A program made the position numbers and the translations under genes. The notes below the pieces were generated by a model, which searched no databases, was not told the origin of the DNA, and saw only the letters and a program-made list of their open reading frames with translations. From contig DASQNC010000025.1 of NCBI GenBank assembly GCA_035645145.1, forward strand, positions 124,001 to 188,000: a stretch of 64,000 nt of DNA, given 5' to 3'. Source of the DNA: Azospirillaceae bacterium (GTDB lineage: Bacteria > Pseudomonadota > Alphaproteobacteria > Azospirillales > Azospirillaceae). This document shows, one piece after another, positions 1 to 64,000 of the stretch. Position 1 is the first letter of the stretch, and each line of letters begins with the position of its first letter.

Positions 1-8
1 GACGGTGA

Positions 9-737
9 ATGACGATGCGGCTCCTTGTGGTGCAGAACCATGGCCAGGACGGCCCCGGCATCCTGGGCGAGCGGCTCCACGCACGCGGCGCCCAACTCGA
101 CCTGGTGTTGCCCGCCGATGGTGGCGTGTTGCCGGACTCTGACCGGGACCACGATGGAGCCATCGTGCTGGGCGGGCCGCAAAGCGCCATGGACGATGCG
201 GGCTTTCCCCATGTCCCGCACCTCCTGGGCTTGTTGCGCGCCTTCGCCGCCGCCGACAAACCGGTGCTCGGCATCTGCCTTGGGGCCCAGTACATGGCAC
301 GGGCCCATGCCGCGCCGGGCAACACACGGCCGGTCTACCCGAATCACGTGGTGGAGGTGGGGTTCCGTCCTCCCATCCGGTTCACGCGCGAGGCGGCAGC
401 GGATCCGTTGCTGGGCCATGCGCCGGGCGAGCTGCACCTGATGCATTGGCATCACGACACGCTGGATCTGCCCCCCGGTGCCGTGCGTCTCGCGTGGTCG
501 GAACATTGCGCCGTCCAGGCCTACCGCTTGGGCCGGACGCAATACGGGGTGCAGTTTCACCCGGAGGTCACCCGGGAAATGGTCACCGACTGGATCACGA
601 CCCACGAGGGCGACATCGACACGGACTATCCGGGGCTAAGGCACCGGATCGGGCCTGAACTGGACGCCCATATCGATGCGGCAAACGCCTTTTGCCGGGC
701 GCTCGCCGACCGTTTCCTGGAGTTGGCCAGCCGCTGA
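9..737 (+). CDS. class I glutamine amidotransferase-like protein
   Basis: A 242-aa GATase1 fold protein, probably cytosolic. The nucleophile elbow LGICLGAQ places the catalytic Cys at residue 90, and the FHPEV motif near residues 183-187 supplies the His184/Glu186 pair, so the hydrolase triad is intact. It has no synthetase domain, so it belongs with stand-alone GMP-synthase-like amidotransferases that release ammonia from glutamine or hydrolyse gamma-glutamyl compounds; the substrate cannot be told from sequence. The ATG at 9 follows a TGA at 6-8 and may be coupled to an upstream gene outside the window; a second in-frame ATG lies at 15. The gene converges with the MFS gene on the opposite strand. 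Confidence 0.85.
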   Translation: MTMRLLVVQNHGQDGPGILGERLHARGAQLDLVLPADGGVLPDSDRDHDGAIVLGGPQSAMDDAGFPHVPHLLGLLRAFAAADKPVLGICLGAQYMARAHAAPGNTRPVYPNHVVEVGFRPPIRFTREAAADPLLGHAPGELHLMHWHHDTLDLPPGAVRLAWSEHCAVQAYRLGRTQYGVQFHPEVTREMVTDWITTHEGDIDTDYPGLRHRIGPELDAHIDAANAFCRALADRFLELASR

Positions 738-756
738 CGTACGATCCGGCGGCATG

Positions 757-2010
757 TCAGGACGGAGTGCGTCGAAGCTGCAAGATCGCGGGCCTGAGCA
801 ATGCCAAAGGCGCCAGCAGCCCACCAACGACACCGATCCACACGGCAGCGGCGATGCCGATCCGGTCGGCCAGCACCCCAGCCAAAAGGGTTCCAACCGG
901 GAGCAGAAGGCCGGCCGCCACATGATAGGTTGCGTTCACCCGGCCAAGTATCTCCGTCGGCAACAGCGTCTGGCGAAGGCTGACGGCGTGGATCAGGAAT
1001 GCCACAAGGAATCCGTCGCCCAGGAACTGGTGCAGCACCAGGAAGGGGATCTGAAAAGCCCCGGCCTCCGCTGCGGCGGGAATCAACAGGCTCCCCGCCT
1101 GCCCCAGTGCCAGTGCCAGGATCATCGCCGGGCCCAGTCCGAAAATCCGGTCCATGTGCCGGGCGATGAGGCTTCCGCATAGGGCGCCGCCCCCGCCGAC
1201 CCCGATGATCACGCCGACGGTGCCCGCATCCAGCCCGAGCGTGCGCAGGGTGTAGAGCATGTAGAGGGCGAAGAAGAACCCGCCGAAGAACGTCTGCAGG
1301 GCCAAGGCGGCAAAGGTCGGTCCGACGACCGGATGCCGTAATCCCTGGATCCAACCGACCCGCAGATCATCGACCAGCCGGGCGAGCACCCCGCGGGCCT
1401 CGCTCTGCGGCGCGAGGATCTCCCGCGCACGGATTCGGGCCAGCAGCGCCGCCGACCAGACAAAGGACAGCGCATCCAGCAGCAACGTGACGGGAGCCGT
1501 CACGACCTGGATGAGAATACCGGCCAGCGCCGGACCCGTGATTTCCGCCGTCGCATCGGTTGCCTCGATCCGGGCATTCGCCGCCACCAGCTGGTCCTTG
1601 CCGACGAGCGTGGGCAGAAACGCGTTGTCGGCGATCTGGAACAGGGTGGTGGCCGCACCGGCCGCGGCGGCAACCAGATAGAGGTGCTCCAGCGACAAGC
1701 CGTCCAGCCAGGCGGCGACGGGAATCGACGCGACCAGGATCGCCCGCACCAGATCGGCCCAGATCAAAAGGGTGCGCTTGCGGGTCCGGTCCACGAACCC
1801 ACCCGCGCAAAGCCCGACCAATACGCCCGGCATGACGCTGAGCGCCGCCAGCCATGCCACATCCCGCGCATCCCCGCCAAGGGTCAGGATGGCGATCACC
1901 GGCAGGGCCGTCCGGGTAAAGCGGCTTCCCAGTGCGCTGACGGCCTGAGCCGCCCAGAGCCGCGTGAAATCGGGATTGATCCGTAAACCGGCGGCAGAGC
2001 GGGAGGTCAT
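757..2010 (-). CDS. MFS transporter, EntS-like exporter family
   Basis: A 417-aa integral membrane protein with about twelve hydrophobic segments. The RxxxxRTALP region after the first helix and the GGFVDRTRKR loop between helices 2 and 3 (the MFS motif A region) are typical of the MFS_3/EntS-like exporter family of small-molecule and siderophore efflux pumps. I chose the ATG at 2010 (protein begins MTSRSAAGL) because the 20 upstream residues of the longer reading frame do not look like MFS sequence. No partner gene indicates the substrate. It is convergent with the amidotransferase gene and lies downstream of the arsenic operon on the same strand, 121 bp from the arsC stop. Confidence 0.85.
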   Translation of the reverse strand: MTSRSAAGLRINPDFTRLWAAQAVSALGSRFTRTALPVIAILTLGGDARDVAWLAALSVMPGVLVGLCAGGFVDRTRKRTLLIWADLVRAILVASIPVAAWLDGLSLEHLYLVAAAAGAATTLFQIADNAFLPTLVGKDQLVAANARIEATDATAEITGPALAGILIQVVTAPVTLLLDALSFVWSAALLARIRAREILAPQSEARGVLARLVDDLRVGWIQGLRHPVVGPTFAALALQTFFGGFFFALYMLYTLRTLGLDAGTVGVIIGVGGGGALCGSLIARHMDRIFGLGPAMILALALGQAGSLLIPAAAEAGAFQIPFLVLHQFLGDGFLVAFLIHAVSLRQTLLPTEILGRVNATYHVAAGLLLPVGTLLAGVLADRIGIAAAVWIGVVGGLLAPLALLRPAILQLRRTPS

Positions 2011-2131
2011 CCGAAATCCTTGGTACCAGAGAAGGGCATTGGTGAGCCTTACCCCGACTACGGGGGGCACTGGGCTTTAAAGGCGGACACCGCCCGCCGG
2101 ACAGGTTTCGGCCGGAACCGTGATTCTCTGG

Positions 2132-2566
2132 CTACGGCGCGCCGCGGTCAGCGGCACCCGCAATGACGATTTCACCATCCTCCTTCGTGAAGGAGGCCGG
2201 CCGCCGGTCCAGAAGATCCAATACGACTTCCGATGGCCGGCATAGCTTCACGCCCTTCGGCGTAACGACGATCGGCCGGTTCACCAGGATCGGATGTGCC
2301 ACCATTGCGTCGAGAAGCTCGTCGTCGCCAACGCCTGGATCGAGCAGACCGAGTTCGGCGGCCGGCGTTCCCTTCCCGCGAAGCGCCTCGCGCGGCCGGA
2401 TACCCATTCGACCGAAGAGTTCTTCGAGCTGCGGACGCGTCCAGCCCACTTCAAGGTAGTTCACGACGGTCGGCGCATAACCCGCCGCCTCGATCATGGC
2501 CAGGACGTTGCGGGACGTACCGCAGGCCGGGTTGTGGTAGGTGAGGATCGGGAAATCGTCGGTCAT
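2132..2566 (-). CDS. arsC: arsenate reductase, glutaredoxin-coupled ArsC family
   Basis: A 144-aa cytosolic enzyme that reduces arsenate to arsenite using glutathione/glutaredoxin. The N-terminal HNPACGTSRN motif carries the catalytic Cys15, and the two downstream arginines of the anion site are present (Arg97 in LVNRP and Arg110 in KLCRP), as in plasmid R773 ArsC. The start ATG at 2566 overlaps the stop of the upstream ArsR-aquaporin fusion by 4 bp (ATGA), so translation is probably coupled. Length is normal for the family (about 140 aa). In context it would feed arsenite to the aquaglyceroporin channel for downhill efflux, as described for Sinorhizobium meliloti AqpS/ArsC. Confidence 0.92.
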   Translation of the reverse strand: MTDDFPILTYHNPACGTSRNVLAMIEAAGYAPTVVNYLEVGWTRPQLEELFGRMGIRPREALRGKGTPAAELGLLDPGVGDDELLDAMVAHPILVNRPIVVTPKGVKLCRPSEVVLDLLDRRPASFTKEDGEIVIAGAADRGAP

Positions 2567-3621
2567 GATGCGGTCCGCTCCTTGAGAAGCCAGCCGGCCA
2601 GAACACCGCCGGCCAGGGCACCGGCGAGTTGGGCGGCGATGAAAGCCGGCACCGATCCAGGCGCGATTCCGGCGAAGGTGTCCGACAGCGCCCGCGCGAC
2701 GGTCACGGCCGGGTTGGCGAACGAGGTCGACGCCGTGAACCAGTAGGCCGAGGTGATGTAGAGCCCGACGATCAGCGGCGTCGCATCGGGCCGGAACCTT
2801 ACCGAGCAAAGGATGGTCGCGACGAGGCCGAACGTCGCGACGAATTCCGAGAGCACCTGGGCTGGCCCGTCGCGCAGCTTGACCGACAGCTGAAGGATCG
2901 GCTCGGCGAACATGGCGTGGGCAACCCAGACGCCGACAACCGCGCCGACCCCTTGGGCGAGTACGTAGCCGAAGGCAAGCCGCCCGGCGATCTCGCGCCG
3001 GATGGCAAAGACCAGCGTCACCGCGGGATTGAAGTGCGCCCCCGAAACCGGGCCTAAGATGGTGATCAGCACCATCAGGCCGGCGCCGGTGGCGAGGGTG
3101 TTGCCGAGCAGGGCGAGGGCGGCATTGCCGCCAGCCAGCCGCTCGCCCATGACCCCGGAGCCGATGACGATCGACAGCAGCAGCGCCGTTCCCAACGCCT
3201 CGGCAACGAGACGGCGCCTAACGCCCAAGGGGAACAGCGGTGGTTCCAGACTGGCGTCCTGCACATCAGCCCCCTTCGGATTGGTCGCAGCAGGTGGCGA
3301 GGCTTGCCGCCCGGGCCAGGGGGCGCAGACCTCCGGATGGCCATGGCAGCAGTCCTCCATGAGATGAAGGAGCAGGGCGCTCATGGCGCCGTAGTCGGCG
3401 GCATAGATGATCGACCGGCCGTCGCGCCAACTGGTCACCAAACCGGCATTGGCAAGCACCGCCAGTTGGGCGGACAGCGTGTTCGGGGGGATCGCCAATG
3501 TCCTGGCGATCTCGCCGGCCGCCAGCCCATCACGGCCGGCCTTGATCAGCAAGCGGAAGACAGCCAACCGGTTGCCTTGGGCAAGAGCGGACAGGCGTTT
3601 GACGGCAAGGGTGGGTTCCAT
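2563..3621 (-). CDS. fused ArsR-type regulator and aquaglyceroporin (ArsR-AqpS)
   Basis: A 352-aa two-domain protein. Residues 1 to about 100 are a winged-helix ArsR/SmtB repressor with a Cys triad C91, C92 and C99, resembling the arsenite site near the C terminus of Acidithiobacillus ferrooxidans ArsR. A linker (about 101-132) joins a complete MIP channel (about 133-352) with six helices and both NPA boxes, at 198-200 and 303-305. In related alphaproteobacteria arsR and aqpS are separate neighbouring genes; here they form one frame. The ATG at 3621 abuts the operator with no room for a ribosome binding site, suggesting leaderless translation. How a membrane-tethered repressor reaches its operator is unknown; proteolysis or an internal start are alternatives. 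Confidence 0.88.
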   Translation of the reverse strand: MEPTLAVKRLSALAQGNRLAVFRLLIKAGRDGLAAGEIARTLAIPPNTLSAQLAVLANAGLVTSWRDGRSIIYAADYGAMSALLLHLMEDCCHGHPEVCAPWPGRQASPPAATNPKGADVQDASLEPPLFPLGVRRRLVAEALGTALLLSIVIGSGVMGERLAGGNAALALLGNTLATGAGLMVLITILGPVSGAHFNPAVTLVFAIRREIAGRLAFGYVLAQGVGAVVGVWVAHAMFAEPILQLSVKLRDGPAQVLSEFVATFGLVATILCSVRFRPDATPLIVGLYITSAYWFTASTSFANPAVTVARALSDTFAGIAPGSVPAFIAAQLAGALAGGVLAGWLLKERTAS

Positions 3622-3656
3622 ATTTCAACGATTGATGAAATAACGAGATGTGTCAA
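3622..3656 (-). promoter_or_regulatory. ars promoter with ArsR-type operator
   Basis: On the minus strand a perfect -35 box TTGACA lies at 3656-3651, then 17 nt, then a weak -10 AATCGT at 3633-3628. That spacing puts the transcription start at or next to position 3621, the A of the start codon. The dyad ATTTCAACGATTGATGAAAT (plus-strand 3622-3641; arms ATTTCA/TGAAAT) covers the -10 and the start site, the usual place for an ArsR repressor. Sequence elements are directly visible; the regulator assignment rests on the adjacent ArsR domain. Confidence 0.65.
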
Positions 3657-3743
3657 CGGTGATCCCTGCCGCGAGCAGCCCGTACCGTGTCGTGCCCTCC
3701 GCAGGCTCATAGGCTGGTGAGCAACCGACCCGGCACAGTGGTT

Positions 3744-5387
3744 TCAGCCCGCGGGTTCTCCGGCCGCATGAAATGCTGCAAGCGCCTCGGGCGTGTCCAG
3801 GTCCACCAGCGGGGCATCCCCGTCCACCGGAACCTCGCACACCAGATCCGCATGCGCGCCGATCAGGTGGCGCGCACCGACGTCGCCTTCGACCGCCGCC
3901 ATTTCCAGGAAGAACCGGCGGTCCCACAGCACGGGGTTCCCGCGCTTGCCCTCGACGGTCGGAACGCAGATCGCGCGGCCCTCGGTCGGGTTGTAAGCGG
4001 CGATCAGCCGGTTCAGCAGGTCCGGGCCGACTTTCGGCATGTCGCCCAGCTGCACGATCACGGCATCGGCCTCGGCGGGCACGCGGGCAAGTCCGGCACG
4101 CAGCGAGGAACTGAGGCCGGCGGCGAATTCGGGGTTGGGGACGAGGGTCACATCCCGGCCTGCCAAGGCGGAGGCCACGTCGTCGCCCTGATGCCCCGTC
4201 ACCACCACGACCGGCGCGGCCTGGGATCGCAGTGCGGCATCGACCGCATGGACGAGCATGGGCTGCCCCTCGACCTCGACCAGCAGCTTGTTCGGTCCGC
4301 CCATCCGCGTCGAACGGCCCGCGGCCAGGACCAGGGCGGCCACCCTGGGGGCTCCGGTATGGGCAGGCGCCGGTCCCGGCGACGCCTGGGCGCGGGGCAG
4401 GGGGCGGCTGGGGATCTCCGCCAGCAGGCCGCCCACGCCCATCCGCATGATGTCGGCCCGGGTGACCGGCACGTCGGCCATCAGCCGTTGCAGAACCCAG
4501 TCGAAACCGTTGAGCTTCGGCGAGCGGGCGCACCCCGGCAGCCCCAGCACCGGGACCTCGCCAAGGCGCGCCACCAGCAGCAGGTTCCCGGGATCCACCG
4601 GCATCCCGAAATGCTCGACCCGGCCACCGGCCTGCTCGATGCCGGCCGGCAGCACGTCGCGACGGTCGGCGATGGCCGATGCCCCGGCCACCAGGATCAG
4701 GCCGGCGCCCTCGTCCCGCAGCGCCTCGACGGCCGCGGCAACCTCCGCGGCCGTGTGCGCGGTCCGCCGGTCGGGCAGCAACGTACCCTCGACCGTGACC
4801 AAACGTTCGCGGGTGGCCTCCACGGTCTTGTCCAGCACACTGTCCTTCATGCCCGGCAGGCGTGTCTGGACAAGCCCGACCCGGCGCCCGCGGAACGGCC
4901 GAAGTGCGACCAGGGGACCACCCTCCGCCACCATCCGTTCGACCGCCTCCACCGCCTTGGACGGGGCGGCGAAGGGGATGATCTTGACGGTCGCCGCCAT
5001 CTGCCGCGCCTCCAGGGGCGCATAGGCCGGGAGCGTGGCGACGGTCACGGCCTCGTTCAACAGGTTCAGGCGGTCGAGCCGGTCCACATCGACCCACAGC
5101 AGGCCCCGCGCCGCAGCGAACAGGTTGACCCGGCCGGTGAAGGCCGCGCCCCGGCTCAAGCCGGGCCCGGCAATGGCGGCGGCAATCCGGTCGGCGGCCT
5201 CGTCCTCCGCGACATCGCCGTCCTCGAGCTTCGCCGCAACGACATCGGCGACGCCCGCCGTCCGCAGGGCGGCCACATCCGACGCGCTGAGCCGGCGGCC
5301 CTTCTTGAACGCAAGCCCGCCCAGCTTCAGGGAGTGGGCCAGGATCGCCCCTTCGGCCTCGTCCAGGGAGAGGGTTCCGAACCTCAT
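3744..5387 (-). CDS. molybdopterin-binding / MobA-like nucleotidyltransferase fusion
   Basis: A 547-aa cytosolic protein with two parts. Residues about 1-335 form a MoeA/MogA-like molybdopterin-binding domain. Residues about 347-547 are a MobA/MocA-type NTP transferase whose nucleotide-binding motif LAAGRSTRMGG is at 354-364. The pair fits molybdenum cofactor cytidylyltransferases (MocA-like) that make the MCD cofactor used by xanthine-oxidase/CO-dehydrogenase-type enzymes. It is the last gene of the cox operon, 7 bp after the xdhC C-terminal gene, consistent with a dedicated cofactor-maturation role. Length matches fusion proteins seen next to xdhC in alphaproteobacteria. The exact nucleotide (CTP or GTP) is inferred from the neighbourhood only. 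Confidence 0.85.
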   Translation of the reverse strand: MRFGTLSLDEAEGAILAHSLKLGGLAFKKGRRLSASDVAALRTAGVADVVAAKLEDGDVAEDEAADRIAAAIAGPGLSRGAAFTGRVNLFAAARGLLWVDVDRLDRLNLLNEAVTVATLPAYAPLEARQMAATVKIIPFAAPSKAVEAVERMVAEGGPLVALRPFRGRRVGLVQTRLPGMKDSVLDKTVEATRERLVTVEGTLLPDRRTAHTAAEVAAAVEALRDEGAGLILVAGASAIADRRDVLPAGIEQAGGRVEHFGMPVDPGNLLLVARLGEVPVLGLPGCARSPKLNGFDWVLQRLMADVPVTRADIMRMGVGGLLAEIPSRPLPRAQASPGPAPAHTGAPRVAALVLAAGRSTRMGGPNKLLVEVEGQPMLVHAVDAALRSQAAPVVVVTGHQGDDVASALAGRDVTLVPNPEFAAGLSSSLRAGLARVPAEADAVIVQLGDMPKVGPDLLNRLIAAYNPTEGRAICVPTVEGKRGNPVLWDRRFFLEMAAVEGDVGARHLIGAHADLVCEVPVDGDAPLVDLDTPEALAAFHAAGEPAG

Positions 5388-5394
5388 GCCGGCC

Positions 5395-6102
5395 TCACCC
5401 GTGCGCCTTGGCGCCGGCGCGCAGGACCTGCGTGATCTGCGCCAGGATGGAAACCGCGATCTCCGCCGGGCTGACGGCTTCGATGGGCAGGCCCACCGGC
5501 CCGTGAATACGCCCGATCTCCGCCGGTGCTAATCCGGCCGCGGTCAGGCGTTCGACCCGCCGGGCATGGGTCTTCCGGCTGCCCAGCGCGCCGACGTAGA
5601 AGGCCGGCGAGCGGACGGCCACGATCAGCGCCGGATCGTCCAACTTGGGATCATGGGTCAGGGTCACGACCGCGGTGCGGATGTCCGGGTTCAGGGCGGT
5701 GAGCGCCTCGTCCGGCCACCCGGTCGAAACCGCCACGCCGGGAAACCGCTCGTCGCTGGCAAAGGCGCGCCGCGGATCGACCACCGTCACGTCGTACCCT
5801 GCGACAACCGCCATCGACACCAACGGCTGGGCGATGTGGACCGCGCCAACGACGATGAGACGGAGCGGCGGGTTGTGGACATGCACGAAGGCACGGCCGC
5901 CGCCGCTCTCGACCATACCGCTCTGGTCCGCCTTGAGCCGCCGGCGGGCCTCGGCGAGCAGTTCGCGTGCCGGCTCGAAGTCGCCGTGCACGGCGTCCTC
6001 GAACACCAGGGTCGCCAACCCGGTCTGCAGGTCCGTGACCTGGGCGACGGGGCGCTTGGCGGCACGGGCGGCCAGCAACCGGTCGAGAAGGGCGCGCTTC
6101 AT
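5395..6102 (-). CDS. XdhC family protein, C-terminal (Rossmann) half
   Basis: A 235-aa protein matching the C-terminal NAD(P)-binding-like domain of XdhC/CoxF/CoxI maturation factors: a beta strand plus loop LIVVGAVHIAQPL, followed by a second strand ending VVDPRRAF, and the conserved ALGSRKTHARR segment. XdhC binds and sulfurates the molybdenum cofactor and inserts it in the hydroxylase. The N-terminal half is encoded separately just upstream with a 4-bp ATGA overlap, so XdhC is split into two proteins here. The usual GGGHxG-type start of the Rossmann loop reads GAVHIA. The start ATG at 6102 is fixed by that overlap; a longer in-frame extension upstream lies over the partner gene and was rejected. 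Confidence 0.85.
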   Translation of the reverse strand: MKRALLDRLLAARAAKRPVAQVTDLQTGLATLVFEDAVHGDFEPARELLAEARRRLKADQSGMVESGGGRAFVHVHNPPLRLIVVGAVHIAQPLVSMAVVAGYDVTVVDPRRAFASDERFPGVAVSTGWPDEALTALNPDIRTAVVTLTHDPKLDDPALIVAVRSPAFYVGALGSRKTHARRVERLTAAGLAPAEIGRIHGPVGLPIEAVSPAEIAVSILAQITQVLRAGAKAHG

Positions 6103-6416
6103 GCCACCGGCTCGACATAGACCTGGACGCGCCCGCCGCAGGCCAACCCGACCTCCCAGGCCATCTCGTCGGTGACGCCGAACTCCAGCATGCGCGGTTC
6201 GCCGTCGTCCATCGTCTTCACCGCCTCGTGGACGACGGCGCCTTCGATGCAGCCGCCGGACACCGATCCGGCCATGCGCCCGTCCCGGTCCACCACCATC
6301 TGGCTGCCCACCGGGCGCGGGGACGAGCCCCAGGTCGACACGACCGTGGCGATGGCCACCTTGCGCCCTTCGGCGAGCCATGCCATGGCCTGTTCCAATT
6401 CCGGCACCGGTTTCAT
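6099..6416 (-). CDS. XdhC family protein, N-terminal half
   Basis: A 105-aa protein matching the XdhC/CoxI N-terminal domain: residues around ATVVSTWGSSPRPVGSQMVV and the GSVSGGCIEGAV segment holding the conserved Cys proposed to act in Mo-cofactor sulfuration. It lies between coxE (ATG at 6416 overlaps the coxE stop by 4 bp) and the C-terminal half (overlap of 4 bp), forming a tightly coupled trio. Full-length XdhC proteins have both halves on one chain of about 280-330 aa; splitting is known in some cox clusters. The two parts presumably assemble into one maturation factor for the CoxLMS enzyme. Confidence 0.83.
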   Translation of the reverse strand: MKPVPELEQAMAWLAEGRKVAIATVVSTWGSSPRPVGSQMVVDRDGRMAGSVSGGCIEGAVVHEAVKTMDDGEPRMLEFGVTDEMAWEVGLACGGRVQVYVEPVA

Positions 6417-7654
6417 GCGACCTCCCTCAGCCATCGCACCATGCCTTCGTGCCGGCGCGGTCCCTCCACCGCCAGCAGGCGCGCCAGATCCTCCAGGCTG
6501 TCCAGGCTGTGGGCCGACCGGAAATCGTCCACATGGGGCAGCATGGCGCGGATGCCCGAGGATTTCGGGGCGAACCCTTCCCAGCGCAACAACGGGTTCA
6601 GCCAGATCAACCGCCGGCAGCTCTTGTGCAGCCGTTCCATTTCGGCGGCGAGGCCGGCACCGGCATCCCGGTCCAGGCCGTCGGTGATCAAAAGGACCAC
6701 CGGCCCCTGGCCCAGCACCCGGCGCGACCACAAGCGGTTGAACTCCGCCAGGCAGGCGCCGATCCGCGTCCCGCCGGACCAGTCCTTGACCTGGGTCCCG
6801 ATCCTCGCCAGCGCCACATCCACGTCCTTGTTCCGCAAGGCCCGGGTCACATTGGTCAGCCGTGTACCGAACAGGAAGGTGTGGACCCGGTTCCGGTCGT
6901 TGGTCACCGCGTGCAGAAAATGCAGCAGCATCCGGGAATAGCGGCTCATCGAGCCGGAGATGTCGCACAGGACCACAAGGGGCGGATGCCGTGTGCGCCG
7001 CCGCCGCCGCTCCAGCGCAACCGCCTGCCCCCCGCCACGCACACTGCGCCGCATGGTGGCGCGCAGGTCGACCCTGGGCCCGTTGGGGTCGCGCATGAGG
7101 CGGCGTGTGGGGACCGCCGTGACCGGAAGCCGCATGCGTGCGATGACGGCCTTGGCGCGGGCGATCTCCTCCGCGCTCATCTGCTCGAAGTCCATGCTGC
7201 GCAGCTGCTCCCGCCCGGACCAGGTGAAGGCGGCGTCAACCTCCGCCTCGTCCGTCTCCCGCGGGCGCTGCGCCTCGGCCTGACCGGGGCGCTTCTCGGG
7301 CGTCATGGCGTCGGCGACGCGCCGGTTCAGCTTGTTGTCGTCGGGCGTCTGGGTCCCCGGCGTTGGCGGCAGGACCACCGACAGCATCCGTTCCAGAAGG
7401 TGCGGATTGCGCCAGAACACATGGAACGCCTGGTCGAAGATCTCGCGCTGATCCCGCCGGTTCACGAACACCGCATGCAGTGCCCAATAGAAATCCTCCC
7501 GCGTGCCGACGCCCGCGGCTTCCACCGCCTCCACCGCCCGCAGGATCTTGGCCGGACCGACCGGCAGGCCGGCGCGCCGCAGCACGCGGCCGAATTGCAC
7601 GATGTTGCGGGCGAGCCGGCCCTCGCCCGCGGCCGTCTCCGGCAGGACGGTCAC
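6413..7654 (-). CDS. coxE: CoxE-like VWA domain protein
   Basis: A 413-aa protein with a basic, linker-rich first half and a C-terminal von Willebrand factor A domain whose MIDAS motif reads DISGSMS. CoxE works with the AAA ATPase CoxD in the post-translational build-up of the [CuSMoO2] or related active site in Oligotropha CO dehydrogenase. The start is a GTG at 7654 that overlaps the coxD stop (GTGA), giving a protein starting TVLPETAAG; a much longer frame extends back across coxD but lacks any support. It is followed by the split xdhC genes with an ATGA overlap. Confidence 0.87.
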   Translation of the reverse strand: MTVLPETAAGEGRLARNIVQFGRVLRRAGLPVGPAKILRAVEAVEAAGVGTREDFYWALHAVFVNRRDQREIFDQAFHVFWRNPHLLERMLSVVLPPTPGTQTPDDNKLNRRVADAMTPEKRPGQAEAQRPRETDEAEVDAAFTWSGREQLRSMDFEQMSAEEIARAKAVIARMRLPVTAVPTRRLMRDPNGPRVDLRATMRRSVRGGGQAVALERRRRRTRHPPLVVLCDISGSMSRYSRMLLHFLHAVTNDRNRVHTFLFGTRLTNVTRALRNKDVDVALARIGTQVKDWSGGTRIGACLAEFNRLWSRRVLGQGPVVLLITDGLDRDAGAGLAAEMERLHKSCRRLIWLNPLLRWEGFAPKSSGIRAMLPHVDDFRSAHSLDSLEDLARLLAVEGPRRHEGMVRWLREVA

Positions 7655-8580
7655 GGTCGGCGGACCGAGGCCAGCTCCTGCTGCACCTCGGCCAGGATGC
7701 GGGCGGCCTCGCTGCCGCGGATGCGGGCGATGTCGTCCTGGTATTTCAGCAGGGTGCCCAGCGTATCGTCGATGATGCCGGGCTCCAGCTCCATCCGGTC
7801 GAGCTGGGTCAGCGCATGGGCCCAGTCGATCGTCTCGGCCACGCCCGGCGCCTTGAACAGGTCCATGTCCCGCAGGTGGCGGACGAACCGCACCACCTGT
7901 GCCGAAAGGCGGGCGTCGGCTCCCGGTGCCTTGAGTTGCAGGATCTCGAACTCCCGCTCGGGAGTTGGGAAATCGACCCAGTGGTAGAAGCAGCGCCGCT
8001 TCAGCGCGTCGTGGATCTCGCGCGTGCGGTTGGAGGTGATGATGACCAGGGGCGGCTCCGCCGCCTGCACCGTCCCCATCTCGGGGATGGTGATCTGGTA
8101 ATCCGACAGCACCTCCAGCAGGAAGGCTTCGAACGGCTCGTCGGTGCGGTCCAACTCGTCGATCAGCAGGACCGGCGGGCCACCCGCATGGGGCTCCAGG
8201 GCCTGCAGCAGCGGACGCCGGATCAGGAACCGCTCGGAGAAGATGTCGGTGGCGAGCGTGTCCCGGTCCACGCCGCCCGCGGCCTCGGCCAAGCGGATCT
8301 CGACCATCTGCCGGGCATAATTCCACTCGTACACCGCCGAGGCCACATCCAGGCCTTCGTAACATTGCATCCGCACCAGATCCCGGCCCAGCGTCGTGCC
8401 CAGGACCTTTGCGATCTCGGTCTTGCCGACGCCGGCCTCGCCCTCCAGGAACAGCGGCCGCCTCAGCTTCAACGCCAGGAACAGGGCGGTGGACAGGGCC
8501 CGGTCGGGCACGTAGTCGCCGCGCCGGAGGAGGGCCGCGGTCGCGTCGACGGAGGCGGGCAGGGCGTTCACGATGGTCAT
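7651..8580 (-). CDS. coxD: CoxD-like MoxR-family AAA+ ATPase
   Basis: A 309-aa AAA+ ATPase of the MoxR class. Walker A is GEAGVGKT at residues 47-54, Walker B is the LLIDELDR segment near the middle, and sensor-type ITSNRTRE follows. CoxD is a membrane-associated chaperone-like ATPase which, with CoxE, partly unfolds apo-CODH so sulfur and metal can be added. The gene follows coxM after an 81-bp gap containing a strong hairpin and is translationally coupled to coxE. The start ATG at 8580 fits family length (about 300 aa). Confidence 0.9.
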   Translation of the reverse strand: MTIVNALPASVDATAALLRRGDYVPDRALSTALFLALKLRRPLFLEGEAGVGKTEIAKVLGTTLGRDLVRMQCYEGLDVASAVYEWNYARQMVEIRLAEAAGGVDRDTLATDIFSERFLIRRPLLQALEPHAGGPPVLLIDELDRTDEPFEAFLLEVLSDYQITIPEMGTVQAAEPPLVIITSNRTREIHDALKRRCFYHWVDFPTPEREFEILQLKAPGADARLSAQVVRFVRHLRDMDLFKAPGVAETIDWAHALTQLDRMELEPGIIDDTLGTLLKYQDDIARIRGSEAARILAEVQQELASVRRP

Positions 8581-8611
8581 GCCGGAAACCGGGCTGCGGC
8601 GGAAAAGGAAA

Positions 8612-8639
8612 CGGGGAGGTGCAGGTGCACACCTCCCCG
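8612..8639 (-). terminator. stem-loop between coxM and coxD
   Basis: A perfect inverted repeat: arms at 8612-8621 and 8630-8639 (CGGGGAGGTG with its complement), ten pairs and an eight-nt loop. On the minus strand it is followed by a TTTCCTTTTCC tract. It lies after the coxM stop and before the coxD start, so it could partly terminate transcription or stabilise the 3' end of the structural-gene mRNA, keeping maturation genes at lower levels. Confidence 0.6.
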
Positions 8640-8661
8640 CGGGAACAGGATCGGCGCCGCC

Positions 8662-9456
8662 TCAGCCCGCCGCTTCGACGGCCCGCTTGGTCATGACCCT
8701 GACCAGATGGGCGCGGTACTCGGACGAGGCGTGAAGATCGCTGTTCATTTCGGACGGATCGACCGCCAGGCCGTCCACCGCGGACGGGTTCCAGCTGGAC
8801 GAAAGCGCCTGTTCGGCCTCCGTCCAACGGTAGGCGCAGGGCGCAGCCCCCGTGACGCCCACCCGGACCTGGCCGCCGGTCCTGGCAACCATCACCCCAA
8901 CGACAGCGTACCGGCTGGCGGGGTGGCGGAACTTCTCATAGGCCGCCTTGTCGGCCTTCGGGAAGCGGACGGCCGTGATGATCTCGCCGGGTTCCAGGGC
9001 GGTTTCGAACATCCCGAGGAGGAAGTCGTCGGCGGCGATGGTGCGGGTGTTTGTGTGCACGGTCGCATTCAACGCCAGGACCGCCGCGGGATAGTCGGCG
9101 GCCGGATCGTTGTTGGCGAGGGAGCCACCGATGGTGCCACGGGCGCGCACCTGCGGGTCGCCGATCTTCCCGGCCAGTTCGGCCAAGCCGGGGATCATCC
9201 GGCGCACGACATCCGAGGCGGTCACCTCGGCGTGGGTCGCCATGGCGCCGACGACGACCGCGCCGCCCTCTTCCCGGATGCCCTTCAACTCGGCGACACG
9301 GCCAAGGTCGATGACGTCCGACGGCCTGGCGAGACGCTGCTTGAGGGTCGGGATGTAGGTTTGGCCCCCCGCCAACAGCTTGCCGTCCTCCGCCTTCGAC
9401 AGAAGGGCGGTGACCTCGGCCAGCGACGAGGGCCTGTGGTATTCGAACGCGTACAT
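8662..9456 (-). CDS. coxM: form II CODH-like FAD-binding subunit (CoxM)
   Basis: A 264-aa flavoprotein subunit of the xanthine-oxidase-family molybdenum hydroxylases. The two FAD pyrophosphate-binding motifs are present: AGGQ near residues 29-32 and TIGGSLANND beginning at about 108. It would pass electrons from the 2Fe-2S clusters of CoxS to an external acceptor such as the quinone pool. The gene sits 15 bp downstream of coxL. It is somewhat shorter than Oligotropha CoxM (288 aa), normal for form II clusters. Confidence 0.9.
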   Translation of the reverse strand: MYAFEYHRPSSLAEVTALLSKAEDGKLLAGGQTYIPTLKQRLARPSDVIDLGRVAELKGIREEGGAVVVGAMATHAEVTASDVVRRMIPGLAELAGKIGDPQVRARGTIGGSLANNDPAADYPAAVLALNATVHTNTRTIAADDFLLGMFETALEPGEIITAVRFPKADKAAYEKFRHPASRYAVVGVMVARTGGQVRVGVTGAAPCAYRWTEAEQALSSSWNPSAVDGLAVDPSEMNSDLHASSEYRAHLVRVMTKRAVEAAG

Positions 9457-9471
9457 GGTCCGGGCCTCCGG

Positions 9472-11820
9472 TCAGGCGGTGGCGTGAATGGCCCGCCACA
9501 CCTTTTCAGGCGTGGCCGGCATCTGGATCGGCTTGCCGATGGCATCGGTGATGGCGTTCATCACCGCCGCGGGTGCCGCAATGGCGCCGGCCTCGCCGCA
9601 GCCCTTCGCCCCCAACGGGTTGTGGGGGCAGGGGGTCTCGACCAAGCCCACCTTGATCTGCGGCAGGGTGACCGCGCGCGGCATCGCGTAGTCCATGTAG
9701 GACCCCGTCAACAACTGGCCGCTGCCCGGGTCGTACACGCACCCTTCCAGCAAGGCCTGCCCGACGCCCTGGGCGATGCCGCCGTGCACCTGTCCCTCGA
9801 CGATCATCGGGTTGATGATCTTTCCGAAATCGTCGACGGCCGTGAAGCTGACGATCTCGGTCTCGCCCGTGTCGGGGTTGATTTCGACTTCGCAGACCTG
9901 GGTGCCCGACGGGAACGTGAAGTTCGACGGGTCGTAGAAGGCGCTTTCCTCGAACCCGGGCTCCAGGCCGGCGGGGTAGTTGTGCGGCACATAGGCGGTG
10001 AACGCGATCTCCTGGATCGTCTTCGACCGGTCGGTGCCGACAACGGTGAACCTGCCGTCCTTGAACTCGATGTCGCCTTCCGCCGCTTCCAGCAGATGGG
10101 CGGCGATCTTACGACCCTTGTCGATCAGCTTTTCGCATGCCTTGACGATGGCGGAGCCACCGACCGCGAGCGAACGCGAACCGTAGGTGCCCATGCCGAA
10201 GGGTGTCTTCTCGGTGTCGCCGTGGATCACCTCGACCTGATCGGCCGGCACGCCCAGGTATGTGGACAGGAGCTGAGCGAAGGTGGTCTCGTGCCCCTGG
10301 CCGTGGCTGTGCGAGCCGGTGTACAGCAGCACGTTGCCGGTCGGATTGAAGCGGACCTTGGCGCTTTCCCAAAGGCCCACGCCGGCGCCCAACGAGCCGA
10401 CGGCGGCCGACGGGGCGAGGCCGCACGCCTCGATATAGCTGGAAAAGCCGATGCCGCGGAGCTTGCCGCGCGCCGCCGCTTCGGCCTTGCGGGCCTGGAA
10501 GCCGGCGTAGTCCGCGATGCGGCATGCCTCGTCGATGCACTTCTCGTACTGGCCGCTGTCGTAGGTCATGATGACCGGCGTCTGGTACGGGAAGGCGTCC
10601 GGCGGAATGAAGTTCTTCTTCCGGAACGCGACCGGATCCATGCCCAGCTCGCGCGCCGCCGTCTCGACGATCCGCTCGACGACATAGGTCGCCTCGGGCC
10701 GGCCGGCGCCGCGGTATGCGTCGACCGGAGCCGTGTGGGTGTAGACGCCGTCCACCTCGGCATAGATCGCCGGGATCCGGTACTGCCCGGACAGCAGCGG
10801 CGCATAGAGGTAGGTGGGCACGCACGAGGCGAAGGTGGACAGGTAGGCGCCCAGGTTCGCCGTGGTGTGGACCCGAAGCCCGCGGATGGTGCCGTCCCGG
10901 TCCACCGCCAATTCGGCCGTCGTCACGTGGTCGCGGCCGTGCGCGTCGCACAGGAAGCTTTCCGACCGCTCGGCGACCCACTTGACCGGCCGGCCGATTT
11001 GCCGCGCGGCCCAGAGACAGACCACCTCCTCGGCGTAGATGAAGATCTTGGACCCGAAACCGCCGCCCACGTCGGGGGCGATGACGCGCAGCTTGTGCTC
11101 GGGCGCGATGCCGTTGAAGGCCGAAATGACCAGCCGGGCCACGTGCGGGTTCTGGCTGGTCGTGTAGAGCGTCAACTGGTCGGTGCCGCTGTCGTACTCG
11201 CCGATGGCGGCTCGCGGTTCGATCGCGTTGGGGATCAGCCGGTTGTTCACCAGCTCGACCCGGGTGACATGCTCGGCCTGCGCGAAGGCGGCGTCGGTCG
11301 CGGCCTTGTCGCCGAGCGACCACTCGTAGCAGGTGTTCCGCGGGATTTCGTCGTGGACGAGCGGGGCGCCCGGTGCGCGTGCCTTGGCGGTTTCCACGAC
11401 CGCCGGCAACGGTTCGTAGTCGACCTCGACAAGTTCCGCCGCGTCCTTCGCCTGCGCGTGGCTTTCGGCGATCACGATGGCCACGTGGTCGCCCACGTAG
11501 CGGACCTTGTCCTCGGCCAGCGGACGGTGCGAGCCGGCGTTCATCGGCGTGCCGTCCTTGGAATGGATCATCCAGCCGCAGATCAGGCCGCCGATCGCCT
11601 TCGTGTCGGCGCCGGTGAACACCGCCACCACACCGGGGGCCGCCAGGGCCGCCGTCGTGTCGATCCCGCGGATCCGGGCATGGGCGTGGGGCGAGCGGAC
11701 GAAATACGCGTGCAGCTGCCCCTGGCGATTGAAATCGTCGGTGTACCGGCCCTTGCCGGTCAGGAAACGTTGGTCCTCCTTGCGGCGCAGTGAAGCGCCG
11801 ATGCCATCCAAGGGTGCCAT
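9472..11820 (-). CDS. coxL: form II CO dehydrogenase-like molybdenum subunit (CoxL)
   Basis: A 782-aa large subunit binding the molybdopterin cytosine dinucleotide cofactor. The VGGGFGSK loop (about 251-258) and the C-terminal [11 protein letters not shown] motif carrying the catalytic Glu are both visible. The active-site loop at 368-374 reads AYRGAGR, the signature of form II CoxL; form I (proven CO oxidisers) has AYXCSFR with the copper-binding Cys. The Cu-ligating Cys is therefore missing, and the substrate may be CO at low efficiency, an aldehyde, or an N-heterocycle. It stands between coxS and coxM (order S-L-M, unlike M-S-L of form I operons), which also favours form II. Confidence 0.92.
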
Positions 11821-11870
11821 TTCGCGTGTCCTCCCCGCATCGTCTTATCGTTCGTTGTTCTTATCGTTCG

Positions 11871-12368
11871 TTATTCGGCGGCCTTCGCCTTGGGGGTCTG
11901 CATGGCCGTCGCCCCCGCCAGCACCGCCTTGACGATGTTGTGGTAGCCCGTGCAGCGGCACAGGTTGCCCTCCAGCCCGTCGCGCACGGCGTGTTCGGTC
12001 AGCCCGTCGGGATGGCGGTTGACCAGATCGACGGCGCTCATGACCATGCCGGGCGTGCAGAAGCCGCATTGGAGCGCGTGGTGCTCGCGGAAGGCGGCCT
12101 GCATGGGGTGCAGCGTGCCGTCCGGGGCCGCCAGCCCCTCGATGGTGGTGACCGTGGCGCCGTCGGCCTGGGCGGCGAACAGGGTGCACGACTTCACCGA
12201 CCGGCCATCCACATGGACGACGCAGGCACCGCACTGGCTGGTGTCGCACCCGACATGGGTGCCCGTCAGGCCGAGCTGTTCGCGCAGGAACTGGACGAGC
12301 AGCGTCCGGCCCTCGACCGTTTTCGAGACCGGCTTGCCGTTCACCGTCATGGTCACGGTTAGGGACAC
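11871..12368 (-). CDS. coxS: 2Fe-2S subunit of CODH-like hydroxylase (CoxS)
   Basis: A 165-aa iron-sulfur subunit. The plant-type ferredoxin-like cluster uses the CDTSQCGAC...SC set in the N-terminal half, and the second cluster uses CGFCTPG and CRCTGY in the helical C-terminal half; all eight cysteines are visible. It shuttles electrons from the Mo site on CoxL to FAD on CoxM. I chose the GTG at 12368 because GGGAGGT stands a few nt upstream; the longer frame to 12416 lacks such a site. Length is typical (about 160-165 aa). Confidence 0.9.
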
Positions 12369-12548
12369 GCGTACCTCCCTGATTTCGTTCGTTGGTCCGG
12401 CGCCGGCGGCTGCCACGCACGTCCACGTTTGATTGATGGGTCCTATGTCCGAAATCGAGGCTAGGCGGCCGGCGCGGGGCGGTCAAGCCGCCGAGGCTGC
12501 CCCTTCCGGTCTGCCACGCCACAACCCCTGGCCACAACCTTCGGTTAG

Positions 12549-13262
12549 TCAAACCACCAGCAGCAGAACCACCGCCACCGCAACCACGAGCCCCCCGATC
12601 CAGACCACGGGCGACACACCGCCGGAGCGGTCCTCCATGGTCGCCGCACCGACGGCGGACGACCCGGGTGCGGGGGACGGTTCCGGTGCCGCCTCGACCG
12701 CGGCGGCCATGGTGCCGGGCGGCGCCCCGTCGATGGCCGCGGCGGCCGCGACCACCGCCGGGTCGGCGGTCGGTTCGGCATCGGCACCGGCTTCCGCCGG
12801 TGCCGTGCCCGCGGCCGTTGGTCCAGCAACCACATTGGCGAAGCGGGTGAAGAAGTCGTCGGCCATCTTCTTGGCCGTGCCCTGGATCAGGCGCGAACCG
12901 ATCTGCGCGAGCTTGCCGCCCACCTGCGCCTCGGCGTTGTAGCGCAGGACGGTGGCATCGGGGCCGTCCTCGACCAGGGCGACCGCGGCCCCGCCCTTGG
13001 CGAAACCCGCAGCCCCGCCGGTTCCCTCGCCGCTGATCCGATAGCCCGCGGGCGGGTCGAGGTCCGACAGGGTGACCTTGCCGGAAAAGGTGGCCGAGAC
13101 GGGACCGACCTTCGCCCGCACCTTCGCGGTCAGCTCGGTGTCGGAGACCTTCTCCAGGCTTTCGCAACCGGCGATGCACTGGCGCAGCACGTCCGGGTCG
13201 TTGAGCGCCGCCCACACGCGTTCGCGGGGCGCCGGAATCCGGTATTCGCCCGTCAAGTCCAT
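12549..13262 (-). CDS. coxG: CoxG family protein: SRPBCC domain with C-terminal membrane anchor
   Basis: A 237-aa protein. Residues about 1-145 are a START/SRPBCC (CoxG) lipid- or ligand-binding domain beginning MDLTGEYRIPAPRERVW. An Ala/Pro-rich linker (about 150-210) follows, then one C-terminal transmembrane helix (about 215-237, VVWIGGLVVAVAVVLLLVV). In Oligotropha CoxG recruits CO dehydrogenase to the cytoplasmic membrane. GAGGAAC upstream of the ATG is a plausible ribosome site. It is the first gene of the minus-strand cox operon, separated from coxS by about 180 bp with no evident gene. Confidence 0.85.
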   Translation of the reverse strand: MDLTGEYRIPAPRERVWAALNDPDVLRQCIAGCESLEKVSDTELTAKVRAKVGPVSATFSGKVTLSDLDPPAGYRISGEGTGGAAGFAKGGAAVALVEDGPDATVLRYNAEAQVGGKLAQIGSRLIQGTAKKMADDFFTRFANVVAGPTAAGTAPAEAGADAEPTADPAVVAAAAAIDGAPPGTMAAAVEAAPEPSPAPGSSAVGAATMEDRSGGVSPVVWIGGLVVAVAVVLLLVV

Positions 13263-13310
13263 GGCCAGTTCCTCCGCCGTCGCTGTTCGTTGCGTGTTTC
13301 CATGACGGTA

Positions 13311-13322
13311 TGGGACGTCCCA
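13311..13322. promoter_or_regulatory. perfect palindrome upstream of coxG
   Basis: TGGGACGTCCCA is a perfect 12-bp palindrome 48 bp upstream of the coxG start, in the divergent region shared with the TAXI transporter operon. Its position suits an operator for a dimeric regulator. No regulator gene lies in either operon, so the binding protein is unknown. Confidence 0.4.
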
Positions 13323-13425
13323 CGTCCGGGCAAGCAGGCTGTCCGAACCGCACCGGCCCTTCCGCCCACCTCCGGCAAGGAAAGGGCAGGGTCTAGATTC
13401 TGTTTCGAATGCGGAAGGCTCTCAC

Positions 13426-13442
13426 GCTATTAGATCAATAGC
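13426..13442. promoter_or_regulatory. inverted repeat upstream of the TAXI operon
   Basis: GCTATTAGATCAATAGC is a perfect 6-bp inverted repeat with a 5-bp centre in a locally AT-rich patch about 92 bp upstream of the TAXI binding-protein start. It is operator-like; the regulator is not identifiable from the window. Confidence 0.4.
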
Positions 13443-13533
13443 AGAATGCCGGGCGAACCGGTCCGCCAGCCCCTCGGCGCCCGTTCGGCCCCGTGCATGG
13501 CGATAAGAACAACGTCTTCGGGAGGGAAGAAAC

Positions 13534-14535
13534 GTGAGCACCAAAACAACGAGCGCACCGGTGGGCGCATCGCGCCGCACCGTGCTTGCAGCGGGTGCGG
13601 CCGCCGCCGCGGCCATTGCGATGCCGGCCGTGGTGTCGGCGCAGTCCAGGCTGCGGCTGACCATCGTGACGGGCGGCACCGGGGGCGTCTTCTATCCTTA
13701 TGGCGGCGGCTTGGCGAAAGTCCTGTCCGAGAAGGTGCCGAACGTGCAGGCGACCGCCCAGGTGACGGGCGGCTCTGTGGACAATGTGAAACTCCTCCAC
13801 ACCGGCGACGCGGACATCGGGTTCGCGACGCTCGATTCCGCCTACGACGGCTTCACGGGCACGGCGGCGTACCAGTCGGAAGGAAAGCAGGACGTGCGCG
13901 TCCTTGCGGTGCTGTACGACAGCTTCCTCCATCTGGTGGCCAGCGGCGGCGCCGGTGTCGCCGGCATCCCCGATCTGCGGGGCAAGCGGGTGTCCGTGGG
14001 CTCGGTCGGGTCCTCGACGGAGTCGATCGCGGACCGCCTCCTGGCGGCCGGCGGCCTCGACCCGATGAAGGACGTTGGGCGCGACAACCTGGGCGTGGCG
14101 GAATCCGTCGGCGCCCTGAAGGACGGCAAGGTGGCGGCCTTCTTCTGGATCGGCGGCATTCCGACCGCGGCCGTGCGCGACCTCGCCACATCCGGCCAAC
14201 CGCCCATCCGCTTCATTCCGACGGACAAGGAACTGACGAAGCTGGAGGCGCAGTTCCCCGGCCTGTACCGGCCGTTCAACCTGCCAAAGACCGCCTATGC
14301 CGGCATGTCCGAGGATGTTCCGGGCCTTGGCGTGCCCAACGTCCTGCTGGTCTCCGCCAAGGCGCGGGACGAGATGGTGACGACCGTGCTGAACGGCATC
14401 TTCGGAAACCTGGAGGAGGTTCACAAGATCCACCCGGAGGCGCGGAAACTCACCTTGCAGGCGGCCGCCGGCAAGACGGCGGTGCCTTTCCATCCCGCGG
14501 CCGAAGCGTTCTACAAATCCAAGGGCGCCATGTAA
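13534..14535 (+). CDS. TAXI family TRAP transporter solute-binding protein
   Basis: A 333-aa periplasmic binding protein. The N terminus has a twin-arginine-like SRRTVLAAG signal followed by an Ala-rich hydrophobic core ending at VVSAQS. The mature protein starts RLTIVTGGTGGVFYPYGGG, the TAXI-family hallmark. It would deliver an organic acid or amino-acid-like solute to the fused TRAP membrane protein encoded next. Start is a GTG with GGAGGG about 8 nt upstream. It is transcribed divergently from the cox operon, across a 271-bp region with two palindromes. Substrate unknown. Confidence 0.9.
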   Translation: MSTKTTSAPVGASRRTVLAAGAAAAAAIAMPAVVSAQSRLRLTIVTGGTGGVFYPYGGGLAKVLSEKVPNVQATAQVTGGSVDNVKLLHTGDADIGFATLDSAYDGFTGTAAYQSEGKQDVRVLAVLYDSFLHLVASGGAGVAGIPDLRGKRVSVGSVGSSTESIADRLLAAGGLDPMKDVGRDNLGVAESVGALKDGKVAAFFWIGGIPTAAVRDLATSGQPPIRFIPTDKELTKLEAQFPGLYRPFNLPKTAYAGMSEDVPGLGVPNVLLVSAKARDEMVTTVLNGIFGNLEEVHKIHPEARKLTLQAAAGKTAVPFHPAAEAFYKSKGAM

Positions 14536-14559
14536 CCCGCCGCAAGAACCCGGAACTTG

Positions 14560-14584
14560 GGGGCGGGCGGATGCCCGCCCCTTT
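14560..14584 (+). terminator. hairpin between TAXI binding protein and permease
   Basis: Arms 14560-14568 (GGGGCGGGC) and 14573-14581 form nine GC pairs around a GGAT tetraloop, followed by only three T. It lies just after the binding-protein stop. This looks like a partial terminator or 3'-end stabiliser giving more binding protein than permease. Confidence 0.6.
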
Positions 14585-14657
14585 GCGTCTGTGACCAAGC
14601 CTTGAAAAACAAGGATTTGGGAAGTAAGGGGGCGGGAAAGCGGGAGGGGGATATCCC

Positions 14658-16985
14658 ATGCGGCAGGACGAAATCGAGCGGCTGCAACTGTCCGAGGAGG
14701 AGCTGGAACGCCTCGCCGCGGATAGCGAGGGCGGGCCGGCACAACGGCTGACCGGGCCCATCGGCTGGCTGGTCGCGGCGGTCGCGTTCGGCCTCTCCGC
14801 CTATTCGCTCTACTGGACGCAGTTCGCCGTCAACACGACGGTCTACCGGTCGTCGTTCCTGTCGATCGTCCTGGCCCTGATCTTCGTGCTCTACCCGATT
14901 GCCCGGATCGGCAACGGAAAGCCGGCCGGGCCGGGCGTGGCGGATTGGATCGTCTCCGCACTCGGCATCGCCACCGGCGCCTGGCTGTTCACACAGACCC
15001 AGGTGTTCCAGGCGGGCGGCTCCGGTGCCGCGGTCGCCATCCTGCTGACGGCCATCTTCGCCCTGTATCCGTTGGCGGCGCGCTCGACCGTCATTCTCCG
15101 GTACAGGGTCTTCGACTGGATCCTGGCGGCCGTGGCGATCTGGATCACCCTCTACCTCGCCATGAACACGGAGGCGGTGAAGACCCGCGCAACCCGGCCC
15201 ACCCCCGAGGAACTCGTCCTCGGCGGCGCCCTCATCGTACTGGTGCTCGAAGCGACGCGCCGGACCGTCGGGTGGGTGCTGCCCGCGATCACCGCGGTCT
15301 TCCTGGTCTACTGCTATTTCGGCCCGTCCATCCCGGAACCCTTCGACCACCGCGGCTTCTCCGCGGCCCGCATCATCGGACAGAACTACCTGACGCTGGA
15401 GGGCGTGTTCTCCACGCCCATGGACGTGGCGGCCACCTTCATCATTCTGTTCACGATCTATGGCGCGGTCCTGGACCGCGGCGGTGCCGGCCGGTTCTTC
15501 ATCGACTGGGCGTTCGCATTGTTCGGGAAGAAGCCGTCCCCCTCGGCCCCCGGACGCGCGGTTGTCGCATCGGGCTTCCTGCTTGGCACCGTGTCGGGGT
15601 CCGGGGTGGCGACGACGGTCACCATCGCCTCGCTGGCGTGGCCCCTGCTGAAGCGGTCCGGGTACACGCCCAACATCGCTGGCGGAATGCTGTCGGCCGC
15701 CGGCATCGGGGCCACGCTTTCGCCGCCGACCCTGGGCGCGGCCGCCTTCATCATCGCCGAATACCTGGACGTCGATTACCTCCAGATCCTCGTCTACGCG
15801 ACGATCCCGACGATCCTCTACTACCTGTCCTGCTGGCTGATGACCGAGGCCGACGCCCGGCGCCTCAACGTCAAGCCGGCGAAGACCTCCGACGCATCGG
15901 TCTGGCAGCTGACGATCACCCAGGGCTACCACTTTCTGTCGCTGGCCGCGATTGCCGTGTTCCTGGTGCTCGGCTTCACGTCGTTCATGGCGGTCTTCTG
16001 GTCCATCGCCATCGCCTTCGTGCTTTCGCTGATCCGCCCCGAAAGCCGGCTGGTCACGCTCCCGGCGGCAATGGTGGGGGCGCTCGTCTTCGCCGTCCTG
16101 TTGTTGGCAGGGGACGGGCGGGTCTCGGTCGCCGCGTTCCTTGGGATCGCGGTGGCCATGCTCGTTTCCGGTGCACAGAACGTGGCGGGCCGCCTGCGCG
16201 GCGATTCCCCGGATCCCGCGTCCGGGCGCATGATCGAGGCCCTGACCGACGGAGCGCGGGCGGTTCTCGGGATCGTAGCGACCTGTGCCTGTGCCGGCAT
16301 CATCGTGTCGGTCGTGAACCTGACGGGCCTGGGCCTGACGATCTCGTCCATCATCGTCCAGGCGGGGGGCGGCTCCCGCCTCGGAACCATCGCCCTGGCG
16401 GCCATTGCCATGTGGATCCTGGGCACCGCGGTGCCCGTGACCGCCAGCTACATCATCGCCGCCGTGATGCTCGTGCCCGCATTGATCAACGTTGGCATCC
16501 CGGCGCCGGCGGCGCACATGTTCATGTTCTACTACGCGGTCCTGTCGGATGTTTCGCCCCCGACGGCACTGGCCCCCTTCGCGGTTTCCGCCATAACCGG
16601 CGGGCGTCCGTTCGGCACCATGATGCAGGCATGGAAGTACACGCTTCCCGCATTCCTGGTTCCGGTCATGTTCTGCCTGACGCCGGAAGGGTTGCGCCTG
16701 CTGATGGTCGGACCCGACGGTCAGGTGCCGGGGGACGTTGCCACGTGGCTCGGCATCCTTGCCACCACCGCGACCGCCTGCCTGGCGCTTGTCGGGCTCT
16801 GCGTCGCCGCGACCGGGTACGCCGCCGGCATAACCAACATCGTCGAACGTACGCTCGCCGGAATCGGCGGCGTGCTGCTGCTCATGGCCGATCCGTGGTT
16901 GGATGCGGTCGGGGCGGCGCTGCTCCTGCTTGCCCTCACCCTGCATTGGGTGCGGATACGTTCCGTCACCGCCTCCGCCACCTGA
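14658..16985 (+). CDS. TRAP transporter fused permease (DctQM-type, TAXI system)
   Basis: A 775-aa integral membrane protein in which the small (DctQ, 4 TM) and large (DctM, 12+ TM) TRAP subunits are one chain, the usual arrangement for TAXI systems. The N-terminal 60 residues are acidic and cytoplasmic; the GTVSGSGVATTVTIASL and LSPPTLGAAAFIIAEYL segments are typical DctM re-entrant motifs, with a matching second set near SDVSPPTALAPFAV. It imports solute using an ion gradient together with the upstream TAXI binding protein. GGGAGGGGG precedes the ATG. The next gene, an NhaD-like antiporter, is 9 bp downstream. Confidence 0.9.
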   Translation: MRQDEIERLQLSEEELERLAADSEGGPAQRLTGPIGWLVAAVAFGLSAYSLYWTQFAVNTTVYRSSFLSIVLALIFVLYPIARIGNGKPAGPGVADWIVSALGIATGAWLFTQTQVFQAGGSGAAVAILLTAIFALYPLAARSTVILRYRVFDWILAAVAIWITLYLAMNTEAVKTRATRPTPEELVLGGALIVLVLEATRRTVGWVLPAITAVFLVYCYFGPSIPEPFDHRGFSAARIIGQNYLTLEGVFSTPMDVAATFIILFTIYGAVLDRGGAGRFFIDWAFALFGKKPSPSAPGRAVVASGFLLGTVSGSGVATTVTIASLAWPLLKRSGYTPNIAGGMLSAAGIGATLSPPTLGAAAFIIAEYLDVDYLQILVYATIPTILYYLSCWLMTEADARRLNVKPAKTSDASVWQLTITQGYHFLSLAAIAVFLVLGFTSFMAVFWSIAIAFVLSLIRPESRLVTLPAAMVGALVFAVLLLAGDGRVSVAAFLGIAVAMLVSGAQNVAGRLRGDSPDPASGRMIEALTDGARAVLGIVATCACAGIIVSVVNLTGLGLTISSIIVQAGGGSRLGTIALAAIAMWILGTAVPVTASYIIAAVMLVPALINVGIPAPAAHMFMFYYAVLSDVSPPTALAPFAVSAITGGRPFGTMMQAWKYTLPAFLVPVMFCLTPEGLRLLMVGPDGQVPGDVATWLGILATTATACLALVGLCVAATGYAAGITNIVERTLAGIGGVLLLMADPWLDAVGAALLLLALTLHWVRIRSVTASAT

Positions 16986-16994
16986 AGGTTCGGC

Positions 16995-18437
16995 ATGCCC
17001 GCACGCTTATCGTCCGTTTGCCTGCTCTCCCTGTTCCTAGTCGGGATCACCCTGCTTCTTCCCGGTCATGTCGCAGCGGCCGAGGCGGGGGCCCCCCACC
17101 TGGACGGGGCAGGGATGGGGCTGACTTGGGTGGTCCCATTTGCTGGGATCCTGCTGTCGATCGCGGTGCTGCCCCTTCTGGCTCCGACCTTCTGGCACCA
17201 TCATTTCGGCAAGGTCAGCGCATTCTGGGCGGTGGCGTTCCTGGCGCCGTTCGCGCTCGTCCACGGGCTGGAACTGGCCGTGTACGAGCTACTGCACATC
17301 GCGTTCCTGGAATACATCCCGTTCATCATCCTGCTCACCGCCCTGTTCACGGTTGCGGGCGGGGTGCGGATCAAGGGCCGGATCGTCGGGACGCCGCTGG
17401 TCAACACGGGTCTGCTTGGCTTCGGCACGTTGGCCGCCAGCCTGATGGGAACCACGGGCGCGGCCATGCTGCTGATCCGTCCGGTGCTGCGGGCCAATGC
17501 GCATCGCCACACGCAGGTGCATGTGATCGTATTCTTCATCTTCCTGGTGGCGAACATCGGCGGCTCGCTGACGCCGCTGGGCGATCCGCCGCTGTTCCTC
17601 GGCTTCCTGCAGGGGGTGGATTTCTTCTGGACCACCACGCACATGCTCCGCCCCATGCTCTTGTGCGCCGCGATCCTGCTTGCAGTGTTCTTCGCACTCG
17701 ACACATGGCTTGCGCGCAAGGATCCGGCGCCCTCCAAGCCGGCGGAGGGCGATGAGGCATTCGGGATCGCGGGCTGGTCGAACGTCCTGCTGCTGTTCGC
17801 GATCGTCGGCGCCGTGCTGCTGGCAGGCGTGTGGAAGCCCGGGGTCAGCGTCACCGTGTACCATGTGACCGTGGAGCTTCAGCAGATCGTCAGCAATGCC
17901 CTGCTGCTGCTCATCACGATGGTGTCGCTGCACCTGACCAGTCGGGAAAACCGGCGGCGGAACGCGTTCACCTGGGGACCGATCCTGGAGGTGGCGAAGC
18001 TGTTCGCCGGCATTTTCATCACCATCGTCCCGGCGCTGGCGATCCTGCGCGCCGGCGAGGCGGGGGCGCTCGGTTTCCTGGTGGATCTCGCCACCCGGCC
18101 CGACGGCCGCCCGGACGTTGTGATGTATTTCTGGCTCACCGGCGTCCTGTCCAGTTTCCTGGATAACGCCCCCACTTATCTGGTGTTCTTCAACATGGCC
18201 GGTGGCGATGCGCAGGTTTTGATGACCCGGCTGTCCACCACGTTGCTGGCGATTTCGGCCGGCGCCGTGTTCATGGGTGCGAACACCTATATCGGGAATG
18301 CTCCCAATTTCATGGTGAAGGCCATTGCCGAGGAACGTGGCGTAAGGATGCCGAGCTTCTTCGGCTATATGGCCTGGTCGTGCGGCATTCTCGTGCCCTT
18401 GTTCGTCCTCGTGACCCTGATCTTCTTCGCGGGTTAG
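16995..18437 (+). CDS. NhaD/CitMHS-like sodium:proton antiporter family protein
   Basis: A 480-aa membrane protein of the ion-transporter superfamily (CitMHS_2 / UIT-type sodium:proton antiporters). It has an N-terminal hydrophobic, signal-like segment ending at HVAAAE, then about 12 helices. The ANIGGSLTPLGDPPLFLGF and SSFLDNAPTYLVFFN motifs match the paired substrate-site hairpins of NhaD/ArsB-like carriers. It follows the TRAP permease by 9 bp and probably shares its transcript; a Na+/H+ antiporter could renew the sodium gradient that TRAP uptake consumes (inference). Its stop overlaps the stop of the convergent universal stress gene by 4 bp (TTAG). Confidence 0.82.
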   Translation: MPARLSSVCLLSLFLVGITLLLPGHVAAAEAGAPHLDGAGMGLTWVVPFAGILLSIAVLPLLAPTFWHHHFGKVSAFWAVAFLAPFALVHGLELAVYELLHIAFLEYIPFIILLTALFTVAGGVRIKGRIVGTPLVNTGLLGFGTLAASLMGTTGAAMLLIRPVLRANAHRHTQVHVIVFFIFLVANIGGSLTPLGDPPLFLGFLQGVDFFWTTTHMLRPMLLCAAILLAVFFALDTWLARKDPAPSKPAEGDEAFGIAGWSNVLLLFAIVGAVLLAGVWKPGVSVTVYHVTVELQQIVSNALLLLITMVSLHLTSRENRRRNAFTWGPILEVAKLFAGIFITIVPALAILRAGEAGALGFLVDLATRPDGRPDVVMYFWLTGVLSSFLDNAPTYLVFFNMAGGDAQVLMTRLSTTLLAISAGAVFMGANTYIGNAPNFMVKAIAEERGVRMPSFFGYMAWSCGILVPLFVLVTLIFFAG

Positions 18438-19246
18438 TTCGCCAACAGCAGCGGGACCCGGGTGCCCAGCAGGACGTCGCGGGTGGTGCCGCCGAACAGG
18501 ATTTCGCGCCACCGCGCGTGGCTGTAGGCGCCCATGACGATCAGGTCGGCCGACATGCCGTCGGCGGCCGCCAGAATGGTGGCCCCCGCGTCGTCGGACG
18601 GGCATCTGGACAGCGACACCTCGGCGGTGATGCCGTGCCGGCGCAGGTAATCCCGCAACCTGTCCAGATCGGGCGCGCGGTTGCCGTCGCTGCCGCAGAT
18701 GGCCACCACGCGCTCGGCCTGCTTCAGGATGGGCAAACCGGCGTGCAGCGCCCGTGCGGCAGCGCGCGTCGGGGTCCAGGCAAGCAGGACACGATGCCCG
18801 ACCTCGGCATTGGGGTAGTCATGGGGTAGAACCAGTGTCGGGCAGGCAGCGACACCCGGCAGACGGTCGGCCGTGTGTGGACGCCAGCGGTCCTCGAACG
18901 TCTGCACGACGGCTTGGCTGATCACAGCCAGATCGGCCAACAGGCTCCGTTCCGCCAGCAGATCGGACGCATCACCCTCGTGCGATGTGAAGGCGAAGTG
19001 GACCTCGTCGTAAAGCGCACGGACCTCACGCGCGATGGCGGCCGCCCTCTCCCGTGCCACCTCCTGCGCCTCGGCCAGGAAGGCGGTCGAGGCGCCACGC
19101 CCCGCGACAGGCATCTGCGGTTCGGGCAACGTGTAAAGGATGTCCACGAAGGCGCCGAAGCGGCGGGCGAGGGCGAGGCCAACGCGCAGCCGCTCATCGT
19201 GATCCTCGTCCGCAGCCATGTGGAGCAGGATTGTCTTGATGCTCAT
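18434..19246 (-). CDS. universal stress protein, UspA family (tandem-domain length)
   Basis: A 270-aa protein with two Usp-like halves: about 1-150 and 151-270. The C-terminal half ends with VMGAYSHARWREILFGGTTRDVL, containing the Gx(n)GGTTR element of ATP-binding Usp domains; the N-terminal half lacks a clear version. Such proteins bind ATP or other nucleotides and accumulate under stress or energy limitation. The start ATG at 19246 gives MSIKTILLHM, the normal Usp beginning; the longer frame upstream was rejected. Convergent, with 4-bp stop overlap, to the antiporter. Confidence 0.87.
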   Translation of the reverse strand: MSIKTILLHMAADEDHDERLRVGLALARRFGAFVDILYTLPEPQMPVAGRGASTAFLAEAQEVARERAAAIAREVRALYDEVHFAFTSHEGDASDLLAERSLLADLAVISQAVVQTFEDRWRPHTADRLPGVAACPTLVLPHDYPNAEVGHRVLLAWTPTRAAARALHAGLPILKQAERVVAICGSDGNRAPDLDRLRDYLRRHGITAEVSLSRCPSDDAGATILAAADGMSADLIVMGAYSHARWREILFGGTTRDVLLGTRVPLLLAN

Positions 19247-19373
19247 GGTGCCCCCAAACTCCTTGCCCGCGTCGCCGGGACCGCACCCCTCAAACGCGGA
19301 GGTACGGGCTCGAGGTTCCGGGCCGGACAGCACCTGCCTTGACTCCGGCCAAGCCCCGCGCAATTCCCCGCAT

Positions 19374-20546
19374 ATGCAAACCCCCGATACCGAACCGCCG
19401 CCCATGGACATCGCCGCCCTGGCCGGCCGGCTCGCCGACAGGGGCACTCTGTTCATCGGCAGCGACATCTACCGTCACTCGCGCTACGGCCGGAAACACC
19501 CGCTGGCAATTCCCCGGGTCGGGACGGTGATCGACATTTGCCGCGCCATGGGCTGGCTGCCCGACGCCGCCTATGCGGACAGTCCCCGGGCAACGCCGCG
19601 GCAGTTGGCCCGCTTCCACGACCCGGCCTACATCGCTTTGGTCCAAAAGGCGGAAGCCGATCAGCACCTCAGTCCCGACGAGCGGGACCGGGCCAACATC
19701 GGCAAAATCGAGAACCCCATCTACCCCGAGGTTTTCCGCCGGCCGGCGACGGCCGCTGGGGGATCCATCCTTGCCGGCGCGGTCTTGGCGTCCGCGCCGC
19801 GGGGCATCGTGTACAGTCCGGGCGGCGGCACCCACCACGGCCGCCCGGACCGGGCGAGCGGCTTCTGCTTCTTCAACGATCCCGTGCTCGGCATCCTGGC
19901 CATGCTGGACCACGGGGCCGAACGCATCCTCTACGTGGACCTGGATGCGCACCACGGCGACGGGGTCGAGGCCGCCTTCCACGACGACGACCGGGTGTTC
20001 ACCATCTCCATCCACGAGGAGGGCCGTTGGCCGCGGACGGGGGCCGCTACCGACCGGGCCGGCGGGGCCGCGCGCAACCTGCCGGTCCCTCCCGATTTCA
20101 ACGACAGCGAGCTGGACCATGTGCTGGAGGCGGCCGTACTGCCCCTCGGCCGTGCCCACCAGCCGGACATCGTGGTGGTCCAGGGAGGTTGCGACGCCCT
20201 GCACGACGATCCGATGAGCCGCCTGGCGCTGTCGAACCGCGCGCTTTGGTACGCCGTCCGGCGGCTGGTGCGGTTGGCACCCCGGGCGTTGGTGCTGGGT
20301 GGCGGTGGATACAATCCCTGGGCGGTCGGGCGATGCTGGTCGGGGATCTGGGCCACGCTGAACGGTCTGGACCCGGATGTGGCGCCGACGCCAGCGGCGC
20401 AGGCGGTGCTGCGAGACATCGTCTGGCATCACCGCTACGGCCACAATCCCCCGGACCATTGGTTCACGACCCTTGCCGATCCGCCACGGCGCGGTCCGGT
20501 GCGCGACGAGGTCAAACGCGTCGTTGAAGCGGTCCTGGCGCCGTGA
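19374..20546 (+). CDS. histone deacetylase family / acetylpolyamine amidohydrolase-like protein
   Basis: A 390-aa zinc-dependent deacetylase of the arginase/HDAC fold. The catalytic HH pair is at 154-155 (GGTHHGRPDR), the SGFCFFND motif follows, and the zinc ligands sit in YVDLDAHHGDG (Asp191, His193) plus the later Asp of QGGCDALHDDP. All catalytic residues are kept. Bacterial homologues deacetylate acetylpolyamines, acetoin-related substrates or proteins (AcuC-like). I take the ATG at 19374; an ATG ten codons later (19404) is equally possible. It is 127 bp from the divergent stress-protein gene. Confidence 0.85.
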   Translation: MQTPDTEPPPMDIAALAGRLADRGTLFIGSDIYRHSRYGRKHPLAIPRVGTVIDICRAMGWLPDAAYADSPRATPRQLARFHDPAYIALVQKAEADQHLSPDERDRANIGKIENPIYPEVFRRPATAAGGSILAGAVLASAPRGIVYSPGGGTHHGRPDRASGFCFFNDPVLGILAMLDHGAERILYVDLDAHHGDGVEAAFHDDDRVFTISIHEEGRWPRTGAATDRAGGAARNLPVPPDFNDSELDHVLEAAVLPLGRAHQPDIVVVQGGCDALHDDPMSRLALSNRALWYAVRRLVRLAPRALVLGGGGYNPWAVGRCWSGIWATLNGLDPDVAPTPAAQAVLRDIVWHHRYGHNPPDHWFTTLADPPRRGPVRDEVKRVVEAVLAP

Positions 20547-20599
20547 CGGGCGGACGGCTAAAAGACGGAACCTCATCATCGGGTTGGGACGGAGGGTTC

Positions 20600-21073
20600 A
20601 TGTCCTCGATTCTAAGGGCCGGCATCCTCGGTCTCCTTTTCCTGGCAGCGTCGCTCGTGTCCCCCGCATCCGCCCAGCAGCAGATCTTCCCGCGGTCCAC
20701 CCTGACCATCGAAACCCAGTCCGGCCAGCGGTTCCCCTTCGCGGTGGAACTCGCCTTGACCCCGGCACAGCAGGCGCAGGGCCTGATGTTCCGGGAAAGC
20801 ATGGCCGACAATGCGGGCATGTTGTTCGTCAACCCCACCGAGCGGCCGGTCTCGTTCTGGATGATGAACACTCTGATCCCGCTGGACATGGTGTTCATCG
20901 ACCGCACCGGGCGGATCGTCCGCATCCACGAGAACGCGGTTCCCCACGACACCACCCCGATCCCGTCCGGACAGCCGGTCCTGGCCATCCTGGAAATCAA
21001 CGGCGGCCTGTCGCGGCGCCTTGGCATCCGTCCGGGCGACCGGGTGATCCACGACGCATTTCGAGGTGGTTAG
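20600..21073 (+). CDS. DUF192 family secreted protein
   Basis: A 157-aa protein with a clear signal peptide (MSSILRAGILGLLFLAAS, cut near SASAQ) and one DUF192 domain: the LTPAQQAQGLMFRESM and SFWMMNTLIPLDMVFID segments are the family hallmarks. DUF192 proteins are small periplasmic beta-rich proteins of undefined role. The ATG at 20600 has GGAGGG 5 nt upstream; an earlier in-frame start at 20543 overlaps the deacetylase end and would bury the signal peptide. Confidence 0.88.
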   Translation: MSSILRAGILGLLFLAASLVSPASAQQQIFPRSTLTIETQSGQRFPFAVELALTPAQQAQGLMFRESMADNAGMLFVNPTERPVSFWMMNTLIPLDMVFIDRTGRIVRIHENAVPHDTTPIPSGQPVLAILEINGGLSRRLGIRPGDRVIHDAFRGG

Positions 21074-21098
21074 CCACCGGCGCAGTGCCAGGGCGGGC

Positions 21099-21125
21099 TT
21101 GACAGGGAATAGGAAACCCTAGAAA
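21099..21125 (+). promoter_or_regulatory. candidate tRNA-Pro promoter
   Basis: A perfect TTGACA hexamer at 21099-21104 lies 43 bp before the tRNA-Pro 5' end. A weak -10 (TAGAAA, 21120-21125) follows at 15-bp spacing. The -35 is clear, the -10 is doubtful. Confidence 0.45.
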
Positions 21126-21144
21126 ACCCATGCCATTCGCACGG

Positions 21145-21224
<80 letters not shown>

Positions 21225-21255
21225 GCGTTCGACAAGGGAAAGCCTGAGTCAAAGC

Positions 21256-21549
21256 ATGCTTGTCCGGATCTACAAGCCGTCAAAGACCGCCCTGCAGTCG
21301 GGCTCGACCAAGTCGAAGCAGTGGATGCTTGAGTACGAGATCGAGACCCCGCGGCGGCCCGAGCCGCTCATGGGTTGGATCAGCTCCGGCGATACGCTGA
21401 ACCAGGTGAAGATGCACTTCCCGACGAAGGAAGAGGCCATCGCCTTCGCCGAAAAGAACGGCTGGACCTATACGGTCCAGGACGCAACCCCGCGGCGGAT
21501 CCGGCCCCGCAACTACGCGGACAATTTCCGTCCGGACCGCGTGCGCTGA
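21256..21549 (+). CDS. ETC complex I subunit, NDUFS4-like (18-kDa accessory subunit)
   Basis: A 97-aa protein matching the ETC complex I subunit family (PF04800): MLVRIYKPSKTALQSG at the start, then the WMLEYE, PLMGWISSGDTLNQ and FPTKEEAIAFAEKNGW blocks seen in mitochondrial NDUFS4 and in alphaproteobacterial complex I. It is an accessory subunit on the peripheral arm. The gene is away from any nuo operon, as is usual in alphaproteobacteria. It lies between tRNA-Pro (31 bp upstream) and tRNA-Arg (78 bp downstream) in the same direction; no good ribosome site is seen right before the ATG. Confidence 0.92.
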   Translation: MLVRIYKPSKTALQSGSTKSKQWMLEYEIETPRRPEPLMGWISSGDTLNQVKMHFPTKEEAIAFAEKNGWTYTVQDATPRRIRPRNYADNFRPDRVR

Positions 21550-21627
21550 TACAACATCCACGCAGCGCCGCGACACTGCGGAGTTACCAACGCGCCAGGG
21601 AAGGGGCTCACCTTCCCCCCCGATCAA

Positions 21628-21704
<77 letters not shown>

Positions 21705-22098
21705 TCGGCAAGAGGGATCGGCCGAGATCGGGGCCACAGGCGCCCACACACCCGCGGTCTCCGACTTCCAGCCCCCCGCTTCGCCAATGTCGGATTGTCG
21801 GCCCATTGGCAATATTGGCGGGCGGCGAAACCAAGCGCACCAAACGGCGCCGTATCGGGCGTCAGACCGCAATAATCTGGCACTCGACCGCCAACGGATT
21901 AGCCGGATTTTGCAGCCAATAGTACATTTTGCCAAATGCAATACATTTAAAACGCGTTAACAAAAGATGTGGATGCCTCAACTTTATTTACAATTCTGAA
22001 CAATTTCGGCCTTCAGGGAAAAAACTATTTCAGGGCAGGATTCTTCCGGCGGCCGTCCTCAACCCCCGGTGGCCGCAAGATCCGAAAGAGGCCCTCTT
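21705..22098. other. gene-free AT-richer gap after tRNA-Arg
   Basis: No convincing ORF in either strand. The first ~150 bp have normal GC; from about 21890 to 22020 the sequence is clearly AT-richer than the surroundings and contains runs such as ACATTTAAAACGCGTTAAC. It probably holds the promoter of the amine oxidase gene. An AAAGAGG ribosome site stands 8 nt before that start. The drop in GC right after a tRNA gene is typical of an insertion boundary, but no integrase is seen. Confidence 0.5.
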
Positions 22099-24201
22099 AT
22101 GGCAGGAATCAATAAATCCCTTTCCGTTCCGGTGCCTGGGCCCGGACCATCCGACAAAGGAGCCTGGGAGCCGCTGTGGCCTAACCCTGCGGACGTTCCC
22201 TACAACTACCACAACCTGCTCAAGCTCACCGCTGCCAGTGGCATCGCCAACGTTTCGGGCCGGGATGCCTCGAAGTTGCGCATCGGCATCATCGGAACGG
22301 GCTACGGCGGGCTGACCGCCGCGCGGGAACTCCTGCGAAGCGGATTCACCAACTTAACACTCTACGAGGCGGACAACCGCCTTTCCGGCCGCGGCTATCC
22401 GGTTCTCCCCGAGCCCGTCAAGGGCCGCACGCCGACGGGAAGCGCCATCACGCCCTTCGAATTGGGCGCAATGCGCATCCCCTTCTTCGAGTCCGCCGGA
22501 TCCACCAGCGGAAATAGCTGTATCGCCTTCTATGGGCGGGAATACGCCCTGCGGACCCAGAAATTCCCCGACCCGGGTTCGCAGGATATGACGACCGGAA
22601 TCTTCATGAACGAAGGTTACGGTCCGACCCCGGACCCCGAAAAATTCGTCGGCATGCTCCGCTGGAAGCCGACCCAGGAAAATCCGTATCCCCCGGACTC
22701 CAAGCTGAAGGAGGTCTACTCCAAGTGGGAAGCCTGGTCCTACAACGTCAAAATGTGGGTCAGCAAATCCTATGGGGTCTCATCCTCCTGGACGGATTTT
22801 TGGCACAAGATCGTCCAGGTATATGAGTTTCTCAATTTCCGTGATGTCGCCTTGGCGGCACCCAAAACCTATTACCGGAACGGCAAGGACCCAGATCCGA
22901 AATACCTGGATGCAAATAAGAACGGGGATTTCGGCGGCCTTGGTTTGACGATGGAACAGGCGGACCTGTTCTACACAATCGGTGCCGGCGATGGCAGTTG
23001 GGGCGCATTCTTCGATATAGCGGCGCTCTACCCGATGCGCACCCTTCTGTTCGGTTATGCCGACAACCATCAATTGCTTGGGTATGTCGGCAAAATTCCC
23101 CCGTTGGACGGCACACCGGACGCCGAGTTGCCGAAAGACAATGTCTTCTACGACAGCGCGAACAACCCTGTGAAAATGCCGTTATTCGGCGGGCTGTCGG
23201 CCGTTCCGGCAATGCATTTCTTCCTGCCCGTGCGCAGCGCCGTGTCGGGCGTCGACGGAACGTCGCTCTATACGAGGATGCTGAAGGATCGTGGAAGCTC
23301 GGGAGGGATCAAGCTCTATACCGGGTCAGCGGTTCAAAGCATCGACGTTTCCGGCACCGGCTATGAGGTCACCACGGGAACAGGCCGGACCAGCCAGCAC
23401 GACATCCTGATTTTCACGCCGCCGGGTTGGTCGCTGCAAATGAATATCGACCTGTCGCCGGCCTTCATGAAAAAGGTTTTCATCTCATCGGGCGGCAACG
23501 ACTTCTGGCCCGCCCTGACGAGTTGGAAGGGCATGAAAATGTCCCACAACATCACGTCGGCGAAGGTCTTTTTCAAACTCAAGCAGCGCTACTGGGAAGC
23601 CAGCAACATCCCCCAGGTCATTGTGACCGATACCTTCCTGCAGGATGTGTACGGCTACGCCATGGACGTCGATGCGAAAGGAACGAAGGTCAACGACCCT
23701 GGTGTTCTGCTGTGCTCCTACACCTGGGAGGACGACTCCAACAAGTCGCTGTCCAGCCACACATCGTCAACCGAGGACGATTTTGCGAAGAAATGTTTGG
23801 CGAAGCTGGATGAAATCCTTGTCGCCAGCGGTTACCCGGCCATGTCCGGCTTTGTCGACATGGATTATCAGCCGGTGGTCTGGCACTGGGAGGATCAGCC
23901 GCTGTATCGGAGCTGCGCAAAGCTCTATCGCGCCGGCAGCTTCGACTGGAATTACGCGCAGCTGACGTGGAACCAAAACCACGCAAAGGACCGCGGCATC
24001 TACTTCGCCGGGGAATTCGCTTCACTGGAAGGCGGCTGGATCGAGCCCGCGATGCGGGGCGCCTTGGACGCGGTCGTCCGCTTGATCCAAAACGTGACGC
24101 CCAAGACCGATTGGGCAAAGGTGTTCAACGACTACACGATGATCCAGAATTACGTGTCGATACCCGATTGGCGCCCGACACCGCCGCAGAACATGGGTTG
24201 A
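22099..24201 (+). CDS. flavin amine oxidase, L-amino-acid oxidase / Trp(Phe) 2-monooxygenase-like
   Basis: A 700-aa FAD enzyme. The dinucleotide motif GTGYGG is at 66-71 with the ribose-binding Glu at 90, an ELGAMRIP motif at 121-128 has the Arg126 that in phenylalanine oxidase and tryptophan 2-monooxygenase binds the substrate carboxylate, and the C-terminal FAD loop is FAGEFASLEGGWIEPAMRGA. An amino acid is thus the likely substrate, giving an oxo-acid or an amide. There is no signal peptide. Its length is near the 714-aa Pseudomonas P-501 phenylalanine oxidase, which is made as a proenzyme; the roughly 60 residues before the FAD motif could be comparable. Composition is AT-richer than its neighbours, so transfer is likely. 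Confidence 0.82.
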   Translation: MAGINKSLSVPVPGPGPSDKGAWEPLWPNPADVPYNYHNLLKLTAASGIANVSGRDASKLRIGIIGTGYGGLTAARELLRSGFTNLTLYEADNRLSGRGYPVLPEPVKGRTPTGSAITPFELGAMRIPFFESAGSTSGNSCIAFYGREYALRTQKFPDPGSQDMTTGIFMNEGYGPTPDPEKFVGMLRWKPTQENPYPPDSKLKEVYSKWEAWSYNVKMWVSKSYGVSSSWTDFWHKIVQVYEFLNFRDVALAAPKTYYRNGKDPDPKYLDANKNGDFGGLGLTMEQADLFYTIGAGDGSWGAFFDIAALYPMRTLLFGYADNHQLLGYVGKIPPLDGTPDAELPKDNVFYDSANNPVKMPLFGGLSAVPAMHFFLPVRSAVSGVDGTSLYTRMLKDRGSSGGIKLYTGSAVQSIDVSGTGYEVTTGTGRTSQHDILIFTPPGWSLQMNIDLSPAFMKKVFISSGGNDFWPALTSWKGMKMSHNITSAKVFFKLKQRYWEASNIPQVIVTDTFLQDVYGYAMDVDAKGTKVNDPGVLLCSYTWEDDSNKSLSSHTSSTEDDFAKKCLAKLDEILVASGYPAMSGFVDMDYQPVVWHWEDQPLYRSCAKLYRAGSFDWNYAQLTWNQNHAKDRGIYFAGEFASLEGGWIEPAMRGALDAVVRLIQNVTPKTDWAKVFNDYTMIQNYVSIPDWRPTPPQNMG

Positions 24202-24224
24202 TCCCGGTTAAAGCTGCGGCTTCG

Positions 24225-24248
24225 CCCCCGGACCTTGAGGTCCGGGGG
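24225..24248. terminator. bidirectional terminator between amine oxidase and chemoreceptor
   Basis: A perfect 10-bp GC stem (CCCCCGGACC at 24225-24234 with its complement at 24239-24248) around a TTGA loop lies between two convergent genes, 24 bp after one stop and 17 bp before the other. T tracts are weak on both sides. Confidence 0.7.
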
Positions 24249-24264
24249 CCTTCGACACGCAAAG

Positions 24265-25968
24265 TCAGGCTGCGTTGTCCGTGCGCAGTGCAGCCAGCAG
24301 TGCACCGACATCGCGCTTCAACTGTTCCGTCCGCTCCAGGACGGCTTTGGACCCATCAAGCAGGGTCCGGGCTTCTTCCCCGGTTGTCTCCACCGTTTGG
24401 CTGACAGCGGCGGTGTTCCGGGCCACGGTGGTTGCGCTCCGATCGATCTCCACGACATCGCCGGAGATGTCGCGGGTGACCTGGGTCTGTTCGCCGACCG
24501 CGGACGAGATCGTCCCCGCGGCATCGCTCACACGGCCGATCGTCTGGCCAATACCGCGCACCGCGCCGACGGCGCTGGTCACCGCCCCCTGCATCGCCGC
24601 AATCTGATGCCCGATGTCCTCGGTGGCCTTGGCCGTCTGGTTGGCAAGCGACTTGACCTCGTTCGCCACCACGGCGAAGCCCTTGCCGGCCTCGCCCGCA
24701 CGGGCGGCCTCGATCGTCGCGTTGAGGGCCAGCAGGTTGGTTTGGGCGGCGATGGCGCTGATGATTCCAACCACTTCGCTGATCCGCTTTGCGGCCTCGC
24801 TGAGCCCGGCAATGGTCGCGTTCGTACGGTCGGCTTCCTGCACGGCCTCGCGGGCAACGGTCAGGCTCTCGTTCGATTGGACCCCAACCGCGGCGATGGA
24901 GCGGGTGAGCTGCTCGATGGACCCCGCAACTCTCGTGATGCGGGCGGACGTCTCGCTTGAAACAGCCGCGGCTTCGCGCGATTGCTCGTCCGCATTGCCG
25001 AGCCGAACAACGATGGCGTCGGCCAACCTGGTCATGTCGGCGGAGGCCTTGCCGAGGTTCTGGACCAGATCCTCGACCGTCAGTTCGATCTTGCGGGAAA
25101 TGCTCTGCACCAGCTCGCGCTGTTTCGCCTTGGTTTCCTGGTCACGTTCCTGCTGCTCGGACCTGAGCGTGTCCATCGCACGGGCGTTCTCCCGGAAAAC
25201 CTCCAGCGTCCTCGCCATCAAACCGATCTCGTCGCGGCGGTCGGTACCGGTGACGATCGTGTCGAGACGGCCCTGCGCCAGCGCGCTCATGGCATCCACA
25301 GTCCGCCGGATCCCGCTGGCGATATGGCGGCCAATCACGAAGCTGGCGACCAGTGCCAGCAGCAGCGACACGATTGCAACGAGACCGATCGATGAACGGA
25401 CCTCGTCCGACACGGCATGGGCGTGCGCGCTCTCCCGGGTCGCACGTGCAATCGTCAATTCACGCAACTTGTCGAGCGGCTTCCGGAGTGCGTCGTATTT
25501 GGCCGCAGCCGTGGTGATCAGCGGTGTGGCCAGCGTGGGATTCTTCAGCGCCATATCCGCCGCAGCCTTGGCGCTGGCGACATAGGACTCCATCAGGCCC
25601 GTCAACGCCTGCCGGATTTCCCGCTCCTCCGCCATGTCGCTCTGCCGGGCGGCGATCGCGTGCGCCAGTTCACCCATGCGGCCAAGCCGGCGGTCGATCC
25701 CCGCCTGGATCTTCGCAATCTCGTCGTCGGCGCGGCCAAGCCGCTTCCAAACGACGATTGAAAGCATGTCGGACTGCGTGTCAGCGACGGATTGCAGCAA
25801 CTCGTCGCTATTGATGACGGCGGTAACACCGTTGTCGACGATGTTCGCCGTGGCGGCGGACTGTTCGTTCAGCCCGACGTGGACGGTTCCCCAAATGGCC
25901 GCCAGGGCGATCGCAAACAGCGCCGGAGCGATCAGGACTTTGGTGCGGATCGGTAGTCGGTTCAGCAT
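24265..25968 (-). CDS. methyl-accepting chemotaxis protein
   Basis: A 567-aa transmembrane chemoreceptor. TM1 is near residues 9-30, a periplasmic helical (4HB-like) sensor region covers about 31-188, TM2 about 190-210, then a HAMP segment ([20 protein letters not shown]) and the cytoplasmic signalling domain. The hairpin tip reads [45 protein letters not shown], the CheA/CheW contact site. No CheB/R-tethering pentapeptide is seen at the C terminus. It lies 93 bp downstream of the small Cache protein gene on the same strand. Confidence 0.93.
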
Positions 25969-25988
25969 GCTCCCCCCGGATGCCTAAA

Positions 25989-26016
25989 GCGCCCGGCCGC
26001 CGTGGCGACCGGGCGC
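25989..26016 (-). terminator. stem-loop between Cache protein and chemoreceptor genes
   Basis: Arms GCGCCCGG (25989-25996) and CCGGGCGC (26009-26016) pair perfectly around a 12-nt loop. On the minus strand it is followed by TTTAGGC. It may partly terminate transcription from the Cache gene before the chemoreceptor. Confidence 0.5.
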
Positions 26017-26061
26017 GGGCCGAGCATCGTGCAAGACCTGTATCGGCTATCTTTAAGGCGG

Positions 26062-26523
26062 TCAGCGGCAGGCCGTTGCCATCACGCGCGGCTTCTCCAC
26101 CCAGGTCGAGAAGCAGTGATACTCGTACTCTTTTTCGTTCGTGTAATGGGGCCAGTAGTTCAGCGTGTAGTCACCGCCCTTGTCGGCCGCCTCGGTGAAT
26201 TCCTTGACGATGAACCGGCCGCGCAGGTCCTGCATGGTGGCAAAATCAACACCGGACAGGTCGGGATACTTGTTGTGCGCGGCCATCTTGTTATCGACCC
26301 AGATCATCATTCCGGGCTGGGCGCCACCGAAGGGGGTCCCCCTGTCCTTCAGCGAAGCGGCGGCGGTGTCCGTTCCCTTTTCCTTGGTCAGGGCGACGAA
26401 ATCCGCCAGCACCTTACGGACCTGTTCATCGGTGCCGAATTCGGTACCTGCCTGCGCTACCCCAGCGAGGATCGTGAAACCTAGAGCCAATGCAGCGAAA
26501 GCCGTACCGGACGCGAGCCTCAT
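26062..26523 (-). CDS. small secreted single-Cache-domain protein
   Basis: A 153-aa protein with a signal peptide (hydrophobic stretch to AGVAQAG, about residue 25) and one Cache-like sensor domain making up the rest: VRKVLADFVALTKEKG, the PGMMIWVDNKMAAHN strand pair, DLRGRFIVKEF and TLNYWPHYTNEKEYEYHCFSTWV. Cache domains normally sit outside membrane receptors; here the domain is free in the periplasm, without transmembrane or output part. Gene order places it directly upstream of a chemoreceptor, so it could act as a soluble ligand-binding adaptor (inference). The ATG at 26523 follows a GGGGGAT site. Confidence 0.78.
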   Translation of the reverse strand: MRLASGTAFAALALGFTILAGVAQAGTEFGTDEQVRKVLADFVALTKEKGTDTAAASLKDRGTPFGGAQPGMMIWVDNKMAAHNKYPDLSGVDFATMQDLRGRFIVKEFTEAADKGGDYTLNYWPHYTNEKEYEYHCFSTWVEKPRVMATACR

Positions 26524-26827
26524 TGAAAAATCCCCCGATGTCACATGATTGGTGATGTACGCCCCGATCGCGGCTGGAGCCTCCGCCACGGTCCGACGAT
26601 CAAACCGCTCAACGATCTACCTAAAGTATTTAGAGATCGTTACGTCGCCTACCACGAATTTGCCCTGTCCTGCCCGAAACGCGCAGGGGTCGAGTCAAAG
26701 CGGCGGCTTGCCAGCCGAGATTTCCTATGAAACCGGCCGCATCCAGGAGGTATTCGCTGCCATTGGCGGGCGTTGTTCCAGCCCAACCGGGTTCCGCGTC
26801 ATTGGGTAAATGGGCACGGGGAGGGCG
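26524..26827. other. gene-free region upstream of the Cache gene with an inverted repeat
   Basis: No gene is supported. At 26611-26641 there is a near-perfect hairpin or dyad: AACGATCT and CTAAA on the left, TTTAG and AGATCGTT on the right, with a 3-nt centre and a two-base bulge. It lies about 90 bp upstream of the Cache gene start, where an operator would be expected. The rest of the region shows nothing notable. Confidence 0.5.
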
Positions 26828-27235
26828 TTACCCCGCGCCGTCTTGTCGACCGTAGAGCTTGTCCGGAGTCGTCTCGACCGCGGCGATCACCTGAAGATTG
26901 CCGTCGCGCCAAGCACGGAAGAAGCAATTGCGGCGCCCGGTATGACAGGCGACACCGTGCTGGTCGACCAGCAGCAGAAGGGTGTCGCCGTCACAATCGA
27001 CCCGCAACTCCACCAGATGCTGCACTTGGCCGGATGTTTCGCCCTTGCGCCAAAGAGCCTGGCGGGACCGGGACCAGTAGCAGACCCGCCCGGTGTCCAG
27101 CGTCTCACGAACGGCGTCGGCATTCATCCACGCCATCATCAGGACTTCGCCCGTGCGCGCGTCCTGGGCGATGGCGGGGATCAACCCGTCCCGATTGAAC
27201 CGGATCTCGGCCAGCAGGGTGTCGACGGCGGTCAT
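26828..27235 (-). CDS. hisI: phosphoribosyl-AMP cyclohydrolase
   Basis: A 135-aa monofunctional HisI that opens the purine ring of PR-AMP in histidine synthesis. The metal-binding [11 protein letters not shown] motif and the [16 protein letters not shown] substrate motif are intact; there is no HisE domain, as usual in alphaproteobacteria. The ATG at 27235 overlaps the stop of the upstream PLP-enzyme gene (ATGA), so the two are co-translated although they serve different amino-acid pathways. Confidence 0.95.
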
Positions 27236-28437
27236 TCGGCCGCCCTTGCGCAGGCGGCATTCAAGCGGTCGAACCCGCGCGCCAGATCGGCCTTCAGATC
27301 CTCGATATCCTCCAGACCAATGTGGAAGCGCAAAAGCGGCCCCTTTGCGGTCCAGGGCTTGGCCGTCCGCACCTTTTCGGGGTGGGCGAGCTGGACAAGG
27401 CTTTCGTAACCGCCCCAGCTCGCACCGATCCCGAACAGCTCCAGCCCATCCACCATGGCCGCCACGGCAGGAACGGGGCAAGGTTTGAGGACCACGCCGA
27501 AAAGCCCGCACGCCCCTTTGAAATCCCGCTTCCAGATCGCGTGGCCGGGGTCCGACGGAAGGGCGGGGTGGAGGACCCGCTCCACCTCGGGACGGGTCTG
27601 GAGCCACTCGGCAACCGCAATCCCGTTCTTCCAATGCTGGGCCAGGCGCACGCCCATCGTGCGCAGCCCCCGCAGGCCGAGATACATGTCGTCCGGCCCC
27701 GCCCACTGGCCGAGGGCGACAGCCTGATCCTTCACCGGCCGGTAGCTGTCGCGGGTGCACACCGCCACACCCAGCATCGCATCGGAGTGGCCGACGATGT
27801 ATTTCGTGGCGGCATGGATCGACACATCGACGCCATGCTCGAAGCTCTTGAAATACAGGGGCGTGCCCCAGGTGTTGTCCATCAGCACGACCGCCCCAGC
27901 CGCATGCGCCGCGGCGGCGATGGCGGGAACGTCGCACATCTCGAACGTCAGCGATCCCGGTGCTTCGAGAAACACAATGCGGGTATTGGGACGGATGAGG
28001 CCCGCGATGCCGCTCCCCGCGTCCGGGGCGAAATAGGTGACCTCCACGCCGAGGCGCCTCATGGTCCCGTCGAAGAACGCGCGCGTCGGTCCATAGACGT
28101 TATCGACGACAAGGGCGTGGTCGCCCGCCTTCGCGAAGGCAAGAACCGCCGTCGTCACCGCGCCAAGGCCGCTGCTGGCAACCACCGCCCTGTACCCGCC
28201 CTCCAATTCGGCCACGGCCTGTTCGAAGGCGTGGCTGGTCGGGGTCTGGATGCGACCGTACGCATAGTCCTGATAACGACGGCCGGCGGTGTAGCTGGCG
28301 TCGTACTCGGCAAGCGTTGGGTAGAGACGCGTCGAACCGCGCACGACGGGCGGGTTCACATACCCGTACTGATTGCTCGGGTCGCGGCCGGCGTGGGCAA
28401 TCCTAGTGGCTTCGCGACGAGACTTTTCCGATGTCAT
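27232..28437 (-). CDS. metC: cystathionine beta-lyase-like PLP enzyme
   Basis: A 401-aa Cys/Met metabolism PLP-dependent enzyme. The [20 protein letters not shown] entry, [11 protein letters not shown] phosphate cradle, [16 protein letters not shown] with the PLP-ring Asp, and [14 protein letters not shown] with the Schiff-base Lys are all present. The family splits cystathionine to homocysteine, pyruvate and ammonia; the [19 protein letters not shown] start is typical of alphaproteobacterial MetC. Start ATG at 28437; earlier in-frame ATGs read non-family sequence. It is divergent from aapJ with a 237-bp gap and overlaps hisI downstream. Confidence 0.9.
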
Positions 28438-28674
28438 CCGGCCGGCCCTTCGGTGATCTGGCATGCGCTGGGTGCCGAGCCTCGCACCCGCCGCGCGCCA
28501 ATTCAACCGGGTACCGCACAACCCAATGCCAACGGGTGTCCGAGCAACGGGTTTGCGGTGGCGGCGGAAAATCTGCAAAGCTGGCTTTACGGAGCGCAGC
28601 ATCATGGTAGCTTGCGTCCGAACGTCAGGAACGGCGCCGATCAAAAATGCGCGCCGTGCGAATGAGGAGGCTCA

Positions 28675-29703
28675 ATGTCGAAAATTCGTGCACTTGCGGT
28701 TGGCACCCTGATGACCGTGGCCAGCGCGGGCGCCGCCTATGCGCAGCAGCCGCCGGCCGGGGCCACCTTCGATGCGGTCAAGGCGCGCGGCACGGTCTTG
28801 TGCGGCGTCAATTCGGGTCTGGCCGGCTTTGCCCAACCCGACAGCCAGGGCGTCTGGAAGGGCTTGGACGTGGACGTATGCCGGGCGATCGCCACGGCCA
28901 TGTTCAACGATCCGAACAAGGTCCGCTACGTGCCGCTCACCGCCCAGCAGCGCTTCACCGCGCTCCAGTCGGGCGAGGTCGACGTGATGGCCCGCAACAC
29001 GACCTGGTCGTACCAGCGCGACGTGCAGCTCGGCCTCGATTTCGTCGCCACCAACTTCTACGACGGCCAGGGCTTCATGGTGAAGAAGTCACTGGGCGTG
29101 ACTTCGGCCAAGGAGCTGAATGGCGCCACCATCTGCGTGCAGCCCGGCACCACGACCGAACTCAACCTGACCGACTGGTTCCGGTCCAACAACCTCCAGT
29201 TCACCCCGGTCGTGATCGAGCGTCTGGAGGAAGTGAACGCGGCCTATCTCTCGGGGCGTTGCGATTCCCTGACCACCGACGTGTCCGGACTGGCATCGGT
29301 GCGGGCGAGCCAGGGTGCCGGCGCGGATGAGCACGTGATCCTGCCCGAAGTCATCTCCAAGGAGCCGCTTGCGCTCGGTGTGCGCCACGGCGACAACCGT
29401 TGGGCGGACCTTGTGCGCTGGTCCTTCTTCGCCATGGTCGAAGCCGAGGAGCTTGGCTTGACCCAGGCCAACATCGACCAGCAGGTGGAAAGCCCCAGCC
29501 CGTCGATCCGGCGGTTCGTGGGCGCCACGGGCGACTTCGGGCAGATGCTCGGCGTCGACAACAAGTGGGCCTACAACATCATCAAGCAGGTCGGTAACTA
29601 CGGCGAGAGCTACGAGCGGAACATCGTCCCGCTCGGCGTTCCGCGCGGTGTGAACGCCCTGTGGAACAAGGGTGGACTGATGTACGCCCCGCCGCTGCGC
29701 TAA
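28675..29703 (+). CDS. aapJ: general L-amino-acid ABC transporter, periplasmic binding protein
   Basis: A 342-aa AapJ-type binding protein. The signal peptide runs to about ASAGAAYAQ; the mature chain begins the class 3 fold (TFDAVKARGTVLCGVNSGLAGF) and keeps DVDVCRAIATA, VMARNTTWSYQRD and CVQPGTTTELNL, typical of the AapJ/BztA group rather than narrow HisJ types. It would bind a wide set of L-amino acids for AapQMP. GAGGAGG lies 7 nt before the ATG. A strong hairpin after its stop separates it from the permease genes. Confidence 0.95.
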   Translation: MSKIRALAVGTLMTVASAGAAYAQQPPAGATFDAVKARGTVLCGVNSGLAGFAQPDSQGVWKGLDVDVCRAIATAMFNDPNKVRYVPLTAQQRFTALQSGEVDVMARNTTWSYQRDVQLGLDFVATNFYDGQGFMVKKSLGVTSAKELNGATICVQPGTTTELNLTDWFRSNNLQFTPVVIERLEEVNAAYLSGRCDSLTTDVSGLASVRASQGAGADEHVILPEVISKEPLALGVRHGDNRWADLVRWSFFAMVEAEELGLTQANIDQQVESPSPSIRRFVGATGDFGQMLGVDNKWAYNIIKQVGNYGESYERNIVPLGVPRGVNALWNKGGLMYAPPLR

Positions 29704-29728
29704 GTCCGCAGGCCGGGTCACTTTCCAA

Positions 29729-29765
29729 GCCCCTGCGGCCTATAAGACCGCAGGGGCTTTCTTAC
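29729..29765 (+). terminator. hairpin after aapJ (partial terminator)
   Basis: Arms 29729-29738 (GCCCCTGCGG) and 29748-29757 form ten pairs around a nine-nt loop, followed by TTTCTTA. Good intrinsic-terminator shape directly after aapJ; as aapQMP follow on the same strand, it likely sets a high binding-protein to permease ratio. Confidence 0.75.
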
Positions 29766-29946
29766 CAACACAGGTCCGGCGGGATTGCCGCCGATCCTCG
29801 AGCCTTGTAACCTTCGAACAACCACAAGGAATGGCTCCGGGATGCGAACCTATGCGCGAGAGGCCGGTGTTGCTGCAAAGTGATATGTGGCGCCATCCGA
29901 CGCCCCATCGATCCGCAGGTGCCTCCGAACCAAAGCAGGCGCGGCC

Positions 29947-31146
29947 GTGACAGCATCGACATCCCACCAAAACATACGTCCGCCTCGCCAGGGCTTCGGT
30001 GGCCTGTCGCTTTCCAGCGAGGGGCTGCGCGCGATCCTTTGGCAGGTCTTGATCCTCGGCATCGTCGGCATCGGCATCTGGTGGCTCGTGTCGAACACGA
30101 TGGCCAACCTGGAGGCGCGTCGGATCGCGTCGGGCTTCGCGTTCCTGACACGCGAGGCGGGCCTGCCCATCGGCGAAACCCTGATCGAGTACGCGCCGAC
30201 CGACACCTATGCGCGAGCCTTGGTCGTCGGGCTGCTGAACACGCTGAAGGTGGCATTGATCGGCATCGTGCTTGCCACGATCCTCGGCACCTTTATCGGC
30301 ATCGCGCGACTGTCCAAGAATTGGCTTCTGGCCAAGGTGGCGTCGGTCTACGTGGAACTGACGCGCAACACGCCGCTGCTGCTGCAACTGTTCTTCTGGT
30401 ACACGCTGCTCCAGGGGCTACCGGCGCCGCGGCAAGCCGCGAAGATCGGCGAGTCCGTTTTCCTGTCGAACCGCGGCATCAAACTACCAGCCCTTCTCTG
30501 GCACCCCGCATACACCTGGGTGCTTCTGGCTTTTGCCGGATGCATCGCGGCGGCGGTGGCGCTGACCATTTGGAACCGGCGCCGGCAAATGGCCACCGGG
30601 CGCCGGATCCCCATCGTGTGGGCGAACCTTGGTCTCGTCCTTGGATTGCCTTTGGCGGTGTGGGCCTTGCTCGGCGCACCGTTCGCCGTGGACCGGCCGG
30701 TGCTGCGCGGGTTCAATTTCCAGGGCGGGACGACGGTAACGCCGGAGTTCGCGGCATTGCTGACCGGTCTGGTCTTCTATACCGCAGCCTTCATCGCGGA
30801 GATCGTGCGCGCCGGCATCCTCGCCGTCCCCAAGGGCCAGTGGGAGGCTGCGCAGTCGGTTGGACTGCACAACACCCGCGTGCTGCGGCTCGTGATCCTG
30901 CCCCAGGCGCTGCGGGTGATCATCCCGCCGATGACCAGCCAGTATCTCAACATCACCAAGAATTCGTCGCTTGCGATCGCGATCGGCTACTCGGACATCG
31001 TGGCGGTCGCCAACACGATCATGAACCAGACCGGACAGGCGATCGAAGGCATCGCCCTTATCATGCTGGCCTACCTTTCGGTCAGCCTGTCCATTTCGCT
31101 CTTCATGAACTGGTACAACAGGCGCATTGCGCTGGTGGAGCGCTAG
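29947..31146 (+). CDS. aapQ: general L-amino-acid ABC transporter permease AapQ
   Basis: A 399-aa inner-membrane permease of the His/Glu/Gln/Arg/opine class. It is longer than simple HisQ-type permeases because of the AapQ-specific insert between the first two and last helices. The EAA loop reads EIVRAGILAVPKGQWEAAQSVGL. I take the GTG at 29947 (AAGCAGG about 8 nt upstream); a GTG at 29887 would add 20 residues without a ribosome site. It pairs with AapM; the gap between them is 3 bp. Confidence 0.9.
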   Translation: MTASTSHQNIRPPRQGFGGLSLSSEGLRAILWQVLILGIVGIGIWWLVSNTMANLEARRIASGFAFLTREAGLPIGETLIEYAPTDTYARALVVGLLNTLKVALIGIVLATILGTFIGIARLSKNWLLAKVASVYVELTRNTPLLLQLFFWYTLLQGLPAPRQAAKIGESVFLSNRGIKLPALLWHPAYTWVLLAFAGCIAAAVALTIWNRRRQMATGRRIPIVWANLGLVLGLPLAVWALLGAPFAVDRPVLRGFNFQGGTTVTPEFAALLTGLVFYTAAFIAEIVRAGILAVPKGQWEAAQSVGLHNTRVLRLVILPQALRVIIPPMTSQYLNITKNSSLAIAIGYSDIVAVANTIMNQTGQAIEGIALIMLAYLSVSLSISLFMNWYNRRIALVER

Positions 31147-31149
31147 GCC

Positions 31150-32283
31150 ATGACGACGCTCTCATCCCCGGGACCGGATGTCCGGACCAGCGCCGGCGAC
31201 ATTCTGCCGCCGACCAGCCAGCGCGGTCTGGTGGGCTGGGCCCGCCAGAACCTCTTTTCGAGCTGGCTGAACACGGCCGTTACGCTGGTGGTCGCGTATC
31301 TGGTCGCCCGCTGGGCCATAGGCTTCATCGACTGGGCGTTCATCAACGCCGTCTGGTCGGTTCCGAACAGCAACACCGCGGCCTGCCGCGAACTTCGCGG
31401 CGCGGGCGCCTGCTGGGCGCTGATCACCGAGAAGCACCGCTTCATCCTGTTCGGCACCTATCCCTACGAGGAGCATTGGCGGCCGGCCCTGGTTTGCCTG
31501 CTGTTCGTCGCCCTCTATGCCGTCAGCACCATAAGGCGGTTCTGGAACAGGACATTGCTGCTGGTCTGGGCCGTGGGCATCGCCGCAATCGGCGTGCTCA
31601 TGTGGGGCGGCGTTTTCGGCCTGCCCTTTGTGGATCAGGAGCGCTGGGGCGGGCTGCCGATCACCCTGATCCTGGCGACATTCGGCATTTTTCTTGCCTT
31701 TCCCCTCGCAATCCTGCTGGCGCTCGGGCGGACCGCGACGGGGCTCCCGGCCATCCGCGCGCTTTCGGTGCTCTATATCGAGTTGATCCGCGGCGTGCCG
31801 CTGATCAGCGTGCTGTTCATGGCGTCCGTGATGTTCCCGCTCTTCCTGCCGGAGGGGCTTTCGATCGACAAGCTGCTGCGGGCGCAGATCGCGTTCATCA
31901 TGTTCGCCGCCGCCTATCTCGCGGAAGTGATCCGCGGCGGGCTGCAGGCAATCCCGAAAGGCCAGACCGAGGCCGCTTCCGCGCTGGGTCTCGGCTATTG
32001 GCAGAAGACGCGGCTGATTGTCCTGCCGCAAGCGTTGCGCATCGTCATTCCACCGTTGGTGAACACCTTCATCGGCATGTTCAAGGACACGTCGCTGGTG
32101 CTCATCATCGGCATCTACGACCTGTTGAACGCCGCCAAAACCTCGATTATCGAACCGGCGTGGCAGGGTTTCGGCGTCGAGGCCTACATTGCGGTCTCGC
32201 TCCTCTACTTCTGCTTCTGCTTCGCCATGTCCAAGTACAGCCAGAAGCTGGAAGTCGATCTCAACCACGGCGCACGGCGCTGA
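31150..32283 (+). CDS. aapM: general L-amino-acid ABC transporter permease AapM
   Basis: A 377-aa permease, second half of the AapQM heterodimer. It has the long N-terminal region with extra helices typical of AapM, the [20 protein letters not shown] entry of the permease domain, and the EAA loop [23 protein letters not shown] that contacts AapP. ATG at 31150 comes three nt after the aapQ stop. It is followed by aapP after 31 bp. Confidence 0.93.
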
Positions 32284-32314
32284 TCCGCGAATAAGAAACA
32301 ACCGGGTGACGACC

Positions 32315-33082
32315 ATGACCAACGCGTCCCGTGCGATCGATGCGAGCCAGGACGGCTTCATCCAGATGATCGGCGTCCACAAGTGGTTCGGGGAATTCCA
32401 CGTCCTGCGCGACATCAACCTTTCGGTTGCCCGGGGCGAGCGGATCGTCATCTGCGGGCCGTCGGGGTCGGGCAAATCGACCCTGATCCGGTGCATCAAC
32501 CGGCTTGAGGAACACCAACGGGGTCAGATCATCGTCGATGGCACCGAGCTGACTGGAAACCTCAAGAATATCGACGCCGTCCGCCGCGAGGTCGGGATGG
32601 TGTTCCAGTCGTTCAACCTGTTCCCGCACCTCACCATCCTGGAGAACTGCACGCTGGCGCCGATCTGGGTTCGAAAGATGCCCAAGAAGGACGCCGAGGC
32701 GGTGGCCATGCGCTATCTGGAACGCGTGCGCATTCCGGAACAGGCGCACAAGTATCCCGGCCAACTCTCCGGCGGACAGCAGCAGCGTGTCGCCATCGCA
32801 CGGGCGCTGTGCATGAACCCCAAGGTCATGCTGTTCGACGAACCCACGTCGGCACTGGACCCGGAAATGGTCAAGGAGGTTTTGGACGTGATGGTCAGCT
32901 TGGCGGCCGAAGGCATGACCATGATCGTCGTCACCCACGAGATGGGTTTTGCCCGCCAGGTCGCCGACCGCGTCATCTTCATGGACCGGGGCGAGATCGT
33001 GGAACAGAACGCGCCGGAGGAATTCTTCGCCAATCCGCGTTCCGACCGCACGCGGCTGTTCCTGTCCCAAATCCTCCATTGA
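32315..33082 (+). CDS. aapP: general L-amino-acid ABC transporter ATPase AapP
   Basis: A 255-aa ABC ATPase: Walker [11 protein letters not shown]-loop [10 protein letters not shown], signature LSGGQQQR, Walker [13 protein letters not shown] and H-loop VTHEMGF. It drives AapQM. The [14 protein letters not shown] start and family length of about 255 aa fit AapP/GlnQ. The start ATG at 32315 is 31 nt after aapM; the longer frame upstream overlaps aapM and was rejected. Confidence 0.95.
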
Positions 33083-33089
33083 CGGTCTT

Positions 33090-33104
33090 GCCGCCGGAGG
33101 CGGC
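33090..33104. terminator. short hairpin after aapP
   Basis: GCCGCC, GGA loop, GGCGGC: six pairs just after the aapP stop and before the convergent GNAT stop. Without a T tract, so only a weak or Rho-assisted terminator. Confidence 0.35.
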
Positions 33105-33131
33105 GCCCGCGCCGAGCGGTTCCGGTCGGGG

Positions 33132-33770
33132 TCACCCCGGCCGGGATGGCCCGGATCGGAACGGAATGTGCGGACCTGCGGTCATTGGCAGATATCCGAT
33201 GGCCCGAGGATCGGGTTCCACACGCTCGACCCGCCGGACAACCCGGAACCCCGCCTTACGGTAAGTGGCGAGGGCCTTCGGGTGGTCGAGTGAACAGGTG
33301 TTGACCGTCAGTGTCGAAGCCCCTTCGGCCAACGCCCGACCGGCCGCGAACGTCAAAAGCCGGGGGCCCAGGCCGCGACCGATCGCTTCCGGGATCAGGC
33401 CGAAATAGGCCAAATCCCACACCGGCGCCTTGCGGCGGTCGAGTTCAACGATCCCGGCCGGGACACCGTCGATATAGGGAACGTGGAGCTCCGTCCCCGG
33501 ATCGTCCAAATGCGCGCGGAGCTGCGCATCGTCCAGCTTCCGCCGCCCATACCACAGCCAAGGCGCCCCAACGGTGTCGAACAGGTACCGGTAGAAGTGG
33601 ACGGGCGGTGTCGGGACCCGGACCACGCTGACCCCATCCACCTCCCATGCTCCCGCGCCGGATCTACGGCGGTGGGACACGTCCATCTCCAGGAACCACA
33701 CGGTCACACGGAGCTGGCCCGGCGGGGCGTCCAGCACGTCCGCCGGGGGTGCGAACAAATCCGCGGTCAC
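33132..33770 (-). CDS. GNAT family N-acetyltransferase
   Basis: A 212-aa protein with an N-terminal 60 residues that are family-variable and a GNAT fold in about 70-195. The acetyl-CoA pyrophosphate loop reads IPEAIGRGLGPRLL (R/Q-x-x-G-x-G type), followed by TLTVNTCSLDHPKALATYRKAGF, the usual helix-alpha4 and beta7 signature. Substrate unknown. The start is a GTG at 33770 with only a poor ribosome site; an ATG at codon 29 is an alternative. It begins 15 bp after the sulfurtransferase stop, same strand. Confidence 0.8.
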   Translation of the reverse strand: MTADLFAPPADVLDAPPGQLRVTVWFLEMDVSHRRRSGAGAWEVDGVSVVRVPTPPVHFYRYLFDTVGAPWLWYGRRKLDDAQLRAHLDDPGTELHVPYIDGVPAGIVELDRRKAPVWDLAYFGLIPEAIGRGLGPRLLTFAAGRALAEGASTLTVNTCSLDHPKALATYRKAGFRVVRRVERVEPDPRAIGYLPMTAGPHIPFRSGPSRPG

Positions 33771-33785
33771 GCCGGTGCCTCCGTT

Positions 33786-34652
33786 TCAGGCACTCGGCTG
33801 GGCCGGACCGGTCTCCACCGGCAGGTTCGACGAGGGCAGCCCCCATTCCGCCCAGGAACCGTCGTAGACCGCAACCTGCGGCGCGCCGATGAGGTCAAGC
33901 CCCAGGGCGACCACGCAGGCGGTGACCCCGCTGCCGCAGCTTGCAACCACGGGGCGGGTCGGGTCGAGACCGGCGTCGCGGACCCGCGCGGCAATGTCCT
34001 GCCGCGACCGGACCGTCTTCGTCCCGGGGTCGAGCAGGTCGGTGAAGGGCAGGTTGCGGCTGCCGGGAATGTGGCCGGCACGGCGACCCGGCCAGATCTC
34101 CGCCTCCGAGCCCTCGAACCGGCCAGCGGCGCGTGCATCCACGACCTGCTCCGCCCCGGCCCCAATATTGGCCAGCACTTGGTCGGAACTGCGGACGAGA
34201 TGCGGTTGGAAGGTGGCTTTGAACTGTTTGGCGGGCGGTGCCGCATCCCCGGTGGCAAGCGGACGGCCCTCGGCGATCCACTTCGGCAAACCTCCGTCCA
34301 GGACGGCCACGCGGCTGTGCCCGAAGACGCGGAACATCCACCAGACGCGGGCCGCGGACATCAGCCCGAACGTGTCGTAGACCACCACCTGGGTCTCGTT
34401 CCCGACCCCGAGATCGCCGACCGCGGCTTCGAACTGCTCCGGCGTCGGCAGCATGTGGGGCAGGGGCGAGGACTTGTCGGCAATCGCATCGATGTCGAAG
34501 AAGGCCGCGCCCGGAATGTGCCCGGCCTTGAACTCGGCATGGCCGTCCCGCTTCATCGCAGGCAAAAAGTAAGTCCCGTCGAGCACCTGCAGATCCGGAC
34601 GGCCCATTTCCGTGGCCAACCATGCGGTGGTGACGAGCGACGGTGTCGACAT
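33786..34652 (-). CDS. sseA: 3-mercaptopyruvate sulfurtransferase-like rhodanese (SseA)
   Basis: A 288-aa tandem rhodanese protein. The N-terminal inactive domain starts SLVTTAWLATEM; the C-terminal domain has the active Cys in VVASCGSGVTACV; the six-residue loop CGSGVT(A) is the one found in mercaptopyruvate sulfurtransferases, unlike CRKGVT of thiosulfate enzymes. It moves sulfane sulfur to acceptors in the cytosol. AGGGGAGGA is upstream of the ATG at 34652. Gene order: AlaX-like, sseA, GNAT, all minus strand with short gaps. Confidence 0.92.
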   Translation of the reverse strand: MSTPSLVTTAWLATEMGRPDLQVLDGTYFLPAMKRDGHAEFKAGHIPGAAFFDIDAIADKSSPLPHMLPTPEQFEAAVGDLGVGNETQVVVYDTFGLMSAARVWWMFRVFGHSRVAVLDGGLPKWIAEGRPLATGDAAPPAKQFKATFQPHLVRSSDQVLANIGAGAEQVVDARAAGRFEGSEAEIWPGRRAGHIPGSRNLPFTDLLDPGTKTVRSRQDIAARVRDAGLDPTRPVVASCGSGVTACVVALGLDLIGAPQVAVYDGSWAEWGLPSSNLPVETGPAQPSA

Positions 34653-34666
34653 GCGGGTTCCTCCCC

Positions 34667-35371
34667 TCAGGCGTCGCGCAGGGCGACGACGATGCGGCGG
34701 TTCTGTTTGCCCTTGTTCTCGATCTTGAGGACCTCGAGCGGGCCGATCTCGCCGGTCGATGCCACGTGCGTGCCTCCGCACGGCTGATAGTCCACGCCGA
34801 CAATCTCGATGGTGCGGATGGTCCCGTTGCCGACCGGCGGCCGGACCGACATGGTCCGGACAAGGTCCGGCTTTGCGGCCAATTCCTCTTCCGTGATCTG
34901 GCCGGCGCGCACCGGGTGGTCGCCCAGGACCAGTTCGTTCAGCCGCCGCTCGATGGCGTCCTTGTCCAGGCTCTCCGCGGGGACATTGAAGTCGAGCCGG
35001 CTCTTGTCCGCGCCGATCTGGCCACCGGTGACCGATCCCGGGACGGCAGCGCACAGGAGATGCAGCGCCGTATGCATGCGCATGTGGCGGTGCCGGCGCT
35101 CCCAATCCAAGGCCAGGGTGACTTCGGTTCCAGGCGGGGGCAGGGCGCCGGGCTCGAGCACGTGCACCACGTCGTCGAGCGTGTCCCCCTTCACGGTATC
35201 CACGATCCGGGCCGAGCCCCCGGGCCAAGTCATCGTGCCGGTGTCGCCGGGCTGGCCGCCGCCGGCCGGATAGAACACGGTCCGGTCCGTCCGAACGCCG
35301 ACGGCGTCCACCGCGGCGATGGTCGCCGTGCAGGAGCGGGCGTAGGGTTCCGAGCGGAAAATCAGGTCCAT
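34667..35371 (-). CDS. alanyl-tRNA editing protein (AlaX-type)
   Basis: A 234-aa trans-editing hydrolase that removes wrongly attached Ser or Gly from tRNA-Ala. The four zinc ligands sit in HTALH (helix HxxxH) and CGGTH (CxxxH); GGQPGDTG and the DWERRHRHMRMHTALHL helix match the AlaRS editing domain. It has no synthetase domain. GGAGG upstream places the start at one of two neighbouring ATGs (35374 or 35371); I choose 35371 for better spacing. It ends 14 bp before the sseA start. Confidence 0.92.
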   Translation of the reverse strand: MDLIFRSEPYARSCTATIAAVDAVGVRTDRTVFYPAGGGQPGDTGTMTWPGGSARIVDTVKGDTLDDVVHVLEPGALPPPGTEVTLALDWERRHRHMRMHTALHLLCAAVPGSVTGGQIGADKSRLDFNVPAESLDKDAIERRLNELVLGDHPVRAGQITEEELAAKPDLVRTMSVRPPVGNGTIRTIEIVGVDYQPCGGTHVASTGEIGPLEVLKIENKGKQNRRIVVALRDA

Positions 35372-35501
35372 CATGCCTCCGTGCACCAGCCGACCGGCCG
35401 GCGTGGCCGGTTGTACGAACGACCCACGTTAGCCGCCCCCTCCGGACCACGACAAGGGTTGGTCCCAGGGGTTTGGGCCCAGGGGGCCGATCCAAGGGGC
35501 C

Positions 35502-36104
35502 TCAGATCCACAGACGGCGCAGACGGTCGCGATGGCGGGCGAACCAGGACAGCGCCACCAGCGTGTGCGCATTGTCCACCCGGGGCGTATCCAGGAACCC
35601 GATCGCCTCCTCCGCCGGAACAACCAGGACCCGGATATCCTCGTGTTCGCTGGCAAGTCCCTGGGGCCGGTCCGTGGGCTGCGCATCGACCTGCCCCACA
35701 TACATGATTACGTTTTCATCCAGCACGCCCGGCGACGACAGCCAGCGTCGTGCGAGAACGGGCGCGCGCAACTCCATGCCCGTCTCCTCCATCGTTTCAC
35801 GGCAGGCGGTGACAGCCGGATCCTCGCCCGGTTCGCCCAAGCCAGCGACGACCTCGGTGAGCCAGCATGCGTCCCGCCCGGCGGCATAGGCCCCGATCCG
35901 GAACTGCTCGATCAGGACGACGGCATCGCGGACGGGATCGTAGGGGAGGGCGACGACCGATGTTCCGACGTGCAGCATCTCCCGGTCAACAGGGCCACTC
36001 CACCCGCCGTCGAATCGCCGGTGCCGAAACCGCTCGCGGCTCAACTTGAAAAAACCATCGTGAAGCGGTTCGCTCTCAATCAGCTCGACATCGTCCCTGT
36101 GCAT
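35502..36104 (-). CDS. nudF: Nudix hydrolase, ADP-ribose pyrophosphatase-like
   Basis: A 200-aa Nudix protein. The Nudix box fits Gx5Ex7RExxEExGx: Gly of GLGEPGE, then RETMEETG, all metal ligands kept. The VLIEQFRIGAY and SSPGVLDENVIMYVG segments are those of NudF/ADP-ribose diphosphatases, which turn ADP-ribose into AMP and ribose-5-phosphate. The start ATG at 36104 has GGAG about 10 nt upstream. Divergent from the 58-aa gene with an 89-bp gap. Confidence 0.9.
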   Translation of the reverse strand: MHRDDVELIESEPLHDGFFKLSRERFRHRRFDGGWSGPVDREMLHVGTSVVALPYDPVRDAVVLIEQFRIGAYAAGRDACWLTEVVAGLGEPGEDPAVTACRETMEETGMELRAPVLARRWLSSPGVLDENVIMYVGQVDAQPTDRPQGLASEHEDIRVLVVPAEEAIGFLDTPRVDNAHTLVALSWFARHRDRLRRLWI

Positions 36105-36193
36105 GAAAACCACTCCGTCTGAGGGCGGGAAACCAGGGCACTTCGGCGGGATTGCCCTGTTCTCCCGGTAAGGCAAATGCATAGGGGCCAACA

Positions 36194-36370
36194 ATGGCTA
36201 TGGACATCCGGGACGAAAACGGTTTGCAGGAAGCGGTTCAGGAGTTCCAGAAACTCGCGGCCGCCCAGGACGGCACACCCGAGGCCACGCGCCGGGCGGA
36301 GTTGGATGCGGCGATCAAGGCATACTGCGCACAGCACAACAGCGAGGACCGGTACGCCCGGCCAATGTGA
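36194..36370 (+). CDS. small helical hypothetical protein (58 aa)
   Basis: A 58-aa, mainly charged and helix-prone protein starting MAMDIRDENGLQEAVQEF. No signal or membrane segment. I do not recognise the family. Codon use matches the genome (GC-rich third positions), and the frame runs from a good ATG to TGA in a gap between Nudix and SET genes. An upstream GGGG may serve as a weak ribosome site. The SET gene follows 55 bp later in the same direction. Confidence 0.55.
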   Translation: MAMDIRDENGLQEAVQEFQKLAAAQDGTPEATRRAELDAAIKAYCAQHNSEDRYARPM

Positions 36371-36425
36371 GCCCCGGGGCCGCCAACCGCCTGCGCGCAG
36401 CCCCACCCCGGGAAAGGACGGACTT

Positions 36426-36884
36426 ATGCGCGGAGGATCCCTGCTGTTGCCGACGGTACCCCTCGAAGTCCGGGATTTCCCCGGAAAGGGGCGGGGGCTG
36501 GTGGCAGTCGACGACATTCCCGCCGGCACATTGATCTCCACCGCGCCGGTGCTCCTGTTGGACCCCGGCGACCGGGCACGGGCCAGTCACACGCGTGTTC
36601 GCGACTATTATTTCTGGTGGGAGGACGCCCCCGCGGATGCGCAGGAAGGGGAGGGGCCGGGTGCGGAAGGCGCGTGGAGCGCCGCCGTGGCGCTGGGTCC
36701 CATCAGCGTGTGCAATCATGCCCGTCCGGCCAATGCGCGATTCGAGATCCGCAGGGCCGAGCGTTGCATCGACCTCTACGCCGCGATCGACATCCGGGCC
36801 GGGTCGGAGATCACCATCGACTACGACTGCGAAATCTGGTTCCCGGCCAACGCCGCGGACGACGTCGGCAAGGCAAGCGGATAG
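36426..36884 (+). CDS. SET domain protein
   Basis: A 152-aa protein almost wholly composed of a SET domain: FPGKGRGLVAVDDIPAGTLI (SET-N), a central variable insert, NHARPANARFEI (the NHSxxPN-like SAM-binding motif) and AGSEITIDYD near the C terminus. SET domains are lysine methyltransferases; bacterial ones are uncommon and most have unknown targets. The DYYFWWEDAP insert is unusual. AAAGGACGG stands before the ATG at 36426; the longer frame overlaps the upstream small gene. No C-terminal post-SET Cys cluster. Confidence 0.83.
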   Translation: MRGGSLLLPTVPLEVRDFPGKGRGLVAVDDIPAGTLISTAPVLLLDPGDRARASHTRVRDYYFWWEDAPADAQEGEGPGAEGAWSAAVALGPISVCNHARPANARFEIRRAERCIDLYAAIDIRAGSEITIDYDCEIWFPANAADDVGKASG

Positions 36885-36920
36885 CGGCGCCCGGACACGA
36901 GTCCGTCAAAACCGCCCAGG

Positions 36921-37118
36921 TCAGCGTGGAATTGGAAGGAGGGTGAGCGGCCGTGTGTTCCTGTGGTGCACGCCCGCGTTCCCCGACACCGGAATGACGG
37001 ACGGTCCCGAACCACGAACCGGCATCATTTCCAGCGCCGCGACCACGACGATTGCCGTCGCTCCCGCGGCGACCAGCAGCCAGGGAACCTGCCTGCGACC
37101 CAAGCGAAGACCGTGCAT
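36921..37118 (-). CDS. small single-pass membrane protein candidate (65 aa)
   Basis: A 65-aa ORF starting MHGLRLGRRQVPWLL: a basic N terminus, one hydrophobic helix (about residues 11-29, VPWLLVAAGATAIVVVAAL) and a short polar tail. GGGAGG is 5 nt before the ATG, which supports translation. I do not recognise the family. It is the only candidate on the minus strand between the SET gene and the tRNA block. Confidence 0.45.
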   Translation of the reverse strand: MHGLRLGRRQVPWLLVAAGATAIVVVAALEMMPVRGSGPSVIPVSGNAGVHHRNTRPLTLLPIPR

Positions 37119-37544
37119 GCCTGCCTCCCATCGGCCCATATGACCGATCGGGACCTCAACAGACGATGTGAACGGGTCGTTTCAAGAAGACGTCGTAAGA
37201 GACGGGGTAACAAAGCTAAAGGCGGTCGAAAGAGTGCCCACCTAACCCGCTCAGCATATTGGAACTCCGGGACAGACCCGAATCATCGAACTTTGGGTTA
37301 GCGGATACGTCCGACCCGTCGAGCGACCGGCGATCAACAGAGGAGCAGCCTGGGCAACGCCGAAAGGTTCTTTCGTGCCGGTCTTTGCACCCAAAGCAGT
37401 GGGATGGCTCCGGGATCTCGTGAATCCTTGACCGCCCAGCCCTACGGACAACCAGCGGGCGCACTGCCCCGAAACCCATTTATGCAGGCGCCCGATTTGA
37501 AACTTGATCATTCCAGGAGATTGGGCGCTGCCTGGGCTGCGGAA
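37119..37544. other. gene-free stretch with a tRNA 3'-end-like fragment
   Basis: No supported gene. From 37150 to 37400 the GC drops a little below the surroundings. At 37405-37414 the sequence TGGCTCCGGG repeats the 3' end (CCA plus acceptor arm) of the nearby tRNA-Asn genes in the same orientation, but no cloverleaf forms. CTAACCC (37242-37248) and GGGTTAG (37295-37301) form a loose inverted repeat. Confidence 0.4.
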
Positions 37545-37619
37545 TGGCTCCGGGGGTCGGATTCGAACCGACGACCGATCGGTTAACAGCCGATTGCTCT
37601 ACCGCTGAGCTACCCCGGA
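37545..37619 (-). tRNA. tRNA-Asn (anticodon GTT), copy 1
   Basis: On the minus strand the acceptor TCCGGGG/CCCCGGA, D stem GCTC/GAGC, anticodon stem ATCGG/CCGAT with loop CTGTTAA (anticodon GTT), T stem GTCGG/CCGAC and encoded CCA all form. The sequence is identical to copy 2, and the flanks are nearly so. Confidence 0.97.
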
Positions 37620-37797
37620 ACTTGACCCATTCGACCACAGGTCAACCCACTCAATCCTTGCGCACGCGGCACAAGAAGGCGCGTCCGCCACCTCAGAACC
37701 CGATGGCGGCAGGTCACCCGCGACGTGCCGGCACAAAGCCTCGCCCCGTTGTGGAGTGCCTGATCGCAGGAGTGGATGGACCGTAGACCTCAGTGAA

Positions 37798-37872
37798 TGG
37801 CTCCGGGGGTCGGATTCGAACCGACGACCGATCGGTTAACAGCCGATTGCTCTACCGCTGAGCTACCCCGGA
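37798..37872 (-). tRNA. tRNA-Asn (anticodon GTT), copy 2
   Basis: Identical 75-nt tRNA-Asn on the minus strand, 253 bp from copy 1. Being farther from the helix of plus-strand genes and upstream of copy 1, it may share a transcript with copy 1 and tRNA-Cys. CCA is encoded. Confidence 0.97.
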
Positions 37873-37938
37873 ACTTGGCCCATTCGCGTGCGGTACGATC
37901 CAGCAACTGCTGGATGTCTCACCGGACCGCACTGGCAG

Positions 37939-38012
37939 TGGAGGCACGGGGCGGAATCGAACCGCCGTACGCGGATTTGCAGTCCGCTGCATGACCACTC
38001 TGCCACCGCGCC
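37939..38012 (-). tRNA. tRNA-Cys (anticodon GCA)
   Basis: Minus strand: acceptor GGCGCGG/CCGTGCC (one G-T), anticodon stem GCGGA/TCCGC with loop CTGCAAA (anticodon GCA), T stem and TTCGATT loop, encoded CCA. It is first of three tRNA genes in the same direction. Confidence 0.96.
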
Positions 38013-38232
38013 GTAGCCGGCAAGCCGCGGTCGTATAGCCCCCCCGTTCCGCCCGGTCAAGCCCTATCCCGCACGATCCGGTTCCCACCCCGACCAACCG
38101 GGTGAAAAGACACCCGCACGGACGAAAGATGCGTGCCAGCATCCCGCCCGGCGGCGTTGTCAGCATGCCGGCCCGCCGCTATAAGCAGGGCGCTCCAATG
38201 CGCCAAACCCGCCTCCTTCCGGATTGCGTTTG

Positions 38233-38889
38233 ATGACCGACTACGCCGCTGCGCGCCTCAATATGGTCGAGGGCCAGATCCGCCCGAACAAGGTGACCGA
38301 CCCGTCACTGATTGCGGCCCTGCTGGCCGTGCCGCGCGAGCAGTACGTTCCAAAGGCGGCGCGCAGCATCGCCTATGTGGACGGGGATATTCCCGTCGCC
38401 GCTGGACGCTACGTGATTGAGCCGATGGTCCTTGCCCGCCTGCTGCAGGAAGCCGGCATTGTGGATCGGGACATCGCCCTGATCGTGGGGTGTGGCACGG
38501 GCTATTCCAGCGCAATCATGGCCCGCCTCTGTGCAACGGTGGTGGCGCTCGAATCGGACCCCGAACTCGTCCGCCGGGCCACGGCCACCCTGTCGGACCA
38601 GGGGGTGGAAAACGTGGCCATCGTCGAAGGCAGGTTGCCCGACGGATATCCCCAACAAGCCCCCTACGACGTGATATTGATCGATGGTACCGTGTCCCAG
38701 GTGCCGTCGACGCTCCTTGACCAGTTGGCGGAAGGCGGGCGGTTGGTCGCGGTTGTCTCGCCGGACGGACGTCTCGGTCAGGCGCGCCTGTTCGAACGTC
38801 GTGGAGGGGTGGTTTCCACTCGCGTCCTGTTCGACGCCAGTGTTCGCCTGCTGCCGGGATTTGAGCCCGCGGTTGGATTCCAGTTCTAA
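38233..38889 (+). CDS. pcm: protein-L-isoaspartate O-methyltransferase-like
   Basis: A 218-aa SAM-dependent methyltransferase. Motif I is LIVGCGTGYSSAIMA, followed by motif post-I VVALESDPEL and VILIDGTVSQVP. The N-terminal MVEGQIRPNKVTDP region is that of the alphaproteobacterial PCMT family placed just before tolC. It would repair isoaspartyl residues, though this subfamily is diverged and its activity is not certain. The ATG at 38233 is preferred; a TTG three codons earlier is in frame. Confidence 0.87.
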   Translation: MTDYAAARLNMVEGQIRPNKVTDPSLIAALLAVPREQYVPKAARSIAYVDGDIPVAAGRYVIEPMVLARLLQEAGIVDRDIALIVGCGTGYSSAIMARLCATVVALESDPELVRRATATLSDQGVENVAIVEGRLPDGYPQQAPYDVILIDGTVSQVPSTLLDQLAEGGRLVAVVSPDGRLGQARLFERRGGVVSTRVLFDASVRLLPGFEPAVGFQF

Positions 38890-38906
38890 CCGCGCAAATC
38901 GATTTC

Positions 38907-38926
38907 AGACCCTGGCAACCGGGTCT
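38907..38926 (+). terminator. hairpin between pcm and tolC
   Basis: AGACCC and GGGTCT pair around an eight-nt loop, 18 bp after the pcm stop, with a palindromic AATCGATT just before. No T tract; could be a weak terminator or part of the tolC control region. Confidence 0.35.
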
Positions 38927-38995
38927 TAACCTTGAATCGATGAGAAAGCCCCTTCGTCGTCGAAGGCTGTGGACGCGGGCGGCAAGGAGATTGGT

Positions 38996-40369
38996 ATGGC
39001 TGGTTGGCTGAATTTCGAAGGCTTGAAGCCTCTTCGGGCGGCCCTTCTCGTGACCGCGGCGGTGGGCGGCTTGTTTTCGGTTCAGCCTGCGGCGGGGCAA
39101 ACCCTCCAGGATGCCCTCGCGCAGGCGTACAACAACAACCCCGAGCTCGCCGCCGAACGGGCCCGCGTCCGTGCGACCGACGAGCAGGTCCCGCAGGCCC
39201 TCTCCAATTACCGGCCGAACGCGCAGGCGGATGCGAGCGCCGGTGTACAGCGGTTGAGCAGCGAGTCGGTCCTGGGCGCCAACATAGCCGGCACCCTGCA
39301 GCCACGGTCGCTGGGCGTGGCCATCACCCAACCCATCTACCGGGGTGGCCGCACGGGCGCTCAGGTGAGCCGGGCCGAGAACACGGTCCAGGCGGCCCGT
39401 GCCAACCTGATCGCCGTCGAGCAGGATGTGCTTCTCGATGCGGCAACCGCCTACCTCGATGTGGTGCGCGATCAGGCCGTGCTCGAACTGACGATCAATA
39501 ACGAGCAGGTTATCCGCCGCCAGCTCGAGGCGACGCAGGATCGTTTCCGTGTCGGCGAAGTCACCCGGACCGACGTCAGTCAGGCGGAATCGCGCCTGTC
39601 CGGTGCGGCTTCCAACCGGGTCCAGGCGGAAGGCGCCCTGGCATCGACGCGGGCCGCGTTCACCCGCATCGTCGGCACCCCTCCCGGCCGGCTCGCCCAG
39701 CCGCGCCCCAACTTCGCCTTGCCGGCAACCCTGGAGGAGGCCGTCGAAATCGCCCGCGGGAACAATCCTGCGGTGGTGTCCGCGAAATTCGTGGAGGCGG
39801 CCGCGCGCGATGCCATCGATCAGGCGCGGGGCGAAGGGCGCCCAACCGTGAACCTGGTGGCCCGTGCGGGGCGGAACTACGACACCTCGTTCCAGATTGA
39901 CCGGCAGGACGCGGCGTCGGTAACGGCCCAGCTGTCCATTCCCCTCTACACCGGTGGCGCCGTGAGCTCGCGCATTCGCGAGGCGGAGCAGACGTCCACC
40001 CAGCGGCGCATCCAGATCGAACAGGCGCAGAACAGCGCCGTCGAAGGGGCTATTCGCGCGTGGCAGGGGCTGACGACGGCCCGGTCCAGCATCGTGTCAC
40101 GGCAGGCACAGGTGCGTGCAGCCGAAATCGCCCTCGAAGGCGTGCGGCAGGAGGCGACAGTCGGCGCCCGGACGACGCTGGATGTCCTGAACGCCGAACA
40201 GGAATTGCTCGACGCCCGCGTGAACCTGGTGCGTGCGCAGCGGGACGAGCTCGTGGGTGCCTTCCAAGTCCTCTCGGCCATCGGGCAGCTGGGTGCGCGC
40301 CAACTGAACCTGCCCGTCCAATATTACGAGACCAATGAGAATTACCGCTCGGTGCGCGACCGCTGGTAG
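38996..40369 (+). CDS. tolC: TolC family outer membrane protein
   Basis: A 457-aa outer membrane efflux channel. Signal peptide to about QPAAGQ, then two OEP repeats; QTLQDALAQAYNNNPELAAERARVRA opens the first and the GVRQEATVGARTTLDVLNAEQELLDARVNLVRAQRDEL region is the conserved end of the second helical barrel. It would serve type I secretion and RND pumps. AAGGAG is 6 nt before the ATG at 38996; the upstream ATG at 38969 has none. The pcm-tolC-popZ-valS order is common in Azospirillum-type genomes. Confidence 0.93.
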   Translation: MAGWLNFEGLKPLRAALLVTAAVGGLFSVQPAAGQTLQDALAQAYNNNPELAAERARVRATDEQVPQALSNYRPNAQADASAGVQRLSSESVLGANIAGTLQPRSLGVAITQPIYRGGRTGAQVSRAENTVQAARANLIAVEQDVLLDAATAYLDVVRDQAVLELTINNEQVIRRQLEATQDRFRVGEVTRTDVSQAESRLSGAASNRVQAEGALASTRAAFTRIVGTPPGRLAQPRPNFALPATLEEAVEIARGNNPAVVSAKFVEAAARDAIDQARGEGRPTVNLVARAGRNYDTSFQIDRQDAASVTAQLSIPLYTGGAVSSRIREAEQTSTQRRIQIEQAQNSAVEGAIRAWQGLTTARSSIVSRQAQVRAAEIALEGVRQEATVGARTTLDVLNAEQELLDARVNLVRAQRDELVGAFQVLSAIGQLGARQLNLPVQYYETNENYRSVRDRW

Positions 40370-40463
40370 TCCTTGTTGTCAACACCCACTTCCGGGTAGT
40401 TTGCCGTGGCAAAATTTGCCCGGGGCTGTTATTGGATAACCGTGCCGAGGAATGAAGGTCATC

Positions 40464-41018
40464 ATGAGCGACCAGCGGACCCAGCAAGAACCTTCGATGG
40501 AGGAGATCCTCGCCTCCATTCGCCGAATTATCTCGGAAGACGGTGATAATGAGCAGCCGGCGCAGCCAAAGGCTGCGCCCGAGCCGGCACGCGCCGTGGA
40601 TGAGGACGTCCTTGAACTGACCCAGATGATCAAGGATGACGGCGGCAACGACAGCGCCCCGTTCACGGACGACAGCTGGGAAGCGCCCGAGCCGCCGCGC
40701 ATGCAGCAGCCCCAGCCCCAGCCCCAGCCCCAGCCGCAAATGCAGCCGCAGCCGCAACAGTTCGCCATGGACGATGGCGGGCTTGTTTCCGCCGCGCCGG
40801 CAGCGCAGACGGCGGCCCATTTCGCCGCGCTGCACAACAGCGTCGGTCTGGAGCGCCAGTGGCCGATCGGTATGCAGATTCGTACCGTCGAGGATGTGGT
40901 CCGCGACCTTCTGCGCCCCATGCTGAAGGAATGGCTGGACGAGAACCTGCCTACGCTGGTGGAGCGGCTCGTGCAGCGTGAGCTGGACAAGATGTCCCGC
41001 CGCGCCGGCTTCGAATAA
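40464..41018 (+). CDS. PopZ-like DUF2497 family polar organizing protein
   Basis: A 184-aa protein. The N-terminal EPSMEEILASIRRIISED helix and the C-terminal region RTVEDVVRDLLRPMLKEWLDENLPTLVERLVQRELDKM are the two conserved blocks of DUF2497/PopZ; between them is an acidic, Pro/Gln-rich linker with a run of QP repeats. PopZ self-assembles at cell poles in alphaproteobacteria and binds ParB and cell-cycle regulators. GAAGG before the ATG at 40464 decides the start over an ATG four codons earlier. Confidence 0.88.
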   Translation: MSDQRTQQEPSMEEILASIRRIISEDGDNEQPAQPKAAPEPARAVDEDVLELTQMIKDDGGNDSAPFTDDSWEAPEPPRMQQPQPQPQPQPQMQPQPQQFAMDDGGLVSAAPAAQTAAHFAALHNSVGLERQWPIGMQIRTVEDVVRDLLRPMLKEWLDENLPTLVERLVQRELDKMSRRAGFE

Positions 41019-41052
41019 GCGGCCGCGACGGCATCACCACCTTGCCGATCCC

Positions 41053-41090
41053 AAGCGGCGCCGGGTAGAACCGGCGCCGCTTTTCGTTTT
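41053..41090 (+). terminator. intrinsic terminator after the popZ-like gene
   Basis: A perfect 12-bp stem (arms 41053-41064 and 41071-41082) with a GTAGAA loop followed by TTCGTTTT. It ends the pcm-tolC-popZ stretch 35 bp after the stop. Confidence 0.85.
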
Positions 41091-41116
41091 CAGGCTACCC
41101 AGAAACGGCACTTCCC

Positions 41117-43759
41117 ATGCTCGAAAAGACCTACCGGCCGACCGACGTCGAGTCCCGTCTGTATTCGGAATGGGAGGGCGCAGGCGTATTCGCGGCCGAC
41201 CCGCAGTCGAATGCGCAGCCGTTCACCGTGATGATGCCGCCGCCGAACGTCACCGGCAGCCTCCACATGGGCCATGCGCTGAACATGACCCTGCAGGACG
41301 TGCTGGTTCGGTTCGAACGGATGCGCGGCCGCAACGCGCTTTGGCAGCCTGGGACGGACCACGCCGGCATCGCCACCCAAATGGTGGTTGAGCGGCAGCT
41401 CGCTGCCGAGGGGCAGGACCGGCGGGCCATGGGCCGCGAGGCGTTCCTGGAAAAGGTCTGGGAATGGAAGGCCTTTTCCGGCGGTACCATCACCGGTCAG
41501 CTCCGCCGCCTGGGGGCCTCCCCGGACTGGTCGCGCGAGCGGTTCACCATGGACGAAGGCCTGAACAGGGCCGTCCGTAAGGTTTTCGTCGAGCTGTACC
41601 GCCAGGGCCTGATCTACAAGGATAAGCGCCTGGTCAACTGGGATCCCAAGCTGCACACCGCGATCTCGGACCTGGAGGTCGAGCAGCGCGAGGTGCAGGG
41701 GAACCTTTGGCATTTCCGCTACCCCGTGGAAGGGCAGCCGGACCGCTTCATCACCGTCGCGACCACCCGGCCGGAAACCCTGCTGGGCGATACGGCCGTG
41801 GCCGTTCACCCGGACGATCCGCGATACAGCGACTTGGTCGGCAAGCGCGCGGTCCTTCCGCTCGTCGGCCGCTTGATTCCCATCGTCGCGGACACCTACG
41901 CCGACCCGGAGACGGGATCGGGTGCGGTGAAGATCACACCTGCGCACGATTTCAACGACTTCGAGGTCGGCAAGCGGCATGGGCTTGAGCTGATCAACAT
42001 TTTCGACCGCGACGCCCGCATCAACGAAAACGCGCCCGAGGCCTTCCGCGGCCTCGACCGGTTCGAGGCGCGCAAGCGCATCGTGGCCGAGATGGAGGCG
42101 CTGGGCCTCCTGGAGAAGGTGGACAACCACCTGCACAAGGTCCCGCACGGCGACCGGTCCGGCGTGCCCATCGAGCCCTGGCTGACCGACCAGTGGTACT
42201 GCGATGCCGCAACGCTGGCGAAGCCCGCCATCGAGGCGGTCGAGCAGGGCCGTACGGTGTTCGTGCCGAAGTCCTGGGAAAACACCTACTTCGAATGGAT
42301 GCGCAACATCCAACCCTGGTGCATCAGCCGCCAGCTCTGGTGGGGCCACCAGATCCCCGCCTGGTACGCACCGGACGGCAAGGTCTTCGTTGCCGAGACC
42401 GAGGAGGAGGCCTACGCCGAGGCCCGCAAGGTGCTGGGCCCGGATGTCACGCTCGAACGCGATTCCGACGTCCTCGACACCTGGTTCTCCTCGGCCCTGT
42501 GGCCGTTCTCCACGCTCGGCTGGCCGGATGACGACGCCTATGTCCGCCGTCACTATCCCGGCGATGTGCTGGTGACGGGCTTCGACATCATCTTCTTCTG
42601 GGTCGCCCGGATGATGATGATGGGCCTGCACTTCATGGGCGAGGTGCCGTTCCGCACCGTTTACATCCACGCCCTGGTCCGCGACGAGCGCGGACAGAAG
42701 ATGTCGAAGTCCAAGGGCAACGTGATCGATCCGCTGAAGCTGATCGACGAGTACGGCGCCGATGCGCTGCGCTTCACGATGGCCGCACTGGCCGCCCAGG
42801 GCCGGGACGTGAAGCTGTCCACGCAGCGGGTCGAAGGCTACCGGAACTTCGTCACCAAGATCTGGAACGCGGCGCGGTTCGGCGAGATGAACGGCTGCAC
42901 GCCGCAGCCGGGCTTCGATCCGGCGCGACTGTCGTTGACCGTGAACCGCTGGATCGTGGGCGAACTGGCCGAAACGGCAACCCGGACGAAGGCCGCCCTC
43001 GAGGCGTTCCGGTTCAACGAAGCGGCCGGCGCGCTGTACCAGTTCCTCTGGGGCACCTTCTGCGACTGGTACATCGAGTTCTCCAAACCCCTGCTCCAGG
43101 CCGGGGACGACGCCGCGAAGGCCGAGATCCGCGGCACCTTCGCCTGGGTGTTCGATCAGGCATTGCACCTGCTGCACCCGATCATGCCCTTCGTGACCGA
43201 GGAGCTGCATGCCCAGTTCGGCGGCGCCAAGGCCCGCCTGATCTCGGCGGACTGGCCCGAGTACGCCACCGGTATGGTCGACCCGGCGGCCACCGCCGAG
43301 ATGAACTGGCTGGTCAAGCTGATCTCCACCGTCCGCGCCGTGCGCAACGAGGTGAGCGTCCCCGCCGCGGCGCAGATCCCGTTGCGCCTGAAGGACGCAA
43401 CGCCGTTGGCGCTGGAGCGGCTGGACCGCCACCGTGACCTGATCCTGCGCCTTGCCCGCCTGTCGGATGCGGGTCCGCTGGACGGGGCCGTTCCGCAGGG
43501 CGTGGTCCAGGCCGTGATCGAGGACGCCACCGTGGTCCTGCCGCTTCAGGGCATCGTCGATCTGGACCAGGAGCGGACACGCCTGCGCAAGGAGATCGCC
43601 AAGCTGGAGGACGAGATCGCCAAGATCGACCGCAAGCTCGGAAATCCGGATTTCCTGGCCCGGGCGCCCGAAGAGGTCGTCGACGAGCAGAGGTCCAGGC
43701 GCGAGGACGCCGAGGAGGCGAGCGCCAAACTGAGGGAGGCGCTGACGCGCCTTCAGTAG
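41117..43759 (+). CDS. valS: valyl-tRNA synthetase
   Basis: An 880-aa class I synthetase. The HIGH-type motif is [13 protein letters not shown] near residue 43, the CP1 editing domain includes [17 protein letters not shown], and the KMSKS motif is [10 protein letters not shown] near residue 533. The C-terminal tail (about 815-880) is a coiled coil rich in Lys, Glu and Arg that grips tRNA. The length is normal. It follows the strong terminator by 26 bp, so it must have its own promoter in that short gap. Confidence 0.97.
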
Positions 43760-43833
43760 GGGGCCGGCGGCCGGTCCGCGGACGGGGAAAGACCTTGACC
43801 CGTCCGCACCGGCCCTGGCAGCCTGACCGGGTT

Positions 43834-43950
43834 ATGACCTTCACCAAGCCCGCCCATCCGTCGAGCCGACCCGCTGCCGCACTGCGGCAGGCGGGCATTG
43901 CTGCGCGATGGTGGCGACACGGGGCGGGCCCCGCGACACCGGACGTGTAA
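43834..43950 (+). CDS. trpL: trp operon leader peptide with tandem Trp codons
   Basis: A 38-codon ORF (ATG 43834, TAA 43948-43950) whose product has adjacent Trp codons TGG TGG at 43909-43914 (residues 26-27), 110 nt before trpE's likely start region. Tandem Trp codons upstream of a terminator are the hallmark of attenuation control, known in Azospirillum and rhizobia for trpE(G). The ribosome site is not obvious; a TTGACC hexamer at 43795-43800 could be the -35. Confidence 0.7.
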   Translation: MTFTKPAHPSSRPAAALRQAGIAARWWRHGAGPATPDV

Positions 43951-43988
43951 CCCGCGCCCGGCCATCGCCTGTTTGATCCCGCCCCTCG

Positions 43989-44011
43989 ACCCCTCGGCCG
44001 AGGGGTTTTTT
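43989..44011 (+). promoter_or_regulatory. trp attenuator (intrinsic terminator)
   Basis: Arms ACCCCTC (43989-43995) and GAGGGGT (44000-44006) make a 7-bp stem with GGCC loop followed by six T (44006-44011). It lies between trpL and trpE. A second potential pairing, GGGGCGGG (43921-43928) with CCCGCCCC (43978-43985), is perfect over 8 bp and begins 6 nt after the Trp codons, so ribosome stalling there would expose or hide it. Confidence 0.75.
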
Positions 44012-44059
44012 GTTGCCGTTTTGCAAGTCATGCGACCCAGCCAGGAAAGCATCCCAACG

Positions 44060-45559
44060 ATGTTCGAGATGCCCAACCATCCAGCCCGTGCGGCACCGTC
44101 CATCCCCGTGGCGGTGCGCACCCGCGACATTCCCCGCGTCGACCCATTCGCAGCCTATCTTGCGCTGCGGGCGGCGCGTGGGGCCCATGACGTGGTGCTG
44201 CTGGAATCGCTGGCGGGGCCGCAGCACGACACCGCGCAGTCCATGGTCTTTTTCGGCCAGCTCGCGGCATTGGAGGTGTCGGGGAAACGCATCCGGTTCA
44301 GCGGAAAGCCCCCTCTCGTGGACGCCATGCGCAAGGCCGCCCTCGATGCCGGCGTGGCGGTCCTGGACGGACACAGGTTGGCGCTGCCGGACGAGAAGGG
44401 CCTGTTGCCCTTCGTGCGGGCGCTCCAGGCGGCGTTCGACCTGCGCGACGCCGATGGTCGCCCGGCGCGGGGTTTCGGGTTCTTCGGATATTTCGGCTAC
44501 GATCTCGTCCGCGCCATCGAAGAGTTGCCGCGCACCATCCAGGCCGGAACCGACCTGCCGGACGTGCATCTGGCACTGTACCGCGGTGCCGTGCGCATCG
44601 ACCACGCGAGCGGCACAACCCAACTGGTCGAGACCCAGGGGCCCTATTGGGGCCCGGTTGAAGCCGCCATCCCGGAGGGACTGCCCGGTGCGGGCCAAGC
44701 CCCGGTGCCTGCGGCCCCTACGCCGGTCGAGGTCATGGACACCATGACCCGCGCCCAGTTCGAGGAACGGGTGGCGGCCGCCATGGAGCACATTCTCGAC
44801 GGCGACACCTACCAGGTCCAGATCGGCCACGAGATCCTGATCCGGTCGTCGATCCAGCCGCTCGATGTCTACCGGCGCCTGCGGCACCGGAATCCGGCGC
44901 CCTACATGTATCTTGCCACGCTTGGGCGGGCGACGCTGGTGGGAGCGAGCCCGGAGGTGCTGTTCCGTCTGGACGGGGACCGCATCGTCATGCGCCCGTT
45001 GGCCGGCACGATCCCCCGCGGGCCCACGCCGGAGGAGGACGCGGCCAACGTCCACACGCTGCGCAACGACCCGAAGGAGATCGCCGAACACATCATGCTG
45101 GTGGATCTGTGCCGCAACGACCTCGGCCGGATCTGCGTTCCCGGCAGCCTGGAGGTGACGGACCTCCTGGCGGTGGAACGCTACAGCCATGTCCATCATC
45201 TGGTGTCCAACGTCGTCGCCCGGCTCGCCCCGGGTACGGACACATACGACGCCATCCGGGCGACATTCCCGGCCGGCACCATGTCGGGCGCGCCGAAGGT
45301 CCGGTCCATGGAGATCATCGAGGCGTTGGAGCTGACCCGCCGCGGCCCCTATGCCGGTTGCGTCGGTTTCATCGACTTCGGCGGCGACGCCGTGTTGGCC
45401 CTGTGCATCCGCACGGCCGTCCACACCGAGCACGGCTATTCCATCCGGGCCTCCGCCGGGATCGTCGCGGACTCCGTGCCCGAAAAGGAGTGGCGGGAGA
45501 CCATCGTGAAAATGGGTGCGACCTACTGGGCCATCGTTGGCGAGGAGTTGAAGCCATGA
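44060..45559 (+). CDS. trpE: anthranilate synthase component I
   Basis: A 499-aa chorismate-using enzyme. The N-terminal VLLESLAG motif is the LLES Trp-feedback site, marking it as TrpE instead of PabB. The C-terminal catalytic domain has MRPLAGTIPRG, HIMLVDLCRNDLGRI, SHVHHLVSNV, FPAGTMSGAPKVRSMEII and the final RASAGIVADSVPEKEW. It makes anthranilate with ammonia from TrpG. In Azospirillum brasilense trpE and trpG are fused; here they are two genes with an ATGA overlap. The start is uncertain: ATG at 44060 or 44069. Confidence 0.92.
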   Translation: MFEMPNHPARAAPSIPVAVRTRDIPRVDPFAAYLALRAARGAHDVVLLESLAGPQHDTAQSMVFFGQLAALEVSGKRIRFSGKPPLVDAMRKAALDAGVAVLDGHRLALPDEKGLLPFVRALQAAFDLRDADGRPARGFGFFGYFGYDLVRAIEELPRTIQAGTDLPDVHLALYRGAVRIDHASGTTQLVETQGPYWGPVEAAIPEGLPGAGQAPVPAAPTPVEVMDTMTRAQFEERVAAAMEHILDGDTYQVQIGHEILIRSSIQPLDVYRRLRHRNPAPYMYLATLGRATLVGASPEVLFRLDGDRIVMRPLAGTIPRGPTPEEDAANVHTLRNDPKEIAEHIMLVDLCRNDLGRICVPGSLEVTDLLAVERYSHVHHLVSNVVARLAPGTDTYDAIRATFPAGTMSGAPKVRSMEIIEALELTRRGPYAGCVGFIDFGGDAVLALCIRTAVHTEHGYSIRASAGIVADSVPEKEWRETIVKMGATYWAIVGEELKP

Positions 45560-46173
45560 ATGCGCTGCTGATCGACGCCTACGACAGCTTCGTCTTCATC
45601 ATCCGCCAGTACCTGCTGGAGGCCGGCATCGGGACGACGGTCGTGCGCAACGATGCCGTGACCCCGGACGGGGTCGCGGAGATGTCGCCCGATTTCATCG
45701 TCCTGGGGCCCGGCCCAGGCCACCCGGCCGACGCCGGCTATGTCGAACTCATCACGCGGTTCCGGGGACGCATCCCCATGCTGGGCATCTGCCTCGGGCA
45801 TCAGGCGTTCGGCTTGGCGTTCGGCGGCCGGGTCGCCAGGGGCAAGGCCCCCGTGCACGGCAAGACCAGCCGCATGATCCACGACGGCAAGGGGGTGTTC
45901 ACCGGTATCGCCCAGGGGTTCACCGCGACCCGCTACCACTCGCTGGTGGTCGAGGAGGAGGGATTGCCCGACGGGCTGGAAGTGACGGCCGTCAGCGAGG
46001 ACGACCGGCACATCATGGGCCTACGCGACCGCAGTGCCGCCATCGAGTCGGTGCAGTTCCATCCCGAGAGCGTCTACACCCAGGACGGTTTGCGCATCTT
46101 CACCAACTTCGTGACGGTGCATGTGGCGCCCTCCTGGCGGCCGGCGGCCGGGGCAGGGAAGGGCGCGGCCTGA
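45556..46173 (+). CDS. trpG: anthranilate synthase component II (glutamine amidotransferase)
   Basis: A 205-aa class I amidotransferase. The LGPGPGHPADAG oxyanion strand, MLGICLGHQAFG with the nucleophile Cys and SVQFHPESVYTQDG with His/Glu are all intact. The start ATG overlaps the trpE stop (ATGA), so stoichiometric synthesis is expected. The N terminus reads DAYDSFVFIIRQYL in place of the common DNYDSFTYNL. Could also serve PabB, as in other bacteria. Confidence 0.93.
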   Translation: MNALLIDAYDSFVFIIRQYLLEAGIGTTVVRNDAVTPDGVAEMSPDFIVLGPGPGHPADAGYVELITRFRGRIPMLGICLGHQAFGLAFGGRVARGKAPVHGKTSRMIHDGKGVFTGIAQGFTATRYHSLVVEEEGLPDGLEVTAVSEDDRHIMGLRDRSAAIESVQFHPESVYTQDGLRIFTNFVTVHVAPSWRPAAGAGKGAA

Positions 46174-46295
46174 CGGCCGCCGCGCCCGGATCTTGTTTCA
46201 GGCCGGAAAGGCGGTTGCGCTGAAGTTTCGCCGCGATCCCCGGCCATCATGGGGTGGCGACGCAACGGGACGGATTGTGAAGAGATGGGCGGCCA

Positions 46296-47147
46296 ATGAT
46301 CGGTGTCTTTGATTCCGGCCACGGCGGATTGACGATCCTGGAAGCCCTGGTGGCCGGTCTGCCCCGGCAGCGGTTCGTCTACCTGGGCGACCACGGGCAC
46401 GCCCCCTATGGCGGACGCCCGGGGCCGGAGGTCCATGCCCTGACGCGGGATGCCGTGGACCACCTGTTCCGTCGCGGCTGCCGGATGGTCATCCTGGCCT
46501 GCAACACCGCGTCCGCCATCGCCTTGCGCAAGTTGCAGCAGGAGTGGCTGCCGGAAGCCTGGCCGGGCGCACGGGTGCTGGGTGTCCTGGTGCCGACGGT
46601 CGAGGCGATCACCGGCACACCGTGGCATGCGTCCAACCGGCCGGACTGGCATGTGGTCGACGCCCGTACGGTCGGTGTCTTCGCCACGGCCGGGACCGTG
46701 GCCAGCGGGTCCTTCCCCGTGGAGATCGCCAAGCGCGCCCCTGCCGTGCGCGTTGTGCAGCAGGCCTGTCCGGAACTGGCCGGAATGATCGAGGCCGGCG
46801 CCCCGCGCGACGAGCTGAGGGAAGCCATCGCGGGGTACGCTACGGGGTTGATGAGTCGACTGGACGGCCGGAACCTGGATGCGGTGCTGCTGGGCTGCAC
46901 CCACTATCCGCTGGTCGCCGATCTGTTCGCCGAAGCGTTGCCGCCAGGGGTCCAGCTGATCTCTCAGCCGGACCGCGTGGCGCTATCGCTGAAGGCCTAC
47001 CTTTGGCGCAGACCCGAATTCCGCGCCGAGGTGGAGCGGGGCGGGGTCAGACCGCCATTGCCCTTGCTGACCACCGGGGATCCGGTGCGCGTGTCGGCCT
47101 TGGCCACCCGGTTCCTCGGGCGTCCGGTGTCGTTCGCGGCCGTTTGA
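46296..47147 (+). CDS. murI: glutamate racemase
   Basis: A 283-aa racemase giving D-glutamate for peptidoglycan. The FDSGHGGLTILEAL start, LACNTASAIAL with the first catalytic Cys and VLLGCTHYPLVADLF with the second are all present. It has a C-terminal extension of about 40 residues past the usual end, and this is the part that overlaps the helicase gene on the other strand (46997-47147). Aspartate or glutamate racemase paralogue is possible. Confidence 0.9.
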   Translation: MIGVFDSGHGGLTILEALVAGLPRQRFVYLGDHGHAPYGGRPGPEVHALTRDAVDHLFRRGCRMVILACNTASAIALRKLQQEWLPEAWPGARVLGVLVPTVEAITGTPWHASNRPDWHVVDARTVGVFATAGTVASGSFPVEIAKRAPAVRVVQQACPELAGMIEAGAPRDELREAIAGYATGLMSRLDGRNLDAVLLGCTHYPLVADLFAEALPPGVQLISQPDRVALSLKAYLWRRPEFRAEVERGGVRPPLPLLTTGDPVRVSALATRFLGRPVSFAAV

Positions 47148-48433
47148 GGCGGCCGGTTCGCGGTCTGCTGGGGACGTCCGCCCGCCGCAGGCGCCTGTTG
47201 CGGACGGCCACCCGCGTTGGGACGGCCTTGCGGCCTGGGCCGCTGCTGCGGCGCGGGCCGCGACGTCGATGCCGGCGCGCGGGAGGCCGCGACCTCGGGC
47301 GCATGGAAGGGATGCCCCTCGTCCACCGGGAGCGATTGGCGCGTCACCTTCTCGATGGCGCGCAGGTACGGCACCTCGTCCAGGCCGCACAACGAAACCG
47401 CCATGCCTTCCCGGCCCGCGCGGGCCGTCCGCCCGATGCGGTGGACATAGGAGTCCGGCTCGTTGGGCAGGTCGAAGTTGATGACGTGGCTCACGTCGTC
47501 CACATCAATCCCGCGCGCCGCGATGTCGGTCGCCACCAACGCCTGGATCCGCCCGGCCTTGAAGGTGTCCAGAGCCCGCTGCCGGGCCCCCTGGGACTTG
47601 TCTCCGTGGATGGCGGCGGCACCGATGCCGGCCCTCTCCAGCCACCCTTCGACCCGGTCCGCCCCGTGCTTGGTCCGGCAGAAGACGATGGCACGTGCGA
47701 AGGCGGGTTGCGACAGCAGGTGGATCAGCAGGTCGCGCTTGCGCTCGCGCTGCACGAACAGGACGCGCTGCTCGATGCGCTCGGCCGTGGTGGCCGGCGG
47801 TGTCACCTCGATCCGCTCATGCGGGCCCAGCAGGTCCTTGGCCAGGCTGGCGACGTCGTCGGGCATCGTCGCGGAGAACAGGAGGGTCTGGCGGTTGGCC
47901 GGCACCATCGCCGCGATGCGGCGGATGTCCCGCACGAACCCCAGGTCGAGCATCCGGTCGGCCTCGTCCAGCACGAGGATTTCCAGCGTGTCCAGGCGAA
48001 CGTGCCCCTGCGAGATCAAATCAAGCAGGCGGCCCGGTGTGGCGACCAGAATGTCCACGCCGCGCGACATGGTCTTGATCTGCGGGAACATGCCCACGCC
48101 GCCCGTCACGACCGCGCGCCGCAGCGGCAGCCCACCGGCATATTGGGAAAAGCAGTCGTCCACCTGCGACGCCAGTTCGCGCGTCGGCACCAGGATCAGC
48201 ACGCGCGCGCCCTTGGCCGGCGCACGGACCTTGGAGGCCGAAAGGCGGTGGGCGATCGGCAGCGCGAAGGCCGCCGTCTTGCCGGTTCCGGTCTGGGCCA
48301 GGCCCAACACGTCCCGGCCTTCGATCACGACCGGGATGGCCCGCGCCTGGATCGGGGTGGGTGTCGTATAGCCCGCCGTTGCGACGGCCTGGAGCAAGGG
48401 CTCGGACAGGCCGAGATCCGAAAATTTTGTCAT
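46997..48433 (-). CDS. DEAD-box ATP-dependent RNA helicase, RhlE-like
   Basis: A 478-aa helicase with all motifs: Q motif PTPIQARAIP, I AQTGTGKT, Ia PTRELA, Ib TPGR, II DEAD, III SAT, V ATDIAARGIDV and VI HRIGRTARAG. After the core (about residue 375) there is a disordered Arg/Pro/Gln-rich tail with PQ and GRP repeats for RNA contact. The last 50 codons are read antisense to murI. It acts in ribosome assembly or RNA decay, often at low temperature. The ATG at 48433 starts MTKFSDLGLSEPLL, the normal beginning. Confidence 0.93.
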   Translation of the reverse strand: MTKFSDLGLSEPLLQAVATAGYTTPTPIQARAIPVVIEGRDVLGLAQTGTGKTAAFALPIAHRLSASKVRAPAKGARVLILVPTRELASQVDDCFSQYAGGLPLRRAVVTGGVGMFPQIKTMSRGVDILVATPGRLLDLISQGHVRLDTLEILVLDEADRMLDLGFVRDIRRIAAMVPANRQTLLFSATMPDDVASLAKDLLGPHERIEVTPPATTAERIEQRVLFVQRERKRDLLIHLLSQPAFARAIVFCRTKHGADRVEGWLERAGIGAAAIHGDKSQGARQRALDTFKAGRIQALVATDIAARGIDVDDVSHVINFDLPNEPDSYVHRIGRTARAGREGMAVSLCGLDEVPYLRAIEKVTRQSLPVDEGHPFHAPEVAASRAPASTSRPAPQQRPRPQGRPNAGGRPQQAPAAGGRPQQTANRPPQTAANDTGRPRNRVAKADTRTGSPVVSKGNGGLTPPRSTSARNSGLRQR

Positions 48434-48816
48434 GAATCAATCCTGCGCACGTCACCGCAACGGGCGACCGTGCCTTGGTCTGGGATGGAAGCGACGCGGA
48501 GGCGCGTCCCTCGGGAGTGGTTTCCCCGCGGACTGGCATGTCCCTGCGTAAGGGGGTGCTGCCGTGGGCCTCAATTCACTCCGGGACTGCGTTCACACGA
48601 CACTGCGCGGCCTGAAGGGGCGGCGCACCCAAAGCAAAACTGATGGGATAGAAATGGCTGGCCGGGGCCCATCCTGCAAGCATAATCGTCGATCGGGATG
48701 GCTGCCCCGCACGTTCCGCGTGGCTTGATCCCAACGCGGGAACCCATGGCGACAGGTGCCTGCGAATGGCAGACACGCCCGTCGCAGCGCCTACATCCAC
48801 TTAAGAATCCGGCTCC
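48434..48816. other. gene-free divergent region between helicase and DMT exporter
   Basis: No convincing ORF in 383 bp. It contains the 5' regions of two divergent genes; a long 5' untranslated region for the DEAD-box helicase is possible, as in cold-induced helicases. No riboswitch or clear hairpin was recognised. Confidence 0.4.
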
Positions 48817-49752
48817 ATGTCTCTCCGGCAAGAAACAATCCAAGCAGAGACGACGACCCGGTCCGCGTCGTCACAGCACGGCCTCGCCCTCCTGCTCCTG
48901 CTCGCCTGCGGGTCGCTGACGGCCGTGGGATTCGCCTTCGGCAAGGCCGCTGCCGCCGCGGGGGTCTCGGCCCTGCCATTCGTGTTCGTCACGGCAACCG
49001 TCGCCGGGCTCGTCCTCCTCGCCGTCACCATCATGCAAGGGCAGATGCCGCGCCTGGGCGGGCGGTACCTGCGCTATTGCGCGATCGCCGGGCTGGTGTC
49101 GTACGCGTTGCCGAACGCCATCGCATTCATGGCTGTGCCACGGATCGGCACCGGCCTGGTCTCCATCGCATGGGCATTGTCCCCCTCGCTAACCTATGTG
49201 CTCGCGATGGCCTTGCGCCTCGACCGGCCACGGCCGGCGCGGATGGTCGGCATAGCTTCCGCCGTGGCCGGCGTTGCGGTGATCGTCTGGCCGGGTGCCG
49301 ACGGCTTCGCGGGACTGGGTCCGGAAGGGATCTGGATGGTGTTGGCCCTTGCCTCGCCCCTGGCACTGGCCACGGGCAACGTTTACCGCACCGTGGGTTG
49401 GCCGCCGGGCATTCCCGGAATGCCATTGGCGTGCGGCATGCTGCTGGCTGGCGCGATTTGGCTGCTTCCCGTGGCAGTGGCCAGCGGGGAGTTGGGACGC
49501 GCGGCACAGGCATTGCCTCAGGCTTGGCCCTATTTGGCGGCCCAGTCCATTGGCGCCTCCGTCATGTTCGCGCTCTATTTCCCACTGCAACGTATCGGTG
49601 GACCGGTCGTCCTGAGCCTGATCGGGTCCGTCGGGACCGTCGTCGGACTGTTGCTGGGGTGGTTGCTGTTCGGCGAGCAGTACGCGGCCGGAGTTCTGCC
49701 GGGCGTGGTCCTGATCCTGTTGGGCGTGGGCTTTGTGACACGGAGAACATGA
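48817..49752 (+). CDS. DMT superfamily transporter (EamA family)
   Basis: A 311-aa membrane protein with ten predicted helices in two EamA repeats: first ACGSLTAVGFAFGKAAAAAG to VVWPGADG, second WMVLALASPLALATGNVYRT to VLILLGVGFVTRRT. These are exporters of amino acids, metabolites or drugs. The ATG follows CCGGCTCC without a clear ribosome site. Substrate unknown. DUF2243 gene follows 57 bp later on the same strand. Confidence 0.88.
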   Translation: MSLRQETIQAETTTRSASSQHGLALLLLLACGSLTAVGFAFGKAAAAAGVSALPFVFVTATVAGLVLLAVTIMQGQMPRLGGRYLRYCAIAGLVSYALPNAIAFMAVPRIGTGLVSIAWALSPSLTYVLAMALRLDRPRPARMVGIASAVAGVAVIVWPGADGFAGLGPEGIWMVLALASPLALATGNVYRTVGWPPGIPGMPLACGMLLAGAIWLLPVAVASGELGRAAQALPQAWPYLAAQSIGASVMFALYFPLQRIGGPVVLSLIGSVGTVVGLLLGWLLFGEQYAAGVLPGVVLILLGVGFVTRRT

Positions 49753-49809
49753 GGGCGAACCCCGGCGCCATCCGGCCGTTAAGGTTGGGCAGGTGTTGGG
49801 GAGGCGGCC

Positions 49810-50556
49810 ATGGACAAGGGAACGGGCCCGCTCAAGTGGGCCGGCGGGCTCATCGGTTTCGCGCTGGGCGGCTTCTTCGACGGCATCCTGCTGCACCAGA
49901 TCCTGCAATGGCATCATCTGCTGAGCGGGATCGACCGCGCACCGTTCGGGGATCTGCAGGTGCAGATCCTGGCCGACGGGCTTTTCCATGCCGCCATGTA
50001 CGTCGTCGCGCTGGCCGGTCTCGGCCTCCTTTGGCGTGCGCGGCGGACCGCCGTTGCGTCCGGCGGTGCCCTGGCCGGCTGGGCACTGGCCGGCTTCGGC
50101 GCGTGGCATGTGGTGGACGGCGTGCTGTTCCACTGGGTGCTGGGCCTGCACCACATCCGCATGGATCCGGGCGCGGTTGCCTTCTGGGACGGGGTTTTCC
50201 TCACCCTGGGTGTCGTGACCCTGGCCGGCGGGCTCATGATTGCACGGCGGCATGGCCCGAAAGGCGGGGGCGGGCGGTTCGTTGCGGCCGGGATTGCCGG
50301 CCTCGTGGTCCTCTCCGGTCCCGTCGCCGCCCTTCCGCCCCCCGGTGCGACGGCAATCGCACTCATCGTGCCGGACGGTGCCGAGGCCGAGGCCATGCGG
50401 GCCGTCGCAGCGGCCGACGGCACGCTGGTGCGGGCGGACCCGGGGGTCTGGGTGGTCGATCTCGGCCCGGACGGACGGGTCGATGCCTTGGGGGATGGAG
50501 CCCGCGTGGTGGGCCGGCGGCGGGTGCCCATCGGCTGCTTCGCCCGCCGGGTTTGA
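49810..50556 (+). CDS. DUF2243 membrane protein with C-terminal extension
   Basis: A 248-aa protein. Residues about 1-165 match DUF2243: GGFFDGILLHQILQWHHLL and the later WHVVDGVLFHWVLGLHHIR, four helices with a set of conserved His that may bind metal or heme. After a fifth helix (about 157-176) comes a roughly 75-aa non-membrane domain without clear family, so the protein is longer than typical DUF2243 (about 150-170 aa). GGAGGCGGCC is before the ATG. Function unknown. Confidence 0.83.
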   Translation: MDKGTGPLKWAGGLIGFALGGFFDGILLHQILQWHHLLSGIDRAPFGDLQVQILADGLFHAAMYVVALAGLGLLWRARRTAVASGGALAGWALAGFGAWHVVDGVLFHWVLGLHHIRMDPGAVAFWDGVFLTLGVVTLAGGLMIARRHGPKGGGGRFVAAGIAGLVVLSGPVAALPPPGATAIALIVPDGAEAEAMRAVAAADGTLVRADPGVWVVDLGPDGRVDALGDGARVVGRRRVPIGCFARRV

Positions 50557-50573
50557 AAATCCCGGCAGGTCGG

Positions 50574-50834
50574 CTACGGGGGCAGGCCCGCCTCCGCCTT
50601 CAGCGCCGCCTTCTCCTCAGGCGTGAGGTTGAGCCAATGGACCCCGCGCAAGGCCCCCGCCAGGGCCCAGAGGGCGTTCAGGGACGTATCCCGGGGAAAG
50701 GCGTGCTTCAGCCGACGGTACGTGGCCGCAGCCCCAAGGGCGCGGAGATCATCCTCCGTCTCGATGCCCACCTCGGCCAAGCGCCAAGCCGTCGCGCGCC
50801 CCAAGTTTGGCAGGAGATAAACCGGGCGCGACAT
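50574..50834 (-). CDS. TfoX C-terminal domain-like protein
   Basis: An 86-aa protein matching the TfoX_C (helix-hairpin-helix-like) domain: LPNLGRATAWRLAEVGIETEDDLRALGAAATYRRLK. TfoX/Sxy proteins control competence in gammaproteobacteria; this one has only the C-terminal half, common in alphaproteobacteria and of unknown function. GAAAG precedes the ATG. Convergent with DUF2243, divergent from ilvD. Confidence 0.85.
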   Translation of the reverse strand: MSRPVYLLPNLGRATAWRLAEVGIETEDDLRALGAAATYRRLKHAFPRDTSLNALWALAGALRGVHWLNLTPEEKAALKAEAGLPP

Positions 50835-50948
50835 ATTCTTTCCTCTACGATCCCCGGCGCGAAATCGGATAGGCAGCTCCGGATCGCCTGATTATGCTCC
50901 GGCCGCAATAGTTCGAACATTCCACAGTGAAACGAAAGGGGTGCCCTT

Positions 50949-52688
50949 ATGCCGTACGGCGATAAGTCCGGTAAGACCTGGGACAAGTCGAAGATGCCCA
51001 GCCGCCACGTGACCTCGGGTCCCGAGCGGGCGCCGCACCGGGCCTTCCTGTACGCCATGGGCCTGACCAAGGAGGAGATCGCACAGCCCTTCGTGGGCGT
51101 TGCGACCTGCTGGAACGAGGCCGCCCCGTGCAACATCGCCCTGTCGCGTCAGGCGCAGGCGGTGAAGAAGGGGGTGAAGGCGGCGGCCGGCACCCCGCGC
51201 GAGTTCTGCACCATCACCGTCACCGACGGCATCGCCATGGGCCACCAGGGCATGAAGGCGTCGCTGGTGAGCCGCGAGGTGATCGCCGACTCCGTCGAAC
51301 TGAGCATGCGGGGCCACTGCTACGACGCGCTGGTGGGGTTGGCCGGCTGCGACAAGTCCCTGCCCGGCATGATGATGGCCATGGTCCGCCTGAACGTGCC
51401 GAGCGTGTTCCTCTATGGCGGCTCCATCCTGCCTGGCAAGTACAAGGGCAAGGACATCACGGTCCAGGACATGTACGAGGCCGTGGGCGCCCACGCGTCT
51501 GGCAAGCTGTCCGACCAGGAGCTGGAGCAGATGGAGTGCGTGGCGTGCCCGTCGGCGGGTGCGTGCGGCGGCCAATTCACGGCCAACACCATGGCCTGCG
51601 TCGCCGAGGCGATCGGTCTGGCGATGCCGGGGTCTTCGGGCCCGCCGGCCCCCTTCGACAGCCGCGACGCGTATGCCGAATCCGCCGGCCGGCAGGTCAT
51701 GCGCCTGATCGAACTCGGCCTGCGCCCGCGCGACATCGTCACCCGCAAGGCGCTTGAGAACGCCGCCGCCATCGTCTCCGCGACGGGCGGGTCCACAAAC
51801 GCCGGCCTGCACCTGCCCGCCATCGCGCACGAGTGCGGGATCGACTTCGACATGAACGCGGTGGGCGAGGTGTTCGCCCGCACACCCTACATCGCCGACC
51901 TGAAGCCCGGCGGCCGCTACGTGGCCAAGGACCTGTTCGAGGTCGGAGGCGTGCCGGTCATCATGAAGGCGCTGCTGGAAGGCGGATACCTCCACGGCGA
52001 CTGCATCACCGTCACCGGCAAGACCATCGCCGAGAACCTGGCGGACGTGACGTTCCCGACCAACCAGGACGTGGTGCGCCCGACCTCGGCGCCGCTGTCG
52101 CCGAACGGCGGCGTGGTCGTTCTGAAGGGCAATCTCGCGCCCGAAGGCGCCATCGTGAAGGTGGCCGGCATGAAGACGCTGCGCTTCAGCGGCCCGGCCC
52201 GGGTCTTCGAGTCGGAGGAGGAGGCCTTCGCCGCCGTGGAACGGCGCGACTACAAGGCCGGCGAGGTCATCGTCATCCGCAACGAGGGTCCGCGCGGCGG
52301 CCCCGGCATGCGCGAGATGCTGGCGACGACCGCCGCCATCTACGGCCAGGGCATGGGTGAAAGCGTCGCCCTGATCACCGATGGGCGCTTCTCCGGCGCC
52401 ACGCGCGGGTTCTGCATCGGCCACGTGGGGCCGGAAGCCGCCGTCGGCGGCCCGATCGGCCTTCTGCGCAACGGCGACCTCGTCACCATCGACGCGGCCA
52501 AGGCCACCATCGAGGTCGCATTGTCCGACGCCGAGCTGGCGGAGCGCCGGAAGTCCTGGACGCCGCGGCGGCACGACTTCCAGTCGGGTGCCCTGTGGAA
52601 GTACGCGCAGACCGTCGGCCCGGCCGAGAAGGGGGCCGTCACCCATCCGGGCGGTGCGGCCGAAACCCACGTCTTCGGCGACATCTGA
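50949..52688 (+). CDS. ilvD: dihydroxy-acid dehydratase
   Basis: A 579-aa iron-sulfur enzyme of valine, isoleucine and pantothenate synthesis. Cluster and active-site motifs [17 protein letters not shown] and [17 protein letters not shown] are conserved, as are [20 protein letters not shown] and [17 protein letters not shown] near the C terminus. It is the roughly 570-aa form typical of alphaproteobacteria. The stop codon is 42 bp before the DUF218 gene. The usual ilvBN/C genes are not nearby. Confidence 0.96.
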
Positions 52689-52730
52689 TCGAAAGGCGGC
52701 CGGGCAGGGCAGGTCACAGGCGAGGCCGTC

Positions 52731-53546
52731 ATGACGTTCACCGCGTCCAAGCTGTTCTGGGACCTGTTCGCGCCCGGCAACTTCCTGCTGTTGCTGGCGG
52801 TCGCGGGCTTATGCCTGCGGCCGGTGCGCCGCCTGCGCCGCGTCGGCGGCCTTTTGTTGTCGGCCGGGCTGGGCGGACTCGTGGCGCTCGCGGTGTTGCC
52901 GCTGGGCCAATGGGCGCTGGAGCCGCTCGAAGCACGCTTTCCCATGACGCAGGTGCCGGCGAGGGTGGACGGGGTGGTCGTTCTCGGCGGCGGGGTGGAC
53001 AGCCGCACGTCGGATGCGATCGGACGGCCGGCCATGAACGCGGCCGGGGAACGCATGACGGAAATGGTGGCCCTCGCCCGCCGCTTCCCCAACGCGAAAA
53101 TCGTCTTCAGCGGGGGATCGGGGCAGGTCCTGCGCCCGGACCTGGAGGAGGCCCGGTGGGTCGAGACACTGGCGGGTGAGCTGGGCGTGCCGGCCGGACG
53201 CCTGCTGGTCGAGTCGGAGTCCCGGAACACCTGGGAAAACGCCCTCTACACTAAGGCGCAGGTCCAACCCCGCCCGGACGAGACCTGGCTGCTTGTAACA
53301 TCCGCGTGGCACATGCCCCGCGCGGTCGGAAGTTTCCGTGCGGCTGGTTGGACCGTGGTGCCCTGGCCGGTCGATTACCGCAGCCATACGGACGACGCGC
53401 AGATCCTGGGAATTCGGCTGCGCGGCGGCCTGGAGTCCTTCGAAACGGCGGCCCGCGAATGGCTGGGCCTGGCCGCCTACCACCTGCTGGGCCGCACGGA
53501 CGCGCTCTTCCCCGCACCCCAGTCCCTCGCGGCCGACGCGCGTTGA
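52731..53546 (+). CDS. YdcF/ElyC-like DUF218 membrane protein
   Basis: A 271-aa protein with two N-terminal transmembrane helices (about 15-30 and 37-60) and a DUF218 domain: DGVVVLGGGVDSR, NAKIVFSGGSGQ, LVESESRNTWENALYTKAQ and TSAWHMPRAVGSFRAAGW. This is the ElyC/SanA/YdcF family linked to envelope and peptidoglycan/undecaprenyl homeostasis. It lies before the transglycosylase gene and in line with a wall-biogenesis run. Confidence 0.88.
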   Translation: MTFTASKLFWDLFAPGNFLLLLAVAGLCLRPVRRLRRVGGLLLSAGLGGLVALAVLPLGQWALEPLEARFPMTQVPARVDGVVVLGGGVDSRTSDAIGRPAMNAAGERMTEMVALARRFPNAKIVFSGGSGQVLRPDLEEARWVETLAGELGVPAGRLLVESESRNTWENALYTKAQVQPRPDETWLLVTSAWHMPRAVGSFRAAGWTVVPWPVDYRSHTDDAQILGIRLRGGLESFETAAREWLGLAAYHLLGRTDALFPAPQSLAADAR

Positions 53547-53599
53547 AGGCGCCTGCCCGCTATGGCAGAAGGGCTCGGCCCGCAGCGCGGATACCGCCC

Positions 53600-54598
53600 A
53601 TGCCATTCCACCGTCGTCGCATCCTCCAAACCCTCGCGGCCCTGAGCGCCCTTCCGGCGGCCCTGTCGTCCCGTCCGGGGCTGGCCGCCAACAAGGAATT
53701 CGGCGACTGGCTCGCCGAACTCCGCCGCGATGCCGCCGCCCAGGGCATTTCGCGTCGCACCATCGATGCCGCGCTGGAAAGCGTCGCCCCGATCCCCCGT
53801 GTCCTTGAACTGGACCGCAAGCAGCCTGAGTCGACCATCACGTTCGCCCAGTACGTGGAGCGGGTCGTGTCCGCCGACCGCATCGCGCAGGGGCAGCAAC
53901 GTCTTGCCGAGCACAGGGACGTGTTGGAGCGGGTGTCCGCCCAGTACGGCGTTCCCGCCCGCTTCGTCGTGGCCCTGTGGGGGATCGAGACCTCCTATGG
54001 TCAGATCACCGGCAACTACAAAATCGTCGACGCCCTGGCGACGCTCGCCTACGACGGGCGCCGCAGCCAGTTCTTCCGCAGCGAACTGATCGCCGCCCTC
54101 AAGATCTTGGACCAGGGGCACATCCGGCCCGAACGCATGCTGGGATCCTGGGCCGGCGCCATGGGCCAGAGCCAGTTCATGCCGTCGAGCTTCCTGCAAT
54201 ACGCCGTCGATTTCGACGGGGACGGACGCCGCGACATCTGGACGAGCCGGCCCGACGTGTTCGCCTCGGCCGCCAACTACCTGGCCAAGAACGGCTGGAA
54301 CCCGAACCTGACCTGGGGACGGGAGGTGCAGGCGCCGCCGTCGGTGCGCAACGGGCCGGGGACCGGCCTCGACGCGAAACGCCCGCTTTCCGCTTGGCAG
54401 GCCGCCGGTGTCCGGCGCACCAACGGCGGCGATCTTCCCGCCGCCGACGTCGAGGCGTCGCTGGTCATGCCCGACGGGCCGAACGGGGCCGCGTTCCTGG
54501 TCTACGACAACTACCGCGTCGTGATGCGCTGGAACCGGTCCACCTATTTCGCCACCTCGGTCGGCCTGCTTGCCGACCGCATTGGCGGTGCGGATTGA
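53600..54598 (+). CDS. lytic murein transglycosylase (MltB family)
   Basis: A 332-aa exported enzyme. A twin-arginine/Sec-like signal (FHRRRILQTLAALSALPAAL) precedes an SLT_2 domain with catalytic Glu in VALWGIETSYGQITGNY and the GSWAGAMGQSQFMPSSFLQYAVD block; the DFDGDGRRDIW stretch is a Ca-binding-like loop. It lacks a C-terminal peptidoglycan-binding domain. It cleaves glycan strands to anhydromuropeptides. The start ATG at 53600; the longer frame overlaps the DUF218 gene. Confidence 0.92.
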   Translation: MPFHRRRILQTLAALSALPAALSSRPGLAANKEFGDWLAELRRDAAAQGISRRTIDAALESVAPIPRVLELDRKQPESTITFAQYVERVVSADRIAQGQQRLAEHRDVLERVSAQYGVPARFVVALWGIETSYGQITGNYKIVDALATLAYDGRRSQFFRSELIAALKILDQGHIRPERMLGSWAGAMGQSQFMPSSFLQYAVDFDGDGRRDIWTSRPDVFASAANYLAKNGWNPNLTWGREVQAPPSVRNGPGTGLDAKRPLSAWQAAGVRRTNGGDLPAADVEASLVMPDGPNGAAFLVYDNYRVVMRWNRSTYFATSVGLLADRIGGAD

Positions 54599-54640
54599 AG
54601 TCGATATAGTTAACCCAGTTCTTCAACGCGTGGACGTGGC

Positions 54641-55579
54641 ATGGACGGCAGGTTACGCCTTGGCGCCTTGGGGGCAGCATGCGTGCTCGCGCTTTACGGG
54701 TGCGTTCAGCCGCCGCCCAAGCCGCCGGAAATCGCCGCCGGCTACATGGTCGGCGAGCCCTATCAGGAGGACGGCGTCTGGTTCTATCCCCGCGAGGAAT
54801 GGAGCTACGACGAGACCGGCCTCGCGACCGTGTACCCGGCCAAGCACCGGTTCACGCACACGACGAACGGCGAGCCGTTCGACCCGAACGCCCTGACGGC
54901 GGGCCATCCCACGCTGCAGCTTCCGGCGCTGGCACGGGTCACGAACCTGGCCAACGGCCGGTCGGTCGTCGTCCGGGTCAACGACCGCGGCCCTGGAAAG
55001 GCCGGGCGGCTGATGGAATTGACCGGGCGCGCGGCGGACCTGCTGGGGATCGGCCGGGATGACCAGGCCCCCGTCCGGGTGACGCTGCTGGCCGATGAAA
55101 GCCGGATCGTCGCCGCGACCGCCCAGCGGGGCGGCGGGCAGCTCGCCCGTCTGCCGACCGAGCCGACCGAGGTCGTCCCCGTGGCGGCACCGCGGCCGGC
55201 CGTCCAGATCGACGGCCAGACGCCGTCCGAGCCGCAGGCGCGGGAACCGCACCGCGTGCCGACCGCCCCGACGGGTGTGGCCGGCAAGGTTGCGGCGGAC
55301 GGCCGCTTCCTCCCGGACCCGGAGGTCACGCAGGTTCCGGTTCGCGGGAACCCGGCGATTTACGTCGAAGCCGGGCCGTTTTCCCAGTTCAACGATGCCA
55401 ACCGCGTGCGGGCCCGGATTTCCGACCTCGGCCGCAGCGACGTCCAGCAGACCGCCGCCGGCCGGGCGCCCAGCTTCACGGTCCGCGTCGGCCCGATGCC
55501 CAGCGTGGACCATGCCGACCAGGCGCTTGCCCGCCTGCGGTCCCAAGGGCAGCCGAACGCACGTATCGTCGTCCAATGA
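54641..55579 (+). CDS. rlpA: RlpA-like lipoprotein with SPOR domain
   Basis: A 312-aa outer-membrane lipoprotein. The lipobox LALYGC puts the lipid on Cys21. A double-psi beta-barrel (about 55-150; ETGLATVYPAKHRFTHTTNGE, VRVNDRGPGKAGRLMELTGRAA) has RlpA lytic-transglycosylase features including the Asp of NDRGP. A Pro-rich linker leads to a C-terminal SPOR domain (about 235-312) that binds denuded glycan at the septum. Position between MltB-like and DacA genes fits septal wall processing. Confidence 0.93.
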   Translation: MDGRLRLGALGAACVLALYGCVQPPPKPPEIAAGYMVGEPYQEDGVWFYPREEWSYDETGLATVYPAKHRFTHTTNGEPFDPNALTAGHPTLQLPALARVTNLANGRSVVVRVNDRGPGKAGRLMELTGRAADLLGIGRDDQAPVRVTLLADESRIVAATAQRGGGQLARLPTEPTEVVPVAAPRPAVQIDGQTPSEPQAREPHRVPTAPTGVAGKVAADGRFLPDPEVTQVPVRGNPAIYVEAGPFSQFNDANRVRARISDLGRSDVQQTAAGRAPSFTVRVGPMPSVDHADQALARLRSQGQPNARIVVQ

Positions 55580-55645
55580 CCCCTCGCCATAATTCCGCCG
55601 GAGCGGCAGGGTAGGGCCAATCCCGTGGTCGCCAGGAGTTCAGCC

Positions 55646-56797
55646 GTGATTGCCAAACGCGTTGCAGCATGGGTTGCCGGGATCGCCGCCTTGATTGCGG
55701 TGGGCAGTGGTCAGGCCGCCGCGGCCAGCCTGGACACCATCGCCAAGCAGGCGATCCTTGTGGACATGAGCACCGGCGCGGTCCTGTTCGAGAAGAACGC
55801 CGACCAGCGCATGCCGCCCTCGTCCATGAGCAAGATCATGACGATGTACATGGTCTTCGAGCGGCTGAAGGCGGGCAAGCTCAGCTTCGACGACACCTTC
55901 CCGGTCAGTCAGCGTGCCTGGCGGATGCAGGGGTCCAAGATGTTCGTGGAGCTGAACAACAGCATCCGCGTCGAAGACCTGATCCGCGGCGTCATCATCC
56001 AGTCCGGCAACGACGCCTGCATCGTGCTGGCCGAAGGGCTGGAGGGCAGCGAGGACGCGTTCGCCGCCAAGGCGACGGCCCGGGCGAAGGAACTGGGCCT
56101 GACCGCCTCGAACTTCGCCAATTCCACCGGATGGCCGGATGAGCGCCACTACACGACCGCACGGGATATGGCGACCCTGGCGTATCGCCTGATCGTCGAT
56201 TTCCCGGAATACTACCGCTTCTATTCGGAGCGCGAGTTCACCTACCACGGGATCAAGCAGGGCAACCGCAACCCGCTCCTGTACCGCGGCATCGGCGCCG
56301 ACGGGATCAAGACCGGCCACACCGACGCGGCGGGCTACGGCCTGACGGCCTCGGCCGAACGCAACGGACGCCGCTTGATCCTGGTCGTGAACGGCCTGCC
56401 CAGCATGCAGGCGCGCGCCGACGAGTCCGCCCGCATCCTGGAGTGGGGCTTCCGCGAGTTCAGCCTGGTTTCGCTGTTCCGCCCCGGGGACGTGGTGGAC
56501 AGCGCGCCCGTCTGGCTCGGCATGCAGGAAAAGGTGCCCGTCACCGTCGAAGCCCCCGCCTCCATCACGGTCGAACGGGCCGACCGCGACAAGCTGCAGG
56601 TCAAGATGGTCCTGGACGGGCCGGTGCCGGCGCCGGTGGCCAAGGGCACCAAGGTCGGGCGCCTGGTGGTGAGCGGCCCCGTGCTCGGCACCCGGGAGTT
56701 CCCGCTCGTCGCGGCCGAAGACGTGCAGCAGCTCAACTTCCTCGGCCGCATCGCGGCAGCGGCCAAGCACATGGTGCTTGGCTCCTCGAACAACTAA
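55646..56797 (+). CDS. dacA: D-alanyl-D-alanine carboxypeptidase (PBP5/6 type)
   Basis: A 383-aa serine peptidase. Signal peptide to about GQAAAA; catalytic motifs are SxxK (Ser60-Lys63), SGN in IIQSGNDACIVLAEG and KTG in DGIKTGHTDAAG. A C-terminal beta domain and an amphipathic anchor helix (FLGRIAAAAKHMVL) follow. It trims D-Ala from pentapeptides. The GTG at 55646 fits an AGGAG 7 nt upstream better than the GTG at 55625. Confidence 0.94.
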   Translation: MIAKRVAAWVAGIAALIAVGSGQAAAASLDTIAKQAILVDMSTGAVLFEKNADQRMPPSSMSKIMTMYMVFERLKAGKLSFDDTFPVSQRAWRMQGSKMFVELNNSIRVEDLIRGVIIQSGNDACIVLAEGLEGSEDAFAAKATARAKELGLTASNFANSTGWPDERHYTTARDMATLAYRLIVDFPEYYRFYSEREFTYHGIKQGNRNPLLYRGIGADGIKTGHTDAAGYGLTASAERNGRRLILVVNGLPSMQARADESARILEWGFREFSLVSLFRPGDVVDSAPVWLGMQEKVPVTVEAPASITVERADRDKLQVKMVLDGPVPAPVAKGTKVGRLVVSGPVLGTREFPLVAAEDVQQLNFLGRIAAAAKHMVLGSSNN

Positions 56798-56811
56798 GGC
56801 GATCCGGGGTC

Positions 56812-57480
56812 GTGCAGACGGGGACCAGACCGGGGCGGTTCATCACGTTCGAGGGCGGCGAGGGGGCCGGGAAGTCCACCCAGGTCCGCCGCCTGGTGGA
56901 CGCGCTGCGCGCAAAGGGCATCGACGTGGTCGCCACCCGCGAGCCCGGCGGGTCACCCGGGGCCGAGGACATCCGGCAACTGCTGGTCACGGGCGATCCG
57001 GGCCGCTGGGATCCGGTGACGGAAGCCTTCCTGCACTTCGCGGCGCGGCGCGACCACCTCGCCCGCACGGTCTGGCCCGCGTTGGACCGGGGGGCATGGG
57101 TCGTCTCGGACCGCTTCGCCGACAGCACCCTGGCCTACCAAGGGTATGGCCACGGCCTCGGCCGGGACGTGATCGAACGCCTGTACGCCGCCGCGGTCGG
57201 TGATTTCCGGCCCGACCTGACGGTGCTGTTGGACATTCCCGTCGAGCAGGGACTGCAGCGGGCGGCTGGACGGGCCGGGCAAGCGGGCGGGTCCGGGCCG
57301 TCCGCCGCCGAGGACCGTTACGAGCGGATGGACCGCGGTTTCCACGAACGCCTGCGTGCCGGGTTCCTGGACATGGCCGCGCGCGAGCCGGCCCGGTTCG
57401 TGGTGGTGGACGCCCGCCGCGACGCGGATGCCGTGTGGGCGGACGTGATTGCGGCGGTCGAGCAGCGCCTCGGTCGATGA
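56812..57480 (+). CDS. tmk: thymidylate kinase
   Basis: A 222-aa nucleotide kinase: P-loop FEGGEGAGKSTQ, the TREPGGSPGAEDIR dTMP-binding loop with the catalytic Arg, and DRFADSTLAYQGYG. It makes dTDP for DNA synthesis. The start is a GTG at 56812 with GGGG before it; it is 14 bp after dacA. The next gene, holB, starts 7 bp downstream: tmk-holB is a conserved bacterial pair. Confidence 0.95.
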   Translation: MQTGTRPGRFITFEGGEGAGKSTQVRRLVDALRAKGIDVVATREPGGSPGAEDIRQLLVTGDPGRWDPVTEAFLHFAARRDHLARTVWPALDRGAWVVSDRFADSTLAYQGYGHGLGRDVIERLYAAAVGDFRPDLTVLLDIPVEQGLQRAAGRAGQAGGSGPSAAEDRYERMDRGFHERLRAGFLDMAAREPARFVVVDARRDADAVWADVIAAVEQRLGR

Positions 57481-57487
57481 GCGGCCG

Positions 57488-58600
57488 ATGAGCGCGGGCG
57501 ACGCCGTCCCCCATCCACGGTTGAGCTACGACCTTCTCGGCCACGAGGCGGCCGAGCGCGTGCTGCTGGATGCCTGGAATTCCGGCCGCATCCCCCATGC
57601 CTGGCTGATCGGCGGGGTGGCGGGCATCGGCAAGGCGACGCTCGCCTACCGTTTCGCGCGCTTCGTGCTGGCGCAGGGCGCAGAGGAGAACGGGGCGGAG
57701 GGTGGCGCGGCCGGCCTGTTCGGCGAGGCGCCGAAGCCCCGCTCGCTGGAGGTCCCGGCCGGGCATCCGGTGTCGGCGCGGGTGGCGTCGGGCGGGCACG
57801 GAAACCTGCTGGTCGTCGAACGGGTTTATGACGAGAAGCGCAAGCGCGTCCGGCAGGAGATCCTGGTGGACGATGCCCGCCGCATCGGCCCGTTCCTGCG
57901 CCAGACCGCCAGCGAGGGCGGCTGGCGGGTGGTGGTCGTGGACGGCGCCGACACCATGAACGCGTCGAGCCAGAATGCCATCCTGAAGCTGCTGGAGGAG
58001 CCGCCGGCGCGCAGCCTGCTGCTGCTCACGGCCGACAATCCCGGCTCGCTGCTGCCCACCATCCGCTCGCGCTGCCGCAAGCTGCGGCTGGACCCGCTGA
58101 ACGAGGCGGTGGTCGAGCATCTCGTGGCCCGGCATCGGCCCGACCTGCCCGAAGCCGAACGCGCGGCGCTCTGCCGTCTGGCCGAGGGGTCCGTCGGGCG
58201 CGCCCTGGCACTGGCCGAGGCCGGGGGGCTGAAGCTCTACCGCGAGATCGTCGATCTGATCGCGGCCATGCCCGGCCTCAACACGGCCACGGCGCACGCC
58301 TTCGCGGACAAGCTGTCCCGCCGCGGGGCGGACGACGCGTACGAGACCGCCGTGGAGCTTCTGGTCTGGTGGCTGGGGCGGCTGGTGCAACAGGCCGCGC
58401 GGGGCGTGGCGTTCGCCGAGACGGTGCCGGGCGAGGGGGCGTTGGTGACGCGCCTTGCGGCCCTGCCCCGCGGCCTTGATCGCTGGATGGACGTGTGGGA
58501 AAAGGTGGCCCGCCTTTTCACGAGGGCGGACAATGCCAATCTCGACCGCAAGCAGGTGGTCCTGACCGCCCTCGGCACGATCGAAGCGGCGACCGCCTGA
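57488..58600 (+). CDS. holB: DNA polymerase III delta' subunit
   Basis: A 370-aa clamp-loader subunit. The degenerate P-loop GGVAGIGKATLAYR, VVVVDGADTMNASSQNAILKLLEEPP and TIRSRCRKLRLDPL are the AAA+ signatures. The Zn-module cysteines of the E. coli protein are missing, usual for alphaproteobacteria. The start ATG at 57488 follows tmk by 7 bp. It is followed by metG, then tatD. Confidence 0.94.
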   Translation: MSAGDAVPHPRLSYDLLGHEAAERVLLDAWNSGRIPHAWLIGGVAGIGKATLAYRFARFVLAQGAEENGAEGGAAGLFGEAPKPRSLEVPAGHPVSARVASGGHGNLLVVERVYDEKRKRVRQEILVDDARRIGPFLRQTASEGGWRVVVVDGADTMNASSQNAILKLLEEPPARSLLLLTADNPGSLLPTIRSRCRKLRLDPLNEAVVEHLVARHRPDLPEAERAALCRLAEGSVGRALALAEAGGLKLYREIVDLIAAMPGLNTATAHAFADKLSRRGADDAYETAVELLVWWLGRLVQQAARGVAFAETVPGEGALVTRLAALPRGLDRWMDVWEKVARLFTRADNANLDRKQVVLTALGTIEAATA

Positions 58601-58626
58601 ACCTCCCGCAACGCCGGAGCGTCGCC

Positions 58627-60192
58627 ATGCCGGGCCCGAAGGCCTACTACATCACCACGCCCATCTATTACGTGAACGACGCCCCGCACATCGGGCACGC
58701 CTATACGACGACGGCGTGCGACGTGCTGGCCCGGTTCATGCGCCTGGACGGGCACGAGGTGATGTTCCTGACCGGGACCGACGAGCATGGCGAAAAGGTG
58801 CAGAAGGCCGCCCAGGCCGCCGGCACCGAACCGCAGGCCTTCACCGACCGGGTGTCGCAGAACTTCCGCGACCTGACCCGGCTGATGAACATCTCCAACG
58901 ACCAGTTCATCCGCACGACCGAAGAGCGCCACAAGGTGGCCAGCCAGCACATCTGGCAGGCCATGGTCGAGCGGGGCGACATCTATCTCGGCAGCTATGC
59001 CGGCTGGTACGCCGTGCGCGACGAGGCGTACTACGGCGAGGACGAGCTGCGCGACGGGCCGAACGGCAAGAAGATCGCCCCCAGCGGTGCGGAATGCGAA
59101 TGGGTGGAGGAGCCCAGCTACTTCTTCCGCCTGTCCGCCTACCAGGACCGGCTGCTGGCGCTTTACGAGAGCCAGCCGGATTTCATCCTGCCCGCCGGCA
59201 AGCGGTCGGAAGTGGTGGCCTTCGTCAAGTCGGGGCTGCGCGACCTGTCGATCAGCCGGACCTCGTTCTCGTGGGGGATCCCGGTCCCCGGCGACGACAA
59301 GCACATCATGTACGTCTGGCTGGACGCGCTGTCGAACTACGTCACCGCCGTCGGCTACCCCGACCAGGGCGGCGACTTCGCCAAGTTCTGGCCGGCCGAC
59401 CTGCACATGGTCGGCAAGGACATCCTGCGCTTCCACACGGTCTATTGGCCCGCCTTCCTGATGTCGGCCGGCCTGCCGCTGCCCCGGCGCGTCTTCGCCC
59501 ACGGCTGGTGGACGATCGAAGGCGAGAAGATGTCGAAGTCGCTGGGCAACGTGGTGAAGCCCGGCGAACTGGTGGACACCTACGGCCTGGACCAGACCCG
59601 CTATTTCCTGATGCGCGAGGTGCCGTTCGGCAACGACGGCGACTTCTCGCGCAAGGCGCTGGTGCAGCGGATCAACGGCGAGCTGGCCAACGACTACGGC
59701 AACCTGGTCCAGCGCGTCCTGTCGATGATCGCCAAGAACTGCGGTGCCGCCGTGCCGACGCCGGGCCCGCTGACCGACGCCGACCAGGCGTTGCTGGGGT
59801 CCGCCCGCGCGCTGGTGGAGGCCGTCCGCAAGGAAATGTCGGTCCAGGCCTTCCACAAGGCGCTGGACGCGATCTGGCGGGTGATCGGCGACGCCAACCG
59901 CTATGTGGACGAGCAGGCGCCCTGGGCCCTGCGCAAGACCGATCCGGCGCGCATGGCGACGGTGCTGTGGACGCTCGCGGAAACGATCCGGCACGTGGCG
60001 CTGCTGACCCAGCCGTTCATGCCCGACGCTTCGGCGCGCATCCTGGACCAGCTTGCGGTGCCGGCGGACGCCCGGACGTTCGCCGCCGTCGGCCCGGACC
60101 ATGCGCTGAAGGCCGGCACGCCGCTGCCGCCGCCCCAGGGCGTGTTCCCCCGTTACGTGGAGCCGGCCGCGGAGGCCAACGCCGGATGCTGA
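58627..60192 (+). CDS. metG: methionyl-tRNA synthetase
   Basis: A 521-aa class I enzyme of the short (MetG2-like) form: ITTPIYYVNDAPHIGHAYT holds the HIGH motif (near residues 20-23), TGTDEHGEKV follows, and EGEKMSKSLGNVV is the KMSKS signature. There is no C-terminal tRNA-binding EMAP domain and the knuckle zinc cysteines are missing. The ATG at 58627 is 26 nt after holB; its stop overlaps tatD by 7 bp. Confidence 0.96.
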   Translation: MPGPKAYYITTPIYYVNDAPHIGHAYTTTACDVLARFMRLDGHEVMFLTGTDEHGEKVQKAAQAAGTEPQAFTDRVSQNFRDLTRLMNISNDQFIRTTEERHKVASQHIWQAMVERGDIYLGSYAGWYAVRDEAYYGEDELRDGPNGKKIAPSGAECEWVEEPSYFFRLSAYQDRLLALYESQPDFILPAGKRSEVVAFVKSGLRDLSISRTSFSWGIPVPGDDKHIMYVWLDALSNYVTAVGYPDQGGDFAKFWPADLHMVGKDILRFHTVYWPAFLMSAGLPLPRRVFAHGWWTIEGEKMSKSLGNVVKPGELVDTYGLDQTRYFLMREVPFGNDGDFSRKALVQRINGELANDYGNLVQRVLSMIAKNCGAAVPTPGPLTDADQALLGSARALVEAVRKEMSVQAFHKALDAIWRVIGDANRYVDEQAPWALRKTDPARMATVLWTLAETIRHVALLTQPFMPDASARILDQLAVPADARTFAAVGPDHALKAGTPLPPPQGVFPRYVEPAAEANAGC

Positions 60193-60983
60193 TCGACAGC
60201 CATTGCCACCTGGACTTCGAGACCTTCGAAGCCGAGATGCCGGACGTCGTGGCACGCGCGAAGGCGGCGGGGGTGGGCCAGATGGTCACCATCAACACCC
60301 GCCTCAGCACCTTCCCGAAGCTGCTGGAGATCGCGGGCCGCTTCCCCGAGGTCTGGTGCACGGTGGGCGTCCATCCCCATCAGGCCGAGGAGGAGCGGGA
60401 AGGGTGCTCGACCGCCCGGATCGTCGAACTGGCGGCGGCCCCCAAGGTGGTCGCCATCGGCGAAAGCGGGCTCGACTACTTCTACGACCAGAGCCCGCGC
60501 GACGTGCAGCAGGAGAGCTTCCGCCAGCACATCCGCGCCTGCTTGGAAACCGGCCTTCCCCTGGTCGTCCACACCCGCGACGCGGAAGAGGACACCATGC
60601 GCATCCTGCGCGAGGAGGCGGCCGGGGCGAAGCTGGACGGCATCATGCACTGCTTCAGCTCCAGCCGCTGGCTGGCGGAGCAGGCGTTGGAATTCGGCTT
60701 CCACATCAGCTTTTCCGGCATCCTGACCTTCAAGAAGTCGGAGGAACTGCGCGAGACGGCCAAGATCGTCCCGCTGGACCGCCTGCTGGTGGAGACCGAC
60801 GCCCCCTATCTGGCGCCGGAACCGTTCCGCGGGAAGCGGAACGAGCCGGCCTTCGTCGTCCACACGGCGGCGCGTCTGGCCGAGGTGAAGGGTGTGACGG
60901 CGGAAGCCCTGGCCGAGGCCACGACCGCGAACGCGCGGCGGCTGTTCCGGCGCATGACCGCCGGGACCGCCCTGGCGGCCTGA
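60186..60983 (+). CDS. tatD: TatD family metal-dependent deoxyribonuclease
   Basis: A 265-aa TIM-barrel hydrolase: MLIDSHCHLDFETFE starts with the HxH metal pair; GESGLDYFYDQSPRDVQQESFRQHI, VVHTRDAEEDT and LLVETDAPYLAPEP carry other ligands. It is involved in DNA end trimming or repair. The ATG overlaps the metG stop by 7 bp; metG-tatD-MBL gene order (ycfH, ycbL-like) is widely conserved. Confidence 0.95.
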   Translation: MLIDSHCHLDFETFEAEMPDVVARAKAAGVGQMVTINTRLSTFPKLLEIAGRFPEVWCTVGVHPHQAEEEREGCSTARIVELAAAPKVVAIGESGLDYFYDQSPRDVQQESFRQHIRACLETGLPLVVHTRDAEEDTMRILREEAAGAKLDGIMHCFSSSRWLAEQALEFGFHISFSGILTFKKSEELRETAKIVPLDRLLVETDAPYLAPEPFRGKRNEPAFVVHTAARLAEVKGVTAEALAEATTANARRLFRRMTAGTALAA

Positions 60984-61002
60984 ACCGCGCGGTCTCCGGG
61001 GC

Positions 61003-61770
61003 ATGCGCGTCACCATCCTGGGCTGCGGCGGATCGGGCGGCGTCCCGCTGATCGGAAACGATTGGGGCGACTGCGATCCGGCCAATCCCCGGAACCGCCG
61101 GCGGCGTTGTTCGATCCTGGTGGAGGCGGCCGGGCAGGTGGTGCTGGTGGACACTCCGCCCGACCTGCGCGAACAGCTTCTCGACGCCAACGTGCGCCAT
61201 CTGGACGCCGTGCTCTACACCCATTCCCATGCCGACCATGTGCATGGGATCGACGATCTGCGGGCGGTGAACTGGCTGGTGGGCCGGCCGATGGACGTCT
61301 ACGCCGACCGGGAGACGCTGGACGACCTGCAAAGCCGGTTCGACTACTGCTTCAGCAAGCCCAAGGGCACCTTCTTCGCCCGTCCCGCCCTGACCGCGCA
61401 CGAGATCACCGGCCCGTTCGACATCAACGGGTTGGAGGTGTTTCCTTTCATCCAGGATCACGGCTACACCCGCAGCCTGGGCTTCCGGTTCGGCCGCTTC
61501 GCCTATTCCACCGACGTGGTGCACCTGGACGAGGCGGCCTTTGCCGCGTTGGAAGGGGTGGAGGTCTGGATCGTGGACAGCACCCGCCGCACCCCGCACC
61601 CGGTCCACGCCCATCTGGAGGCCACGCTGGGCTGGATCGAACGTGTGCGGCCCCGGCGCGCCTACCTGACCCACATGAACCAGACCATGGACTACGACAC
61701 GCTGATGCGGGAACTGCCCGCCGGTGTGGAGCCGGCCTACGACGGGCTGGTGATCGAGGTGGCCGATTAG
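61003..61770 (+). CDS. MBL fold metallohydrolase (PhnP-like phosphodiesterase)
   Basis: A 255-aa metallo-beta-lactamase fold protein: GCGGSGGVPLIGNDWGDCD start, YTHSHADHVHGIDDLR zinc motif (HxHxDH) and DQTMDYD near the end. PhnP-type members open cyclic ribose phosphates; this one has the same beginning (GCGxSxGxP). It is 19 bp after tatD, and the trio with metG is conserved in alphaproteobacteria. Exact substrate not certain. Confidence 0.9.
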   Translation: MRVTILGCGGSGGVPLIGNDWGDCDPANPRNRRRRCSILVEAAGQVVLVDTPPDLREQLLDANVRHLDAVLYTHSHADHVHGIDDLRAVNWLVGRPMDVYADRETLDDLQSRFDYCFSKPKGTFFARPALTAHEITGPFDINGLEVFPFIQDHGYTRSLGFRFGRFAYSTDVVHLDEAAFAALEGVEVWIVDSTRRTPHPVHAHLEATLGWIERVRPRRAYLTHMNQTMDYDTLMRELPAGVEPAYDGLVIEVAD

Positions 61771-61798
61771 CCCGCCGGCAGCTCCGACCGTCCTACGC

Positions 61799-62269
61799 AT
61801 GCGCCGGGTGCTGGATGGATCGCCCATTCCCGCACCGGAGTGGCCCGCGGGCATTCGGCCCGTCGCCTTCGACCCCGCCATCCACCCCATGCCGGCACAC
61901 CGGCTGCTCGTCCAAGCCTATGCCAAGGGCGGCGGTTCAGTGGGGGCTTTCGACAACTGGTGGAACGCTCTGCGGACCGACGACGAGTACGACCCTAACC
62001 TCTGCTTCGTGGCGGTGGCTGAGACGGATCGCGCGGTTGTCGGTTTCGCGCAGTGCTGGAGCAGCGCCTTCGTCAAGGACATCGCGGTGTCCCCGCGCTT
62101 CCGGCGCCAGGGGATGGGACGGGCGTTGCTGTTGGAGGTCTTCCGGGCCTTCCGGGGCCGGGGGGCGGGATCCGTGGACCTCAAGGTCGAAGCGAACAAC
62201 CCGTCGGGCGCCGTCCGTTTCTACCAAGCCATGGGCATGGTGGTGGTTGGCGAGGAAAAGACGACCTGA
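61799..62269 (+). CDS. GNAT family N-acetyltransferase
   Basis: A 156-aa acetyltransferase. The CoA-binding loop is SPRFRRQGMGRALLLEVF (Q-x-x-G-x-G type) followed by SVDLKVEANNPSGAVRFYQAMGMVVVGEEK, the alpha4-beta7 region with the Tyr that serves as general acid. Substrate unknown. No clear ribosome site precedes the ATG at 61799; it is 28 bp after the hydrolase gene. Confidence 0.88.
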   Translation: MRRVLDGSPIPAPEWPAGIRPVAFDPAIHPMPAHRLLVQAYAKGGGSVGAFDNWWNALRTDDEYDPNLCFVAVAETDRAVVGFAQCWSSAFVKDIAVSPRFRRQGMGRALLLEVFRAFRGRGAGSVDLKVEANNPSGAVRFYQAMGMVVVGEEKTT

Positions 62270-62370
62270 GACGTCAGGGCGCGCTCAAGAACCCTTCGGC
62301 AACCGAACAACTTCCTCATGTCCGGGCCTGCCGTCATCAGCCGGTTGATGGCTTCGTTGCGCGGTACACG

Positions 62371-62401
62371 GTGCACACGGTCGGTACGAGACCGTGTGCA
62401 C
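62371..62401. terminator. perfect 12-bp inverted repeat between convergent genes
   Basis: GTGCACACGGTC at 62371-62382 and its complement at 62390-62401 with a 7-nt loop, in the 254-bp gap between the GNAT and PfpI genes, which point at each other. Shape fits a bidirectional terminator, though the T tract is short (CTTTC). Confidence 0.55.
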
Positions 62402-62523
62402 TTTCATGCCAACGCGGCTGAACCGCTTCACCCCTGAAGACGATTCGGTTTGATCAACGAAACGACTTTGAGGAGGGCCGAGCAACAACGGCGCAGGTAT
62501 GCGCGTACCGTCACGCTTACCAG

Positions 62524-63195
62524 TCAAGCCACCCGCGACGGTCCGGCGGCTCGTTCATTCATCCGTGCGAGCAGCACTTGTGCGGCCTTGACGGTTTCGG
62601 AAGACGCCTTTTCCGGTGTTCCACTGTCGAACGGCGGCTGCGGGGCATACTCGAATGCGAGTTGGATCGTTTTGGCTTCGTCTTCACCGCGGATCTCCTC
62701 AATGACGGTGAGGGCAAAGTCGATCCCGGCGGTGACGCCGCCGCCCGTGATCCGGTTGCGGTCCTTCACGACCCGCTCGGCCACGGGTGTGGCTCCGAAC
62801 AGGGGGAGTTTGCCCCGGTACGCCCAGTGCGCACCTGCCTTGTAGCCCGCCATCAGGCCCGCGGCGCCGAGGAGCAGAGAGCCGGTGCAAACACTTGTCA
62901 CGTACTTGGCTTGTTCCCCCTGGCGTTTCAGCCAGCCGAGAACTTCCGGATCCTGCATAATCAGGATCTGTCCGCCGCCGCCCGGCACGCAGAGCATGTC
63001 GAGATCCGGGCAGGTTTCAAATGTCGCCGTCGGGACAATGGCGAAGCCGGCGTCCGTCGGCACAGGATCCAAGGTCTTCCAGACGAAATACACCTCCGTA
63101 TCGCTCATCTGGGACAGGAACTGGGCGGGGCCCGTCATGTCCAACTGGGTGACATGAGGGAAGAGCAGGAAGCCGATCCGGAACGACGTCGCCAC
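62524..63195 (-). CDS. DJ-1/PfpI family protein, isonitrile hydratase-like
   Basis: A 223-aa protein of the DJ-1/PfpI fold. The nucleophile Cys is in YVTSVCTGSLLLGAAGLMAGY with Glu-type residue in FPHVTQLDMTGPAQFLSQM; ILITGGGVTAGIDFAL is the dimer segment. This set is found in isonitrile hydratase (InhA) and in GlxA-linked PfpI proteins. No HTH. It is divergent from a GlxA-like regulator with a 98-bp gap, so likely regulated by it. Confidence 0.87.
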   Translation of the reverse strand: MATSFRIGFLLFPHVTQLDMTGPAQFLSQMSDTEVYFVWKTLDPVPTDAGFAIVPTATFETCPDLDMLCVPGGGGQILIMQDPEVLGWLKRQGEQAKYVTSVCTGSLLLGAAGLMAGYKAGAHWAYRGKLPLFGATPVAERVVKDRNRITGGGVTAGIDFALTVIEEIRGEDEAKTIQLAFEYAPQPPFDSGTPEKASSETVKAAQVLLARMNERAAGPSRVA

Positions 63196-63293
63196 GACGG
63201 TGATCTCCGAGGGTCACGTAACGCCCTTGTGTACTTGCGGCGGCCCGTGGCAGAAATGACAACGACACGCGCTTTCCTGCCAAACAATGTGCA

Positions 63294-64000
63294 ATGCGGA
63301 CCATCGTCCTTCTCGCCTATGAGGGGGCGCAGTTGCTCGACATCACGGGGCCGGCTTCCGTGTTCGCGGAAGCCGCCGAGTACGTGGATCCGGCGCCTCA
63401 TGATGTCGTGGTGGCTTCACGCGATGGTGGAGCCGTGCGCACCAGCAGCGGGGTGGCGCTGTGGACCGTTCGGCTGGCCGACGTTCCATGCACCAAGATT
63501 GATACGGTCCTGGTACCGGGGGCCTTGCGACCCGGATTGCAGTCTCTTGTTCGTGATGTGGTGCAGCGGGATTGGGTGTTGTCGGCCGCGGCGCACGCAC
63601 GGCGCGTCGGCTCGGTCTGTTCGGGCGCTTTCGTGCTGGCCGCGTGGGGGATGCTCGATGGGCGACGCGTGGCGACCCATTGGCAAGGGACCGATGAACT
63701 GGCCCGCCGTTACCCGACCGTAACCGTCGAACGCGACGCGCTCTTCGTGGAGGACGGCCCCATCTGGACGTCGGCGGGCGTGTCGACGGGCATCGACATG
63801 GCGCTCGCCCTGGTCGAGCGCGATCTTGGGCGGAGGGTCGCTGCGAGCGTGGCCCGGCGCCTCGTCCTGCATGCCCGTAGGCCGGGGCACCAGTCGCAGT
63901 TCTCGGCCTTGCTGGAAGCCCAGGCCGGGCCGTATGCGGGACTTGTTGAGTGGATGGGCGAGAACCTGGCCGCCGACCTTTCCGTGGATGCCCTCGCGGC
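63294..64000 (+). CDS. GlxA/FtrA-like AraC family regulator (partial, runs off the window)
   Basis: The open frame from ATG 63294 runs to the window end without stop, over 235 codons. Residues about 1-190 are a DJ-1/PfpI-like domain: MRTIVLLAYEGAQLLDITGPASVF, and RVGSVCSGAFVLAAWGMLDGRRVATHW with a Cys at the nucleophile place. The segment LVEWMGENLAADLSVDALA at the end is the first helix of an AraC DNA-binding domain, which must continue outside. Divergent from the PfpI gene; target probably that gene. Confidence 0.85.
   Translation, partial: MRTIVLLAYEGAQLLDITGPASVFAEAAEYVDPAPHDVVVASRDGGAVRTSSGVALWTVRLADVPCTKIDTVLVPGALRPGLQSLVRDVVQRDWVLSAAAHARRVGSVCSGAFVLAAWGMLDGRRVATHWQGTDELARRYPTVTVERDALFVEDGPIWTSAGVSTGIDMALALVERDLGRRVAASVARRLVLHARRPGHQSQFSALLEAQAGPYAGLVEWMGENLAADLSVDALA

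Follow-up and report, generated by a model that had tools for sequence, protein, structure and literature searches.

What does the flavoenzyme gene behind the tRNA-Arg gene of this Azospirillaceae genome encode, and how did the gene come to lie there? We addressed this question in a stretch of 64,000 nucleotides, hereafter the window. The initial annotation had described a 700-residue flavoenzyme gene of lower GC than its neighbours after tRNA-Arg, and this description was borne out. The gene runs from the ATG at 22099 to the stop at 24201 (700 codons, no internal stop) and starts 394 bp past the end of tRNA-Arg(TCT). With 58.3% GC, it is the lowest of 41 window ORFs, which were selected by a crude script; the next-lowest ORF has 60.4%. 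We read it, with moderate confidence, as a gene that was gained horizontally, stands alone, lies in a variable block and encodes an FAD-dependent L-amino-acid oxidase/2-monooxygenase (Table 1). It is a known kind of enzyme with a real gain event.

Table 1. Features of the oxidase locus (positions are those of the window)
Feature	Position	Strand	Basis
tRNA-Pro (TGG), conserved neighbour	21148..21224	+	tRNA call, relatives
NDUS4-family gene (PF04800), conserved neighbour	21253..21549	+	Pfam
tRNA-Arg (TCT), conserved left edge of variable block	21628..21704	+	tRNA call, relatives
AT-richer gap, tRNA-Arg to oxidase gene	21705..22098		no gene found
Flavin L-amino-acid oxidase/monooxygenase-type gene	22099..24201	+	700 aa, Pfam, profile, fold model
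Codons of FAD-binding Rossmann start, about residues 61–99, GxGxxG at 66–71	22279..22395	+	Pfam NAD_binding_8 match, residues 64–100
ELGAMRIP, residues 121–128; Arg126 = Arg98 of tryptophan 2-monooxygenase	22459..22482	+	translation, alignment
GDGSWGAF, residues 297–304; Trp301 and Phe304 align with pocket residues	22987..23010	+	26-row alignment
Hairpin between convergent stop codons	24224..24249		stem search and folding
Methyl-accepting chemotaxis protein, within variable block	24265..25968	-	Pfam
Cache-domain protein, within variable block	26062..26589	-	Pfam
hisI-type gene (PF01502), right edge of variable block	26828..27229	-	Pfam

The mean GC of the other 40 window ORFs is about 67.4%, some 9.1 points above that of the oxidase gene, and their mean GC3 is 0.848, compared to 0.763 for the oxidase gene. 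The codon adaptation value of the gene, 0.583, is not the window minimum. As a control, the oxidase protein was recoded with the codon usage of the window, which gave 61.8% GC. About 5.6 of the 9.1 points belong to the amino-acid make-up and 3.4 points to codon choice; the latter shortfall equals about 1.6 standard deviations, and a larger deviation is seen in one of 39 other ORFs. The compositional break proposed earlier is thus real in that the gene has the lowest GC of the window, but most of it reflects amino-acid composition, and codon choice is mildly odd. Because the recoding control explains most of the GC deficit, composition was rejected as strong evidence of transfer. Elsewhere in the window, the ORF at 62827–63723 (+) has the largest codon-related GC shortfall (-6.7 points, 40 ORFs tested); it could be a misassigned frame or a gene of foreign origin.

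The gene-free, AT-rich gap noted after tRNA-Arg is present. It is 394 bp in length and has 55.3% GC; its second part (21881–22098) has 47.2%. The promoter scan returned one site, which is on the opposite strand, with 0.9 expected by chance. The strong hairpin noted after the oxidase gene exists as well, with an 11-bp stem and a 4-base loop (folding z of the stretch, -2.7), but it is an ordinary feature: perfect stems of at least 10 bp occur at six places in the window, of which this is one, it sits between the convergent stops 24201 and 24265, no T-run follows it on the + strand, and it is absent from the output of the terminator scan.

Gain of the gene from outside, as the initial annotation had proposed, is well supported by its distribution. 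The same gene at the same place across the family would have spoken against it; none of the 58 other family genomes contains an oxidase homologue at E ≤ 1e-6, while all 24 relatives read have NDUS4 between tRNA-Pro and tRNA-Arg. NDUS4 itself is present in 37 other genomes. On this basis, the gene was very probably gained by transfer. Comparison of genomes at the tRNA-Arg locus, a check suggested with the initial annotation, showed this conserved tRNA group together with a frame that has no oxidase gene. The frame rests on one relative of eight, G009, in which hisI and metC follow tRNA-Arg; other small ORFs take up about 1.5 kb in between there, compared to 5.1 kb in the window with the oxidase, chemotaxis receptor and Cache genes. 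The other seven stretches, one of them from the congener G001, did not show hisI and metC within the 15 kb covered. The Cache-domain protein (175 aa) ranks second from the bottom in GC among the 41 ORFs, and its gene was found in none of 58 other family genomes at E ≤ 1e-10; for the chemotaxis gene, neither its own genome nor that of the congener contains a match above 40% identity other than the gene itself. The variable unit is therefore a block rather than a single gene.

Outside the family, matches are few. In the class sample, two of 384 other genomes match at E ≤ 1e-25, both of the same genus; in the phylum sample, one of 397 matches at E ≤ 1e-20. The own genome contains one full oxidase match and one short Rossmann-type match. 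The nearest relative comes from another family and shares 54% identity. In the genus of the two class-sample matches, which includes G197, each of three genomes has a match: a full gene in one, a gene cut at the contig end in another and the 3′ part only (221-aa frame) in the third. At L088, about 4032–4697 (-), G294 retains the 3′ part only and its congener G197 has the full copy, which adjoins LutB-type genes. A first contig scan with the single protein as query returned 14 stretches, none of which was confirmed. Among the named contigs, 80 of 153 relatives were kept; the best is the cyanobacterium Phormidium pseudopriestleyi (41%), and most are Pseudomonas (31–34%). In a tree of 31 sequences, which carries a long-branch warning, the window protein and G197 are grouped at 100/100 and the cyanobacterial row joins at 92/82 (midpoint root). 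The plasmid search gave distant relatives alone (about 23.5% identity), mostly from Agrobacterium and Rhizobium. The subfamily is spread over Pseudomonadota, Cyanobacteriota, Acidobacteriota and one Bacteroidota bin; this speaks for transfer within the subfamily, with the caution that bins call for. That the gene is old in the family and was lost in all other lineages would agree with its mildly odd codon usage, as after long residence. This explanation is unlikely, as it needs loss in all 58 other sampled genomes, one congener included, and the nearest relatives belong to another family and a cyanobacterium.

How the gene arrived is a separate matter. The initial annotation suggested integration at tRNA-Arg, that is, arrival on an element inserted site-specifically at the tRNA 3′ end. 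The oxidase gene does lie directly after the tRNA gene, and the Cache gene of the same block is also missing from all 58 family genomes. However, the five integrase (PF00589) matches of the genome include none on contig C25, the 25-base 3′ end of the tRNA is single-copy in the genome with up to three mismatches allowed, and the flanks 21551–22099 and 24151–25000 have no 10-mer in common. Nor did the oxidase match any phage or viral contig, the viral scan using exact peptide patterns alone; phage origin was rejected accordingly. Site-specific integration was rejected too, and we consider it very improbable. A tRNA-adjacent position combined with low GC can therefore be misleading: distribution shows the gain to be real, while the compositional and tRNA arguments for it are weak. 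Elsewhere in the window, two tRNA-Asn genes and one tRNA-Cys gene are clustered at 37545–38012 (-).

The assignment of the protein to the amino-acid oxidase/monooxygenase class held. Residues 70–663 match PF01593 (flavin amine oxidase) with 93.7 bits (cut-off 19.8), and the best match of the single protein in a PDB sequence search is tryptophan 2-monooxygenase (TMO; E 8.2e-25). A 26-sequence profile ranked TMO first among PDB entries (195 bits), above reconstructed tetrapod L-amino acid oxidases (144) and L-AAO/MOG (134); snake-venom oxidases (up to 95), L-glutamate oxidase (85) and P-501 L-phenylalanine oxidase (66) were lower. Of the two types named in the initial annotation, the tryptophan-monooxygenase type is therefore the closest, and P-501 phenylalanine oxidase was rejected as closest relative because its match is far weaker. 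We built a fold model from 24 sequences (mean pLDDT 70.6, pTM 0.76), with pLDDT under 50 at residues 102–128 and low confidence at residues 1–15. Foldseek placed 4iv9 first and 3we0 second. In VIA-align, 3we0 (Z 22.9, rmsd 5.6, 482 aligned) and 4iv9 (Z 22.0, rmsd 6.1, 496 aligned) tied, and 2yr4 reached 19.6 (rmsd 5.2, 493 aligned). At an rmsd of 5 to 6 Å, the model supports the fold, not the details. Among the 25 NCBIfam families listed, none is above its own curated cut-off. Membership of the oxidase class is nearly certain; the enzyme kind is ordinary, and the subfamily has no solved or curated member.

ELGAMRIP, the motif taken earlier as pointing to an amino-acid substrate, is present, and its Arg126 aligns with the substrate-holding Arg98 of TMO. 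Likewise, Lys489, Tyr541, Trp543, Trp597 and Trp647 correspond to TMO Lys365, Tyr413, Trp415, Trp466 and Trp519, as counted by hand on the PDB and profile alignments; we take Lys365 to be near the flavin and Trp466 to be part of the aromatic cage. These six residues and Phe304 are invariant in 26 of 26 rows, and GDGSWGAF is unchanged in all 26 aligned sequences. All residues of the L-amino acid oxidase/monooxygenase group (Arg, Tyr, Lys near the flavin, aromatic cage) are thus present in the protein.

In the pocket, Trp301 aligns with MOG Trp235 and TMO Phe244, Phe304 with MOG Asp238 and TMO Val247, Tyr320 with MOG Cys254 and TMO Tyr263, and Gly646 with MOG Ala515 and TMO Gly518, the residue before Trp519. 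Aligned alone to 3we0, the pocket stretch gave a weak match (E 1.5). The pocket alignment is supported by the superposed structures of PMC5832979, which give the same TMO counterparts (Phe244, Val247 and Gly518) for the L-AAO/MOG pocket residues. In that study, Asp238 of L-AAO/MOG is key to specificity, and P-501 phenylalanine oxidase has Leu319 at the specificity position. The substrate-selecting position is thus Phe304 here, Asp in the lysine enzyme and Val or Leu in the Trp and Phe enzymes. The acid that marks lysine or arginine selection is absent, with Phe in 26 of 26 rows; the TMO pair Phe244 and Val247 is absent too, being replaced by Trp301 and Phe304. Because Phe304 replaces the lysine-selecting Asp, the substrate is probably neutral, rather than Lys or Arg. 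Judged from the sequence, Gly646 would widen the pocket and Trp301 would narrow it.

A plausible reaction can be outlined from these residues. Arg126 and Tyr541 would hold the α-carboxylate and α-amino group of a neutral L-amino acid, FAD, with Lys489 close by, would oxidise the α-C–H bond, and O2 would turn the reduced flavin over. In the less certain step, the main product would be an amide, formed with loss of CO2 as in TMO, rather than hydrogen peroxide and a free oxo acid.

Gene neighbours of the relatives bear on this step. At each of the 71 named Pseudomonas loci, the oxidase gene is followed on its own strand by a C-N hydrolase gene, 66–1667 bp further downstream (median 177); at two of the 71, the script gave a short oxidase frame, and by our reading the longest gap is at one of these two. 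One example is L086 5497–7571 (-), where the oxidase is followed by the C-N hydrolase; a further ORF with no Pfam match occurs in six of 18 compared loci, and some Pseudomonas loci have an asparaginase gene beyond the pair. The Pseudomonas partner matches nitrilase-superfamily models, none over the cut-off, and either amidase or nitrilase activity is possible. This neighbour suggests amide-forming chemistry in Pseudomonas. At the Acinetobacter locus, the C-N hydrolase gene is on the opposite strand, and eight of nine non-Pseudomonas named loci have no such gene in the DNA covered, two of them with little downstream DNA. No C-N hydrolase gene adjoins the window oxidase gene. A search of its genome for the C-N hydrolase family gave four matches, the nearest about 129 kb away; the three found by blast are only 29–33% identical to the Pseudomonas partner.

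The main rival is a true oxidase of the same class, which would scavenge nitrogen or harm competitors by releasing a 2-oxo acid, ammonia and hydrogen peroxide. Sequence cannot fix the oxidase/monooxygenase ratio, the reconstructed tetrapod oxidases rank second in the profile search, and the window gene stands alone, with no amidase-type partner adjoining. Against these points, the nearest solved relative by sequence is a monooxygenase, Tyr320 is as in TMO, and the C-N hydrolase partner occurs in every named Pseudomonas locus. Tyr at position 320 is not a family rule, with 24 Phe and two Tyr in 26 rows. Change of Cys254 of L-AAO/MOG to Ile is reported to abolish monooxygenase activity; for TMO, PMC4699246 describes oxidase activity only in the mutated enzyme. 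A true oxidase is possible, at a clearly lower probability. Taking the Pseudomonas partner together with Tyr320, we judge that amide formation is somewhat favoured over pure oxidase chemistry, and we lean to a product that would be mainly amide. The indole-3-acetamide-like amide suggested by the initial annotation fits the gene neighbours of the relatives and stands as a prediction.

More tentatively, the protein may represent a lineage of L-amino acid 2-monooxygenases that form amides, carry the Trp301/Phe304/Gly646 pocket and GDGSWGAF and occur in several phyla. With its C-N hydrolase, the Pseudomonas enzyme would form a two-step route from amino acid to acid; here the oxidase is alone, and the amide is possibly the end product. 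If the product is the amide of an aromatic amino acid, one gained gene would give the lineage an auxin-like or phenylacetate-like output. The Pseudomonas pair is a clear candidate pathway that has no curated name in the libraries searched, and no description of it was found in the literature searched, whose reach left out most subscription journals.

Among known systems, L-phenylalanine oxidase of Pseudomonas sp. P-501 (2yr4) is similar in size (721 residues compared to 700), fold family (Z 19.6) and neutral specificity residue; its sequence match is far weaker, 66 bits compared to 195 for TMO. L-AAO/MOG of Pseudomonas sp. AIU 813 (3we0) shares the fold (Z 22.9), the substrate-holding Arg and Tyr and the pocket-wall Trp, with Trp301 matching the narrow-pocket Trp235 of this lysine enzyme. 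Different from the window protein, it has Asp238, Cys254 and Ala515 in place of Phe304, Tyr320 and Gly646. The DavB/DavA system (PMC5054628) pairs a flavin monooxygenase with an amide hydrolase (lysine 2-monooxygenase and 5-aminovaleramidase), a precedent that is similar to the pairing of oxidase and C-N hydrolase in the Pseudomonas relatives; it is a lysine pathway, whereas the window gene lacks both a partner and the lysine-selecting acid. Compared to TMO of the IaaM type (4iv9, 557 residues), the window protein has about 20% identity, Trp301 in place of Phe244, the GDGSWGAF signature and no adjoining amide hydrolase gene. Nevertheless, TMO is the best PDB sequence match and has the same fold, the same active-site Arg, Lys, Tyr and Trp, a neutral specificity residue, Gly preceding the last cage Trp and Tyr at the Cys254 position.
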